Of a stretch of DNA of 47,141 bases, positions 1-47,141 are shown one piece after another; the stretch's first letter is position 1, and every line of letters starts with the position of its first letter. This stretch comes from an uncultured Acinetobacter sp. (GTDB lineage Bacteria; Cyanobacteriota; Vampirovibrionia; Gastranaerophilales; Gastranaerophilaceae). The notes under the pieces were generated by a model. The model saw only the letters and a program-made list of their open reading frames with translations. It had not been told where the DNA came from and did not search any database. The stretch spans positions 1 through 47,141 of the forward strand of contig ONVC01000002.1 of assembly GCA_900321205.1 (NCBI GenBank), written 5' to 3'. Position numbers and translations under genes: made by a program.

Positions 1-26
1 ATCTGAATACAGAAAATATCAACTAT

Positions 27-626
27 GTGAAAATTACTTATAAAGATAACAGCGACTTTGCACATTGTATAAAAGCCGCAATAAGGCTTATAAGTGAGCA
101 TGAATTGCTTGCCTGCACCAAAATTGAAGAAAAATTAGATGTGAAGATTCCTCAGGAGGTTTCTCTCGGAATTGCCTGCGAAAACGGTCTATATAAAACC
201 TCAACAACTCTGAAAAAACTTGAAGAAGAACCGCCGTATTTGCTTTTTTCAATGAATAAACCCGCTGAAATGGAATACCAGCAAAAGAGAGAATATTTCA
301 GGGTTAAACTGAGAGAAAATATAAGCATAATTTATCAATCAGAAGAACAGGAAAAAAAGTATTCGGCTGTAACGTATGATATTTCCGCCAACGGTGTCAG
401 GGTTGAACTTGATAAGAATATGTCTTTTCCTTCAGATGTAAAGCTTTTATTGTTTTTACCCCAAAAAACAATTGAGGTTTCTGCGCATTACATAAGAAGT
501 GATGAAGAAGACCAAATAATAAAAGCTTCTTTCCGGTTTGATGATATACCTCAATCCGATTTGGATTACATATCCCAGATATGCTTCCGCAAGCAGCTTG
601 AAGAACGCAGAAAAAACCTAATGTAA
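27..626 (+). CDS. PilZ-domain c-di-GMP receptor, 5' end possibly outside the window
   Basis: The C-terminal half (residues about 85-190) is a PilZ domain. It carries both c-di-GMP binding motifs: RxxxR as R88-E-Y-F-R92, and D/NxSxxG as D118-I-S-A-N-G123. The N-terminal 80 residues look like the YcgR-type N-terminal beta domain. PilZ proteins bind c-di-GMP in the cytosol and change partner activity (motility, secretion, exopolysaccharide); the partner here is unknown. A GTG at 27 is the first listed start, but no Shine-Dalgarno precedes it and the frame stays open to base 3, so the true start may lie left of the window. The stop codon lies inside an HLR1-like box that belongs to the next gene. 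A REC-GGDEF protein lies at 42.6-44.1 kb, so c-di-GMP synthesis and sensing are both encoded here. Confidence 0.85.
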   Translation: MKITYKDNSDFAHCIKAAIRLISEHELLACTKIEEKLDVKIPQEVSLGIACENGLYKTSTTLKKLEEEPPYLLFSMNKPAEMEYQQKREYFRVKLRENISIIYQSEEQEKKYSAVTYDISANGVRVELDKNMSFPSDVKLLLFLPQKTIEVSAHYIRSDEEDQIIKASFRFDDIPQSDLDYISQICFRKQLEERRKNLM

Positions 627-637
627 AGTTTTGTAAC
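620..637 (-). promoter_or_regulatory. HLR1-type box (RpaB-like site) upstream of the FRG protein gene
   Basis: The minus strand reads GTTACAAAACTTTACATT. This fits the published cyanobacterial HLR1 consensus (G/T)TTACA(T/A)(T/A)NN(G/T)TTACA(T/A)(T/A) at every position. It is a direct repeat with a 10-bp period, as expected for an OmpR/PhoB-class dimer. It lies about 83-100 bp before the ATG at 720 and overlaps the stop codon of the PilZ gene. Binding by an RpaB orthologue is inference. Confidence 0.5.
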
Positions 638-719
638 AAAAGTTTCTGAAAAAAGCAAATTCCCAAAACAAAATGTTTTTCATGAATTAGAAGTGTTAAA
701 AACTCGTTTGGAGGTTTGT

Positions 720-1142
720 ATGGTAACAGGTGTATCATTCCGCGGCGGAGAAACGACAGGAAGCGTCGCAGACAGAAAAATTGAAACTGCAAAGCAGGAA
801 ACAACCGGCGGAGTAGGTGCAAGAAAGAATCAGGATTCAATCTTTACGGTTGATAATGAACCAAAACAGGATACGGTTTGTTTCAGAGGTGCTTATGAAG
901 AACCTAAAAAAGAAACATCAACTACAAAGGTTGTGCTGGGGACATTAGCTACGGCCGCAACGGTTGTCGGTTTGTTAGGTCTGGCTCATAAATATGATGT
1001 CGTAGGTAAAATTTCAAATGAAAAAGTGCAGAAGTTCCTGCGTCATACAGATACTGTAACAGAAAATTGTTACAAAGCTTGTCAATGGGTTAAAAATAAC
1101 AGTTATGACAAGATAGTTGACTTCTTTAAAAACAAAAAATAA
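720..1142 (+). CDS. Small membrane-associated protein with two FRG motifs, lineage-specific hypothetical
   Basis: A 140-residue protein with no recognised enzymatic domain. ATG at 720 is chosen because GGAGG (710-714) sits 5 nt upstream; an in-frame GTG at 693 lacks such a site. Residues 5-10 read VSFRGG and residues 53-58 VCFRGA. The sequence between is polar and low-complexity. A hydrophobic stretch (about 71-89) could be one membrane span, followed by a basic and aromatic tail rich in Lys. The order F-x-G motif, polar linker, hydrophobic segment is shared with the protein at 5185-6432, and the two genes share about 70 bp of upstream sequence. I infer a common regulon and possibly a common location in the cell. 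The function is unknown. Confidence 0.8.
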   Translation: MVTGVSFRGGETTGSVADRKIETAKQETTGGVGARKNQDSIFTVDNEPKQDTVCFRGAYEEPKKETSTTKVVLGTLATAATVVGLLGLAHKYDVVGKISNEKVQKFLRHTDTVTENCYKACQWVKNNSYDKIVDFFKNKK

Positions 1143-1164
1143 GATGAAATATAATAGCATTCGT

Positions 1165-1205
1165 AGGCGGTTTTTGGTAACACCAAAAACCGCCTCATTA
1201 TTTTA
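1165..1205 (+). terminator. Intrinsic terminator after the FRG protein gene
   Basis: A perfect 14-bp inverted repeat (1165-1178 with 1182-1195, loop of 3 nt) is followed by a T-rich run. It sits between convergent genes. The T tract favours the plus-strand transcript, but the hairpin could also stop serS readthrough. Confidence 0.85.
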
Positions 1206-1221
1206 TTAATTATTTATCAGC

Positions 1222-2484
1222 TTATATTTTATCAAAGCCTGTGTATTTTCTTAATACTTCAGGAATGATAATTGAGCCGTCTTCCTGCTGGAAGTTTTCA
1301 ACTATTGCGGCAAAAGTTCTTCCTACTGCAAGTCCAGAACCGTTAAGAGTGTGTACAAATCTGATTTTGCCTTCTTTGTCACGGTATCTGATATTTGCTC
1401 TTCTTGCCTGGTAGTCACCGAAGTTTGAACAGCTTGAAATCTCTTTATAAGTGTTATACGAAGGTAACCAAACTTCTAAATCGAAACACTTATTAGCACT
1501 GAAACCTATGTCAGCTGTACAAAGCGCAACCCTTCTGTAAGGAAGTCCCAAAAGCTCAAGACATCTTTCAGCATTTTGAGTAAGTTTTTCGTGTTCTTCT
1601 TTACTTGTTTCGGGTGTTGTAAGTTTTACCATCTCAACTTTGTTAAACTGGTGAACTCTGATTAATCCTCTTGTGTCTTTTCCGGCAGAGCCTGCTTCAC
1701 GTCTGAAACAAGGAGTGTAAGCCGTCATATATTTTGGCAAATCATCTTCGCTTAGTATTTCACCTGAATAAATATTTGTAACAGGTACTTCAGCTGTCGG
1801 AATGAGGTACAAGTCTTCATCAACACATTTGTACATATCTTCTGCAAATTTTGGTAACTGACCTGTACCTGTCATAGTTGCTGCATTTGCCATAAACGGA
1901 GGTAATATTTCCTCATATCCGTGTTCTTCCGTATGTAAGTCAAGGAAGAACTGAATAATAGCTCTTTCAAGTCTTGCGCCTTTGCCTCTGTATAATGTAA
2001 ATCTTGACTGAGAAAGCTTAACACCACGTTCAAAGTCAACAATATTATGTTTTTCACATAAATCCCAGTGTGCAAGTGGTTCAAATCCAAACTTTGTAGG
2101 TTCGCCCCAGGTTTTTATTGTCGGGTTATCATCTTCTGACTGACCGATAGGTGTTGTTTCGTCAGGAATATTAGGAATATGGAGAAGTAAATCTCTCTGA
2201 GCATTGTCTAATTCGACCTGTTTTTCTTCCAGCGCCTTGATTTCATCGCCTAGTGCTCTTATTTCTTCCTGTAAGGCATCGGTGTTTTCACCGTTCTTTT
2301 TCATCATACCGATTTTTTGAGATTCATTTTTACGTTTGGCACGAAGTTCATCAGCCTGTGTCTGAATCTTTCTTCTTTCGGCATCAATTTCTATAACTTT
2401 GTCTATTGATAAATCGGGGTTTCTTCTTTTTAAAAGTTCATTAATCTTTTCAGGATTTTCCCTAATTAATTTAATGTCTAGCAT
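1222..2484 (-). CDS. serS: Seryl-tRNA synthetase
   Basis: Charges tRNA-Ser (and tRNA-Sec where present) with serine in the cytosol. The 420 residues are the normal length. Residues 1-105 form the long antiparallel coiled-coil arm that recognises the tRNA variable arm, visible as a heptad-rich, Lys/Glu-rich helix pair. The class II core follows: TAEVP at 230-234, motif 2 at about 260-280 with F-R-R-E and the [10 protein letters not shown] loop, and motif 3 from 382 with GSGLAVGRT (Arg389). The ATG lies only 2 nt after the accC stop, so serS is the last gene of an efp-accB-accC-serS operon and is probably translationally coupled. A T-box cannot be expected at such an internal position, and none is seen. 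Confidence 0.97.
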
Positions 2485-2486
2485 AA

Positions 2487-3842
2487 TTATCCCTCTGTTT
2501 CTCTTCGTTTATAAAACTCTTCAATAAATCCTGTGTTAAATTTTCCGCTTTTGAAAACTTCGTCTTCTATGATTTCCTGATGGAACGGGATGGTTGTTTT
2601 AACACCTGTTATAACATATTCTTTAAGTGCCTGATACATTCTGCGTCTTGCCTGTTTTCTGTTTTCACCCCAGCAGATAAGTTTTCCGAGCATAGAATCG
2701 TAATATGGCGGTATTGAATATCCCGGATAAACGTGAGAGTCCACTCTTATTCCGAATCCTCCCGGAGCAAAATAGCCGTCAACAGTTCCGGGACATGGCA
2801 TAAAATCGTGTTCAGGGTCTTCTGCGTTTATACGGCATTCGATTGCATGCCCTCTGAGTTTTACGTCCTCCTGTGTATAACCGAGTTTTTCGCCTGACGC
2901 AACGAGGATTTGTTCACGAACAATATCAACCTGAGAAATCATCTCAGTAACACAGTGTTCAACCTGAACTCTTGTGTTCATTTCCATGAAATACCATTTC
3001 CCGTCGTGGTCAAGAAGGAACTCACATGTTCCTGCTCCTTCATAATTTATGGCTTTAGCTGCTCTAACAGCTGCAGCGCCCATTTCTTTACGTGTTTCTT
3101 CATCAATAGCCGGAGAAGGAGCTTCTTCCAGCAATTTCTGGTGACGTCTCTGGATTGAACAGTCACGTTCGCCCAAGTGTATAACATTACCAAAAGAGTC
3201 CCCTAAGATTTGAACTTCGATGTGTCTCGGGTTTTCAAGGAATTTTTCAGCATAAACATCCGGGTTTCCGAAGAAGTTTTCTGCTTCCTGACGGCAGAGG
3301 TTGAAGTTTGATTCCATCTCTTCATCACTTCTTACAACTCTCATACCTTTTCCGCCGCCGCCTGCTGTTGCTTTAAGTATTATCGGATAACCGACTTTGT
3401 GAGCAAAATCTATAACTTCCTGAGGAGTTTTTACAATACCTGTTCCCGGTGTTACGGGAACATTATTGTCAATCATAGTCTTACGGGCAGTTGCTTTGTC
3501 ACCCATTTTTCTCATTGCAGCAGCAGTAGGTCCGATAAACTTGATATTGTACATTTCACAAATTTCGGCAAACTCTGCCCTTTCGGATAAGAATCCGTAC
3601 CCCGGGTGGATTGCATCACAGCCGGTCATTAAAGCTGTTGATATGATAGTAGGTATATTGAGATAACTCTGACTGCTCGGTGCAGGTCCTATGCAAAATG
3701 CATCTGTTGCTAATCTTACGTGCAGTGATTCTGCATCGGCCTGAGAATAAATTGCAACTGTCGGAATCCCAAGTTCACGACAAGCACGAATTACCCTTAC
3801 TGCTATCTCTCCCCTGTTTGCTATTAATACTCGTTTAAACAT
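2487..3842 (-). CDS. accC: Biotin carboxylase subunit of acetyl-CoA carboxylase
   Basis: Carboxylates the biotin of AccB using ATP and bicarbonate, the first half-reaction of malonyl-CoA and fatty-acid synthesis. The 451 residues are the family length. Domains in order are the N-terminal Rossmann-like region ([14 protein letters not shown], 7-20), the ATP-grasp with the glycine loop [10 protein letters not shown] (161-170), and the catalytic stretch [10 protein letters not shown] (287-296). AccB (BCCP) is encoded just upstream, separated by an inverted repeat, and serS follows directly. The carboxyltransferase genes accA/accD are not in this window. Confidence 0.97.
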
Positions 3843-3885
3843 TTTCTTAAATTATCCCTTTGTAATATAAATAAAATCCGTAAGC

Positions 3886-3949
3886 CGTGAATAGTGAGTC
3901 GTGAATCGATATATAAATCCGATTCACGATTTACGAATCACGATTCACG
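3886..3949. repeat. GTGAATCG-type palindromic intergenic repeat between accB and accC
   Basis: A 64-bp stretch is built from iterations of (C)GTGAATCG and its complement. The core hairpin pairs 3900-3908 (CGTGAATCG) with 3920-3928 (CGATTCACG) across an 11-nt AT loop. Further imperfect copies of the word flank it on both sides. It abuts the accB stop codon and lies inside an operon, so the RNA would fold between two co-transcribed genes. It looks like a REP/MITE-type element; no other copy is present in the window. Confidence 0.7.
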
Positions 3950-4405
3950 TTACTCAACATACATTAAAACTTGTCCGAACTCAACGGGGTCGCCGTTTTT
4001 AACGCAAATTTTAACAATTTTGCCGGCCTGTTCAGACTTAATTTCATTCATAAGTTTCATTGCTTCAATAATACAAACAACGTCACCTACTGCAACTTCC
4101 GAACCGATTTCAACAAATGGTGCCGCATCAGGAGCAGAAGCCGAATAGAAGGTGCCTACCATAGGAGAAGTAATTGCTTTTCCCTGAACTTCTGGTTCGG
4201 CATTTTCTTCTGTTTTTTGTGCGACAGGCTGCGCAGTCTGTGCTGAAGGAACTGATGCAACTGGTGCAGGAGTACCCACAACTACTTCAGGCAAATCTTT
4301 TCTTATTGTGATTGCCTGGTCGCCATCTTCTAATGAGATTTCTGTCAGACCGTTATTTGTAATAATATTTGCTAATTTTTCTATGTATTCCGGTTTTAAA
4401 TCCAT
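3950..4405 (-). CDS. accB: Biotin carboxyl carrier protein of acetyl-CoA carboxylase
   Basis: Carries the biotin that AccC carboxylates and the carboxyltransferase discharges. The 151 residues have the classic BCCP layout: an N-terminal helix (1-35), a Pro/Ala-rich flexible linker (about 40-75), and the biotinyl domain (76-151) with the biotinylation motif EAMKL at 114-118 (Lys117). ATG at 4405 is preferred over an in-frame GTG nine bases upstream. The AGGTG that contains that GTG is itself the Shine-Dalgarno for the ATG, and family proteins begin close to the M-D-L-K sequence. It lies between efp and accC, the order seen in cyanobacteria. Confidence 0.96.
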   Translation of the reverse strand: MDLKPEYIEKLANIITNNGLTEISLEDGDQAITIRKDLPEVVVGTPAPVASVPSAQTAQPVAQKTEENAEPEVQGKAITSPMVGTFYSASAPDAAPFVEIGSEVAVGDVVCIIEAMKLMNEIKSEQAGKIVKICVKNGDPVEFGQVLMYVE

Positions 4406-4424
4406 TTTATTCACCTATATCTAA

Positions 4425-4982
4425 CTAACATCTGTCTAAATATTCATTTGTTCTGGTATCGACTCTGATTACATCACCGTTTGAAACAAAGAACGGAACG
4501 TTAACAACTGCACCTGTTTCAAGAGTTGCAGGTTTAGTACCGCCCTGAGCTGTATTACCCTTTTCTGCCGGAGGTGTATCGATAACTTCGAGCTCAACGT
4601 GAGCAGGAATATCAACACCGATAATTCTTGTATCGTGTTTAAGAATTTGAACAATCATATTTTCTTTAAGGTACTTTTTACCGTCACCAACCTGGTCTTC
4701 CGTTACCTGGATTTGTTCATAAGTTTCGTTATCCATCATAACGTAGTCAGCACCTTCTTTATATAAATATTGCATTTCTCTGCGGTCAAGCATAGCTTTT
4801 GCAACTTTTTCACCTGCTCTGAAAGTTTTTTCAACAACGTTGCCTGATTCTACGTTTTTGAGCTTTGTTCTTACGAAAGCTGCGCCTTTTCCGGGTTTTA
4901 CGTGAAGGAACTCAACAACTGTCCACAGACCGTTATCTAACTCCAAAGTCAAGCCGTTTTTTAAATCGTTTACTGATATCAT
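4425..4982 (-). CDS. efp: Elongation factor P
   Basis: Binds between the P and E sites of stalled ribosomes and promotes peptide bonds at polyproline stretches. The 185 residues give the three-domain KOW/OB/C-terminal layout. The tip loop reads KPGKGAAF (29-36), with Lys32 at the position that is modified or directly functional in lysine-type EF-P. No modification enzyme (epmA, ymfI) is visible in the window. The first gene of the minus-strand operon, it is preceded by AAGGAG and a TATTAT-like -10 at about 5000-5005. Adjacency of efp and accB is common in cyanobacteria and supports the taxonomic inference. Confidence 0.97.
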   Translation of the reverse strand: MISVNDLKNGLTLELDNGLWTVVEFLHVKPGKGAAFVRTKLKNVESGNVVEKTFRAGEKVAKAMLDRREMQYLYKEGADYVMMDNETYEQIQVTEDQVGDGKKYLKENMIVQILKHDTRIIGVDIPAHVELEVIDTPPAEKGNTAQGGTKPATLETGAVVNVPFFVSNGDVIRVDTRTNEYLDRC

Positions 4983-5077
4983 AGTAACTCCTTATAAATA
5001 TAATATTCCGCTATTTTCCTTGATACTAACATAGACAAAGAGCAAGTGCAATAATTTTGTAAAACGCAGAAAACCAT

Positions 5078-5095
5078 AATGTAAACTTTTGTTAA
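5078..5095 (-). promoter_or_regulatory. HLR1-like box upstream of the 415-residue F-K-A protein gene
   Basis: The minus strand reads TTAACAAAAGTTTACATT, one mismatch from the HLR1 consensus (second T of the first half-site). It lies 90-107 bp before the ATG at 5185. The same ungapped alignment places it over the perfect HLR1 box at 620-637: positions 5078-5147 match 620-689 at 47 of 70 bases by my count. Function as an RpaB-like site is inference. Confidence 0.4.
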
Positions 5096-5184
5096 GAAAA
5101 ATTTTTAAAAAAGTCAATTTCAATACGAAAAATAACTTCATGTATGTAAGGGAATAATAAGGTTAATTGAAAGGCAGGTATTTT

Positions 5185-6432
5185 ATGACTTTATCACCAC
5201 AGTACAATATTGGTGCTATTGGCGGATATACACCTACTGACTGGAATGCAATTATGTCTAATCCATACTTTTTGATGGCAGCTAACAGTCCGAATGTTAA
5301 TTTTAAGGCTAGGACCGAATCTGCATCAAGTGCAGGAGCAACACAAAATACCAATGCTGCAACGGAAAATACACAAAATACAGTTCAGCAATCAGTAGTT
5401 TCGCAGTCTGACGCAGCGCAGGAAGGTGTTTCTCTCGGGCAGACTGCACTTGCTCTTACAATGCTGGGTGCAGGTGCATACGCATTAATTAAGGGACATA
5501 AGAGCGGTTATCTTGAAAAAGCCTGGAAAAAATTAACCGGAAAATCCGGAAATAAAGCAGCAGAAACTGTTTTAAATCAAATGACTGCCGTTAAAAACGG
5601 AAATGGTGAAATCAAAATTCTGGTTCCGAATAAAACAACAATGTTCGCCGGTAAAAAGATACAGCCTGCCGTAAACGAGTATGGTATTCAACAGGCAGTA
5701 TCCGAGTCGAGACAGGCATTTAATCCTGAAATATCTGCTGTTAAAAGTTTTCGCATCACAACTCCCGAAGACAGTTATACAGTTTTCATAAAAGACGGTG
5801 AAGTTACAAAAGTTGTAAGTGCTTTGATGAAAAAAGACGAAGATGTTTTAGCACGTCTTACAAATGCAGGAGCTGAAACAACCGATGCAAAAACTCTGGA
5901 AAGATTTAAAAAGATAGCAGAGGAACTTGCAAAAGATACAAAGGAAGCTGATAAATCAGTGCTTAACGGTGTTACAAATATCAGATATTCTAACAAATAC
6001 GGTGATGACACGCTCAATATGGTTATGAAAAAATACGGTGAAACACCGAAATTACAGTCGGTTAAAACTCTTGAACAGTTTGACAAAACCTCTGATGCGG
6101 TAAAAGCATACGTTCCTTCCGGTTCGGAAGAAATTTTTACCGGAGAACTTATTAATCAGACAGGCAATTGGTTTACCAAAAAAGGTGTCCTTGCAGACGG
6201 CATAGGTGTCAAAAGGTGTGATGAAGAAATCGTAAGAGGTACGAGATGCTTTTTTGAAGGTGATAAGCTCGTTAAGATAGTACAAGGCGGGAACACGTAC
6301 GAAGAAGGTTCTTTTGGATTTATAGATTTTGTTAAAAATAATGAAAAGGCAATTGAACAGTTTAAAAAGGATGTGTTTGTTGATAAAATTGCCGCAAAAA
6401 TACCTGTCGGTTCAATTATCGGAACGGTATAA
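5185..6432 (+). CDS. Hypothetical protein with N-terminal F-K-A motif and hydrophobic segment
   Basis: A 415-residue protein that I do not recognise. The ATG at 5185 has AAAGGCAGG just upstream; an in-frame TTG at 5167 does not. Residues 37-43 read NVNFKAR, a variant of the F-[KRG]-[GA] motif seen in other genes of the window. A Gln/Asn/Thr/Ala-rich linker follows, then a hydrophobic stretch (83-102) and a Lys-rich GHKSGYLEKAWKKL segment. The remaining 290 residues alternate beta-like and helical stretches and look globular and soluble, with charge-rich parts around 215-275. There is no catalytic motif I can defend. Its upstream region resembles that of the FRG protein at 720, and it ends in its own terminator, so it is a single-gene unit. 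Confidence 0.8.
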   Translation: MTLSPQYNIGAIGGYTPTDWNAIMSNPYFLMAANSPNVNFKARTESASSAGATQNTNAATENTQNTVQQSVVSQSDAAQEGVSLGQTALALTMLGAGAYALIKGHKSGYLEKAWKKLTGKSGNKAAETVLNQMTAVKNGNGEIKILVPNKTTMFAGKKIQPAVNEYGIQQAVSESRQAFNPEISAVKSFRITTPEDSYTVFIKDGEVTKVVSALMKKDEDVLARLTNAGAETTDAKTLERFKKIAEELAKDTKEADKSVLNGVTNIRYSNKYGDDTLNMVMKKYGETPKLQSVKTLEQFDKTSDAVKAYVPSGSEEIFTGELINQTGNWFTKKGVLADGIGVKRCDEEIVRGTRCFFEGDKLVKIVQGGNTYEEGSFGFIDFVKNNEKAIEQFKKDVFVDKIAAKIPVGSIIGTV

Positions 6433-6470
6433 TTAAAATTGATTACTACTATTTTGTTTTGTATAAAATT

Positions 6471-6497
6471 GCCCCTTATAAAAGGGGCTTTTTATTT
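6471..6497 (+). terminator. Intrinsic terminator before comF
   Basis: GCCCCTT and AAGGGGC pair (6471-6488) around an ATAA-type loop, followed directly by TTTTTATTT. It ends only about 15 nt before the comF start codon, so comF must use its own promoter immediately downstream. Confidence 0.9.
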
Positions 6498-6499
6498 GG

Positions 6500-6505
6500 T
6501 ATAAT
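6500..6505 (+). promoter_or_regulatory. -10 hexamer 6 nt before the comF start (leaderless candidate)
   Basis: A perfect TATAAT at 6500-6505 is followed by 6 nt and then the ATG at 6512. The expected transcription start therefore coincides with the start codon. No Shine-Dalgarno is present, and the terminator hairpin lies just upstream. Confidence 0.55.
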
Positions 6506-6511
6506 AATTTT

Positions 6512-7150
6512 ATGAAAAAGTTTTTGGAATCTCTGTTAGATCTCATTTACAGAAAGAAATGTTATTTCTGCGGAAAATCAAAAAATTCTCTAAAAATGTG
6601 TCCGGAATGTTTTGAAGAGTTGTGTTTTTCGGATATTAACGCAAACAGAGTTATTGACGGAGTAAATGTCTATGTTTGCGGAATGTATGAAAAGAATCTG
6701 CAAAAACTTATAAGAGGGTTAAAGTATCATAAACAAAGAGAGCTGGCTTTTTATCTTGCAAAATTTATGTATGAATATTTTAAAAAACTGGGCATAGAGG
6801 GAAAATATCAGGTTGTGCCAGTTCCTTTACATAAAAACAGGATAAAAAAGAGAAAGTACAATCATATGGAGCTTGTTGCGGAAGAATTTTGCAGACTTTC
6901 GGGTTTCACACCAAATTTTGAGCTTATAAAACGAATAAAAGATACAAGACCTCAATACAAATTGTCGCGTAAAGAAAGAATGAAAAATCTTGAACAAGCA
7001 TTTGAGGCAGATAAGACAAAAAGTCTGTCGATTCCCGTATTGCTTATAGATGATATTTGTACGACAGGTTCTACGTTTGAAGAGATGATTAAGGAGCTGA
7101 AAAAAGAAGGAATCGCGGATATAATTTGTCTTGCTTCTTCAAATCCGTAG
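6512..7150 (+). CDS. comF: ComF-family phosphoribosyltransferase-like protein
   Basis: The 212 residues begin with a four-cysteine zinc motif (Cys17, Cys20, Cys30, Cys33). They end in a type I phosphoribosyltransferase fold with the PRPP loop LLIDDICTTGST (177-188). VPVPLHKNRIKKRKYNH (102-118) is the conserved ComF segment. ComF proteins support DNA uptake and processing in naturally competent bacteria and are found widely outside them; the biochemical role is not settled. The gene stands alone between a terminator and the TPR protein gene and appears to be transcribed leaderless from TATAAT at 6500. No other competence gene is next to it, though radA lies 12 kb downstream. Confidence 0.92.
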   Translation: MKKFLESLLDLIYRKKCYFCGKSKNSLKMCPECFEELCFSDINANRVIDGVNVYVCGMYEKNLQKLIRGLKYHKQRELAFYLAKFMYEYFKKLGIEGKYQVVPVPLHKNRIKKRKYNHMELVAEEFCRLSGFTPNFELIKRIKDTRPQYKLSRKERMKNLEQAFEADKTKSLSIPVLLIDDICTTGSTFEEMIKELKKEGIADIICLASSNP

Positions 7151-7215
7151 AAACTTATACTGGATTTACAGCCGTTTATTTAGTAAAATAATTATACATT
7201 ATCAGGAGCGAGCAT

Positions 7216-8691
7216 ATGCAAGGATTAAACAAAGATAACGTTGAAGCATTGATAAAAGCCGGTTTTGAACGTCATCAGAACGAGGAGTTGGAAGATGCGG
7301 AAAATTTATACAAAGAAGCCTTAAAACTGGACTATAATAATGCGGAAGCGTACAACCTTATGGGTGTTTTGAAACTCCAGAAGTCTGAACCGGAGCTTGC
7401 TGTAGATTATATTTTAAAAGCAATAAGCATAGAACCTGCTGATTATTTTTATGAAACCCTGTTTCAGGCTTATATAAGATGCGGAGATTATCAGGGGATT
7501 ATTTCTAACGAAGAGGTCGTAAAAAATCTATTCCCAAAAAACTTTGAACTTCTTTTTGACCTTGCACTTGCATTTAAAACGGAGCACAGAAATAAAGAGG
7601 CTTTAAAATATTATGAAAAGGCTCTTCATATAAATCCTATGTCTTATGAAGGTTGGTCAAACGTTGCAAATATTTATAGCATGGATGGAAGAACTTCGGA
7701 TGCAATTTCCGCAATGGAAATCTGTTACAATTTAAGACCAAATGATGATGATACAGCGTTTTTCCTCTCAAAAGATTATTTTAAAGCTAAACAGTACGAA
7801 AAAGGATTTCCCCTGTTTGAAAGGAGAAGCTCAAAAAAAATAGCATTTATTTCTCAAAATAAAACGCTTCCGAATAAAGTGAGAGAAGATAACTTCTGGA
7901 AAGGTGAAAATATAAAGAATAAGAACATTCTTGTTTATTATGAAGCAGGATACGGTGACGCAATTATGTATGCAAGATACCTACCTCTTTTAAAGAAAAA
8001 ATGTAAAAAGCTTATATATATGTGTCACAGAGAACTGGAACCTTTGTATAAAATTAACAAACATCTTGGTATAGATGAGCTAATTTATTCTTTTATTCAC
8101 GATAAAGAACTTGATGTTGATGTTCACGCTTCCTTATTAAGTTTACCTTATTTATTGGGCTTAAAAGGTGATGACATTTTTGCATACAGAGAAGGTTATA
8201 TTGTCCCGGATATGGATATGGCAGAAGAATACCGCCAAAAATACTTTGATACGGAAAAAATAAAAATCGGTATAAAATGGAGAGGAAATACAACTTTTGA
8301 TAAAGACAGAGTAATCCCTGTTGAACTGTTTAATCAATTAACGCATGTTGAAAATACTCAATTTTATTCATTCCAGACTTTTGAAGGAGCGGAAGATATC
8401 AAAAAACTTGATAATGTAGTTGATGTCGGAAAAGACCTTATAGATTTTTCTCAGACTGCTGCCGCTCTCAGGAATTTAGATTTGGTAATCTGTAATGATA
8501 CATCACTGGCTCACCTTGCAGGTGCAATGAAAATCCCTTGCTGGATAATGCTTCCTTATGATACTGACTGGCGATGGGGAACGGATATGAACAATTGCAG
8601 CTGGTATGAAAGTGTGAAATTGTTCCGCCAGCAGTCAATAGGTAACTGGCAGAGTGTTTTTGACCGGATACTTGAAGAAATGCAGCCTTAA
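7216..8691 (+). CDS. TPR protein with C-terminal GT9-like glycosyltransferase domain
   Basis: 491 residues. Residues 8-200 are tandem TPR units, with typical A-x-N-L-x-G and Y-x-K-A-L-x-x-x-P spacing around 24-75 and 110-178. Residues about 225-490 match the glycosyltransferase-like domain often fused to TPRs in bacteria: a Gly-rich strand-turn at 243-249, IKIGIKWRGN (349-358), and the nucleotide-sugar-type motif NDTSLAHLAGAMKIP (427-441). AGGAG lies before the ATG. The TPRs probably bind a protein partner or acceptor; substrate and linkage cannot be read from the sequence. The protein has no signal peptide, so it is likely cytosolic. Similar fusions occur near glycan or surface-protein modification genes, but the neighbours here do not specify one. 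Confidence 0.8.
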   Translation: MQGLNKDNVEALIKAGFERHQNEELEDAENLYKEALKLDYNNAEAYNLMGVLKLQKSEPELAVDYILKAISIEPADYFYETLFQAYIRCGDYQGIISNEEVVKNLFPKNFELLFDLALAFKTEHRNKEALKYYEKALHINPMSYEGWSNVANIYSMDGRTSDAISAMEICYNLRPNDDDTAFFLSKDYFKAKQYEKGFPLFERRSSKKIAFISQNKTLPNKVREDNFWKGENIKNKNILVYYEAGYGDAIMYARYLPLLKKKCKKLIYMCHRELEPLYKINKHLGIDELIYSFIHDKELDVDVHASLLSLPYLLGLKGDDIFAYREGYIVPDMDMAEEYRQKYFDTEKIKIGIKWRGNTTFDKDRVIPVELFNQLTHVENTQFYSFQTFEGAEDIKKLDNVVDVGKDLIDFSQTAAALRNLDLVICNDTSLAHLAGAMKIPCWIMLPYDTDWRWGTDMNNCSWYESVKLFRQQSIGNWQSVFDRILEEMQP

Positions 8692-8723
8692 ATCCTCAAT
8701 AAAATATTCAATTTCTTAAATAA

Positions 8724-8762
8724 TTGTTATCTCTTTTTGTTCAATGTATAATAGTATTGAAC
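8724..8762 (+). promoter_or_regulatory. Sigma70-type promoter with palindromic operator-like flanks, for the ACT/prephenate-dehydratase-like gene
   Basis: A -35 TTGTTA (8724-8729), a 17-nt spacer and a perfect -10 TATAAT (8747-8752) precede an AGGAG at 8763 and the ATG at 8776. The -10 is centred inside a perfect inverted repeat, GTTCAAT (8739-8745) and ATTGAAC (8756-8762), with a 10-nt gap. This arrangement suits repressor occlusion of the -10. Confidence 0.6.
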
Positions 8763-8775
8763 AGGAGCTTTGGTG

Positions 8776-9621
8776 ATGTTTGAAGATTTTAATGAAGTTA
8801 TATGTTTGGGTATGGGCGGTTCATATTCGGAAATGGCAAAAGATAAATTGTTTAAAGCGTACAATTTATTTATGTACCAGCGTTCTTTGAACAGCATAAA
8901 AGAATGTATCGATTATGTTGATGAAAACTCAAATGCGATAGCGGTTCTTCCCGTTGAAACAACATATAAAGGAATAATCCGTGAAACGGTTGATAATTTA
9001 ATAACGACAAAAAATCAAAATATCCAGATTCTCGGAGAAACAATAGTTCCCGTAAACGATTGTATTTTATCAAAAACTACTGAGTTTTACAGTGTTACCG
9101 GTTTGATAGCAAACCCAAATGCTCTTGCAAAATGTAAGAAATTTATAAAAGAAGAAATGCCGAGACAGCTTAACGTTATAATGGCAGAAAGCATGGATGA
9201 TTCTGCAAGGATGCTGAATAATTATAATTTAACTTATTCGATAATAGGTACTCCAAAGACAGCGGAAATATATAATCTTAATATCTTAAAAGAGCATATT
9301 GAAGATTTTAAGATAAATAACAGAAGGTTTGTTGTAATAGGTGACGCTAATACAAAACCTACCGGGCACGATAAGACAAGTATAGTCCTGTTTTTAGATG
9401 ACCATCAGGGCGCACTTCTTGATATAGCCCAAGTGTTTGTAAAATACCATGTTAACATTACCCAGATTAGCTCTAAAATGGTTAGCGGTGCAGATAAAGA
9501 GCAGGCTGTGTTTATTGATTTTGACGGACATAAAGAAGATGAAATAATTAAAAATCTGATAAACGATTTAACACCCCATTCAAAGGGTATGAGAATAATA
9601 GGTTCTTATGCTGCTTATTAG
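8776..9621 (+). CDS. Prephenate dehydratase-like protein with ACT domain, atypical active site
   Basis: 281 residues from the ATG at 8776 (AGGAG 8 nt upstream). The fold signatures of PheA are visible: GMGGSYSEMA (12-21, for the usual G-P-x-G-T-F-S-x-x-A), VLPVETTYKGII (58-69, for V-P-x-E-N-S-x-x-G), and an ACT domain (about 200-275) with the GALL ligand-binding motif (212-215). The canonical product is phenylpyruvate from prephenate, with phenylalanine feedback through ACT. The catalytic N-x-T-R-F motif, however, reads N-N-R-R-F (181-185), so the essential Thr is Arg. The ACT ESRP motif reads SSKM. It could be a diverged dehydratase, a cyclohexadienyl-type enzyme or a sensor that kept the fold. 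No other aromatic-pathway gene is adjacent. Confidence 0.7.
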   Translation: MFEDFNEVICLGMGGSYSEMAKDKLFKAYNLFMYQRSLNSIKECIDYVDENSNAIAVLPVETTYKGIIRETVDNLITTKNQNIQILGETIVPVNDCILSKTTEFYSVTGLIANPNALAKCKKFIKEEMPRQLNVIMAESMDDSARMLNNYNLTYSIIGTPKTAEIYNLNILKEHIEDFKINNRRFVVIGDANTKPTGHDKTSIVLFLDDHQGALLDIAQVFVKYHVNITQISSKMVSGADKEQAVFIDFDGHKEDEIIKNLINDLTPHSKGMRIIGSYAAY

Positions 9622-9670
9622 ACATTTATTTTTGTGATATGATGTCGCATAGATAAATACGGGATAGAAA

Positions 9671-11230
9671 ATGGCTGATGAGAATAAAGATTACAAGAAT
9701 ATAAATCCATGGCTTGCGTGCCTGCCTACAATGACGGCTGCATTTATGTTTGTACTTGATGCAACAATTGCAAACGTGGCACTTCCTCATATGGCAGGGA
9801 GTTTCTCTGTTTCCAGAGACGAGTCAATGTGGATTTTGACAAGTTATCTTATCGCAAGCGGTATAGTTATCCCTATGGTTGACTGGTTCAGTAAAGTTAT
9901 GGGAAGAAAAACCTTTTTTATTGCCAGTATTATAATGTTTACCGTAGCATCTTTGCTTTGCGGTATGGCTCAAACAATGGGGCAAATGGTTGCATTTCGT
10001 ATTTTGCAGGGATTTGGCGGAGGCGGTATCTTACCGATATCTCAGGCTATTTTGCTGGAAAACTTTAAACCCACAGAACGCGGAAAAGCGATGGCAATGT
10101 TTGGTATGATTATAGTCCTTGCCCCTATTTTAGGTCCTGTTATAGGCGGCTGGATTACTGACAACTGGACTTGGCCGTATATTTATTACATTAACATTCC
10201 TATCGGTATTTTAGCGTGGGTTCTTACGGATATGTTTATTTTTGACCCTGATTATGCAAAAAAACAGGAAAATGTTAAGTATGATTTTCCGGGATTTTTA
10301 TTTTTAAGTGCATGGCTGATATCCTTGCAGGTTGTTCTTGATAAAGGAAACAATGCCGATTGGTTCAATGCTCCATGGATTTGCTGGTTGTCACTTTTTT
10401 CAGTCATTTCGGCGGTTCTGTTTTTGGTATCTCAACTCAAAAATAAAGACTCTTTGGTAGATTTATCAATATTCCAAGATAAAAATTATCTTGTCGGGAC
10501 GTTGGTACAAATTGTAATGCAGGCAGTTTTGCTTGCGTCTGTTGCTATTTTACCGCAATTTTTACAGTCTTTGATGGGTTATGATGCATATAAAAGTGGT
10601 TTATCAATGATGCCCAGAGGCCTAGGGGCACTAACAGCAACCGTATTGTACGGTTCTTTTGCTAACAAATTTGACGGAAGAATCCTTGTTGCGTTTGGTT
10701 TATCCTGTATCGCCACCGGTTGTATGATGCTTGGTAATTTAAACCTTCAAATCTCATCTATGAGTATTATGTTCCCGAACTTTTTATTCGGTTTGGGATT
10801 AGGTCTGGCTATGATTCCGATTATTACGTTATCAATGGCAACTTTAAGAAACGACCAGATGACGAATGCAACCGGACTGCAAAACTTGCTTAAAAACATC
10901 GGCGGTGCTTTCGGTACATCAATTGTTGCAACGCTTATTACCAGAGGAGCACAAAAACATCAATTTATGCTTATTCAGCATCTTACGGATACAGCTGCAA
11001 ATTATGTCGAAAGAGTACAGGCATATACGGGCGCTTTTATTACAAACTATGACCCCGTTACTGCAACATATATGGCAAAAGGGGTTATAAACAGACTTCT
11101 TCTTCAACAGGCAACTTTATGTGCTTTTATTGATGCCTTCAGAGTGTTTGCAATAGCAGCTGTGGCTATTATACCGCTTCTTTTCCTGCTTGATAATATT
11201 AAAAAAGATGAACAGGAACATCAGGCATAA
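9671..11230 (+). CDS. DHA2-family MFS drug/proton antiporter (EmrB/QacA type)
   Basis: 519 residues with about 14 hydrophobic spans, the DHA2 topology. The signature LDATIANVALPHMA (28-41) is motif D1. G-R-K at the loop after TM2, FRILQGFGGGGILP (motif B/C region) and LGPVIGGW (motif C, antiporter) follow. These are proton-driven exporters of drugs, bile acids or other amphiphiles across the inner membrane. EmrB partners (EmrA, TolC) are not adjacent, so this one may work alone or with distant genes. GGGATAG lies before the ATG. The gene ends 10 nt before the convergent MlaA-hydrolase gene, with no terminator between. Confidence 0.92.
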   Translation: MADENKDYKNINPWLACLPTMTAAFMFVLDATIANVALPHMAGSFSVSRDESMWILTSYLIASGIVIPMVDWFSKVMGRKTFFIASIIMFTVASLLCGMAQTMGQMVAFRILQGFGGGGILPISQAILLENFKPTERGKAMAMFGMIIVLAPILGPVIGGWITDNWTWPYIYYINIPIGILAWVLTDMFIFDPDYAKKQENVKYDFPGFLFLSAWLISLQVVLDKGNNADWFNAPWICWLSLFSVISAVLFLVSQLKNKDSLVDLSIFQDKNYLVGTLVQIVMQAVLLASVAILPQFLQSLMGYDAYKSGLSMMPRGLGALTATVLYGSFANKFDGRILVAFGLSCIATGCMMLGNLNLQISSMSIMFPNFLFGLGLGLAMIPIITLSMATLRNDQMTNATGLQNLLKNIGGAFGTSIVATLITRGAQKHQFMLIQHLTDTAANYVERVQAYTGAFITNYDPVTATYMAKGVINRLLLQQATLCAFIDAFRVFAIAAVAIIPLLFLLDNIKKDEQEHQA

Positions 11231-11240
11231 TTCTTCAATA

Positions 11241-13271
11241 TTAACCTCCGAAAATTGTTTTTTTCAGCTCGTCCAAAAACTCTTTTTTGTACAAAAAACC
11301 AAGATGAGAGCCGCAATTAATACAAGACAGTTTATTGCCTGCCAGTTTTTTTAGCTTTAATATTTGGGTTTGATTTATCAGATAATCGTCAAAAGCTTCA
11401 TAGATATGATAATTATTACTGCTTACAAGGAAATCCGACAGTGTGTAAAGTGATGCCTTAAATCCGTCATCATTAACCGAAAATCCCAGATATTTTTCCG
11501 CATAATCACGAAAACTCATATTGTTAATCATTTTATATAAATCATTTTCATTATTTTTGCTGCCGTTTTCTATTGTATAAATAATATCGGATAATTTCTG
11601 GCGCATAACAAATGTCGTGATAAGTTTTGCTTCTTTATCTGTAAACGGAAGTAAATCTGCCTGAAAATTCTTTTCATCCTTTACCCCGTATATCTGCAGG
11701 ATTTTTGCTGCCGTTAATGCAGTTTTATCCTTAAATTCGGAAAAATCTTTATCAAATTCTTCACCGTTTTTGTCAATTTGCATAAGCGCATATTTTAGTT
11801 CTACCGGAGGTGATATTGCTATAAATCGATTTACGGAAAGCGTATTTTGTTTACTTTCTTTTTCTGCAACAAATAGTGTGCCAACAGCACCGAAAGAAGT
11901 TCCTACCATTATTTTTTCTTTGGGTTCAATATTGTTATTTTCTTTTAAATAATCAAGAATTTTTGCACTCACAAGCCTTATGTATTCCGAATCCGTATCG
12001 GGCATTCCGGGTGCAAACCCGTCAGGCATTGATTTTACGAATTCCCAGTGGAAGTGGCTTCCCTGCATTATAACAGAGTAACCTGCATCGTAAAACATTT
12101 TTCCGAAAACGAGTGAATGGTGATTCCCCGCACCTTCCCCGATAGACGGATAGAATATCATCACCGGAGCATTTTTGTCTTTTTGCAAAATATATTTGAA
12201 TTTATACGGTGCTTTTCCCTCAGTAACGGTTACTGCTGCCGTTTTTATACGTTTTGCAAAACTCCTGTTCCATACTGAAAGCTCGTTCCATAAAGATTTA
12301 TTAATACTTCTGTCTTCAAAAAGCACAGTTTTCATAGAGTCAATAACCGGTGTCTGGGTTTTATAGTCGCTGATAATAATATCAGGTTTTATTTCCGATT
12401 CCGAAGGAAGAATGTCCGGTAAGTCAGACGCACCGCCCGTAATTTGTCCCTGTGTCATAATAGTTTCTCCTTTATCGCTGTTATTTAAGTCTGTTTCGTC
12501 ATTTATTCCCAAGAGTTCCTGTCTGTCATAATTTGAATTGCGAATATAGTTTTCTATGCCGAAGAGCTTTTTGTGTATATCGTACGGGTCGGCATAGTTT
12601 GTTTCTATAAAGTTTGCAAGTGGCTGCATGTAAGATGTTCTGTTTACCATAAGCCCGAATTTTACAATCGAAGTTATCGGGCTTGCTAAATATACAGATG
12701 GGTCTAATGCTGCTTCAAGAATTCTGCCGCACAATGAACGTGGTGTGCATGAACTCAGACAAGGCATAACAAGATAAGAACCCGAACCCATTTTGCATTT
12801 GCATAAAGCCTGCTCCATATTTTCGTTGGTGGGTTTTATTTTAAAAATTTTATCCGCAGGGTCAAAAAGTCCGCCGAGTCCAAGTGTTGAGTTTGTCAAA
12901 AACCTGACTGTTTCTTTTTTTACTCCTTCTCCGTCTTTTTGCATAATGCAGCTGGCAAGTCTTTTGGGGTAATCAATGTTGTTGTAGGCATCACGTATTC
13001 TGTTTATGCAGCATTGCGGCAAGATTGATGACCAAATAATGTGTACGGGCTTTGCTATAAATTTGTTTAGCTTTGAGTTCAGATTAAACATTTTTCTGTT
13101 GAATTTTTCGTGTTTATCTTCGCCGGTGAACATTTTTGCATAATCAGGATATTTGTCGGATTCTGTTGTTTCGACTGCCTGAATTGTTTCCGGTGTGGTA
13201 ACGCTTTCTGCTTTAATAGGGCTAAAAGTCAGTAAGAATACAATAAAAAGTAATATAATTTTTCTTATCAA
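11241..13271 (-). CDS. MlaA (VacJ)-type phospholipid-transport domain fused to an alpha/beta-hydrolase
   Basis: 676 residues. The start is TTG with AAAGGAG seven bases upstream; no ATG occurs before residue 47, and the TTG start gives a clean signal peptide (hydrophobic 5-16, cleavage after A21). Residues 48-250 match MlaA: EKFNRKMFNLN (55-65), RFLTNSTLGLGGLFDPAD (123-140) and a DP at 190-191. MlaA normally removes surface phospholipid from the outer membrane. After a linker (about 255-320) comes an alpha/beta-hydrolase with the nucleophile elbow G457-T-S459-F-G461 and a late GSH motif placing His656 as the likely catalytic His. There is no lipobox Cys, unlike E. coli MlaA. The region 87-181 holds eight Cys residues. 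I infer a periplasmic or outer-membrane lipid-handling hydrolase; the substrate is unknown. Confidence 0.8.
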   Translation of the reverse strand: MIRKIILLFIVFLLTFSPIKAESVTTPETIQAVETTESDKYPDYAKMFTGEDKHEKFNRKMFNLNSKLNKFIAKPVHIIWSSILPQCCINRIRDAYNNIDYPKRLASCIMQKDGEGVKKETVRFLTNSTLGLGGLFDPADKIFKIKPTNENMEQALCKCKMGSGSYLVMPCLSSCTPRSLCGRILEAALDPSVYLASPITSIVKFGLMVNRTSYMQPLANFIETNYADPYDIHKKLFGIENYIRNSNYDRQELLGINDETDLNNSDKGETIMTQGQITGGASDLPDILPSESEIKPDIIISDYKTQTPVIDSMKTVLFEDRSINKSLWNELSVWNRSFAKRIKTAAVTVTEGKAPYKFKYILQKDKNAPVMIFYPSIGEGAGNHHSLVFGKMFYDAGYSVIMQGSHFHWEFVKSMPDGFAPGMPDTDSEYIRLVSAKILDYLKENNNIEPKEKIMVGTSFGAVGTLFVAEKESKQNTLSVNRFIAISPPVELKYALMQIDKNGEEFDKDFSEFKDKTALTAAKILQIYGVKDEKNFQADLLPFTDKEAKLITTFVMRQKLSDIIYTIENGSKNNENDLYKMINNMSFRDYAEKYLGFSVNDDGFKASLYTLSDFLVSSNNYHIYEAFDDYLINQTQILKLKKLAGNKLSCINCGSHLGFLYKKEFLDELKKTIFGG

Positions 13272-13344
13272 AATATTTCTCCTTTGTTTATAAATTAGAC
13301 ATTAATAAGAAAAATTTTTATTATACACAGGGGTAAATATAAGG

Positions 13345-13350
13345 TATAAT
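13345..13350 (+). promoter_or_regulatory. -10 hexamer 7 nt before the small membrane protein start (leaderless candidate)
   Basis: TATAAT at 13345-13350, 7 nt, then ATG at 13358. No Shine-Dalgarno fits in the gap. A weak TTATAC lies at 13321-13326, at -35-like distance. Confidence 0.5.
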
Positions 13351-13357
13351 TATTTGT

Positions 13358-13612
13358 ATGGGAATAAAAATATTAATCAGTTATATAGTTGTTTGTGTTA
13401 CATATTCGCTTTGCAGGCTTCATTTTTTGCTGACTCAAAAAACGGATGAAGAGTTCAATTCCATGCTCAGTGAATTGAAAAATCTTGCTGACGGCGGAAA
13501 TGTTATTTTTAATCTGGTTCTGCTCCAAATCTTTTTTGCGCCGTTAACAGCTCCGTTCAGTATAATGAAACTTGTTTACAAACAGGTTAAAAAATTGTTT
13601 GTAAAAAATTAA
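13358..13612 (+). CDS. Small two-span membrane protein, unknown function
   Basis: 84 residues with two hydrophobic segments (about 3-20 and 48-67) joined by a polar, acidic loop, and a basic C-terminus (KLVYKQVKKLFVKN). No family recognised. It has its own -10 immediately upstream and coding-like composition. It lies 70 bp before the glutaredoxin gene and could be co-transcribed with it. Confidence is limited by its length. Confidence 0.55.
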   Translation: MGIKILISYIVVCVTYSLCRLHFLLTQKTDEEFNSMLSELKNLADGGNVIFNLVLLQIFFAPLTAPFSIMKLVYKQVKKLFVKN

Positions 13613-13681
13613 ACAACCGACTGATGAAATCAAAAGAAATTGTATTTAGATTGGTTATATATCTTAAAACGGAGGTTAAAT

Positions 13682-13912
13682 ATGTTTGATTTGTATATTA
13701 TGGAAACTTGTCCTTATTGTAAGAAAGTTCTTGCATTTGCGGAAGAAAAAGGTATTTCTTTGAATAAAATTGATATAGCAGATAAAGCGAATGAAGATGC
13801 TTTGATTAAATTAGGCGGAAAACGTCAGGTGCCATTTCTTGTGGATAAAGAACGAAATATTCAGATGTATGAATCACTTGATATTATTGAATACCTTAAA
13901 ACGGTTATCTAG
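13682..13912 (+). CDS. Glutaredoxin-like thioredoxin-fold protein
   Basis: 76 residues from the ATG at 13682, chosen because GGAGG (13671-13675) sits 6 nt upstream and the fold begins there. The active site is T-C-P-Y-C (residues 9-13), followed by the cis-Pro segment RQVPFL and a C-terminal Y-E-S-x-D-I-I-E-Y-L typical of glutaredoxins and GST N-terminal domains. It should reduce mixed disulfides or reduce partners in the cytosol with glutathione or a related thiol. The stop codon overlaps that of the convergent tlyA gene within CTAG (13909-13912). Confidence 0.88.
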   Translation: MFDLYIMETCPYCKKVLAFAEEKGISLNKIDIADKANEDALIKLGGKRQVPFLVDKERNIQMYESLDIIEYLKTVI

Positions 13913-14718
13913 TTAAGATTTTGGTGAGCGGATAAAACGACACCTTCAATGTCTGTTTTTATCTCCTCGCCTGTGGTTGAAAACCAAACCAGATATTCAA
14001 TGTTTCCGGCAGGACCTTTTATTGAGGAATAAGTCAGTCCTTTTATAACGTAACCGAGTTCGTGAATGCAGTTTATAACGTTTTCAATAACCGTTTTATG
14101 TGTGTTTTTATCTCTCACTACTCCGCCTTTTTCTACAAGTTCTTTCCCGGCTTCAAACTGTGGTTTTATGAGGCAAATCATTTCGTGCCCGTCTTTTGAT
14201 AAAAGTGTTTTGAGATTCGGCAGAACCTTTGTAAGTGATATAAACGACAAATCAGAAACCAGCAAATCTGCGACAGGCTCGTTTTCTGAGTAAATATCTT
14301 CAAACGAGCATATTTTAAGGTTTGTTTTTTCGATTGTTTTGACTTGTTCTGAACTTCTGATTTTCCAGTCCAGTTGTCCGTAACCTACATCAACAGCGTA
14401 AACAAATTTGGCTCCGTTTTGGAGCAGACAGTCTGTAAAACCTCCGGTTGAAGCTCCGGCATCAAAACAAACTCTGTCTTTCGGTGAAAAATTAAATGCA
14501 TCAAGGGCTTTTTTAAGTTTAAAACCGCCTCTGGAAACATAAGGCATAGTTTTAACCTTAAAGTCGTAATCTTTTGAAGGGTCAATCTGAAAGCCTGCTT
14601 TTGTTATGACTTCCGTTCCTATCATTACATTTCCGGCTAAAATTGCAGCAGAGGCTTTGCTTTTATTTTCAAAAAAGCCTAAGTCAACCAAAACTTTATC
14701 TAATCTTTCTTTTTTCAA
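13909..14718 (-). CDS. tlyA: TlyA-family rRNA 2'-O-methyltransferase
   Basis: 269 residues: an N-terminal S4 RNA-binding domain (ERLDKVLVDLGF, 4-15), then an FtsJ/RrmJ-type Rossmann methyltransferase with the SAM motif DAGASTGGFTD (86-96) and the conserved PYVSRGGFKLKKAL segment. TlyA methylates C1409 of 16S and C1920 of 23S rRNA in mycobacteria, and orthologues elsewhere mostly act on 16S only. Also annotated as hemolysin, which is probably a misnomer. The start is TTG, overlapping the tatD stop (TTGA), so the two are translationally coupled. No ATG is available before the S4 domain. Confidence 0.92.
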   Translation of the reverse strand: MKKERLDKVLVDLGFFENKSKASAAILAGNVMIGTEVITKAGFQIDPSKDYDFKVKTMPYVSRGGFKLKKALDAFNFSPKDRVCFDAGASTGGFTDCLLQNGAKFVYAVDVGYGQLDWKIRSSEQVKTIEKTNLKICSFEDIYSENEPVADLLVSDLSFISLTKVLPNLKTLLSKDGHEMICLIKPQFEAGKELVEKGGVVRDKNTHKTVIENVINCIHELGYVIKGLTYSSIKGPAGNIEYLVWFSTTGEEIKTDIEGVVLSAHQNLN

Positions 14719-15506
14719 ATTCCGAAAAACCTTTCTGTGTTTGTTGTTGTTATATTTACCAATTCTTCATACGGCATTTCTCTGATTTTTGCAACTTCTT
14801 CCGCAACATATCTTACGTAAGCAGGTTTGTTTGGCTTACCTCTATATGGTACAGGCGTAAGATATGGTGAATCAGTTTCAAGAACAAGTCTGTCGAATGG
14901 AACTTCACGGGCAACATCTTTCATCTTGACTGCATTTTTGAAGGTAACAACGCCGCCTAATGCTATATACCAGCCTTCTCGAACGCATTCTTTCATAAAC
15001 TCAACACTTCCGGAAAAACAATGAAACAAAACCTTCTCTGCCTTGTTTTCTTTCAGGATATCAAAACAGTCTTTGTGAGCTTCTCTGTCATGAACAACGA
15101 TGGGTAAATTAAGGTGCTGAGCCATTTTAATTTGTTTTATAAAAACTTCTTTTTGTTTCTCAACAAAAGACTTATCCCAGTAATAATCAAGTCCTATTTC
15201 TCCAACAGCAACAATTTTTTTGTTATTTTTAGCAAGAGTTTCCATCTTTTCTTCAAACTCAGGAGTGTATGTTTTTGCTTCCGAAGGGAATAGTCCTACC
15301 ATACCGAAAATATTTTCGTCAGAGTTTGCAAGTTCAGCAACTTTGTCTTGTGTTGAGATTTCAACAGCAGGGATAATGGCTTTTTTTACTCCGAGCTCGT
15401 TCATCTCTTTAAGAACATCCTGAAGGGTTGTTTCGTTTCCTGTTTCTTTATCTATCCCTATTACCATATCAATATGGGCGTGTGTATCTATTAAATAATC
15501 TTTCAT
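14715..15506 (-). CDS. tatD: TatD-family metal-dependent DNase/hydrolase
   Basis: 263 residues from the ATG at 15506; the TTG seven codons upstream has no ribosome site and would extend past the family start. The TIM-barrel metal ligands are visible: DTHAHID (7-13), the Glu in VGEIGLDYYW, H-D-R-E, H-C-F-S-G, and ETDSPYLTP near 202-210. TatD proteins are 3'-5' DNases or hydrolases with roles in DNA repair and turnover. The start lies 7 nt after a TATAAT, so the mRNA is probably leaderless. It is followed by the overlapping tlyA. Confidence 0.94.
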   Translation of the reverse strand: MKDYLIDTHAHIDMVIGIDKETGNETTLQDVLKEMNELGVKKAIIPAVEISTQDKVAELANSDENIFGMVGLFPSEAKTYTPEFEEKMETLAKNNKKIVAVGEIGLDYYWDKSFVEKQKEVFIKQIKMAQHLNLPIVVHDREAHKDCFDILKENKAEKVLFHCFSGSVEFMKECVREGWYIALGGVVTFKNAVKMKDVAREVPFDRLVLETDSPYLTPVPYRGKPNKPAYVRYVAEEVAKIREMPYEELVNITTTNTERFFGI

Positions 15507-15513
15507 AGCTAAA

Positions 15514-15519
15514 ATTATA
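15514..15519 (-). promoter_or_regulatory. -10 hexamer 7 nt before the tatD start (leaderless candidate)
   Basis: The minus strand reads TATAAT (15519 to 15514), then 7 nt, then the ATG at 15506. There is no room for a Shine-Dalgarno. Confidence 0.55.
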
Positions 15520-15607
15520 TCACGCAAACCGTTATATTGATAATCCGTGCGGAAAATTTTTCTTGATTATTATATTTTTTGATGATAGAAATGAATCAGA
15601 GGGAGTC

Positions 15608-16015
15608 ATGAAAGTTAACAATATTCAGTCATATAATACGACATTTGGGGCAAAGCTCAATGTTAACGGGAAGTTTTTTGTGAAGGATGAGTTGGATATA
15701 TTAACCAAAAAGGCTGACAAAATAGGTTTTGAAAATGACGTTATTGAGCTCAATTATACTAATTACAGAGATAAGAGCATTGAATTTTTTAATGTAAGAC
15801 AGCCTGATTATTTGAAATCAATATCAAGTACTTTTATTGCAAGGTTTTTGCCAAATGGAGAAGGAAAAGGTACTGAATTATTCAGAGAAAGTGTTTCAGG
15901 TGACAGTTACAGAGAGTTTTGGAGAAAAGAAAACGGTGTCGCAAACTGGTATTTGGACAGATTGTTTGAAAAATTTCCCAATAAAAGAATTGGTATAAGT
16001 ATAATTGAAAACTGA
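15608..16015 (+). CDS. Hypothetical soluble protein with N-terminal T-F-G-A motif
   Basis: 135 residues from the ATG at 15608, with AGAGGGAG just upstream. The N-terminus MKVNNIQSYNTTFGAKLNVN has F13-G14-A15, which fits the short F-[KRG]-[GA] pattern of other proteins here. No membrane span or signal peptide. The rest is a mixed alpha/beta sequence rich in Phe, Lys and Glu with no recognised family. It stands alone, and its stop codon directly abuts the stop of the convergent pncC gene. Confidence 0.7.
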   Translation: MKVNNIQSYNTTFGAKLNVNGKFFVKDELDILTKKADKIGFENDVIELNYTNYRDKSIEFFNVRQPDYLKSISSTFIARFLPNGEGKGTELFRESVSGDSYREFWRKENGVANWYLDRLFEKFPNKRIGISIIEN

Positions 16016-16498
16016 TTAATTTTCGGTAAGAAATTTGTATAATTTTTCCAGAACAGCCTGTACGAACATTTCTTTCATTTCAACTCTCGGAATTTCCGGG
16101 TGAAAACGTGTTTCAAAAGTTATCGCTTTATCTTTTGTACAAATTGTAGAATACATTAATCCGACAGGTTTTTCGGGGGTTCCGCCGGTGGGACCTGCTA
16201 TTCCTGTTGTTGATATACAAATATCTGCTCCCGTAAGTTTCATAAGACCGCTTGCCATCTCGTAAGAGCATTCTTCCGATACGGCACCGAAGTTTTCAAG
16301 CGTTTCGTTTCTGACACCGAGCATATTGTGTTTTGCTTCGTTTGCATAAGTAACAAGGTTAAGATGAATAAAAGCCGAACTTCCGCTTATATCTGTCAGT
16401 CTGGAACTCAAAAGACCGCCTGTACACGATTCTGTAGTCGCTATTTTTAGCTTTTTCCCGATTAATATTTTCGCTATTTCTTCTGCTGTTGTGGTCAT
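16016..16498 (-). CDS. pncC: Nicotinamide-nucleotide amidase (CinA C-terminal domain)
   Basis: 160 residues, the stand-alone CinA-C (PncC) form without the N-terminal molybdopterin-like domain. The family motifs TTESCTGGLLSSRLTDISGS (21-40) and GIAGPTGGTPEKPVG (119-133) are intact. It hydrolyses nicotinamide mononucleotide to nicotinate mononucleotide, recycling NAD breakdown products such as those released by DNA ligase. It is the second gene of a two-gene unit, 14 nt after the exported protein gene, with AGGG before its ATG. Confidence 0.93.
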   Translation of the reverse strand: MTTTAEEIAKILIGKKLKIATTESCTGGLLSSRLTDISGSSAFIHLNLVTYANEAKHNMLGVRNETLENFGAVSEECSYEMASGLMKLTGADICISTTGIAGPTGGTPEKPVGLMYSTICTKDKAITFETRFHPEIPRVEMKEMFVQAVLEKLYKFLTEN

Positions 16499-16512
16499 TA
16501 TTAATCCCTGTT

Positions 16513-17112
16513 TTAATAAGTTGTTCTTGTTAAAATCACTTTGTTGCTCTTGTTGTAAAGTTTATGTTTGTACCAGACGCCTTCAAAATCTCCGTTAGGC
16601 TTGTATAAATACTGGCAATCCTTTGATATAAAATATATTGCACTAACTGGAGTTCCGTTGATTCTGTACTGTATCGCATAATAAGGATAATCGGGATAAT
16701 CTCCGTTTATAAAATCAACATACCTCAGGCTACCCATTGCATCATAATAAAAAGCTGTTGAGGTATCTTCTTTATCCTGAAGGGCATACATGAATGGGTT
16801 TGTCATTCTTTTGTAATAAAAAGCGGAAATATTATTGCCCTTGTATTCCTTGTATCCTGCTGATGCTGCAAGGTAATTGTCGATATGATTTTTGTCTTTG
16901 AGTTTGTCCTTGAACAGAGTTTTTAAGTCCTGCCGTTTTGTTAAACTTTCTGTAAAAATAATGTCATGGATTTCAGTTATCATAGCTTCTTTTTCAAGAG
17001 CTGATTTATTAATCCAGTCGTATTCTATGTTTGCCACATAAACATCATTGTAGTTTGCGGTTGCACAAAGCGGTAACATAAGACATAATGCAATCAGAAA
17101 TTTTTTAAACAT
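16513..17112 (-). CDS. Exported hypothetical protein
   Basis: 199 residues with a clear signal peptide (K-K, hydrophobic 5-17, probable cleavage after A17 or A19). The mature part is rich in Tyr, Asp and Asn with repeated F-Y-Y and Y-x-Y clusters (for example FYYDAMGSLRYVDF) and G-x-W turns, suggesting a beta-rich periplasmic protein. I do not recognise the family. AAGGAG precedes the ATG, and a TATACT -10 lies 18 nt before the ATG. It is co-directional with pncC, probably by default rather than function. Confidence 0.75.
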   Translation of the reverse strand: MFKKFLIALCLMLPLCATANYNDVYVANIEYDWINKSALEKEAMITEIHDIIFTESLTKRQDLKTLFKDKLKDKNHIDNYLAASAGYKEYKGNNISAFYYKRMTNPFMYALQDKEDTSTAFYYDAMGSLRYVDFINGDYPDYPYYAIQYRINGTPVSAIYFISKDCQYLYKPNGDFEGVWYKHKLYNKSNKVILTRTTY

Positions 17113-17129
17113 ATATTCTCCTTAAAGAA

Positions 17130-17163
17130 AGTATATCACATTCTGTAAAAAATAGTGTATAAT
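17130..17163. promoter_or_regulatory. Overlapping divergent promoters (exported protein gene / xer gene)
   Basis: The minus-strand -10 TATACT lies at 17130-17135 and the plus-strand -10 TATAAT at 17158-17163, so the two promoters face away from a shared 22-bp core. Neither -35 is close to consensus. Confidence 0.5.
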
Positions 17164-17182
17164 CTGGTAGGAGATAAATATT

Positions 17183-18040
17183 TTGTACCAAATAATCGGC
17201 GAATACCTTGAATATTTAGAACTGGAAAAAGGATTGTCCCAAAATACGCTTGATGCGTACAGGCGTGATTTGGAAAGTTTTTCGGATTCTGCCGGGATTG
17301 AGGATATAAACTATGTCGACCGAATGGTGATTAATTCTTATGTCAGAACGCTCAGAGAAAAAAAATATGCGCCGACAAGTATAATAAGAAAAGTTGCGTC
17401 ACTCAGAGGTTTTTTTAAATGGGTAACGTCTGTCGGAATCTTAGAAAAAAATCCTGCTGCGACTCTTGAACAGCCAAAAGTACCCCAAAGACTTCCTAAA
17501 GTCGTTACGGTTAAAGAGATGGAAGACATGCTTCACAACAATCTCACTCCGCTTGAACACGTGATAATGGAACTTCTGTATAGCTGCGGACTTCGGGTTT
17601 CTGAACTTGTGAATCTTAAAATTAATGATATTGACCTTGCTTCAAAATATGTCAGATGTTTTGGTAAAGGTTCAAAAGAAAGAATTATTCCGATTGGTGA
17701 AACGGCTAAACTAACAGTCAAAGAGTATTTACCTCAAAGAGATTTCCTTATAAAAAAATACAATCTGAATACAAAACGGCTTTTGATTCTTGAAAACGGA
17801 AGGCTGATTACAAGGCAGGACATCTATACCTTTATACATTCTCAAGGGAAGCTGATAAACAAAAACATTTCTCCGCATACTCTCAGGCACAGCTTCGCAA
17901 CACATCTTCTCGAAAACGGGGCGGATTTAAGGATAGTTCAAGAGCTTCTCGGTCACAGTGACGTATCAACAACTCAGCTTTATACACATATAAGTAAAAA
18001 AAGACTTAAAGAAGTTTATTTTTCTATTAACAATTCTTAA
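17183..18040 (+). CDS. XerC/XerD-type tyrosine recombinase
   Basis: 285 residues, close to the usual 295-300. The N-terminal SAM-like core-binding domain (1-90) is followed by the catalytic domain with all expected residues: Arg138 (CGLRVSEL), Lys162 (GKGSKER), His232-x-x-Arg235 (HTLRHSFATHLL), His258 (LLGHSD) and the nucleophile Tyr267. Xer recombinases resolve chromosome dimers at dif with FtsK. The full conservation and the lack of integrase-type extensions or att repeats argue for a housekeeping role over a mobile element. The start is TTG, with AGGAG 9 nt upstream and TATAAT at 17158. Whether it is XerC or XerD cannot be decided from one copy. Confidence 0.9.
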   Translation: MYQIIGEYLEYLELEKGLSQNTLDAYRRDLESFSDSAGIEDINYVDRMVINSYVRTLREKKYAPTSIIRKVASLRGFFKWVTSVGILEKNPAATLEQPKVPQRLPKVVTVKEMEDMLHNNLTPLEHVIMELLYSCGLRVSELVNLKINDIDLASKYVRCFGKGSKERIIPIGETAKLTVKEYLPQRDFLIKKYNLNTKRLLILENGRLITRQDIYTFIHSQGKLINKNISPHTLRHSFATHLLENGADLRIVQELLGHSDVSTTQLYTHISKKRLKEVYFSINNS

Positions 18041-18132
18041 TATTACGTTGTTACAAATTTGCGCGGTATATTGTTTTATGCTAATTTTTATATATAGGTG
18101 CAGAAAAGTCTGCCGTAAAGCTGTGAGGGGTT

Positions 18133-18684
18133 ATGAAAAGCACAACACTGAGAAGATCAAATATTACAAAAGAAAAAGTCGCTATGATGGAGGCTCTGAG
18201 CCGTTATAACAGAGAACATCAGAATGAAGATTTTTACAGAACTCAAACTAAAAATCGTGAGTTGGATGTTTTACTTCAAAACTTTGGCGTAAGACAGCAG
18301 AGATCTGAAAGAGCTCCTCAGGTTTATTTTGTTATCGGGTTAATTGCAGGTGTAATTATCACTTTATTGATTACAACTTTTGTAAGTATTCTGATTAATA
18401 TATCGACTCCGAAAGAAGACGCTGTACCTAAGGTAAAAGCTCCGGTTGAAGAAAATGCAAAATTCAGATTTATTCCTGCAGATTCATCAAAATCAGCTGT
18501 TACTCCTGCCGTAACAAAAGAAGAATATACGGTTAAGGAAGGCGACACATTAGAAAGTATAGTTATAAGATTCTATGGTTCTTTTGACATGGATAAGGTA
18601 AATCTTGTTCAGGAAGCTAATAAGATGGCTAACCCGAATGCTTTATCAATCGGTCAAAAACTGGTAATTCCTGTTAATAAATAG
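18133..18684 (+). CDS. Single-span membrane protein with C-terminal LysM domain
   Basis: 183 residues: a basic, polar cytoplasmic N-terminus (1-62), one hydrophobic span (64-90), a Pro/Ala/Lys linker (91-130) and a LysM domain (131-181; YTVKEGDTLESIVIRFYGS opens it and QKLVIPV closes it). LysM binds GlcNAc-containing glycans, here probably peptidoglycan, so the protein likely tethers the inner membrane to the wall. No enzymatic domain. GAGGGG lies 5' of the ATG. An 11-bp hairpin follows the gene. Confidence 0.85.
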   Translation: MKSTTLRRSNITKEKVAMMEALSRYNREHQNEDFYRTQTKNRELDVLLQNFGVRQQRSERAPQVYFVIGLIAGVIITLLITTFVSILINISTPKEDAVPKVKAPVEENAKFRFIPADSSKSAVTPAVTKEEYTVKEGDTLESIVIRFYGSFDMDKVNLVQEANKMANPNALSIGQKLVIPVNK

Positions 18685-18713
18685 GTAAAAAGGTGTAAGG
18701 TGTAGTGAAGGGA

Positions 18714-18741
18714 AAGGATTTGGCATTATTGTCAAATCTTT
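18714..18741 (+). terminator. Hairpin between the LysM gene and radA
   Basis: 18714-18724 pairs with 18731-18741 over 11 bp (two GU pairs; loop ATTATT), followed by CTTTAT and, within a few bases, the radA start. It may terminate the LysM transcript or hide the radA translation start, which has no evident Shine-Dalgarno. Confidence 0.5.
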
Positions 18742-18745
18742 CTTT

Positions 18746-20131
18746 ATGGTAAAAATGGCAAAAGTTAAATCAAAATATGTATGTCAGAGTTGCGGATATG
18801 AAACGGCAGGATATCTGGGAAAGTGTCCCGAGTGCGGAAGCTGGGGCTCTTTTGTTGAAGAAGTGGAAAATGCCGACAAAAAGAGCGTGTCTTTAAATGA
18901 TATTGTTGATTCGATACCGCCGATGAAGCTTTCGGAAATAAAAATGGGCTCCGAAATCAGATTTTCTACTAATATTTCAGAATTTGACAGAGTGCTCGGA
19001 GGCGGAATAGTTCAGGGTTCTCTTGTTCTTATAGCCGGAGACCCGGGAATCGGTAAGTCAACAATACTTTTGCAGACATCCGGAGAACTTTGCAGGCAGG
19101 ATAAAAAGATTTTGTATATTTCTGCCGAAGAATCAGCAAGTCAGGTTAAACTTCGTGCAGAAAGACTGGGCGTAAAATCAGACAATCTGTACATTTACCC
19201 CCAGACAAATCTTGAACTTATAAAAAAACATATTGACGAGTTGAACCCGGATTTAATCGTTGTTGACAGTATTCAGGCAATTTATACATCCCTGATACAG
19301 AGTTCTGCCGGAAGCGTTTCGCAAATAAGGGAATGCTGCAACTCTTTAATGCAGGTAGCAAAAACAAAAAATGTCTCAATAATCGTAATCGGTCATGTTA
19401 CAAAAGAAGGAAATATAGCAGGTCCAAAGGTTCTGGAACACATGGTTGATACGGTTATTCAGTTTGAAGGAGATAAGTATAAATCATACAGGATACTTCG
19501 TTCAGTAAAGAACCGTTTCGGAAACACTTCCGAGGTCGGAATATTTGAGATGGGTGCAAACGGTTTAAAAGAAGTAATAAATCCAAGCGAATTGTTTTTA
19601 AAAGAATACAGCCAAACTCAGACCCCGGGCAGTACAATAATTGTTACAAGCGAAGGTACAAGACCTCTTTTGGTGGAAATACAGGCTCTTGTCGGTACGA
19701 CCCCGTATCCTGCTCCCAGAAGGGTTGCAAATGGAGTTGATACGGGAAGAGTCCTCCAAATCCTTGCAGTTCTTGAAAAACGAATAGGGTTAAATCTTTC
19801 CAAACACGATGTATATGTTAATGTAATCGGCGGAATGGATGTAGATGAGCCGGCGGCAGATTTGGGAATTGCGCTTGCAATTGTTACCTGTGTTCGAGAT
19901 GTTGTGTTTGACCAGTCAACTGCTATTGTCGGGGAGCTTGGTTTGTCAGGTGAAGTAAGAGCTGTTAACCATATAGAAAAACGAATAAATGAAGCACAAA
20001 AGCTGGGATTTAAACGCATAATAATTCCTGACGCAAATGAAATTCAGGAAAAATTTAACGGGATAGAGATAGTAAAAGTAAAACGAATCCTGGAAGCGAT
20101 AACTCGCGGAGTTCGTGCAGTTAAGGAATAA
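18746..20131 (+). CDS. radA: DNA repair protein RadA
   Basis: 461 residues with the full RadA layout: a C4 zinc finger (Cys13, Cys16, Cys27, Cys30), a RecA-like ATPase with Walker A GDPGIGKST (98-106), the RadA-specific KNRFG motif (255-259) and a C-terminal Lon-like domain (GMDVDEPAADLGIALAI). RadA is a DnaB-like helicase that drives branch migration in recombination and natural transformation. A second in-frame ATG at 18755 gives MAKVKSKYVC, equally compatible with the family; neither start has a good ribosome site. The next gene begins within 5 nt of the stop. Confidence 0.95.
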   Translation: MVKMAKVKSKYVCQSCGYETAGYLGKCPECGSWGSFVEEVENADKKSVSLNDIVDSIPPMKLSEIKMGSEIRFSTNISEFDRVLGGGIVQGSLVLIAGDPGIGKSTILLQTSGELCRQDKKILYISAEESASQVKLRAERLGVKSDNLYIYPQTNLELIKKHIDELNPDLIVVDSIQAIYTSLIQSSAGSVSQIRECCNSLMQVAKTKNVSIIVIGHVTKEGNIAGPKVLEHMVDTVIQFEGDKYKSYRILRSVKNRFGNTSEVGIFEMGANGLKEVINPSELFLKEYSQTQTPGSTIIVTSEGTRPLLVEIQALVGTTPYPAPRRVANGVDTGRVLQILAVLEKRIGLNLSKHDVYVNVIGGMDVDEPAADLGIALAIVTCVRDVVFDQSTAIVGELGLSGEVRAVNHIEKRINEAQKLGFKRIIIPDANEIQEKFNGIEIVKVKRILEAITRGVRAVKE

Positions 20132-20135
20132 AGAT

Positions 20136-20966
20136 TTGATTATTGATTCGCACACGCATTACGGCTTAGGAACTCCCTGGGGGAGTTTTTCTCCGGAACA
20201 GGTTTTGGAAATTTTCGGCGACAGTATTGATTATGCAGTCTGTTCTAATCTTGAAGGTATTGAAAGCGTTTATTACAAGAGTGAACTCGACTGTAATCTT
20301 GATATGATAAGGGTTGCCAAAAAATACAAAAAGTTTTTGCCGCTTGCTGTTTGTCAGGCTGACAAATCATTGGATAACAAAACGATGCGTTATTTGTTAA
20401 CGGAGTATCCTCAGTTTATAGGGTTAAAATTTCATCCCGAATGTGAAAAACTTCCTGCTTTGTCACCTAAATATGATAAGTATCTGGAGCTTGCAAGAGA
20501 GTTTAAAAAGCCGTGTTTATTCCATTCAGGTAATATAAAATCTAAGTTTTCTTCTCCGGTTCTTATTTATGAAAAAGCTAAACAGTTTTCCGATGTTCCG
20601 ATAATTTTGGGTCATCTTTCTACCGGGCAGAAAGATACACATATTGAAGCAATAAAAATAATGTTACGTTCAATAGAAGAAGAAAATGCAACGCTGTATT
20701 GCGATACTTCATGGATAGATTTGGGAACCGGTGATATGACGGATGTAATTATGTTGATAGAAGCATTGAAAAATACTTCAAAAGGAGATTTTACTAACCG
20801 TATTTTGTGGGCATCAGATGCTTTTGTAGGAGAGTTCAATCAATCTAATGAGCTTTACAGAAAAAATCTTGATAATTTTAAAGTCAAAATCGGCTCTTAT
20901 TTTCAGGATGAAAACCTTGTAAATCGCTTGCTTTACTTCAATGCAAGAGATTTGTTCGGATTATGA
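20136..20966 (+). CDS. Amidohydrolase-2-family metal-dependent hydrolase
   Basis: About 276 residues from a TTG at 20136 preceded by AAGGA; an in-frame GTG at 20115 overlaps radA and is less likely. TIM-barrel amidohydrolase ligands are present: D-S-H6-T-H8, the Lys/His strand GLKFHPE, LFHSGN, ILGHLS, and the catalytic Asp in LWASDAF. This family includes decarboxylases, lactonases and deacetylases, so the substrate cannot be assigned. It probably lies in one transcription unit with radA because the gap is only 4 nt. Confidence 0.75.
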   Translation: MIIDSHTHYGLGTPWGSFSPEQVLEIFGDSIDYAVCSNLEGIESVYYKSELDCNLDMIRVAKKYKKFLPLAVCQADKSLDNKTMRYLLTEYPQFIGLKFHPECEKLPALSPKYDKYLELAREFKKPCLFHSGNIKSKFSSPVLIYEKAKQFSDVPIILGHLSTGQKDTHIEAIKIMLRSIEEENATLYCDTSWIDLGTGDMTDVIMLIEALKNTSKGDFTNRILWASDAFVGEFNQSNELYRKNLDNFKVKIGSYFQDENLVNRLLYFNARDLFGL

Positions 20967-21008
20967 TTAAATAATCTTAACTTATTCACCATTAATCCTT
21001 AATTGTGG

Positions 21009-21014
21009 TATTAT
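21009..21014 (+). promoter_or_regulatory. -10 hexamer 6 nt before the ftsI start (leaderless candidate)
   Basis: TATTAT at 21009-21014, 6 nt, then ATG at 21021. The in-frame codons upstream (from 21003) overlap the -10 itself and would not be transcribed from it. Confidence 0.45.
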
Positions 21015-21020
21015 TTTAAT

Positions 21021-22769
21021 ATGGGGAGCGATTATAACAGCAGTCAACGAAATATCAAAAATGCGGTATTCCAAAAAAATATTAAGAATACCCTTTTTAA
21101 ACACAGATTAACCATAATTCAGTTAATCTTTTTGATTGCTATTCTTACTTTTGTTGTGTATTTATTTTGTATTCAGGTTCTTGATACAAGGAAGTTTCGT
21201 GTTAAGGCAAAAAATCAGCGCAGGGCAAGTGCTTTTGTAATGCGCGGTGACATTTACGACAGAAATGGAATAAAATTAGCAACCGATACTGTTTATTACG
21301 ATATTTTTGCGCGTCGTGCCGACTATGTACACGAACCGGAAGAACTGGCTAAAAAGCTTGCCCCTATATTGAAGGTTTCTCAGTATGACCTTACGGAAAA
21401 ACTCAGAAGAAATACTTCAATGGTTGCATTAAAGAAAAATGTTGACAGACATACAAAAGACCAGATTGCAAAACTCAATTTGAGAGAAATCCCTATGGAT
21501 AAAAAGAGCATAAGAACTTATCCTCAGGGAACTCTGGCTGCACATGTTCTGGGGTATTACAATTTTGATGCTGATGTTGCGTCAGGGGTAGAACTTACGG
21601 CTGCAAATAAACTGGAAAGCGTTGAAAAAACCGCAACATACGAAATGACACCTCAGGGAAAAGTTATTTATAACATTACAACAGACCCTGTTGCCGCAAC
21701 AAAACCGGTAAAAGGAAAAGATGTTACTCTTACAATTGATGCTGCTGTGCAGCACGTTTGCGAAAAAGAACTTATGAAAGCCATTCAGAAGTTCAATGCG
21801 CAAAGGGGTGCCGTAATTGTTATGAATCCGAGAAACGGTGAAATTTTGGCGTATGCGGTTTATCCTTATTTTGATCCGAATAATTTTAAACAGGCAACCA
21901 GTTTTCAGATTAAAAACTGGACATTGACAGATGTCTTCCCTCCGGGTTCAACATTTAAAACAATAACCGTTGCTTCTGCGATTGAGCTTGGCAAAATAAA
22001 CCGTTACTCAAAGATTAATGATACGGGAAAAATTAAAGTAGGCTGGTGGACAATTAAAAACTACGATTATGCACGGCATCCAAATCCGGGTATGATTGAT
22101 TTGGTATATTTATTTGAGCATTCAAGTAACGTTGCTTCTGTTGTAATTGCGCAGATGATGGGAAGGCATGAGTACTACGATATGCTTAAAAAATTCGGCT
22201 TTGGAGAAAAGACGGGCATTGATCTTCCTGCTGAATCAGTAGGCTTGTTGAAAAATCCGAGCAGATGGGATGCATCTGACCATGCAACTATGGGCTACGG
22301 ATACGGTTCTTCTGTTACTGCGATACAGATGGTTTCTGCAGTATCAGCACTTGCAAATGACGGTGTAAGAGTTACTCCGCACGTAATAAAATATTCACCT
22401 GAAGAGGAGGCTGAAAAAATCAAGAAGATTCAGGTTATGACTCCTGAACACGCAAGAGTTGTAACGGATTTGCTGACAGAAAGTATTAACAGAGGTAAAT
22501 CCCCTATAAAAAATCCAAGCTATAATATTGCTGCAAAAACCGGTACTTCAATTAAACCGAAAGAAAACGGGGCAGGTTATACAAATAAACTTTATACTTC
22601 TATTGTAGGGTATATGCCTGCAACTGACCCACAGGTGTTGATTTATGTTATTGTTGACTCGGCACAGGGCGGTGAAATTTGGGGTAATACTGTTGCGGCG
22701 CCGATATTTAAGGAAATCTCGGTACAGATAGCGAGAATATTAAATTTGCAGCCTGATAAATTTGAATAA
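21021..22769 (+). CDS. ftsI: Peptidoglycan D,D-transpeptidase (FtsI/PBP2 class)
   Basis: 582 residues: a cytoplasmic basic N-terminus, one membrane anchor (about 31-51), the PBP dimerisation domain (68-225) and a transpeptidase domain with all three active-site motifs: S310-T-F-K313, S368-S-N370 and K506-T-G-T509. Class B PBPs cross-link peptidoglycan at the septum (FtsI) or side wall (PBP2). The immediately following murE is the usual dcw order ftsI-murE, which favours FtsI. No PASTA domains. ATG at 21021 is chosen because the -10 TATTAT ends 6 nt before it. Confidence 0.92.
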   Translation: MGSDYNSSQRNIKNAVFQKNIKNTLFKHRLTIIQLIFLIAILTFVVYLFCIQVLDTRKFRVKAKNQRRASAFVMRGDIYDRNGIKLATDTVYYDIFARRADYVHEPEELAKKLAPILKVSQYDLTEKLRRNTSMVALKKNVDRHTKDQIAKLNLREIPMDKKSIRTYPQGTLAAHVLGYYNFDADVASGVELTAANKLESVEKTATYEMTPQGKVIYNITTDPVAATKPVKGKDVTLTIDAAVQHVCEKELMKAIQKFNAQRGAVIVMNPRNGEILAYAVYPYFDPNNFKQATSFQIKNWTLTDVFPPGSTFKTITVASAIELGKINRYSKINDTGKIKVGWWTIKNYDYARHPNPGMIDLVYLFEHSSNVASVVIAQMMGRHEYYDMLKKFGFGEKTGIDLPAESVGLLKNPSRWDASDHATMGYGYGSSVTAIQMVSAVSALANDGVRVTPHVIKYSPEEEAEKIKKIQVMTPEHARVVTDLLTESINRGKSPIKNPSYNIAAKTGTSIKPKENGAGYTNKLYTSIVGYMPATDPQVLIYVIVDSAQGGEIWGNTVAAPIFKEISVQIARILNLQPDKFE

Positions 22770-22788
22770 TACTAACAAGGAGATAATA

Positions 22789-24252
22789 ATGAGACTAAGA
22801 ACAATTATCGATAACATTAATTATGTTGATTTAATAGGAATAGAGAGGTTTTATAGTGAAATTGAAGGTATTTCATATAACTCCAAAAAAACACAGCCGG
22901 ATGACGTATTTATATGTTTGACAGGTGAACATGTTGACGGGCATGAGTATGCAGAAGAGGCTGTATCTAATGGAGCCTGTCTTTGTGTTGTAGAACGAAT
23001 ATTAAATCTGGATATTCCGCAAATCGTTGTATCAAATACACAGGAAGCCTTAGCTCAAATATCTGATATATTTTATTCTTCACCCTCAAAAAAACTTAAT
23101 CTTATAGGTGTTACAGGTACAAACGGTAAAACTACGGTAACTCACCTGATTCAAAAATTGTTTGAAGCTGAGGATAAAAAATGTGCATTGATAGGAACTT
23201 TGGGTAATAAAATGTTTTCAGGTGATGATTATCATGATGCAAAACACACAACTCCACAGGCTCCTGAGCTCCAGAGGTTGTTCTATGATATTGTGGAAAA
23301 ATCTATTCCGAATGTAGTTATGGAAGTAAGTTCGCATGCGCTTGCCCAGCACAGAGTTGATTTTACGGAGTTTAACGGAGCTGTTTTGACTAACTTAACT
23401 CAGGACCACCTGGATTTCCATATTACTATGCAAAACTATTTTAAAGCGAAGGCCAAATTGTTTGAGGATTTGTGTTCTGAGGACTTCGCAGTTATTAATG
23501 CTGATGACGAGTATGCTTCAAAATTTTTGCAGGCTATATCCCCGGGTGTTAAAGTTTATACATACGGTATAAACATGCCTGCGGATGTAAGAGCATATAA
23601 TGTGAAGTTTGACGAATCCGGTGCGTCATTCACCTGTGATATACAAGGCAAAAAATATGACGTAAAACTTGTTATGAACGGAATGTTCTCTGTTTATAAC
23701 GTGCTTGCGGCTTTGACAGTTGCTTTGGCACAAGGATTTAATATAGAAAATTCAATAAAGACACTGGAAACAATTAAAGGGGTAGCAGGAAGATTTGAGG
23801 TTGTTGTTAACAAACCGACTGTAATTGTTGATTATGCGCATACTCCTGATGGTCTGGAAAATGTATTAAAAGCTGCAAGGGAAATTACTCCCGAAGGCGG
23901 TAAATTAATATGTGTGTTCGGTTGCGGCGGTGACAGAGACGCTACAAAACGTCCGAAAATGGGAGCAATAGCAGAAGAACTTGCAGATAAAATTATCGTA
24001 ACAAGCGATAATCCGCGTTCGGAAGACCCTCAGCAGATAATTACGGATATTCTGGCGGGACTAAAAAGAGTTAATGCAGTTGTAGTTGAACCTGACAGAG
24101 AACTTGCAATAAAAGAAGCGTTTAAGATTGCAAACGTTAATGATGTGGTTGTGGTTGCAGGAAAAGGGCATGAGGACTATCAAATTCTTGCTGACAAAAC
24201 CATTCATTTTGATGACAGAGAAAAAGTAAGAGAAATTTTTGAAGGTGTTTAA
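22789..24252 (+). CDS. murE: UDP-MurNAc-tripeptide synthetase, meso-diaminopimelate-adding
   Basis: 487 residues from the ATG at 22789 (AAGGAG 6 nt upstream). Mur ligase motifs: the P-loop GVTGTNGKTT (107-116), VMEVSSHAL (177-185), TNLTQDHLDFH (201-211) and the Lys cluster at 219-223 that includes the carbamylated Lys. The specificity loop reads DNPR (407-410), the meso-diaminopimelate signature, so the wall is Gram-negative-type A1-gamma. It catalyses ATP-dependent addition of the third stem residue in the cytosol. It lies 19 nt after ftsI, and its stop overlaps the nagA start (TAATG). Confidence 0.96.
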   Translation: MRLRTIIDNINYVDLIGIERFYSEIEGISYNSKKTQPDDVFICLTGEHVDGHEYAEEAVSNGACLCVVERILNLDIPQIVVSNTQEALAQISDIFYSSPSKKLNLIGVTGTNGKTTVTHLIQKLFEAEDKKCALIGTLGNKMFSGDDYHDAKHTTPQAPELQRLFYDIVEKSIPNVVMEVSSHALAQHRVDFTEFNGAVLTNLTQDHLDFHITMQNYFKAKAKLFEDLCSEDFAVINADDEYASKFLQAISPGVKVYTYGINMPADVRAYNVKFDESGASFTCDIQGKKYDVKLVMNGMFSVYNVLAALTVALAQGFNIENSIKTLETIKGVAGRFEVVVNKPTVIVDYAHTPDGLENVLKAAREITPEGGKLICVFGCGGDRDATKRPKMGAIAEELADKIIVTSDNPRSEDPQQIITDILAGLKRVNAVVVEPDRELAIKEAFKIANVNDVVVVAGKGHEDYQILADKTIHFDDREKVREIFEGV

Positions 24253-25148
24253 TGAAAACATTACCTGTAATAGAACAGCATTTTCATGGCGCATACGGAG
24301 TTGATTTTAATAAGGCTGGGGTTGATGAAATCCTTGAACTTTCTGAAAAACTCCGTGAGATTGGTATTGCAGGATTTTTCCCGACAATTGTTACGGATAC
24401 TATCGAAAATACAAAAAGACAGATTGGTATAATAAAAAAAGCTGCTGAGAAATGCGAAGGAATTCTCGGGGTACATCTTGAAGGTATTTTTCTTAACCCG
24501 AAGAAAAAGGGTATTCATAATACTGCACACTTTTTACCTTTAACGGTAGATAATTACAAAAAGCTGGAAGATGATTTTATTAAAATTGTTACACTTGCTC
24601 CGGAACTTGATGAAGGACTAATCTCTTATTTAAAGAATAAAGGAGTAAAAGTTCAGGCAGGACATTGTGTTGGCTGGGCGGAAGGTGATAAAAAACCTGA
24701 CGGTGTAACTCATATGTACAATGCTATGTCCGGAGTATCCCATAAGGAGAACTCAACGGCTTTATCAGCACTTCTTGATGACAGTGTTTACACAGAGATA
24801 ATAGCCGACGGAGTTCATGTAAATGACGACGCTTTAAAACTTTTGTTTAAAACAAAGCCGGAAGATAAAATCCTTCTTATAAGTGATGCTCTTCCGATTA
24901 CTCACAGCAGCCAAAAAAAAATGGTATTTGCAGATTCTGAAATTTTTTATGACGGAAAAGATGCCCGTTCTGCGGCAGGAACGCTTGCCGGAAGCACAAG
25001 TTTAATACCTGATATTATAAAAATTTTAGGAAGAAAAGGGTTGTTTAACCCTAAATACATAGAAAATGTTTATACATATCACGATATAGAACCGAAAGGT
25101 GAACTTATTTGGGATGAAGATTATAATCTTGTAAAAATAAGCATGTAA
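24252..25148 (+). CDS. nagA: Minimal N-acetylglucosamine-6-phosphate deacetylase-like protein
   Basis: 298 residues. NagA catalytic strands are visible: H10-F-H12, GVHLEG (HLEGP in the family), AGHC, THMYNAM (usual THLFNAM), IADGVHV, LISDALP with the catalytic Asp, and AGTLAGS. It would deacetylate GlcNAc-6-P from wall recycling or from host/mucin sugars. It is about 80 residues shorter than E. coli NagA. The chain starts directly at the barrel HxH, so the N-terminal part of the beta-sandwich is missing and the C-terminal part is reduced. It is translationally coupled to murE by TAATG. A related amidohydrolase function cannot be excluded. Confidence 0.82.
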   Translation: MKTLPVIEQHFHGAYGVDFNKAGVDEILELSEKLREIGIAGFFPTIVTDTIENTKRQIGIIKKAAEKCEGILGVHLEGIFLNPKKKGIHNTAHFLPLTVDNYKKLEDDFIKIVTLAPELDEGLISYLKNKGVKVQAGHCVGWAEGDKKPDGVTHMYNAMSGVSHKENSTALSALLDDSVYTEIIADGVHVNDDALKLLFKTKPEDKILLISDALPITHSSQKKMVFADSEIFYDGKDARSAAGTLAGSTSLIPDIIKILGRKGLFNPKYIENVYTYHDIEPKGELIWDEDYNLVKISM

Positions 25149-25208
25149 AACAAATTAGCTTTACAAAACAGTTGTTTTTTAATACGATAGAATAAAACGA
25201 GGTAACTA

Positions 25209-25928
25209 ATGGCAAATAATAAATACAGACGCGTGTTGCTAAAAATTAGCGGAGAAGCTCTGCTTGGCGACCAGCAATTTGGTATAGACCCGAAACCGGT
25301 AGAAATGATTGCGGATGAAATTCGTTCAATATATGAACGAGGAGTAGAAATAGCGGTAGTAGTAGGCGGCGGTAATATTTTCCGCGGAATGAAAAACAGC
25401 GCAAGATTAGGCATGGACCAGGCGTCAGGCGATTATGTCGGCATGCTTGCAACTGTTATGAATGCAGTTTGCCTTCAGTGTGCATTAAAGAAAATTGAAG
25501 TTGAGTGTCGTGTAATGACAGCAATTGCGATGAACCAGATTGCTGAACCGTATTACAGACATAAAGCAGTAAGACACCTTGAAAAAGGTCGTGTTGTTAT
25601 TTTTGCAGCAGGAACAGGTAACCCGTTCTTTACAACAGATACCGCATCAGCTCTGAGAGCTTCGGAGGTCGGTGCAGATGTTATGCTTATGGCAAAAAAT
25701 GGTGTTGACGGTGTTTATACGGATGACCCAAAAACAAATCCTGATGCAAAGTTGCTGGATAAAATTACTTATGACGATATTATTCATAATGATTTAAAAG
25801 TTATGGATACGTCAGCTTGTGCTCTATGTAAACAAAACAATATTCCTATTATAGTTTTTGACTTTAAAGCGCAGGGAAGTTTGATAAAAATTGAAAGCGG
25901 CGAATCAGTAGGTACATTTATAAACTAA
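25209..25928 (+). CDS. pyrH: UMP kinase
   Basis: 239 residues, a hexameric amino-acid-kinase-fold enzyme that makes UDP from UMP and ATP. Motifs: LLKISGEALLG near 10-20, VVGGGNIFRG (57-66), the uridine-binding T-x-x-A-M-N-A stretch around 81-87, and GTGNPFFTTDTAA-like (about 138-150). First gene of a pyrH-frr-cdsA-rnc operon; pyrH-frr order is widely conserved. GAGGT lies before the ATG. A weak 5-bp hairpin with a T run (25165-25180) separates it from nagA. Confidence 0.97.
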   Translation: MANNKYRRVLLKISGEALLGDQQFGIDPKPVEMIADEIRSIYERGVEIAVVVGGGNIFRGMKNSARLGMDQASGDYVGMLATVMNAVCLQCALKKIEVECRVMTAIAMNQIAEPYYRHKAVRHLEKGRVVIFAAGTGNPFFTTDTASALRASEVGADVMLMAKNGVDGVYTDDPKTNPDAKLLDKITYDDIIHNDLKVMDTSACALCKQNNIPIIVFDFKAQGSLIKIESGESVGTFIN

Positions 25929-25949
25929 AAATATATAAAGGAGAAAATT

Positions 25950-26516
25950 ATGTCAGACGCTCTTGATGAAATGTTTTTATTCGGCGAAGAAAAAATGGAA
26001 AAAGCTATTTCGCAATTAAAGAAGGATTTTGCATCTGTTCGTACCGGAAGGGCTAACCCGGCTATATTAGATAAAGTTATTGTAGAATACTACGGAGCTC
26101 CTACTCCTATCAGACAAATGGCTCAGGTTCAGGTTTCTGAGGGTACAACTCTTGTTATTACTCCTTTTGATAAAAGTATATTAAAAGAAGTAGAAAAAGC
26201 TGTTATAAAAGCAGAAATCGGCGTTGCTCCTAATAATGACGGAACATGCATCCGCCTGAACTTCCCTCCGCTTACGGAAGAAAGAAGAAGAGAAACAGCA
26301 AAAGAAGTTAAGAAGTTTGGCGAAGATACGAAAGTCGCAGTCAGAAATGTGAGACGAGATATGGTTGATTCTTTGAAGAAGATTGAAAAAGAAGAAAATC
26401 TTCCGGAAGATGCAGTAAAAGACAACCAGGATCAGATACAGAAAATTACGGATAAGTATGTTGGTATAATCGATTCACTCGTTTCCGAAAAAGAAAAAGA
26501 GGTTATGACGGTATAA
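25950..26516 (+). CDS. frr: Ribosome recycling factor
   Basis: 188 residues, matching the 185-residue family. The signature FASVRTGRANPAILD (about 27-41) and the C-terminal long helix (KEVKKFGEDTKVAVRNVRRD) are clear. With EF-G it splits the post-termination ribosome. AAGGAG precedes the ATG 21 nt after pyrH. The stop overlaps the start of cdsA (TAATG), implying translational coupling. Confidence 0.97.
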   Translation: MSDALDEMFLFGEEKMEKAISQLKKDFASVRTGRANPAILDKVIVEYYGAPTPIRQMAQVQVSEGTTLVITPFDKSILKEVEKAVIKAEIGVAPNNDGTCIRLNFPPLTEERRRETAKEVKKFGEDTKVAVRNVRRDMVDSLKKIEKEENLPEDAVKDNQDQIQKITDKYVGIIDSLVSEKEKEVMTV

Positions 26517-27394
26517 TGGCTTTATCAAAGAGTATAATAAGAATAATATCCGGATTCGGCATAGGTATTGCTGCACTTTTTGCAATGATAGCAGGCGGAA
26601 TACCGCTGACGCTGCTTTGCCTTGTAATTGTTGTACTCGGTTCTAAAGAATATACCCAAATACTTAAAAACAAGGGTTTTTTACCCAGTTATAAAATAAT
26701 AATAATATCAAGTTTGATATTTGCACTGATTGCGTATTTTGACAGAATGGATTTGCTGCCGCTTGCTTTTACTCTGTCAACATTTATGGCATTTATGTGG
26801 GTGCTTTTCAGAGGAAAACAGCCATATATTGCAAATGTTGCGACAACAATACTAGGTTTTGTTTATTGCGGCTGGTTCCCCTTACATTTGTTGCTGCTCC
26901 GTGATATAGGTTGTTGTGAGCCTGTATTTAACGGACTTGTTAAACATAATGTTTCCTCCGAGGGTGCGTTATATTGTCTTATAATGCTTTTGGCAGTTAC
27001 TCTTACGGATTCTTTCTGCTATTATTCCGGTATATTGTTTGGCAAACATAAACTGGCAGAAGTTATAAGCCCGAATAAAACCGTAGAAGGTTCTGTTGGC
27101 GGTTCAGCAATGTGTATTGCTTTTTGTCTTCTGGTTGGATATTTTATGCAGATAGAATGGTACCACTCACTTATCCTGGGTATTTTAATAGCCGCTTTTG
27201 CACAGATCGGCGATTTGTGTGAATCTATGATAAAACGTGACGCAGGAGTAAAGGATTCAAGCGATATTATTCCCGGGCATGGTGGTTTTTTAGACAGAAC
27301 GGACAGTTATATTCTGACCATTCCTGTTGTGTATTATTATTTGCAGTTTTTCGTAAAGAACAATTTTCTTGATATATTAAAAGGGCTGTTTTAA
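26516..27394 (+). CDS. cdsA: Phosphatidate cytidylyltransferase
   Basis: 292 residues, about eight hydrophobic spans, inner membrane. The C-terminal CDP-diglyceride synthetase signature runs from S-P-N-K-T-V-E-G-S-V-G-G to AQIGDLCESMIKRDAGVKDS and IIPGHGGFLDRTDS. It makes CDP-diacylglycerol from phosphatidate and CTP, the branch-point for all phospholipids. It overlaps frr upstream and rnc downstream (both TAATG), so the four genes are translated as one unit. The usual neighbours dxr and uppS are absent at this locus. Confidence 0.95.
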   Translation: MALSKSIIRIISGFGIGIAALFAMIAGGIPLTLLCLVIVVLGSKEYTQILKNKGFLPSYKIIIISSLIFALIAYFDRMDLLPLAFTLSTFMAFMWVLFRGKQPYIANVATTILGFVYCGWFPLHLLLLRDIGCCEPVFNGLVKHNVSSEGALYCLIMLLAVTLTDSFCYYSGILFGKHKLAEVISPNKTVEGSVGGSAMCIAFCLLVGYFMQIEWYHSLILGILIAAFAQIGDLCESMIKRDAGVKDSSDIIPGHGGFLDRTDSYILTIPVVYYYLQFFVKNNFLDILKGLF

Positions 27395-28071
27395 TGCTTA
27401 AAGAAATTTTTGGTGAATGTGACGAGTTGTTTATAAAAACAGCACTTACTCATCCTTCATATACAAAAGAAAACAATATATCTGATTTAGAGAATTACGA
27501 ACGTTTAGAGTTTTTTGGTGACTCTGTTTTAAAGCTTTTTACATCAAAGCTTTTATATGAAGCTTATCCTGAAGCCTCAGAAGGAGAGTTGTCGAAAATC
27601 CGTTCAATACTGGTTTCAGATGCAATTTTGGCAAAAGTTGCAGTAAAAATCGGACTGGATAAGTTAATCATTTTGGGTGCATCGGAAGAGAAACAGGGCG
27701 GAAGAAGACGTGAATCAAATATAGCATGTTCACTGGAAGCTGTTTTAGGTGCGTATTATCTGAGCGGAAAACGTGAAGAGATAGAAAACTTTATAAAAGA
27801 ATATGTAATGGTTTATGCCGATGATATTGATAAGCATTTTGAGAGATATAATGCAAAAGACATTTTGCAGCAATACACACAGGGGGTTGATAAAACCCGT
27901 CCAGAGTATAATGTGGTCTCAGTCAGCGGTCCTGCGCATAAGCCTGTATTTTGTGTTGAAGCAGTCTGGGGTTCAAAGGTTATTGCACAGGGTCAGGGCA
28001 AGTCTAAAAAAGAGGCAGAACAGCATTGTGCGTATGAAGCATGCCGAATTTTAGGGATTATAAAGGATTAA
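27394..28071 (+). CDS. rnc: Ribonuclease III
   Basis: 225 residues: an RNase III domain with the signature ERLEFFGDSVLKL (36-48; the usual sequence is E-R-L-E-F-L-G-D-A-V-L), the second acidic metal-site region EAVLGAYYLSG, and a C-terminal double-stranded-RNA-binding domain (about 153-222). It cleaves dsRNA in rRNA maturation and antisense turnover. Several convergent gene pairs in this window end with no or tiny gaps and would give dsRNA substrates. Last gene of the pyrH operon; a weak hairpin and T run follow. Confidence 0.95.
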   Translation: MLKEIFGECDELFIKTALTHPSYTKENNISDLENYERLEFFGDSVLKLFTSKLLYEAYPEASEGELSKIRSILVSDAILAKVAVKIGLDKLIILGASEEKQGGRRRESNIACSLEAVLGAYYLSGKREEIENFIKEYVMVYADDIDKHFERYNAKDILQQYTQGVDKTRPEYNVVSVSGPAHKPVFCVEAVWGSKVIAQGQGKSKKEAEQHCAYEACRILGIIKD

Positions 28072-28105
28072 AAAAAGAAAAACCGGCATGCTGATTAAAA
28101 AAAAA

Positions 28106-28142
28106 ATACGGGAATAAAAACCGTATAATAAGAGTATTTTTT
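28106..28142 (+). terminator. Weak terminator-like hairpin after rnc
   Basis: ATACGG (28106-28111) pairs with CCGTAT (28121-28126) across a 9-nt loop, with TTTTTT about 10 nt downstream. The 6-bp stem is short and the distance to the T run is not ideal. Confidence 0.35.
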
Positions 28143-28209
28143 ACACTTAATAACCAAACGCACTAATACTCACGTTTTCAACCTTGTTTACAAAACTTAA
28201 AAGTCCCTC

Positions 28210-28238
28210 TTGACATTTTTAATAGGATGTATCATAAT
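28210..28238 (+). promoter_or_regulatory. Sigma70 promoter for the 86-residue F-K-E protein
   Basis: TTGACA (28210-28215), a 17-nt spacer and CATAAT (28233-28238). Just upstream (28185-28200) lies a half HLR1-like site, TTTACAAAAC, whose second half is degenerate. The predicted leader carries a 7-bp hairpin (28253-28259 with 28265-28271). The decamer ACACTTAATA occurs at 28143 and again at 28266, the second copy in the leader hairpin. This covers most of the 232-nt gap after rnc; nothing else is seen there. Confidence 0.7.
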
Positions 28239-28303
28239 AAAAATGTTAGATGAAGTGTTAAAAAAACACTTAATACAAAACCAAGTTCACAGAGGTGACA
28301 AAA

Positions 28304-28564
28304 ATGCAGATTAATAAAATATCAAATATAAGTTTTAAAGAAATTGAAAGAAATATAGCCACAGAAAATGCAATTCTGATGTTAAGAGATCCAAATGCTT
28401 CAGTAAAGTTCCAACAAAATAAAGAAGTTGCTCAAAAAGCTGATGCCTTAAATACCAATCCACTAACAGCTCTAGGGTACAAATTGTACAGAACATTCAG
28501 CATGATTAGAGATAACGACCCAGTTCAGGCTGATACCGAAAAACATTTGAATACATTAGCTTAA
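28304..28564 (+). CDS. Small hypothetical protein with N-terminal I-S-F-K-E motif
   Basis: 86 residues from the ATG at 28304 (AGAGGTG 6 nt upstream). The N-terminus MQINKISNISFKEIERN resembles the start of the other F-[KRG]-[GA] proteins, with Glu in place of the small residue. The rest is helical and charged with no span. It has a strong promoter and its own terminator, so it is an independent, probably well-expressed gene. Function unknown. Confidence 0.65.
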   Translation: MQINKISNISFKEIERNIATENAILMLRDPNASVKFQQNKEVAQKADALNTNPLTALGYKLYRTFSMIRDNDPVQADTEKHLNTLA

Positions 28565-28600
28565 ATATAAAATCTATAATATAATACACACACATAATTT

Positions 28601-28634
28601 AGCGGTAATTTTTTTAATTATCGCTTTTACTTTT
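28601..28634 (+). terminator. Intrinsic terminator after the 86-residue protein gene
   Basis: A 10-bp stem (28601-28610 with 28616-28625, one GU pair, loop of 5 T) is followed by TTTACTTTT. Confidence 0.8.
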
Positions 28635-28636
28635 AT

Positions 28637-28664
28637 TTGCCCATTGTTCATGATATTCTATACA
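28637..28664 (+). promoter_or_regulatory. Promoter for the glycosyltransferase-like gene
   Basis: TTGCCC (28637-28642), a 16-nt spacer and TATACA (28659-28664), with an AAGGGAG Shine-Dalgarno a few bases after and the ATG at 28683. Confidence 0.5.
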
Positions 28665-28682
28665 CATAAGGGAGTATAAATT

Positions 28683-29405
28683 ATGGATAGAAATGTTATT
28701 TGCATCAAATGGGGTACAAAGTTCGGACCTGAGTACGTAAACAAGCTGTATAAGATGGTTGAAAAAAATCTTACTTTACCACACCGATTTGTGTGTTTTA
28801 CGGATAATGCGGAAGGTATAGTTGAAGGTGTTGAGATTCGGCCGCTTCCTGAACTTAATGATGAAGGAATCCCTGACAGAATGTGGAAAAAACTTGGTTT
28901 GTTTGCAAATCCGCTTTCAGATTTATCAGGTACGGCTCTGTTTCTTGATTTGGATATTATTATAAGAGACTCTCTTGACCCGTTCTTTGAGGTTGAAGGA
29001 AGCTTCTTAATCTCAAAAGATTATGATTTCCCACGTGATATAATAGGAAACTCTTCCGTTTTCCGTTTTGAAATCGGTAAACACCCTGATATTATTGAAA
29101 ACTTCTACAAAGAAGGTCTGACAATAAGAGAAAGATACAAAAACGAACAGGCATTTTTATCTTATGAAATGGACAGAAAAGGTTTACTTAAATACTGGCC
29201 AAAAGACTGGGTAGTAAGCTTTAAACGTCAATGTCTGCATAAGTTTCCTCTCTGCTGGTTCAAAGTTCCCAGAGACCCTGAGGAAGCTAAAATTTTAATA
29301 TTCCACGGTAAACCGACTCCTGAACAGGCATACAAAGGTTACTTCGGTAAATTGGGCTTCCGTTATATTAAACCGACCAAATGGCTCGACAAATACTGGA
29401 GGTAG
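28683..29405 (+). CDS. GT8-like glycosyltransferase
   Basis: 240 residues, no membrane span. A Rossmann-like start (NVICIKWGTKFG, 4-15) is followed by LPHRFVCFTD (32-41) and the metal-binding D-x-D strand FLDLDIII (87-94). Later GNSSVFRFE and KILIFHGKPTP with a conserved His match the family of small cytosolic glycosyltransferases that modify surface glycans. Donor and acceptor cannot be read. It is a single-gene unit with its own promoter, and the neighbouring hexapeptide acyltransferase also suits envelope glycan or small-molecule modification. It ends 21 nt from the convergent Xre gene. Confidence 0.75.
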   Translation: MDRNVICIKWGTKFGPEYVNKLYKMVEKNLTLPHRFVCFTDNAEGIVEGVEIRPLPELNDEGIPDRMWKKLGLFANPLSDLSGTALFLDLDIIIRDSLDPFFEVEGSFLISKDYDFPRDIIGNSSVFRFEIGKHPDIIENFYKEGLTIRERYKNEQAFLSYEMDRKGLLKYWPKDWVVSFKRQCLHKFPLCWFKVPRDPEEAKILIFHGKPTPEQAYKGYFGKLGFRYIKPTKWLDKYWR

Positions 29406-29426
29406 GGGTAAAGGTGAAAATATATT

Positions 29427-29642
29427 TTAACTGTTTTCAAACTCTGTTAGAAATTCTGCCGGAGTTTGATTAAAGCCTTTTGCAATTTTTTCAAGAATAT
29501 TCAATTTTATATTTTGTTGCAAATTTTCTATACGTGATAATATAGCAGGGTCTATTTCATTAGCTAAAGCAAAGTTGTTAAGTGAAATACCTGCTTTTAT
29601 TCTTTTATTTCTTATATATTTGCCTATCAGTTTGTATTGCAT
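29427..29642 (-). CDS. Small Xre/Cro-type HTH regulator
   Basis: 71 residues that are essentially one helix-turn-helix domain: IGKYIRNKRIKAGISLNNFA (6-25), recognition helix around DPAILSRIEN, and KLNILEKIAKGF closing it. No sensor domain. Its start codon (29640-29642) lies about 17 nt from the plus-strand -10 of the acyltransferase gene (29659-29664), so it could control that gene and itself. The minus-strand GATAAT (29650-29655) is 7 nt before the ATG, a leaderless arrangement. Confidence 0.85.
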   Translation of the reverse strand: MQYKLIGKYIRNKRIKAGISLNNFALANEIDPAILSRIENLQQNIKLNILEKIAKGFNQTPAEFLTEFENS

Positions 29643-29664
29643 TTTCTCAATTATCGTCTATAAT
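29637..29664. promoter_or_regulatory. Divergent promoters of the Xre regulator and the hexapeptide acyltransferase
   Basis: Plus strand: TTGCAT (29637-29642), a 16-nt spacer, TATAAT (29659-29664). Minus strand: GATAAT (29655 to 29650), 7 nt before the Xre ATG. The plus -35 overlaps the Xre start codon. Confidence 0.5.
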
Positions 29665-29707
29665 GAAATAAAAATCATTGAGATTTCTCAACAAAGAGAG
29701 GACTATA

Positions 29708-30151
29708 ATGAAAAAATTATTTAATTATCTTTTTGGTTTATACAAAGAAAACGGACAGCTTATAGTAAAGGTGTTTGGGATAAAAATAAAGTTCAAGTTT
29801 TTTGGGATTAATCAGCTTGAAGATGTTTGCTGTATTCAGGATTTACCTAAATTTAAAGAGCAAAATACATATTTTCCGCATCCTGTTGGGATTGTTATTC
29901 ATCCTGACGTAAAAATCGGTAAAAATTGTACAATTTACCAAAATGTGACTATCGGCAGCGGCAAATATTCTGAGAAAACAAACAGAGCAGTTCCTATTAT
30001 TAAGGACAATGTGAAAGTATATGCAAACTCTGTTATTGCAGGCGGAGTTACTATTGGAAATAATGCGGTCATTGGTGCAGGCGCTATTGTCCTAAGGGAT
30101 GTTGAAGATGATACAACGGTCGCAGGCAATCCGGCACGAGTAATACATTGA
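29708..30151 (+). CDS. Hexapeptide-repeat acyltransferase (serine acetyltransferase-like)
   Basis: 147 residues from the ATG at 29708, with GAGAGG upstream. The left-handed beta-helix is seen from about residue 70: HPDVKIGKNCTIYQNVTIGS, then VKVYANSVIAGGVTIGNNAVIGAGAIVLRDV and the terminal AGNPARVI. This matches the catalytic half of CysE-type and colanic/lipid-sugar O-acetyltransferases. The N-terminal helical domain of true serine acetyltransferase is missing, so assignment to CysE is not safe. A basic, hydrophobic first 30 residues may contact membrane or partner. Confidence 0.8.
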   Translation: MKKLFNYLFGLYKENGQLIVKVFGIKIKFKFFGINQLEDVCCIQDLPKFKEQNTYFPHPVGIVIHPDVKIGKNCTIYQNVTIGSGKYSEKTNRAVPIIKDNVKVYANSVIAGGVTIGNNAVIGAGAIVLRDVEDDTTVAGNPARVIH

Positions 30152-30165
30152 ATTTACATTTACCC

Positions 30166-30972
30166 CTATCCTTTAACAGCACCGTCTAAAGGATTGTTTA
30201 TAAGGTATTTTTTCCCTGTTATAAATACCAGAATAACAGGTATTGAGCAGATGCAGGAGCATGCCATTAGTTCGCCCCAAAGAGTGATTTCTCTGAATGT
30301 GCTTTTGAATATTGTAAGTCCGACTGCTAATGTTCTTACGCTTTCTGTGTTTGTGACGATAAGCGGCCACATAAAACTGTTCCAGGTGGTGACAAATGTA
30401 AATATACTTAAAGTCGCAATCGCAGGCAGAGCACACGGAAGTGCTATTTTGAAGAAGGTCTGCCACATATTGCAGCCGTCTAACGTTGATGCTTCTTCCA
30501 GTTCACTAGAAAAACTCATGAAATACTGGCGCATAAAGAACACTCCGAATCCGCCGAAAAGCCCGGGAACAATTAGTGCCTGATATGTATTTACCCAGCC
30601 GAGTTTACTCATAATGTAAAATAAAGGCACGATGTTCACCTGAGAAGGAACCATCATTGTAAGGATAAAGATAAAGAATAAAATGTCTTTACCCCTAAAA
30701 TTTGCTCTTGCAAATCCGTATCCTGCAAGTGCCGATATTGCAACCTGACCGAGAGTTGTACAAAGTGCAACAATCAGGCTGTTTAAAAAGTATTTTATAA
30801 CCGGAATTGAGTGGAATACATTTTTGTATGCACAAAAAGAAAGGTTGATGTTTTTATAATCCGTAAAAACATTTTCCTGACCGCTCAGTGATATCAAAAA
30901 CATCATAAAAAACGGTATAAGCATTGACAGAGCAAGTAATATTAATACAAAATACAAAAACACTTTCCTCAT
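30166..30972 (-). CDS. Carbohydrate-type ABC transporter permease (MalG-like)
   Basis: 268 residues with six hydrophobic spans. The cytoplasmic EAA loop reads EEASTLDGCNMWQTFFKIALP-like (about 158-178), the ATPase contact of CUT1 permeases. No MalF partner, ATPase or binding protein is adjacent. A family 1 solute-binding lipoprotein is encoded 7 kb away at 38160-39173, suggesting a split transporter, though pairing is inference. The minus-strand TAAAAT (30984 to 30979) lies 6 nt before the ATG, so the mRNA may be leaderless. It ends 14 nt from the convergent acyltransferase gene. Confidence 0.9.
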   Translation of the reverse strand: MRKVFLYFVLILLALSMLIPFFMMFLISLSGQENVFTDYKNINLSFCAYKNVFHSIPVIKYFLNSLIVALCTTLGQVAISALAGYGFARANFRGKDILFFIFILTMMVPSQVNIVPLFYIMSKLGWVNTYQALIVPGLFGGFGVFFMRQYFMSFSSELEEASTLDGCNMWQTFFKIALPCALPAIATLSIFTFVTTWNSFMWPLIVTNTESVRTLAVGLTIFKSTFREITLWGELMACSCICSIPVILVFITGKKYLINNPLDGAVKG

Positions 30973-31045
30973 AAGTTAATTTTATCAGTAAATAGATTTT
31001 ATGGGAAGATTGTTATAATATAAAATTAAAAGAAACACAGACTGC

Positions 31046-31085
31046 TGCTCCCTCGCCCCTTGAGGGAGAGGGGTGGGGTGAGGGG
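31046..31085. repeat. GC-rich intergenic repeat unit adjoining folC
   Basis: A C-run/G-run block (31046-31085), far more GC-rich than the surroundings, with CTCCCTC (31048-31054) pairing to GAGGGAG (31062-31068), followed by GGGG-rich tail words. It resembles the dispersed CTCCCT...AGGGAG intergenic repeats of many bacteria. Its 3' end ends 3 nt before the folC ATG, so the repeat itself provides the purine-rich ribosome site. One copy in this window. Confidence 0.6.
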
Positions 31086-31088
31086 TAT

Positions 31089-32246
31089 ATGATAAGTTAC
31101 GAGAAAGCAATCGAGATAATAACAAGTAAGGATAATTTTTATATAGATTTGGGACTTGATAGAATATCTGAGGCTCTTGCAAAGTTAGGCAATCCTCAGG
31201 ACAAATTAAAATGTATCCATGTTGCAGGAACAAACGGCAAGGGTTCTGTCTGTGCAATGCTGGATAGTATATTGAGAGAAGCAGGGTATAAAACCGGACT
31301 TTACACAAGTCCTCATATTTGGGAATACACTGAGCGCATAAAGGTTGGGGGAAAATGTATATCAAAAGAGGATTTTGCGCATTATGCAGAACAGATAACA
31401 AGTTTGGGGATACATTTAACCGAGTTTGAAATACTTACTGTAATGATGTTTTTGTATTTTAAAGAACGGGGGGTTGATGTTGCCGTTATAGAAACAGGTT
31501 TGGGCGGAAGACTTGATGCGACAAATGTTATTAAAGAAAATCTTTGCTCAATTATTACTCAAATTGATTTGGATCATACAGACCGCTTAGGTGATACTAA
31601 AGACAAAATAGCTTATGAAAAAGCAGGGATAATTAAACCTAATTGCCCCGTAATAACAAGTATGGGGTACGAGGTGATAAGAGATAAGGCAGATGAGTGT
31701 GATTCAATGTTTATTCTGGTCTCACCGTTTGTAAAACAGGAATACGTTGATGCTCTTACTCTCAAAGGTTCTCATCAGGCAGATAATCTTGCTCTGGTTA
31801 TTACTGCCATAAATTACCTTTTCCCTGTAATAAAAGAAGAAACAATAATAGAAGGTTTAAAAAAGGTTAAACACCCTTGCCGTTTTGAGTTTATAAAAGA
31901 AAAAAATCTTATAGTTGATGCCTGTCATAATCCAAATGGCGTTCAGGCTTTGAGGGATAATCTTGATATGTATTATCCGAGTGAAAAACGAAGATTTGTT
32001 TTTGGTGCGCTAAGGAGAAAAGACTACAAAAAGATGATGGAAATATTGTTCAGAGAAGGCGATGAGATTTATTTGAATGAGTTTAATTACCCTGATGCAT
32101 GCAGTTATGAAGAGCTCAAAAAAGCATGTCCTGTTATGGCTCATAAATATGAGGGAATAAATGTGTTAACGCCTGACAAGTTAAATATTATTTGTGGTTC
32201 ATTCTACATGATATCGGAATTAAATGTACCACAATGCCGAAAATGA
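31089..32246 (+). CDS. folC: Bifunctional folylpolyglutamate / dihydrofolate synthase
   Basis: 385 residues of Mur-ligase fold. The FolC-specific start (about 14-25, D-N-F-Y-I-D-L-G-L-D-R-I) is followed by the P-loop GTNGKGSV (47-54), LYTSPHIWEYTERI, and a C-terminal domain with DACHNPNG (the DxxHNP motif). It adds glutamates to folates (and may add glutamate to dihydropteroate). It is shorter than the 420-residue average because the C-terminal domain is trimmed. The ribosome site is contributed by the GC-rich repeat. The stop codon lies inside a hairpin shared with the convergent typA gene. Confidence 0.9.
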   Translation: MISYEKAIEIITSKDNFYIDLGLDRISEALAKLGNPQDKLKCIHVAGTNGKGSVCAMLDSILREAGYKTGLYTSPHIWEYTERIKVGGKCISKEDFAHYAEQITSLGIHLTEFEILTVMMFLYFKERGVDVAVIETGLGGRLDATNVIKENLCSIITQIDLDHTDRLGDTKDKIAYEKAGIIKPNCPVITSMGYEVIRDKADECDSMFILVSPFVKQEYVDALTLKGSHQADNLALVITAINYLFPVIKEETIIEGLKKVKHPCRFEFIKEKNLIVDACHNPNGVQALRDNLDMYYPSEKRRFVFGALRRKDYKKMMEILFREGDEIYLNEFNYPDACSYEELKKACPVMAHKYEGINVLTPDKLNIICGSFYMISELNVPQCRK

Positions 32247-32261
32247 TTTTTATCATTTTCG
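32238..32261. terminator. Palindrome at the folC/typA junction
   Basis: A perfect 10-bp stem (32238-32247 with 32252-32261, loop TTTT) contains the folC stop codon. There is no T run directly after it on the plus strand, so termination there is uncertain; it could serve both converging transcripts. Confidence 0.45.
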
Positions 32262-32299
32262 ACACAAACTTTGTTCCGCATTAATTATATATTTACCAC

Positions 32300-34090
32300 T
32301 TATATACTGCCGAATTTAACGAGGTTTTGTTTTCTCATTCTGATATTTTCAGGAGTAACTTCAACAAGTTCATCATCTCCGATATATTCAAGACATTCTT
32401 CGAGTGTAAGCTCTTTGTGTGCCTGAAGTGTTACCATAACATCAGCGGTAGAGCTTCTCATGTTGGTAAGTTTTTTAGTTTTACAGATGTTTACAACGAT
32501 ATCCTGAGGTCTGTTACCTTCGCCGATTATCATTCCTCTGTAAACTTTTGTATGCGGAGTTACGAAGAATACACCTCTGTCTTCAAATTGTGCGAGTGCG
32601 TATGGGATTGCTTCGCCTTGTTCGTGAGCAAGGATTGAACCGCTGCGTTGCTTAGGAATATCGCCTGCGTATGGTTTATATTCGTCAAAGGTATGGTACA
32701 TAATACCTTCGCCTCTTGTCATACGGATAAACTCACTGCGGAATCCGATTAAACCTCTTGCAGGGATAGAAAATTTAAGAACAGTTCTGCCGTTAGCGTT
32801 GCTCATAGAATTCATAATGGCTTTTCTGCCTGAAAGTCTGTCAATTGCACCGCCTGCATATTCTTCGGGAACGTCTATAAGTAAATCTTCAAATGGTTCG
32901 CATTGTACACCGTTAATGGTTTTATAAATTACTTCCGGTTTTGAAACCTGGAATTCATATCCTTCCCGACGCATTGTTTCTATTAAAATACCGAGGTGGA
33001 GTTCGCCTCTGCCTGAAACTTTAAAGCAGTCTGTTGAATCTGTGTCTTCAACACGGAGGCTTACATTCTTTTCAAGTTCGTCATAAAGTCTTTTTCTTAA
33101 CTGTCTTGATGTTACAAACTTACCTTCCTGACCTGCATAAGGACTGTCATTAACTGAAAAATTCATCTGCAAAGTCGGTTCATCAACTTTGATAAGCGGA
33201 AGCGGGTTAATGTTGTTCATGTCGCAAAGAGTTTCACCGATTTGAATGTCTGAAAATCCTGCAATACCTACGATATCACCTGCTTCGGCTTCCTGTATTT
33301 CAACCCTTCCGAGGTCTTTGAAACCGAATAATTTTGTTATTTTACCTTTGCTTACTTCTTCTTCTGCATCAACCCATGCAACTATGTCCTGAGAGTGAAC
33401 AACCCCGTTAACAATACGACCGATAACAATTCTGCCTACGTATTCGTTGTAGTCTAATGTTGTTGCTCTAAACTGGAACGGTTTAGCTGCATCACCTGCC
33501 GGCTCCTGAATGTTAGCCAAAATACAATCCAGCAGAGGAACCATGTCTTTTCTTTCATCATCAAGGTTTTTAATTGCAAAACCGTTTAAGCTGCTTGCAT
33601 AAATATATGGAAAATCGATTAAATCTTCTCTGTCAGTAAGCTCTGTGAATAAGTCAAATACTTTATCCAGAGTTCCGTCAGGGTCAGCTGCCGGTTTATC
33701 AATTTTGTTAATAACAACAATAATTTTTATTCCGAGTTCTAACGCTTTGGAAAGTACAAATCTTGTTTGTGGCATCGGACCTTCTGCTGCGTCAACGATT
33801 AAAAGTGCACCGTCTACCATACCTAATACACGTTCAACTTCACCTCCGAAATCTGCGTGACCGGGGGTGTCAACAACGTTAATCTTTACGCCTTTATAAT
33901 TAATTGAAATGTTCTTTGAAAGAATTGTAATTCCTCTTTCTCGCTCCAAATCGTTGCTGTCCAGAACTCTTTCCTGAACCTGCTGACCTTCCCTGAAAAC
34001 ACCGCTCTGCTTTAACATGCAGTCTACAAGTGTTGTCTTACCGTGGTCAACGTGTGCTATTATCGCTATATTTCTGATATTTTTAGTCAT
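32300..34090 (-). CDS. typA: Translational GTPase TypA/BipA
   Basis: 596 residues, EF-G-like without domain IV. G-motifs: the P-loop AHVDHGKTTL (12-21), RGITI in the switch I region, DTPGHADF, NKID (about 127-130). The TypA-specific C-terminal domain follows. It binds ribosomes near the EF-G site and helps 50S assembly and cold/stress growth. GGGATT lies before the ATG, and a TATAAA -10 lies on the minus strand in the 107-bp gap upstream. It is a single-gene unit. Confidence 0.96.
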   Translation of the reverse strand: MTKNIRNIAIIAHVDHGKTTLVDCMLKQSGVFREGQQVQERVLDSNDLERERGITILSKNISINYKGVKINVVDTPGHADFGGEVERVLGMVDGALLIVDAAEGPMPQTRFVLSKALELGIKIIVVINKIDKPAADPDGTLDKVFDLFTELTDREDLIDFPYIYASSLNGFAIKNLDDERKDMVPLLDCILANIQEPAGDAAKPFQFRATTLDYNEYVGRIVIGRIVNGVVHSQDIVAWVDAEEEVSKGKITKLFGFKDLGRVEIQEAEAGDIVGIAGFSDIQIGETLCDMNNINPLPLIKVDEPTLQMNFSVNDSPYAGQEGKFVTSRQLRKRLYDELEKNVSLRVEDTDSTDCFKVSGRGELHLGILIETMRREGYEFQVSKPEVIYKTINGVQCEPFEDLLIDVPEEYAGGAIDRLSGRKAIMNSMSNANGRTVLKFSIPARGLIGFRSEFIRMTRGEGIMYHTFDEYKPYAGDIPKQRSGSILAHEQGEAIPYALAQFEDRGVFFVTPHTKVYRGMIIGEGNRPQDIVVNICKTKKLTNMRSSTADVMVTLQAHKELTLEECLEYIGDDELVEVTPENIRMRKQNLVKFGSI

Positions 34091-34197
34091 AATATTAATC
34101 CCGTAAATTATTACATTGAAAAATCTAGTGTCATTCTTACACTTATATTTTATACGCTAAATCTCTGAATGCAATTAAAAAGAATTGTTTTTCATTT

Positions 34198-35838
34198 TTA
34201 GGCTTGTTGTTTTAATGCAGCTTCAGCTTTTCTTTTTGCATCAAGTTTATTTGTGATGTAAATATTCAGGTTCGGGATACCGAGACCGAGTACAAGTCCT
34301 GAGAATAAGTAACCTGATAACTGTGCTCTGTTAAGAACCCTCAGACGTTTCTTAGTTGCCTTTTTAACTGCTTCATCTTTTATGCCGTTCAAATCATTAA
34401 GCATTTCTTTGAACGTCTTGGATATAACCTTGCCGTCTTGTTCTTTGGTTGTTGAAATACCCTGGTCTGCAAGAGTTTTAATAAGTATTTCATCTCTTGT
34501 TTTCAGGTTAGCATAGAATATTTTCTTAAAGTAACCGCTGTTTTCAGTTCCTTTTTTGTAATTTACAACTTTGCAGTTATCATTATCAAATTTAGATGCT
34601 GTTATTCTGTTTACAAAATCACCCAGAACGAGCCAGCTCAAATATCCGAGAGTATCTTTTGTAAGAACTTCTCTCAACTCGTCTTTGTCACGTGCAGAGA
34701 AAATTCTTGAAATAATAGTAATACCGTAAATACCTTTCAACTGGTTAATAGTAGGCATTTTACCCGAGAAGGACATTTTATCCATGAATTTTTTCGGTGT
34801 AAATTTAATCGGATTAATGTTGAGTGTAGAAAGAATCATGCTGAAGAAACCTACACTGCTTAATGCTTTTAATCCAAAGAATCCTTTGCTGTTGTCTTTT
34901 GATCGTCCTTCAACGCCAACGAAACCATCCTGACCTGTTTTTAATTTCGTCAGGTACATGTTAATCGGCTGAACGGATAATCCTATTGCGCAAGATGCGG
35001 CAAAACCCATTCCTGCTCTTGTTTTCATAAATTTATCCAAACCTTTAATGAAAGCATTATCCTTGACTTTTTGGTTTAATCTGATTTGCTCTTCAAAAGT
35101 TTGTTTAACTTTTTGGTTATTGAAAGAGTCGGAAACAATAAATATATCATTTAATAAAGATTTAAGATTTGTTTTGCTTGCAATCTTTTTATCGGTAGAT
35201 TCCAAAATGAAATCGGAACCTGCACCAGTGTCAGCTATAATTTCATTCATCAAAACCGTACGGGATTTATTTGCTTTAGAGCTTGTCCATTTGTTAAAAT
35301 CAGCTTTTTCATTCAATAAATCGTCATAGTATTTTGCAACGGTTTCAATTGTTTTGTCAGAAAGTTTTACAAAACCTTCCGCATCTGAGTTAGCTGCACT
35401 TGGATTGTAACCTTTTGCGTGTTTCAGAGTTTCTTTAATGTATTCTATTTGTGTTTTGTTATTTTCTAATTGTCTTGCTTTGTTGTCAGCCAGGATATGA
35501 AGCGTTTCCGGGGCAGTAAATATTTTATTTACTTTTGTTTCGTATTTTTTTGTTAATGAGCCTGCTATGGCAGCACCGGCTGCTGCACCGAATAAACCTA
35601 CGCAAGAGTCGTTAACCGTACCCATAATTTCACGGCGTCCTGTTTCCATTCCGGCAGCAGGACCGCGTTTAATACCGTCATTAATAGTTCTCGGAGCAAC
35701 CATAGAACAGAAATCCATAAGGTTTGCACCTATCGCCTGGTTTGTTGCCAGATAGCGCAAAGTTACGTCAGCAGCACCTTTATGGCTTATCTGCCTTGAG
35801 TTATTTATATTTTGTTGTTTAATTGGTTGTACCTGCAT
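34198..35838 (-). CDS. Multi-span membrane protein, paralogue B, N-terminal S-H-K-G motif
   Basis: 546 residues, not recognised. N-terminus MQVQPIKQQNINNSRQISHK then GAAD gives H19-K-G21, the F-[KRG]-[GA]-type position with His for Phe. Hydrophobic stretches occur near 30-50, 85-105, 275-295, 330-345 and 500-520. A conserved block reads APRTINDGIKRGPA, then E-x-x-R-R-E. A second block (about 365-420) reads KMPTINQLKGIYG, ISRIFSARDKDEL and LGDFVNR. Both blocks recur in the next gene (35858-37528), so the pair are tandem paralogues. A long charged, helical segment (110-265) joins the hydrophobic parts. AGGG precedes the ATG; the gap to the paralogue is 19 nt, so they are co-transcribed. The C-terminus is basic. 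Confidence 0.85.
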   Translation of the reverse strand: MQVQPIKQQNINNSRQISHKGAADVTLRYLATNQAIGANLMDFCSMVAPRTINDGIKRGPAAGMETGRREIMGTVNDSCVGLFGAAAGAAIAGSLTKKYETKVNKIFTAPETLHILADNKARQLENNKTQIEYIKETLKHAKGYNPSAANSDAEGFVKLSDKTIETVAKYYDDLLNEKADFNKWTSSKANKSRTVLMNEIIADTGAGSDFILESTDKKIASKTNLKSLLNDIFIVSDSFNNQKVKQTFEEQIRLNQKVKDNAFIKGLDKFMKTRAGMGFAASCAIGLSVQPINMYLTKLKTGQDGFVGVEGRSKDNSKGFFGLKALSSVGFFSMILSTLNINPIKFTPKKFMDKMSFSGKMPTINQLKGIYGITIISRIFSARDKDELREVLTKDTLGYLSWLVLGDFVNRITASKFDNDNCKVVNYKKGTENSGYFKKIFYANLKTRDEILIKTLADQGISTTKEQDGKVISKTFKEMLNDLNGIKDEAVKKATKKRLRVLNRAQLSGYLFSGLVLGLGIPNLNIYITNKLDAKRKAEAALKQQA

Positions 35839-35857
35839 GTTTTTCCCTGTTTGCTAT

Positions 35858-37528
35858 TTATGCTGTTTTTTGTTGCTTGTCAGCACGAAAGCCTGCTGTC
35901 AGTTGCGAGTACTGAACATTAAGCGGTGTTACTTTATCTTCTTTCTTGCTGTTTTCGGTTTGTGTGTTATTTTGTTCCTGAGCAAGTTTCAGAGCCTGCT
36001 CATGTTTACGTTTAGTTTTTCGACGTGTAAATATTGGTATTATTAATCCCAGTAATGCTAATGATACACCTAAGTTGGTTAATTGGCAATAAGAACGGTA
36101 GTTAACTGCTTTTTTAAGTTCTTTTTCTATAATTTCTGTCTGTTCTTTTGTTGGTTTTACACCTTTTAATGCTTCTTCCGTTTTACTTACAACTTCATTT
36201 GATGATTTGATATTTACATCTTTCATCCAGTGTTTAAACCTTTTCAAGAACCCTTCATTACCTTCAAGAGGTTTCATGTCATTCAGAAGTTTAACGCCTG
36301 TCTTGTTTTGAATGATAGTTGCAGCACCTTTTGCGGCAACGTCACCCAGGTAGTATAAACTTGCAAATGTTGCGATATCTCTTACGGTGGCTTCTGCAAG
36401 CTCGTTTTTGTCATCTGCTGCTGCCATACGTGAAGCAAATGTCGTGGTAGAGATGATTCTTGCCTGATCCATTGTCGGGAACATGCCTTTAAAATCAAGC
36501 ATCTTCATATTAGGCATTTTCGTTAATGATAACAATGATACTGCGACCATTGATGAAATTGAGATTAATTTTTGTTTTAATAAACCTTCTTTTGCTTTTG
36601 GATTTTCCTCAATATTGTCTTTTCCTTTTGCAAAGTCATCATAAATAGGAGCACCTTTTGTTCCTGAAACTTTACCTGTAATCCAGCGGTTTATGTACTG
36701 CATAGATGCAGCAAGCGGAAGAACAACCGCTAAACCCAAAAGGCTCTTTGTTCTTACAAATTTTTTGTTAACTTTGGCAAATTCGCTGATGTTCATTTTC
36801 CCGTCAGCTCTCTGAAATTCGCGGAAAAATTTAACCGAATCTTCAAGCATTGAGTTTACCGACTGTGCGTTAATTTTTTCAACCGTAATATTTTCTGAAA
36901 CTTTTGTTTTTTTAATCATTTCATCGGTAACTTTACCGACTTCTTTTCTCATATCAGAATTTTTGATGTCTTTTCTTGAAATATCTGCGAGTTGTTTTGC
37001 ATATTCATCAATATCATCTTTAAGTATTTCTGAAAATTTGACGTGTTTGTCGCCGTCAACGCCTTCAATATTTTCGATAAGTTTCTTTAGAGATTCTTTG
37101 ACTTTATCATTAGAAGATGCTCCTTCATAGTATTCGGAAGCCTTCTGTATCATATCTATACTTGCCCAGCTTCTTGACATGTTTACACCCTTAGGCATAA
37201 ATGCAGGGTTTAAGCATTTTGCTATGCCGAGCGTTATAAAACTCGGAATCAAACAGTTTACAATCAATCCAGATGACTCACGTCTGAAGGCTTCAAATCC
37301 GGCAAACCAGTTTGTCATGCTTTCAACAATTGTTCTCGGTAAAATAGCAGAAAGCATGTCAATGACTGCTACGTTAATCATTGGCACTTGTTCACATTTC
37401 TGAATACCTGCAAGCGCAATTGCACCAAGACCTTTAAAACTTGGATTGTTAATCCCTTCTTTTTGTTGACGGGTTAAACTGCTATTTACGCCAGTAGTAC
37501 TGTTTTCTACACCGATTTTATTTATCAT
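35858..37528 (-). CDS. Multi-span membrane protein, paralogue A, N-terminal S-F-K-G motif
   Basis: 556 residues, not recognised. N-terminal polar stretch, then N-P-S-F31-K-G33-L-G, then a hydrophobic region beginning at about 34. Blocks shared with paralogue B: LPRTIVESMTNW followed by E-x-F-R-R-E, and MFPTMDQARIIS, ASRMAAADDKNELAEA, YYLGDVA. Hydrophobic stretches lie near 35-60, 90-110, 270-290, 320-340, 410-425 and 485-505, with a charged helical part (125-255) and a basic, Gln/Asn-rich tail. Probably an inner-membrane protein with a large soluble domain. First gene of a two-gene unit; TATAAT on the minus strand (37564 to 37559) lies 30 nt before the ATG, with no strong Shine-Dalgarno. Related to the protein at 34198-35838 by tandem duplication. 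Confidence 0.85.
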   Translation of the reverse strand: MINKIGVENSTTGVNSSLTRQQKEGINNPSFKGLGAIALAGIQKCEQVPMINVAVIDMLSAILPRTIVESMTNWFAGFEAFRRESSGLIVNCLIPSFITLGIAKCLNPAFMPKGVNMSRSWASIDMIQKASEYYEGASSNDKVKESLKKLIENIEGVDGDKHVKFSEILKDDIDEYAKQLADISRKDIKNSDMRKEVGKVTDEMIKKTKVSENITVEKINAQSVNSMLEDSVKFFREFQRADGKMNISEFAKVNKKFVRTKSLLGLAVVLPLAASMQYINRWITGKVSGTKGAPIYDDFAKGKDNIEENPKAKEGLLKQKLISISSMVAVSLLSLTKMPNMKMLDFKGMFPTMDQARIISTTTFASRMAAADDKNELAEATVRDIATFASLYYLGDVAAKGAATIIQNKTGVKLLNDMKPLEGNEGFLKRFKHWMKDVNIKSSNEVVSKTEEALKGVKPTKEQTEIIEKELKKAVNYRSYCQLTNLGVSLALLGLIIPIFTRRKTKRKHEQALKLAQEQNNTQTENSKKEDKVTPLNVQYSQLTAGFRADKQQKTA

Positions 37529-37558
37529 ACGCTATTTACACATATTCTACCTAAGTTG

Positions 37559-37564
37559 ATTATA
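37559..37564 (-). promoter_or_regulatory. -10 element for the paralogue operon
   Basis: Minus-strand TATAAT 30 nt before the ATG at 37528. Further upstream (37624-37639) lie two TGTAA/TTACA half-sites with an 11-bp period, close to but not matching HLR1 spacing. Confidence 0.5.
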
Positions 37565-37764
37565 ACAACTTACATATATATTTAAAAGCACGACAAAACA
37601 AAAATTGCCTTGTTTTTCCTAATTGTAAAGAGAATGTAAAGATGAATTTTTGATTGTTTTTTCCGTAAAAAAAATGTTTTGTTTTTAAATACAAATAATC
37701 TTCTGATTTTTATCATGAGAAACAAAAAAACGATGAATAAAAGAACTTTATAAACAAAAAATAT

Positions 37765-37782
37765 TTTGTAAATTTTTGTAAC
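37765..37782 (-). promoter_or_regulatory. HLR1-type box upstream of the structured-RNA candidate
   Basis: The minus strand reads GTTACAAAAATTTACAAA, matching the HLR1 consensus at every position. A possible plus-strand promoter overlaps it: TTGTAA (37776-37781), a 17-nt spacer and TCTAAA (37799-37804). In cyanobacteria an HLR1 that overlaps a promoter usually means repression by RpaB; direction here is inference. Confidence 0.45.
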
Positions 37783-37804
37783 ATTTTTTAAGGGTAGGTC
37801 TAAA

Positions 37805-38111
37805 TGCCCTCTGTGTGACTGAATAAGTAGTCTTAAAACAAAAAGCTGTTTTAACGAGGTTATTTATATACAAAATAAATAATCCTTTTGGATTACTTCC
37901 CAGGTAGCTTAAGAAGGGGTATGTAAAATGCTAAAATAGTAATGTAAGTCGAAGGCAACGAGTGATATTGTCGGATTGTCGACCAAAAAGTATGATTAGG
38001 CATTGTGTGTGTGTTCGGCTTACCTCTTTAAAAACCAAAATCTTTTCTTCATAATAATTAGCCTTGCTCCTTTTGTTTCTCTTCCGAAAGGGGCATTATT
38101 CTTTTGTTATT
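37805..38111 (+). ncRNA. Candidate structured non-coding RNA in the 630-nt gene-free region 37529-38159
   Basis: No ORF with coding character covers this stretch. Serial hairpins occur on the plus strand: GACT/AGTC (37817-37820 with 37829-37832), an 8-bp stem TTAAAACA/TGTTTTAA (37833-37840 with 37847-37854), an 8-bp stem TTATTTAT/ATAAATAA (37860-37867 with 37875-37882), and a long-range 10-bp stem GTAAGTCGAA/TTCGGCTTAC (37944-37953 with 38014-38023) enclosing about 60 nt. A final 9-bp hairpin (38066-38074 with 38086-38094) is followed by ATTATTCTTTTGTTATT, which looks like a terminator. I found no tmRNA, SRP, RNase P or riboswitch hallmark; 6S-like function cannot be excluded. The 5' end is taken from the weak promoter at 37776-37804. 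The rest of the region (37529-37764) is AT-rich upstream sequence of the paralogue operon. 38112-38159 shows nothing. Confidence 0.5.
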
Positions 38112-38159
38112 AAACTTTCATAGTCTGCGGATGAAAAACGTGGTAATGGGTATTATTCT

Positions 38160-39173
38160 TTATTTGAACAGTTTTTTATTTAGTTCGTCTCTTGTTTTGT
38201 TAAAGTTTTTATCCGTGTTATTTGGTACGGATTTTTGTATTGCATCAAGAAAAGCATGTTCTTTGATTTGTTTTGACGAATCAATTCTTGCCGGAACAAT
38301 TAAGCCGGAGGCTGTAAAATAGTCAATGCTTTTTTTTGATGACAGATATTTAACAAATTTAAGAGCTTCTTTTTTCTTCTTTGAGTTTTTGGAAATAGCC
38401 CAACCTGAAGCGTCAGAGGTTACGGTTCCCGGGAAAGTTGCTATTCCGTACGGAAATTTTGCAGTTTCGCTTATTTTAGGAAACATCCATCTGCCTGACA
38501 GGTATAGTCCGAGTTTGCCGTCAATGAACATCTGAGCCTGAGTAGAACTCCCCACTTGTGCAGGAGTAGGTGCATATCTGCCTTCAAGGTTTTTATAAAA
38601 TTCTGTTCCTTTTTCAAAACCTAATGTTTCGGTATAAGGTGAAGCAAGGTATATGTCACGCTCAAAACTTACTCCGTAGTGTTCTTTTGTGCTGATTTTT
38701 CTTATCAGTTTTTCAAAATCTTCAAAAGTCCAGTTACTGTTTATTTCTCCTGTTATATTTTTATTGTAATAAAAAACAAAGTTTGAAATGTCTCTCGGAA
38801 TTGCATAAAGTCTGCCATCATATCTCATTGCGTTAAGAGATTGCGGATAAAAGTCCGAAAGATTTTCTGTGTTGCTCAAATCTTCAAGATGAGAGGCGTA
38901 AACGGGAAGGTAAAGATTGTTTATAAAAATTACGTCAGGTTCGGTTGAAGACGCAAACAAAAGGTGAATCTTCTGAAAATAGTTTTGGGGTATGTGTATA
39001 AAATTAATTTTTATATTAGGGTTTTCTTTTTCATAATTATCTATTAATTTATCCAGAATTTTTGTTTCCGTTATTGAACCCCAGGAGGAAAAACTGATTT
39101 CTTCAATATTATTTCTTGTGCAGGCACACATTATAAACGGAATGAGAAACAAGAAGAACAGACGCTTTAGCAT
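38160..39173 (-). CDS. Family 1 extracellular solute-binding lipoprotein
   Basis: 337 residues with a lipoprotein signal peptide: K-R, hydrophobic 5-15, and Cys17 or Cys19 as candidate lipobox Cys (FIMCAC). The mature protein has the bilobal sugar-binding pattern: ISFSSWGS, PDVIFINNLYLPVY, YAIPRDISNFVFYYNK, GTEFYKN, GLYLSGRWMFP, FPYGIATFPG. These proteins deliver oligosaccharides to CUT1 ABC permeases. Its start overlaps the stop of the acidic membrane protein gene by 7 nt (ATGCTAA), so the two are co-translated. No permease or ATPase follows; the nearest permease is at 30166-30972. A sensory role with the neighbouring chemosensory genes is possible. Confidence 0.88.
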   Translation of the reverse strand: MLKRLFFLFLIPFIMCACTRNNIEEISFSSWGSITETKILDKLIDNYEKENPNIKINFIHIPQNYFQKIHLLFASSTEPDVIFINNLYLPVYASHLEDLSNTENLSDFYPQSLNAMRYDGRLYAIPRDISNFVFYYNKNITGEINSNWTFEDFEKLIRKISTKEHYGVSFERDIYLASPYTETLGFEKGTEFYKNLEGRYAPTPAQVGSSTQAQMFIDGKLGLYLSGRWMFPKISETAKFPYGIATFPGTVTSDASGWAISKNSKKKKEALKFVKYLSSKKSIDYFTASGLIVPARIDSSKQIKEHAFLDAIQKSVPNNTDKNFNKTRDELNKKLFK

Positions 39174-41530
39174 AAATCCATCATGAACTCCATTTTATCA
39201 TTAGTTACTTTAATGATAAATTTATGTGTACCGACTTTAACAAGATACTTTTCTTTGTCGTCTTTTTTGTGAGGTCTGACAAATAAAGAGCAGTCTTTAA
39301 GAGTTTTGTATTCTTTAAGCAGAAAAACTTTTTCTCCCATATTTCCCGTAATATAGTACGCTTCTTTCGTATGTATTATTTTGCAGGTGGTGTTTTCGGA
39401 GCACTTTACTGTTTTTATTAGCTCTGCATCTTCACCGTTAAAGCGGCATGGCTCAGGGGTCTGTTTTTCAGGCTGCTTTTTCCTTTTTGCAACAGAGGCT
39501 TCCAATTCTTTTTTAAACGCATCAGAATCGGATTGTTTTTTTAATGCTCTTTCATTTTGTTGTGTCTCAATAAGTTTTAAGAGTTTTTGAGCGTTATCGT
39601 CATTTCGTGTGGTTGTTTTAACAGGAACGGTTAAAACTGGTTCAGTTACAATGCTGTTATTTTCCGGTTCATCATTTTCAAATTCTTCAAAACTCATTGT
39701 GTTGACACTGTCTTCGTAGAATGGCTTAAATGTTACATTAGCAAGGCTTTTTAACAAAGCACTTTCATCAGCTGATTGTTTTTTGGGAGTGTTATCATAT
39801 TTTTTTGGATTAGCTTTTACATCAGCTAAGTCAGGTAATTCGTCTTTTATTGACAGTGTGGAATATTCATATCCGGAAGCAACAACCGGAGCGTCATACG
39901 AAGGTTTATATTCGTTTTGTTTCGAGTCTGCTTTAATTGTCTGAAAATCGTCTGATACCTCAAGTTTTTGATATTCATATCCTTCACTAAAATATACAAC
40001 GGTTGGTTTTGCTTCTGATTTTATTGCTTTTCCGCCCTGTTTTTTCAGTTCTTGTGAAAGGTCGGGCAGCATATCCTTAACGCTGAGCGTAAGAATTTCA
40101 GAAGTTTTTAGTGCTTTGTGTCCTGTATTTTCGCGTATTTTCTTTTCAACTATTTTTGTTCTTTCGGGATTTGTTGTAAAATCTTTTGTAAAATCTTCCC
40201 CAATTTCAACATTCATAAGTTTTTGAATAGTTTTAACATCGTCATTTGTAAAGCTGATACTTTGATTTATTGAATATGTAGAAATCAGGTCTGCAAGTAT
40301 CTGGTCTTTTGTAGGAGCAGCTTTTATAGGTTTGCTCATATATTTTTTCAAATTGTCTATTGTTTCTGAGCTGATTTCAACCTGTAATAAGGCATTTAGT
40401 TTTTTTATGTCTGATTCGGTAAAGTTAAGTTTTGTACTGTTTATGATTTTGTTATAAAACTCTTCGTCAAAAGGTTCCTCTTCGGGAATTTCTTCAGGTT
40501 CGGATTCTGATAGAAAAGAGTTTAACAAATCTGCTAAATCGTCATTGTCGTTGTCAACCTCTTCTGTGTTAAGTGCGGGAGCCTTTTGGGTTTCCTGATA
40601 AAGCAAATCCAAATCCACTACGTTTTGCGGCTCGTCTTCTTCGGCGGTGTGTGTATTTTCTTCCGTAACGGTTGTATATTCGGTAGTTTGGGTATCATAA
40701 GAAAAGTCTGATGATGTTTTTTTGTTTGAATATGTTTTATCCAGTTTATCAATTGTGGATTTCAGTTTTTTAGTCTTGCTTTGTTTCTTATTCTTTTTAT
40801 CTTCTTCTACATCAAGGTTACCCTGGTCACCAACAACTGACGCCATTTTATCCCTGCTTAGCATAAAGATAAAGCCGATTAATACGAGCAATATCGATAT
40901 ACAAAGAATAACAGTCATGTACTCGGAAGAATTTCCTGACGACTGAGAGGTATAGTCGGAAGGTGTAAAGGTATCCGGAGTGCTTTCGGTGTTTTCTGCT
41001 CCGGTGTTATCTTCAGGAGTGTAGGTGGTATCATTTCCGGATTGTTCTTCTGTTGTTGTATCATAATCTTCAGAAGATGAGTCTTCATAGTCCTCTTCGC
41101 TGCTGTCATATTCACCTTTTGATGATGTGATGATATTATCCGGGATATATAAAGCGTTAGATGCACTTAATGCAGGTTCTCCGTTTGTTTTGACCACAAT
41201 CCTTGTGCAGCCTTCTGCTTCGGGAGTGTAAGGATAGGTTGATATCTGAATGCTTTCAATATTATCATATTCATTTATGTTTGGGGCGGAAGCGTTGTTA
41301 TTAGTATCTTTTAGCGTTATAACAAAAGTATTGTCATCAATTTTTTTTGCTTTTACAATTTCATTGTACGGTTTTTCGGTAAACGTTGTAATACTGACAA
41401 ATCCTCCGGAACCGACATTTACTTTTATATCCATAAGAGTATTGTTGTAGTTTTCAGCACCGAAGGCGCCGACTACTGTTAACAATGATGCCAGACACAA
41501 TGCTATTGTTTTCTTCTTATAACGCTCCAT
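39167..41530 (-). CDS. Large acidic single-span membrane protein with AMIN-like periplasmic domain, FimV-like architecture
   Basis: 787 residues. Signal peptide (1-25). Periplasmic beta domain (about 30-120) with alternating I-x-V strands and TRIVVKTNGEP, AMIN-like. An Asp/Ser/Thr/Glu low-complexity stretch (137-204), one span (205-224), then a long very acidic cytoplasmic region (230-640). This holds a duplicated helical unit (361-387 and 419-443: KLNFTESDIKKLNALLQVEI and SISFTNDDVKTIQKLMNVEI). It also holds short repeats LSVKDMLPDL (482-491), LSIKDELPDL (559-568) and GYEYxxL (517, 553). A Lys-rich linker and a small beta domain (695-787) end it. No enzyme motif. FimV of twitching bacteria has the same order (periplasmic glycan domain, span, acidic tail) and acts with a Pil-Chp chemosensory system, as here; homology is not claimed. 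TACAAT lies 6 nt before the ATG (leaderless). Confidence 0.75.
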   Translation of the reverse strand: MERYKKKTIALCLASLLTVVGAFGAENYNNTLMDIKVNVGSGGFVSITTFTEKPYNEIVKAKKIDDNTFVITLKDTNNNASAPNINEYDNIESIQISTYPYTPEAEGCTRIVVKTNGEPALSASNALYIPDNIITSSKGEYDSSEEDYEDSSSEDYDTTTEEQSGNDTTYTPEDNTGAENTESTPDTFTPSDYTSQSSGNSSEYMTVILCISILLVLIGFIFMLSRDKMASVVGDQGNLDVEEDKKNKKQSKTKKLKSTIDKLDKTYSNKKTSSDFSYDTQTTEYTTVTEENTHTAEEDEPQNVVDLDLLYQETQKAPALNTEEVDNDNDDLADLLNSFLSESEPEEIPEEEPFDEEFYNKIINSTKLNFTESDIKKLNALLQVEISSETIDNLKKYMSKPIKAAPTKDQILADLISTYSINQSISFTNDDVKTIQKLMNVEIGEDFTKDFTTNPERTKIVEKKIRENTGHKALKTSEILTLSVKDMLPDLSQELKKQGGKAIKSEAKPTVVYFSEGYEYQKLEVSDDFQTIKADSKQNEYKPSYDAPVVASGYEYSTLSIKDELPDLADVKANPKKYDNTPKKQSADESALLKSLANVTFKPFYEDSVNTMSFEEFENDEPENNSIVTEPVLTVPVKTTTRNDDNAQKLLKLIETQQNERALKKQSDSDAFKKELEASVAKRKKQPEKQTPEPCRFNGEDAELIKTVKCSENTTCKIIHTKEAYYITGNMGEKVFLLKEYKTLKDCSLFVRPHKKDDKEKYLVKVGTHKFIIKVTNDKMEFMMDLC

Positions 41531-41536
41531 ACTCGT

Positions 41537-41542
41537 ATTGTA
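41537..41542 (-). promoter_or_regulatory. -10 hexamer 6 nt before the acidic membrane protein start (leaderless candidate)
   Basis: Minus-strand TACAAT (41542 to 41537), 6 nt, then ATG at 41530. No Shine-Dalgarno. Confidence 0.5.
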
Positions 41543-41614
41543 CCATAATATAACGATTCTAACTATACATTATTTATTGGAATCTGTCAGATTTTTATAC
41601 TTTCGGAAACGTAG

Positions 41615-42625
41615 TTACATATCAGTTATAATGATTTTTTTATCCGTAAATATTTTTTCAACGTTTATAATTGTATAAGGGATGTCATTCAGTATAAATT
41701 CGCTCGAATAATATCCGTCACCAGTTTCTTTTATTTTATCTTCCGGAAAATCAAAGAGTTCATTAATTTTGTCTATAAGAAAAGCAATATCAATATCATT
41801 GCATCTTACGACAATAGCAGGTTTTTTGTCCGATTCATTCTGTTTATCCTGCTGTTTTATATTCATAAATTTTTTAAGGTTTAAAACAGTCGTATAGTCA
41901 CCTCTGAGGTTTATAATTCCTTCAATAAAATCAGGTGTTCCGGGGATATTTGTGATTGAGGTGTCTTTTATAACCTCTTTTACGTAATCAAGCGGTATGC
42001 AGTACAGGTTATCATTAAGGTTGAATGAGATTAATTTCCTTTTGGCATGAAGTTCTCCGCTTATTATAGAGAATTTTGATTTTGCGGCGATAGCCTGTGT
42101 CCTCTGTTTCATTAAATCAACAGATGCCTGGTCGGAAGGAAATAGCGAAGGAATATCAATATCTAATGATTTAATTGTTTGTTTTAAACGGTTTTCAATA
42201 GAATAGATGTTGATAATGAATGCAGTATCCTGATTCTGCTTGTAAATTGAGTCAATAATTGTTTTGTTGTCTATAAACGGAATTGTATCAATATTAGAAG
42301 ACTCTAACGGCATTATGCCTATAATTTTATCAGTAATGATACCGAAAATAGTTTCATCTGTTTTTACTATCAGAAGTTCGTTGTTAGTACTGTATTTTGT
42401 AACTTCAATATCAAGGTAAAAACGAATATCAACAACATTAATAACGAAGTTATTGTACTTTAAAAGCCCGATTATATTGTTAGGAAGCTTTTGCGGATAA
42501 TCGAGCGCCGGAAGTTTCATAATTTCAAGAACATTTGCTGTATTTACTGCATATTTACTGTTGCCGAGCAGAAAATACAGGTGATTATTTTTGTTTTGCT
42601 CTATATAATTTTCACTTGCAATCAT
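41615..42625 (-). CDS. Double CheW-domain coupling protein
   Basis: 336 residues containing two CheW-like SH3 domains, about 14-150 (YFLLGNSKYAVNTANVLEIM, then NNIIGLLKYNNFVINVVDIR) and about 198-330 (LISFNLNDNLYCIPLDYVKE, then GIINLRGDYTTVLNLKKF). CheW domains link receptors to CheA and form the array lattice. Two in tandem suggest a CheV-like or scaffold role without a receiver of its own; the receiver is on the adjacent gene. Its ATG overlaps the stop of the REC-GGDEF gene by 4 nt (ATGA), so the two are translated together. Confidence 0.9.
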   Translation of the reverse strand: MIASENYIEQNKNNHLYFLLGNSKYAVNTANVLEIMKLPALDYPQKLPNNIIGLLKYNNFVINVVDIRFYLDIEVTKYSTNNELLIVKTDETIFGIITDKIIGIMPLESSNIDTIPFIDNKTIIDSIYKQNQDTAFIINIYSIENRLKQTIKSLDIDIPSLFPSDQASVDLMKQRTQAIAAKSKFSIISGELHAKRKLISFNLNDNLYCIPLDYVKEVIKDTSITNIPGTPDFIEGIINLRGDYTTVLNLKKFMNIKQQDKQNESDKKPAIVVRCNDIDIAFLIDKINELFDFPEDKIKETGDGYYSSEFILNDIPYTIINVEKIFTDKKIIITDM

Positions 42626-44085
42626 TCACTTTTTCCTTCGTATATAATGACTCTGTTTCTTCCTTCTTCTTTTGCTCTGTATAATGACTCATCAGCAGAC
42701 TTTAACAGCTCCGTTGCATTTTTAAATTGTCCGTAATTCATTGTCAATCCGATACTTACCGTAACCTTTGCCTTAACTCCGTTGTAATCAAAATTATATT
42801 CTTCTACAGAACGGCGTAAACGCTGAACCGGAATAACGGCTCCTTCAACATTTGTTTCCGGCATTATCATTACAAGTTCTTCACCACCGTATCTGTATAG
42901 CAAATCGGTTTTCCTGAAAGAGGATTTCATCAGGTCTGCAACGGTTTTCAGTACGTAGTCTCCGTATTGGTGACCGTAGGTGTCATTAACTTTCTTAAAG
43001 AAGTCAATATCAAGAATTGCAAGGCTGAAATCGGCAGGATGACGTTTTGTACGGTTGAATTCCTGCTCTATACCAAGTTCAAACTGACGTCTGTTGTAAA
43101 GTCCTGTTAAACCGTCAAGAACTGACATAAACTCTTTTTCTGTATATTGGTATTTCATTTTGAAAATAGCAAGCAATTCGCTTATCATTATGTCAAAATA
43201 CCTGAAAGATGCGTAGTCTGTTTCGGAACGGGTGTAAAAACAGATACCCCCGATAAGTTTTTTATCGAATACAAGCGGAATAATTATTTTTGATTTCATA
43301 TCATTGAAGTTATATTCCATCTCTTTTCCGAGTAGGATTCTTACAACTTCAAATTTGCTGTCTCTGATAGATTTTATTTCCTCCAGTTTTCTGAAAAAAT
43401 CATACTGAATGTCGGAAAGAAGGTTCTTTGATAAATTTCTTCCGAGTGTATCCAGATATAAAATATTTTCTGAAAAATCGTCGGGAGACGCAAAGAATAT
43501 ACCGGCAACGCTGTATTCAACAAAAGAACTCAGGAGTGAGAAGAGTTTTTCTACAAGAACTCTCTCATAATTCATAAAGTCGCTCAGATTACGAAACTCG
43601 TTTGCAAAAACCGATTTCAGAAGCAGGTCATTAAGAATAGTATTAAGCTGAGAGTGTGCAGAGTTATCAGATTCAGCCTGCTTTGCAATAGCCGACTTGT
43701 ATTCATCTGTAACCGGATATCTCCTTATTGTTGCGTTAATATTTTTAATAAGCTCTTCTATATCAATGGATTTTGACAAAAACAACTGAGCACCGGCTTT
43801 TTTGCCCCAGAAACTGTCAATTTTTTTGTCTAAAATTGTTAAAAGAATTACCGGAATTTTCTTTGTTTCGTCTTTGTTTTTGATAAGTCTGCATAATTGA
43901 TAGCCGTCAATTGCAGGCATCATAATATCGGAAAGAACCAAATCCGGAGCGCATTCAAACAACTTCTTATATCCTTCTGCACCGTTTCTTGCCGTTTCAA
44001 CAAGAAATCCGTTTTTTGTCAGCCCTTCTTTTAAAAATTCTAATTGCGATTCGCTGTCTTCTACCAGTAAAATTTTAGTACTCAT
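42622..44085 (-). CDS. Response regulator with GAF-like and diguanylate cyclase (GGDEF) domains
   Basis: 487 residues: a receiver domain (1-120) with acidic pair Glu9/Asp10, phosphoacceptor Asp53 (LSDIMMP), Thr83 and Lys105; a GAF-like middle domain (about 160-310); and a GGDEF domain (320-487) with active site GGEEL (400-404) and an intact inhibitory RxxD site (Arg391-Asp394). It should make c-di-GMP when phosphorylated, probably by the CheA encoded divergently at 45258. This REC-GGDEF output resembles WspR. Its promoter is divergent from the MCP gene. TATATT lies 7 nt before the ATG, with no Shine-Dalgarno. Confidence 0.93.
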   Translation of the reverse strand: MSTKILLVEDSESQLEFLKEGLTKNGFLVETARNGAEGYKKLFECAPDLVLSDIMMPAIDGYQLCRLIKNKDETKKIPVILLTILDKKIDSFWGKKAGAQLFLSKSIDIEELIKNINATIRRYPVTDEYKSAIAKQAESDNSAHSQLNTILNDLLLKSVFANEFRNLSDFMNYERVLVEKLFSLLSSFVEYSVAGIFFASPDDFSENILYLDTLGRNLSKNLLSDIQYDFFRKLEEIKSIRDSKFEVVRILLGKEMEYNFNDMKSKIIIPLVFDKKLIGGICFYTRSETDYASFRYFDIMISELLAIFKMKYQYTEKEFMSVLDGLTGLYNRRQFELGIEQEFNRTKRHPADFSLAILDIDFFKKVNDTYGHQYGDYVLKTVADLMKSSFRKTDLLYRYGGEELVMIMPETNVEGAVIPVQRLRRSVEEYNFDYNGVKAKVTVSIGLTMNYGQFKNATELLKSADESLYRAKEEGRNRVIIYEGKSE

Positions 44086-44092
44086 TATAATT

Positions 44093-44138
44093 AATATATT
44101 CCAATTTTCCGAATTTTAGTATAAGATAATTATATAAT
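44093..44138. promoter_or_regulatory. Divergent promoters between the REC-GGDEF and MCP genes
   Basis: Minus strand: TATATT (44098 to 44093) 7 nt before the ATG at 44085. Plus strand: TATAAT (44133-44138), about 7 nt before an expected start site near 44145, serving the GTG at 44171. The 85-bp gap is otherwise AT-rich. Confidence 0.5.
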
Positions 44139-44170
44139 AAATGTTAAAAAAAAGATATAGGAGAGAAGAA

Positions 44171-45220
44171 GTGAGTACGGAATGGAACAATGGTCTTAAA
44201 CAAAAATTCAATATAAAATGCCTGTTGGATTCAGGTATATTTGCACTGACATGTATTTTGATTGCTGCATTTGCAAAGTTTAATAATGTTGCAAGTGACA
44301 ACACGTTTATGTTTTTGGCAGTAATTATACTCTTAAACAGTGTTTTGTATTTTATTTTAAGACAATGGTTTTTGAGAGCTCTGATAAAGCAGATGGCCGT
44401 TCAGACGGAGTCTATTTCTGAAACTACCGATAAGGTTGTTGAGTCAGCAAATTCGCAAAAACAGAAGTTTGAGACAATATCTTCAAATAATAAAACTCTT
44501 TCTGCACTTTTGGACAAACTTAAAACGGTATCGGAGGATACGGTTTTAATGTCTAAGAATACTGAAAGACAGATAAATCAGTCTATTAATTTTTCTCAGA
44601 AAGAGCACGATTTTATTTCTGCTAATGCGGAGAAAATGCTTGTATTAAGACAAAAAATCCAGATGATAGCCGAGCTTATTCTTGAGCTTTCCGAACATTC
44701 ACAACAAATCGGAAGTACAATAAGCGTAGTTGATGATATTGCCGAGCAAACAAATATGCTGGCTCTAAACGCTGCGGTTGAAGCTGCAAGAGCAGGAGAA
44801 CACGGGAAAGGGTTTGCCGTTGTTGCAGGTGAAATCAGAAAACTTGCAGACGAATCTAAGCAGGCAATTACAAAAATCACATCTTTAACAAGCAATATTC
44901 AGTACACCACCAACTCAACCGTTATGGCAACAGAAGAAGGTACAAAAGAAATAGAAGCCGTTGTAAAAGATATCAATACCCTTTCAACTGATTCCGAGAC
45001 CCTTCTGGTACTGATAAAAGATACTTTGGAATCTCTGGAAGCTATTAACAAAAATGCACAGAAACAAAGTGATATTATTGAGCGCCTCGGCAGTATTGAT
45101 GAAGAAATGACAGTTGTTTCTTCTGATTTTATGCAATCTCTGAGCGGGCATGCAGAAAAAGTATCAGAACTTAATGCTCTTTCAAATGATATCAAAAAAT
45201 CGATTGATGAGAGTGTATAA
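44171..45220 (+). CDS. Methyl-accepting chemotaxis protein without periplasmic sensor
   Basis: 349 residues from a GTG at 44171 with AGGAG 7 nt upstream; the ATG at 44141 lies 2 nt after the -10 and would not be transcribed. Two closely spaced spans (21-37 and 46-63) leave about 8 residues outside the membrane. No HAMP signature. The rest is coiled coil with the conserved signalling hairpin [20 protein letters not shown] followed by [18 protein letters not shown]. It docks CheW and CheA and controls kinase activity. With no sensor domain it may report membrane state or signals from partner proteins such as the AMIN-like protein. It lies 37 nt before cheA. Confidence 0.93.
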
Positions 45221-45257
45221 GTTTTGCTGTTGATATTGATGAGTTGTCAAGATAAAT

Positions 45258-47141
45258 ATGGACTTTTTGGATAACGATAATAACGATAATAAAGAACTAA
45301 TGCAAATCTTTCAGACCGAAAGTGATGAGATTGTGGACAGGGTATTCAACAATCTTTTTGCATTGGAAAAAACACCTGCAAACCGGGAACTTATAAATTC
45401 TGTTTACAGAGATCTTCACAGTCTTAAAGGTGCTGTAAGGATGATTGGATACAATAATATCCAGATGATTATTCATAAAATGGAGGATATTTTTGACGCA
45501 GTCAAAGAGGATAAATTAAAACTGGAAAATCGTCACATATCCCTGATGTCAAAATCTCTTGAACTGGTGGCGGGTTATATACAGGAATCTATAAAAAACG
45601 GCAGAGAAATTACGGATGAAAACTATAAATCAGTAATGTCCAATCTGGAGTTTATAACAGATGTGGAGCTGAATGATGTAGTGGCGCAAGAACCACAAAA
45701 TAACGCTTCCGGCGGTATAAACATCCCGGGACTTGATATTCCGGGACTTGATATGCCGGGTATTGATGTCTCCGAGTTTAACATTCCTGATATTAACAAA
45801 GCAATTATGGATGTTGAAATTCCAAAAATGAGCAGCACACAGAATTTATCTGCGTATCAGGAAGATATTAATCTAAGTTTTAATAATTGTTTTGCAATAA
45901 TAGACGGCATAGTTCCGGAGGAAGAATCGCAGGATATTATACTTCTGAAGGAAGAAGTCCAGAAGATATACGAATATTTTAAAGATACTGATATGTATGA
46001 GGTTAAATCCTCATTGGAAAATGTTACCACAAAACTTGATTTCGTAATGAACGGAACGAATACGCTTACCGTAAGCGAGATTTTGGAACTGCGAAATGAA
46101 CTTAGTTCTGCTGCTGCTAAATTTACTACATCCTGTATTCAAACAGAGTCTACCGGATTTTCTTTCTTTGATGTTGCGGAAAAAATTTCTATGCTTCAGG
46201 GAAGCAGTGTTTATGCATCAGAAATTAAAGAAGATATTTTAAAGCTGAAAGATGATGTAGATGATACAAGTATTCTGGAAATATTAAATGCCATTCTCGA
46301 AATACTGGATTTTATTGAGGCAAACTCAGTACAGCTTGAAGAACAAATGGTTCAGACGCTTAAAAGCGGTATTGAATACTGTGCTTCGCCAAACGAAAAT
46401 CTTGACAGTGATTTGATAGTTCAGCAGCTGGAAATTATGAAGCAGCTTTTAGAGCTAAATTACAAAAAAGATACCGGTGTAACCGAGATTAAGAGTTTGT
46501 CTGCTCAGACAAGTACAACTAACAAATCTTCGTCTTCAACCGAAATAAAGACACTTCATGTTAATGCACAAAAATTGGATTTGCTTGTTAATCAACTCGG
46601 CGAGCTTATTATAACAAAGATTAAAACCGAAAAAAATCTTGAAAAAATTGATTCTATTAAAAATGCAAACGAAAACTGTCAGAAGGATTTGTTAAAAACT
46701 TCAAACTATCTGAGGTATTATAACCGCAAATATCTTCAGGCGCAAAACTCCGAACAATACACTTCGGCATTCGTAAAACAGGTATTTTCACTGCTTTCCG
46801 ATATAACGCAGAATGTTTCAAGAACTATATATGATTTGAACACTTTGTATCGCTCTTCAAAAGAAGACGATATGAAAATGCGGTTAATCATAGATGAGAT
46901 GGAATCTATGGTTAAAAATATCCGTGTACTTCCGATTTCAACCGTGTTTAATTCGTTTACGAGAATGGTTCGGGATATCGCTTCCGAGAAGGGTAAAGAT
47001 ATTGATTTTGAGATAGAAGGAAAAGATACCTGCGCAGATAAAAAGATTATTGAAGAGATAAAGACTCCTCTCATTCATATTTTAAGAAATGCTATTGACC
47101 ACGGTATAGAAAATCGTGATGAACGTATTTCGGCAGGGAAA
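45258..47141 (+). CDS. cheA: CheA-type histidine kinase, truncated by the right edge of the window
   Basis: 628 codons are visible, open to the last base. Residues 13-120 form the HPt (P1) domain with the phosphorylatable His54 (RDLHSLKGAVRMIG). Next comes an unusually long linker (about 130-425) that contains three tandem I-P-G-[LI]-D pentapeptides (156-170) and two predicted helical bundles, with no second HPt motif. The dimerisation P3 helices begin at about 430 (HVNAQKLDLLVNQLGELI). The ATPase starts with the N-box segment LIHILRNAIDHGIENRDE. G-boxes and CheW-like P5 lie beyond the window. It should phosphorylate the REC-GGDEF protein encoded divergently. The ATG at 45258 has only a weak ribosome site and may be coupled to the MCP gene 37 nt upstream. 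Confidence 0.93.
   Translation, partial: MDFLDNDNNDNKELMQIFQTESDEIVDRVFNNLFALEKTPANRELINSVYRDLHSLKGAVRMIGYNNIQMIIHKMEDIFDAVKEDKLKLENRHISLMSKSLELVAGYIQESIKNGREITDENYKSVMSNLEFITDVELNDVVAQEPQNNASGGINIPGLDIPGLDMPGIDVSEFNIPDINKAIMDVEIPKMSSTQNLSAYQEDINLSFNNCFAIIDGIVPEEESQDIILLKEEVQKIYEYFKDTDMYEVKSSLENVTTKLDFVMNGTNTLTVSEILELRNELSSAAAKFTTSCIQTESTGFSFFDVAEKISMLQGSSVYASEIKEDILKLKDDVDDTSILEILNAILEILDFIEANSVQLEEQMVQTLKSGIEYCASPNENLDSDLIVQQLEIMKQLLELNYKKDTGVTEIKSLSAQTSTTNKSSSSTEIKTLHVNAQKLDLLVNQLGELIITKIKTEKNLEKIDSIKNANENCQKDLLKTSNYLRYYNRKYLQAQNSEQYTSAFVKQVFSLLSDITQNVSRTIYDLNTLYRSSKEDDMKMRLIIDEMESMVKNIRVLPISTVFNSFTRMVRDIASEKGKDIDFEIEGKDTCADKKIIEEIKTPLIHILRNAIDHGIENRDERISAGK
45723..45767 (+). repeat. Three tandem 15-bp repeats inside cheA
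   Basis: ATYCCGGGACTTGAT-type units at 45723, 45738 and 45753, the third diverged (ATGCCGGGTATTGAT). In frame they encode I/M-P-G-L/I-D three times. The GC-richer repeats sit in the P1-P3 linker and may vary in copy number. Confidence 0.85.

Follow-up and report, generated by a model that had tools for sequence, protein, structure and literature searches.

Positions 37944–38104 on the plus strand of the window comprise, as judged from the comparison of related sequences, a real small RNA gene of about 160 nt that is new and specific to its genus. The window is the whole stretch of DNA that was analysed (47,141 nt), contig C59 within a 1.8-Mb draft genome. We consider it very likely that this gene with its boundaries (Table 1) represents an autonomous small RNA with its own promoter and an intrinsic terminator. 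Sequence comparison established the gene, the promoter, the helices, the terminator, the genus-wide presence and the independence from the neighbors, and transcription of the interval is predicted. The first-pass annotation had proposed a structured RNA on the plus strand that may be a lineage-specific regulatory RNA. The strand was right, and the proposal is well supported by genus-wide conservation, own promoter and terminator, compensatory changes and a changing gene context.

Table 1. Features of the small RNA locus (positions in the window).
Feature	Position	Strand	Remarks
HLR1-type box	37765–37791	-	outside the RNA gene; assigned to the divergent paralogue operon
Conserved block upstream of -35	37876–37908	+	conserved in homologues; probable regulator site
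-35 element TTAAGA	37909–37914	+	fixed 17-bp spacing to -10 in 53/53 sequences
Extended -10 element TGC TAAAAT	37929–37937	+	TAnnAT 53/53, TGN 50/53
Small RNA	37944–38104 (3' end about 38104)	+	based on 54-homologue alignment, promoter geometry and helix counts
P1 5' arm	37944–37953	+	pairs with 38014–38023
P2 hairpin	37970–37983	+	37970–37973 with 37980–37983, 4 bp; changes in relatives
P1 3' arm	38014–38023	+	pairs with 37944–37953
Pyrimidine-rich single strand CAAAATCTTTTCTTCATAATAATTAGCC	38036–38063	+	nearly invariant; candidate pairing site 1
Intrinsic terminator hairpin	38066–38104	+	38066–38075 with 38085–38094, T-rich tail

The gene-free stretch that harbors the RNA gene (37528–38160, 632 bp) is the longest in the window, followed by one of 303 bp, which agrees with its earlier description as the only long gene-free stretch. 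It is flanked by a divergent two-protein operon and a convergent gene for a solute-binding protein (PF01547). Both proteins of the divergent operon (34198–37528, minus strand) lack a Pfam match, and related proteins (cluster c1) are found again in further genomes. The same lack of a Pfam match applies to a 787-aa protein encoded directly behind the solute-binding-protein gene (39167–41530, minus strand).

With 37765–38150 as blastn query, 54 of the 58 genus genomes gave a homologue of the RNA, and a covariance model built on the 5' core added G006 and five further genomes. Overall, about 60 of 63 genomes carry the RNA in this genus, which belongs to the order Gastranaerophilales (Melainabacteria) and consists of non-photosynthetic gut relatives of cyanobacteria. 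The gene is thus nearly as widespread within the genus as a core gene, and the comparison with relatives that the first-pass annotation had suggested revealed homologues in almost every species. No RNA copy was found in three genomes of the same genus (G027, G041 and G048), two of which have a completeness of 96% or more; the gene may have been truly lost, may fall into a contig gap or may have diverged strongly. When an order-wide sample was searched with strict filters, 48 of 50 same-genus genomes matched and none of 333 genomes from 50 other genera. A more sensitive search of the other genera gave chance-level matches only. Weak matches of the covariance model in these genera (E 0.3–1.5) were inspected and attributed to chance, with promoter and P1 absent. 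Two partial DNA matches (G050:C60 and G033:C25) were judged unrelated, and the viral contigs searched contained no match to the RNA. The named-genome records that matched the RNA core are designated Candidatus Gastranaerophilales, Melainabacteria, cyanobacterium or uncultured bacterium, and several of them derive from rumen, colon or faeces samples.

The start of the RNA was deduced from the promoter and its 3' end from the terminator. In the alignment of 54 homologues, 37818–37875 showed background conservation, while 37876–37916 was conserved, followed by about 12 variable bases; conservation resumed from the -10 element. With positions counted from the G of GTAAGTC, TAnnAT was located at -12 to -7 in 53 of 53 sequences and was preceded by TGN in 50 of them. 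The hexamer exactly 17 bp further upstream was TTAAGA or a near-variant in most. Since a spacer that is constant in length but free in sequence points to a promoter and not to an RNA loop, we placed the start at 37944. The promoter is of the sigma-70 type (TTAAGA, 17 bp, TGnTAnnAT), and rightward transcription is predicted from it. The earlier assignment of the RNA start to 37805 had to be abandoned, with 37818–37875 at background and 37876–37943 being the conserved promoter region. A longer transcript starting near 37805, with the upstream conserved block inside the RNA, is quite improbable: 37805–37943 of this species does fold well for its composition (z = -2.9), but 37818–37875 is unconserved even among genomes sharing the upstream neighbor, and the conserved block has the -35/-10 geometry with the length-fixed, sequence-free spacer. 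Compared with the relative L002, this species has about 76 bp more between the HLR1-type box and the RNA. The extra sequence (37792–37867) carries the initial stems of the first-pass annotation, folds well alone and is unconserved.

For the 33-bp block before the -35 element, no second near-perfect copy was found in the 11 genomes tested. We concluded from its conservation together with its lack of a second copy that the block is probably a binding site of a regulator dedicated to the RNA gene.

The core of the RNA is formed by the long-range helix P1 and the hairpin P2 inside it. P1 is extended by 5 bp after a G-G mismatch (37955–37959 with 38007–38012 around one bulged base), and P2 occurs in relatives as GUCG/CGAC, AUCG/CGAU or CGCC/GGCG. 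The extended P1 stem was paired in 99.7% of the alignment cells, and the 10-bp stem seen before in the single sequence is therefore kept in relatives. For P1 and the terminator helices together, 98.3% of the cells were paired versus 29–55% with partners slid. All five helix measures exceeded those of all 500 shuffles. Eight pairs of P1 and the terminator helices showed changes on both sides in the homologue alignment, and seven pairs with double changes are located in the terminator hairpin. Compensatory changes as support for the stems were thus found by counting, but a stricter, self-written tree-based covariation test revealed zero individually significant pairs. Too little variation probably explains this, as nine of the fifteen P1 pairs are constant in the alignment. 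Of the five stems originally described, only the long-range one, the hairpin that it encloses and the terminator hairpin stood, whereas the others fall into promoter DNA or unconserved sequence. A third helix inside the core (RUG/CAU), seen by eye, was dropped, as it was broken in several sequences without compensation. Folding energies gave z = -1.9 for 37805–38111 and z = -1.7 for 37944–38105; folding energy alone is insufficient, and the case rests on conservation.

No reading frame was conserved across the homologues, in agreement with the missing coding character noted before. A small protein-coding gene, e.g., ATGATTAGGCATTGTG... with 20 codons, is exceedingly improbable and refuted at the level of conservation. 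A frame of this type can be read in this species and in some others, but substitutions follow base pairing, and the spacing of the conserved anchors shifts by single bases, which disrupts the frame in many species.

The neighbors of the RNA gene vary and occur in both orientations. They include genes that we take from their sequences to be uvrB and ispE, the gene for the solute-binding protein, the paralogue operon and many others. In nine genomes, a gene of an uncharacterised family (cluster c3) is located 56–69 bp upstream of the RNA. The changing neighbors argue for an autonomous gene and not for a leader. A riboswitch or other cis leader was rejected for want of a constant downstream gene. 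That the RNA is a leader or attenuator of a neighbor, or acts in antisense to the solute-binding-protein gene, on which it converges in the window at a distance of about 55 bp, is very improbable: the differences in neighbors and orientation among genomes largely refute such a cis element, and every form of the RNA has a terminator of its own at its end. The own promoter, the intrinsic terminator, the separation from neighbors and a conserved structure without a conserved reading frame are generic features of trans-encoded bacterial sRNAs.

No Rfam family matched the RNA at gathering or relaxed thresholds. The PyrG_leader (RF02371) stayed below threshold (25.6 bits, E 0.29, gathering score 65) and was rejected; its weak likeness concerns the terminator hairpin of the RNA only, and there is no pyrG downstream in the window. 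Identity with tmRNA, 6S RNA, RNase P RNA or SRP RNA was also rejected, as none of these covariance models matched in the window. Together with the differing neighbors, the Rfam scan thus confirmed the earlier failure to recognise tmRNA, SRP RNA, RNase P RNA or a riboswitch. RNase P RNA, SRP RNA and 6S RNA are encoded at other loci in the genus genomes, 6S RNA mostly just below the cut-off. In the source genome the 6S candidate is located at G000:C29:732-912 (41.8 bits, just below the cut-off). The tmRNA was found at other loci in most relatives, and the source draft genome gave only weak, tRNA-sized matches. The RNA resembles 6S RNA (RF00013) in its similar size, its autonomous gene and a rod with an internal loop, but it does not match the 6S model, and the 6S candidate is at a separate locus.

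Two forms of the RNA were distinguished. Six members (L061, L064, L065, L066, L234 and L236) represent a short form, in which promoter and core are kept and the CAAAATCTTTTCTTCATAATAATTAGCC strand is missing. These pass from the core straight into terminators that are unrelated in sequence, so that the comparison itself supports the 3' end assigned to the transcript. The remaining members have the long form with a 3' domain consisting of CAAAATCTTTTCTTCATAATAATTAGCC and a terminator with the loop UCUCUUCC. The hairpin with its U-rich run, as proposed before, exists and is kept, and a T-rich tail follows it in nearly all homologues. Terminator loops are normally free to vary; the loop UCUCUUCC is CU-rich and nearly invariant, and we regard it as candidate pairing site 2. 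Conserved, unpaired CU-rich sites are therefore present, one of them in the terminator loop. The core is the sole part common to all members, which suggests that it is the older part of the RNA.

As the best explanation overall, to which we give an even chance, the RNA would be an autonomous, trans-acting pairing sRNA that is independent of Hfq. Hfq was not found in any of the 13 genomes examined, while control genomes were positive, and an Hfq-dependent sRNA was therefore rejected. The folded 5' core would serve as a stable scaffold and perhaps also as a protein-binding domain, and the 3' half would expose two invariant pyrimidine-rich stretches, CUUUUCUUCAU and the terminator-loop UCUCUUCC. 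Both would pair with several mRNAs at their ribosome-binding and start regions and thereby block translation without Hfq. A dedicated regulator would probably bind the conserved block before the -35 element and set expression. For the pairing mechanism itself, i.e., a block of translation of several mRNAs by the CU-rich stretches without Hfq, our confidence falls slightly short of even.

When 308 simply predicted start regions of one relative were tested, the pairing of both 3' segments was stronger than that of their shuffled versions, by about 2 standard deviations for the ten best, versus about 1 standard deviation for the 5' GU-rich segment. As evidence for targets, we consider the stronger pairing of the 3' segments suggestive only. 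The strongest candidate target, the 8xMP gene, was rejected, since the complementarity was not conserved. In a search for long complementarity to a start codon with the complement of the invariant 3' stretch, AAUUAUUAUGAAGAAAAGAUUUU, only the RNA gene matched closely; other matches were isolated and had 2–3 mismatches. These analyses thus yielded no target. According to PMC4132741, LhrC of Listeria binds its target mRNA by three CU-rich sites and impedes translation, for which Hfq is not needed. The RNA would share with the LhrC family the redundant CU-rich sites (PMC4132741). LhrC is multicopy, however, whereas the RNA described here is single copy with a distinct conserved core, and the likeness is functional and not based on sequence. 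By this analogy, an LhrC-like mode with CU-rich sites directed to ribosome-binding regions is our best-supported guess.

Pairing cannot be the whole original function, since the short forms lack the CU-rich domain. The main rival is an RNA that acts mainly by its 5' core, binding or titrating a protein like 6S or CsrB-type RNAs, with the 3' half as a later accessory, because the short forms have little else. We regard this as conceivable but doubtful. The core is the only part common to all members, the six members that consist of core and terminator branch early, as judged by sequence divergence and not by a species tree, and the internal-loop strand GCAUUGUGUGUG hardly varies despite being mostly unpaired. 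On the other hand, no known protein-binding signature was recognised, the CsrA-like GGA in the P2 loop is unconserved, 6S RNA is located elsewhere, and this reading gives no reason why the 3' stretches are invariant. Going further, the core (P1 and the large conserved internal loop) could represent a new class of ribonucleoprotein RNA controlling a broad process in gut Melainabacteria, and the pairing domain would be a later addition to it. We consider this rather unlikely; if true, the assembly of a two-domain regulatory RNA would be traceable within one genus.

Our literature search revealed no description of a small regulatory RNA from Gastranaerophilales. The RNA represents a new, apparently undescribed family, but its kind is a familiar one. 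It opens a way to study RNA-based regulation in a gut lineage where Hfq was not found, and, as a young family with short and long forms, a case of stepwise domain gain.

The match TTACAAAAATTTACA to the HLR1-type box is located on the minus strand at 37767–37781. A perfect box of this type had been described just before the RNA, which was suggested to be under stress control. The box is present but is not part of the RNA gene. It was found upstream of 7 of the 54 homologues and was absent upstream of the other 47. In the six genomes with the divergent paralogue gene, its distance to the start codon was 238–239 bp in all, while its distance to the RNA ranged from 95 to 177 bp. From the fixed distance to the operon start codon and the varying distance to the RNA, we concluded that the box belongs to the operon. 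Stress control of the RNA by its own box did not withstand these data, and an HLR1/RpaB-controlled RNA gene was rejected, as the box also had no conserved place in the promoter. The TTACA-N5-TTACA box recurs throughout the genus, at G000:C98:6103-6128 and at dozens of places in relatives, and may be the signature of an RpaB-like regulon in a lineage that lacks photosynthesis. Further boxes are located in the window at 622–636 and 32481–32495, and 14 near-matches were counted there versus about 7 expected.
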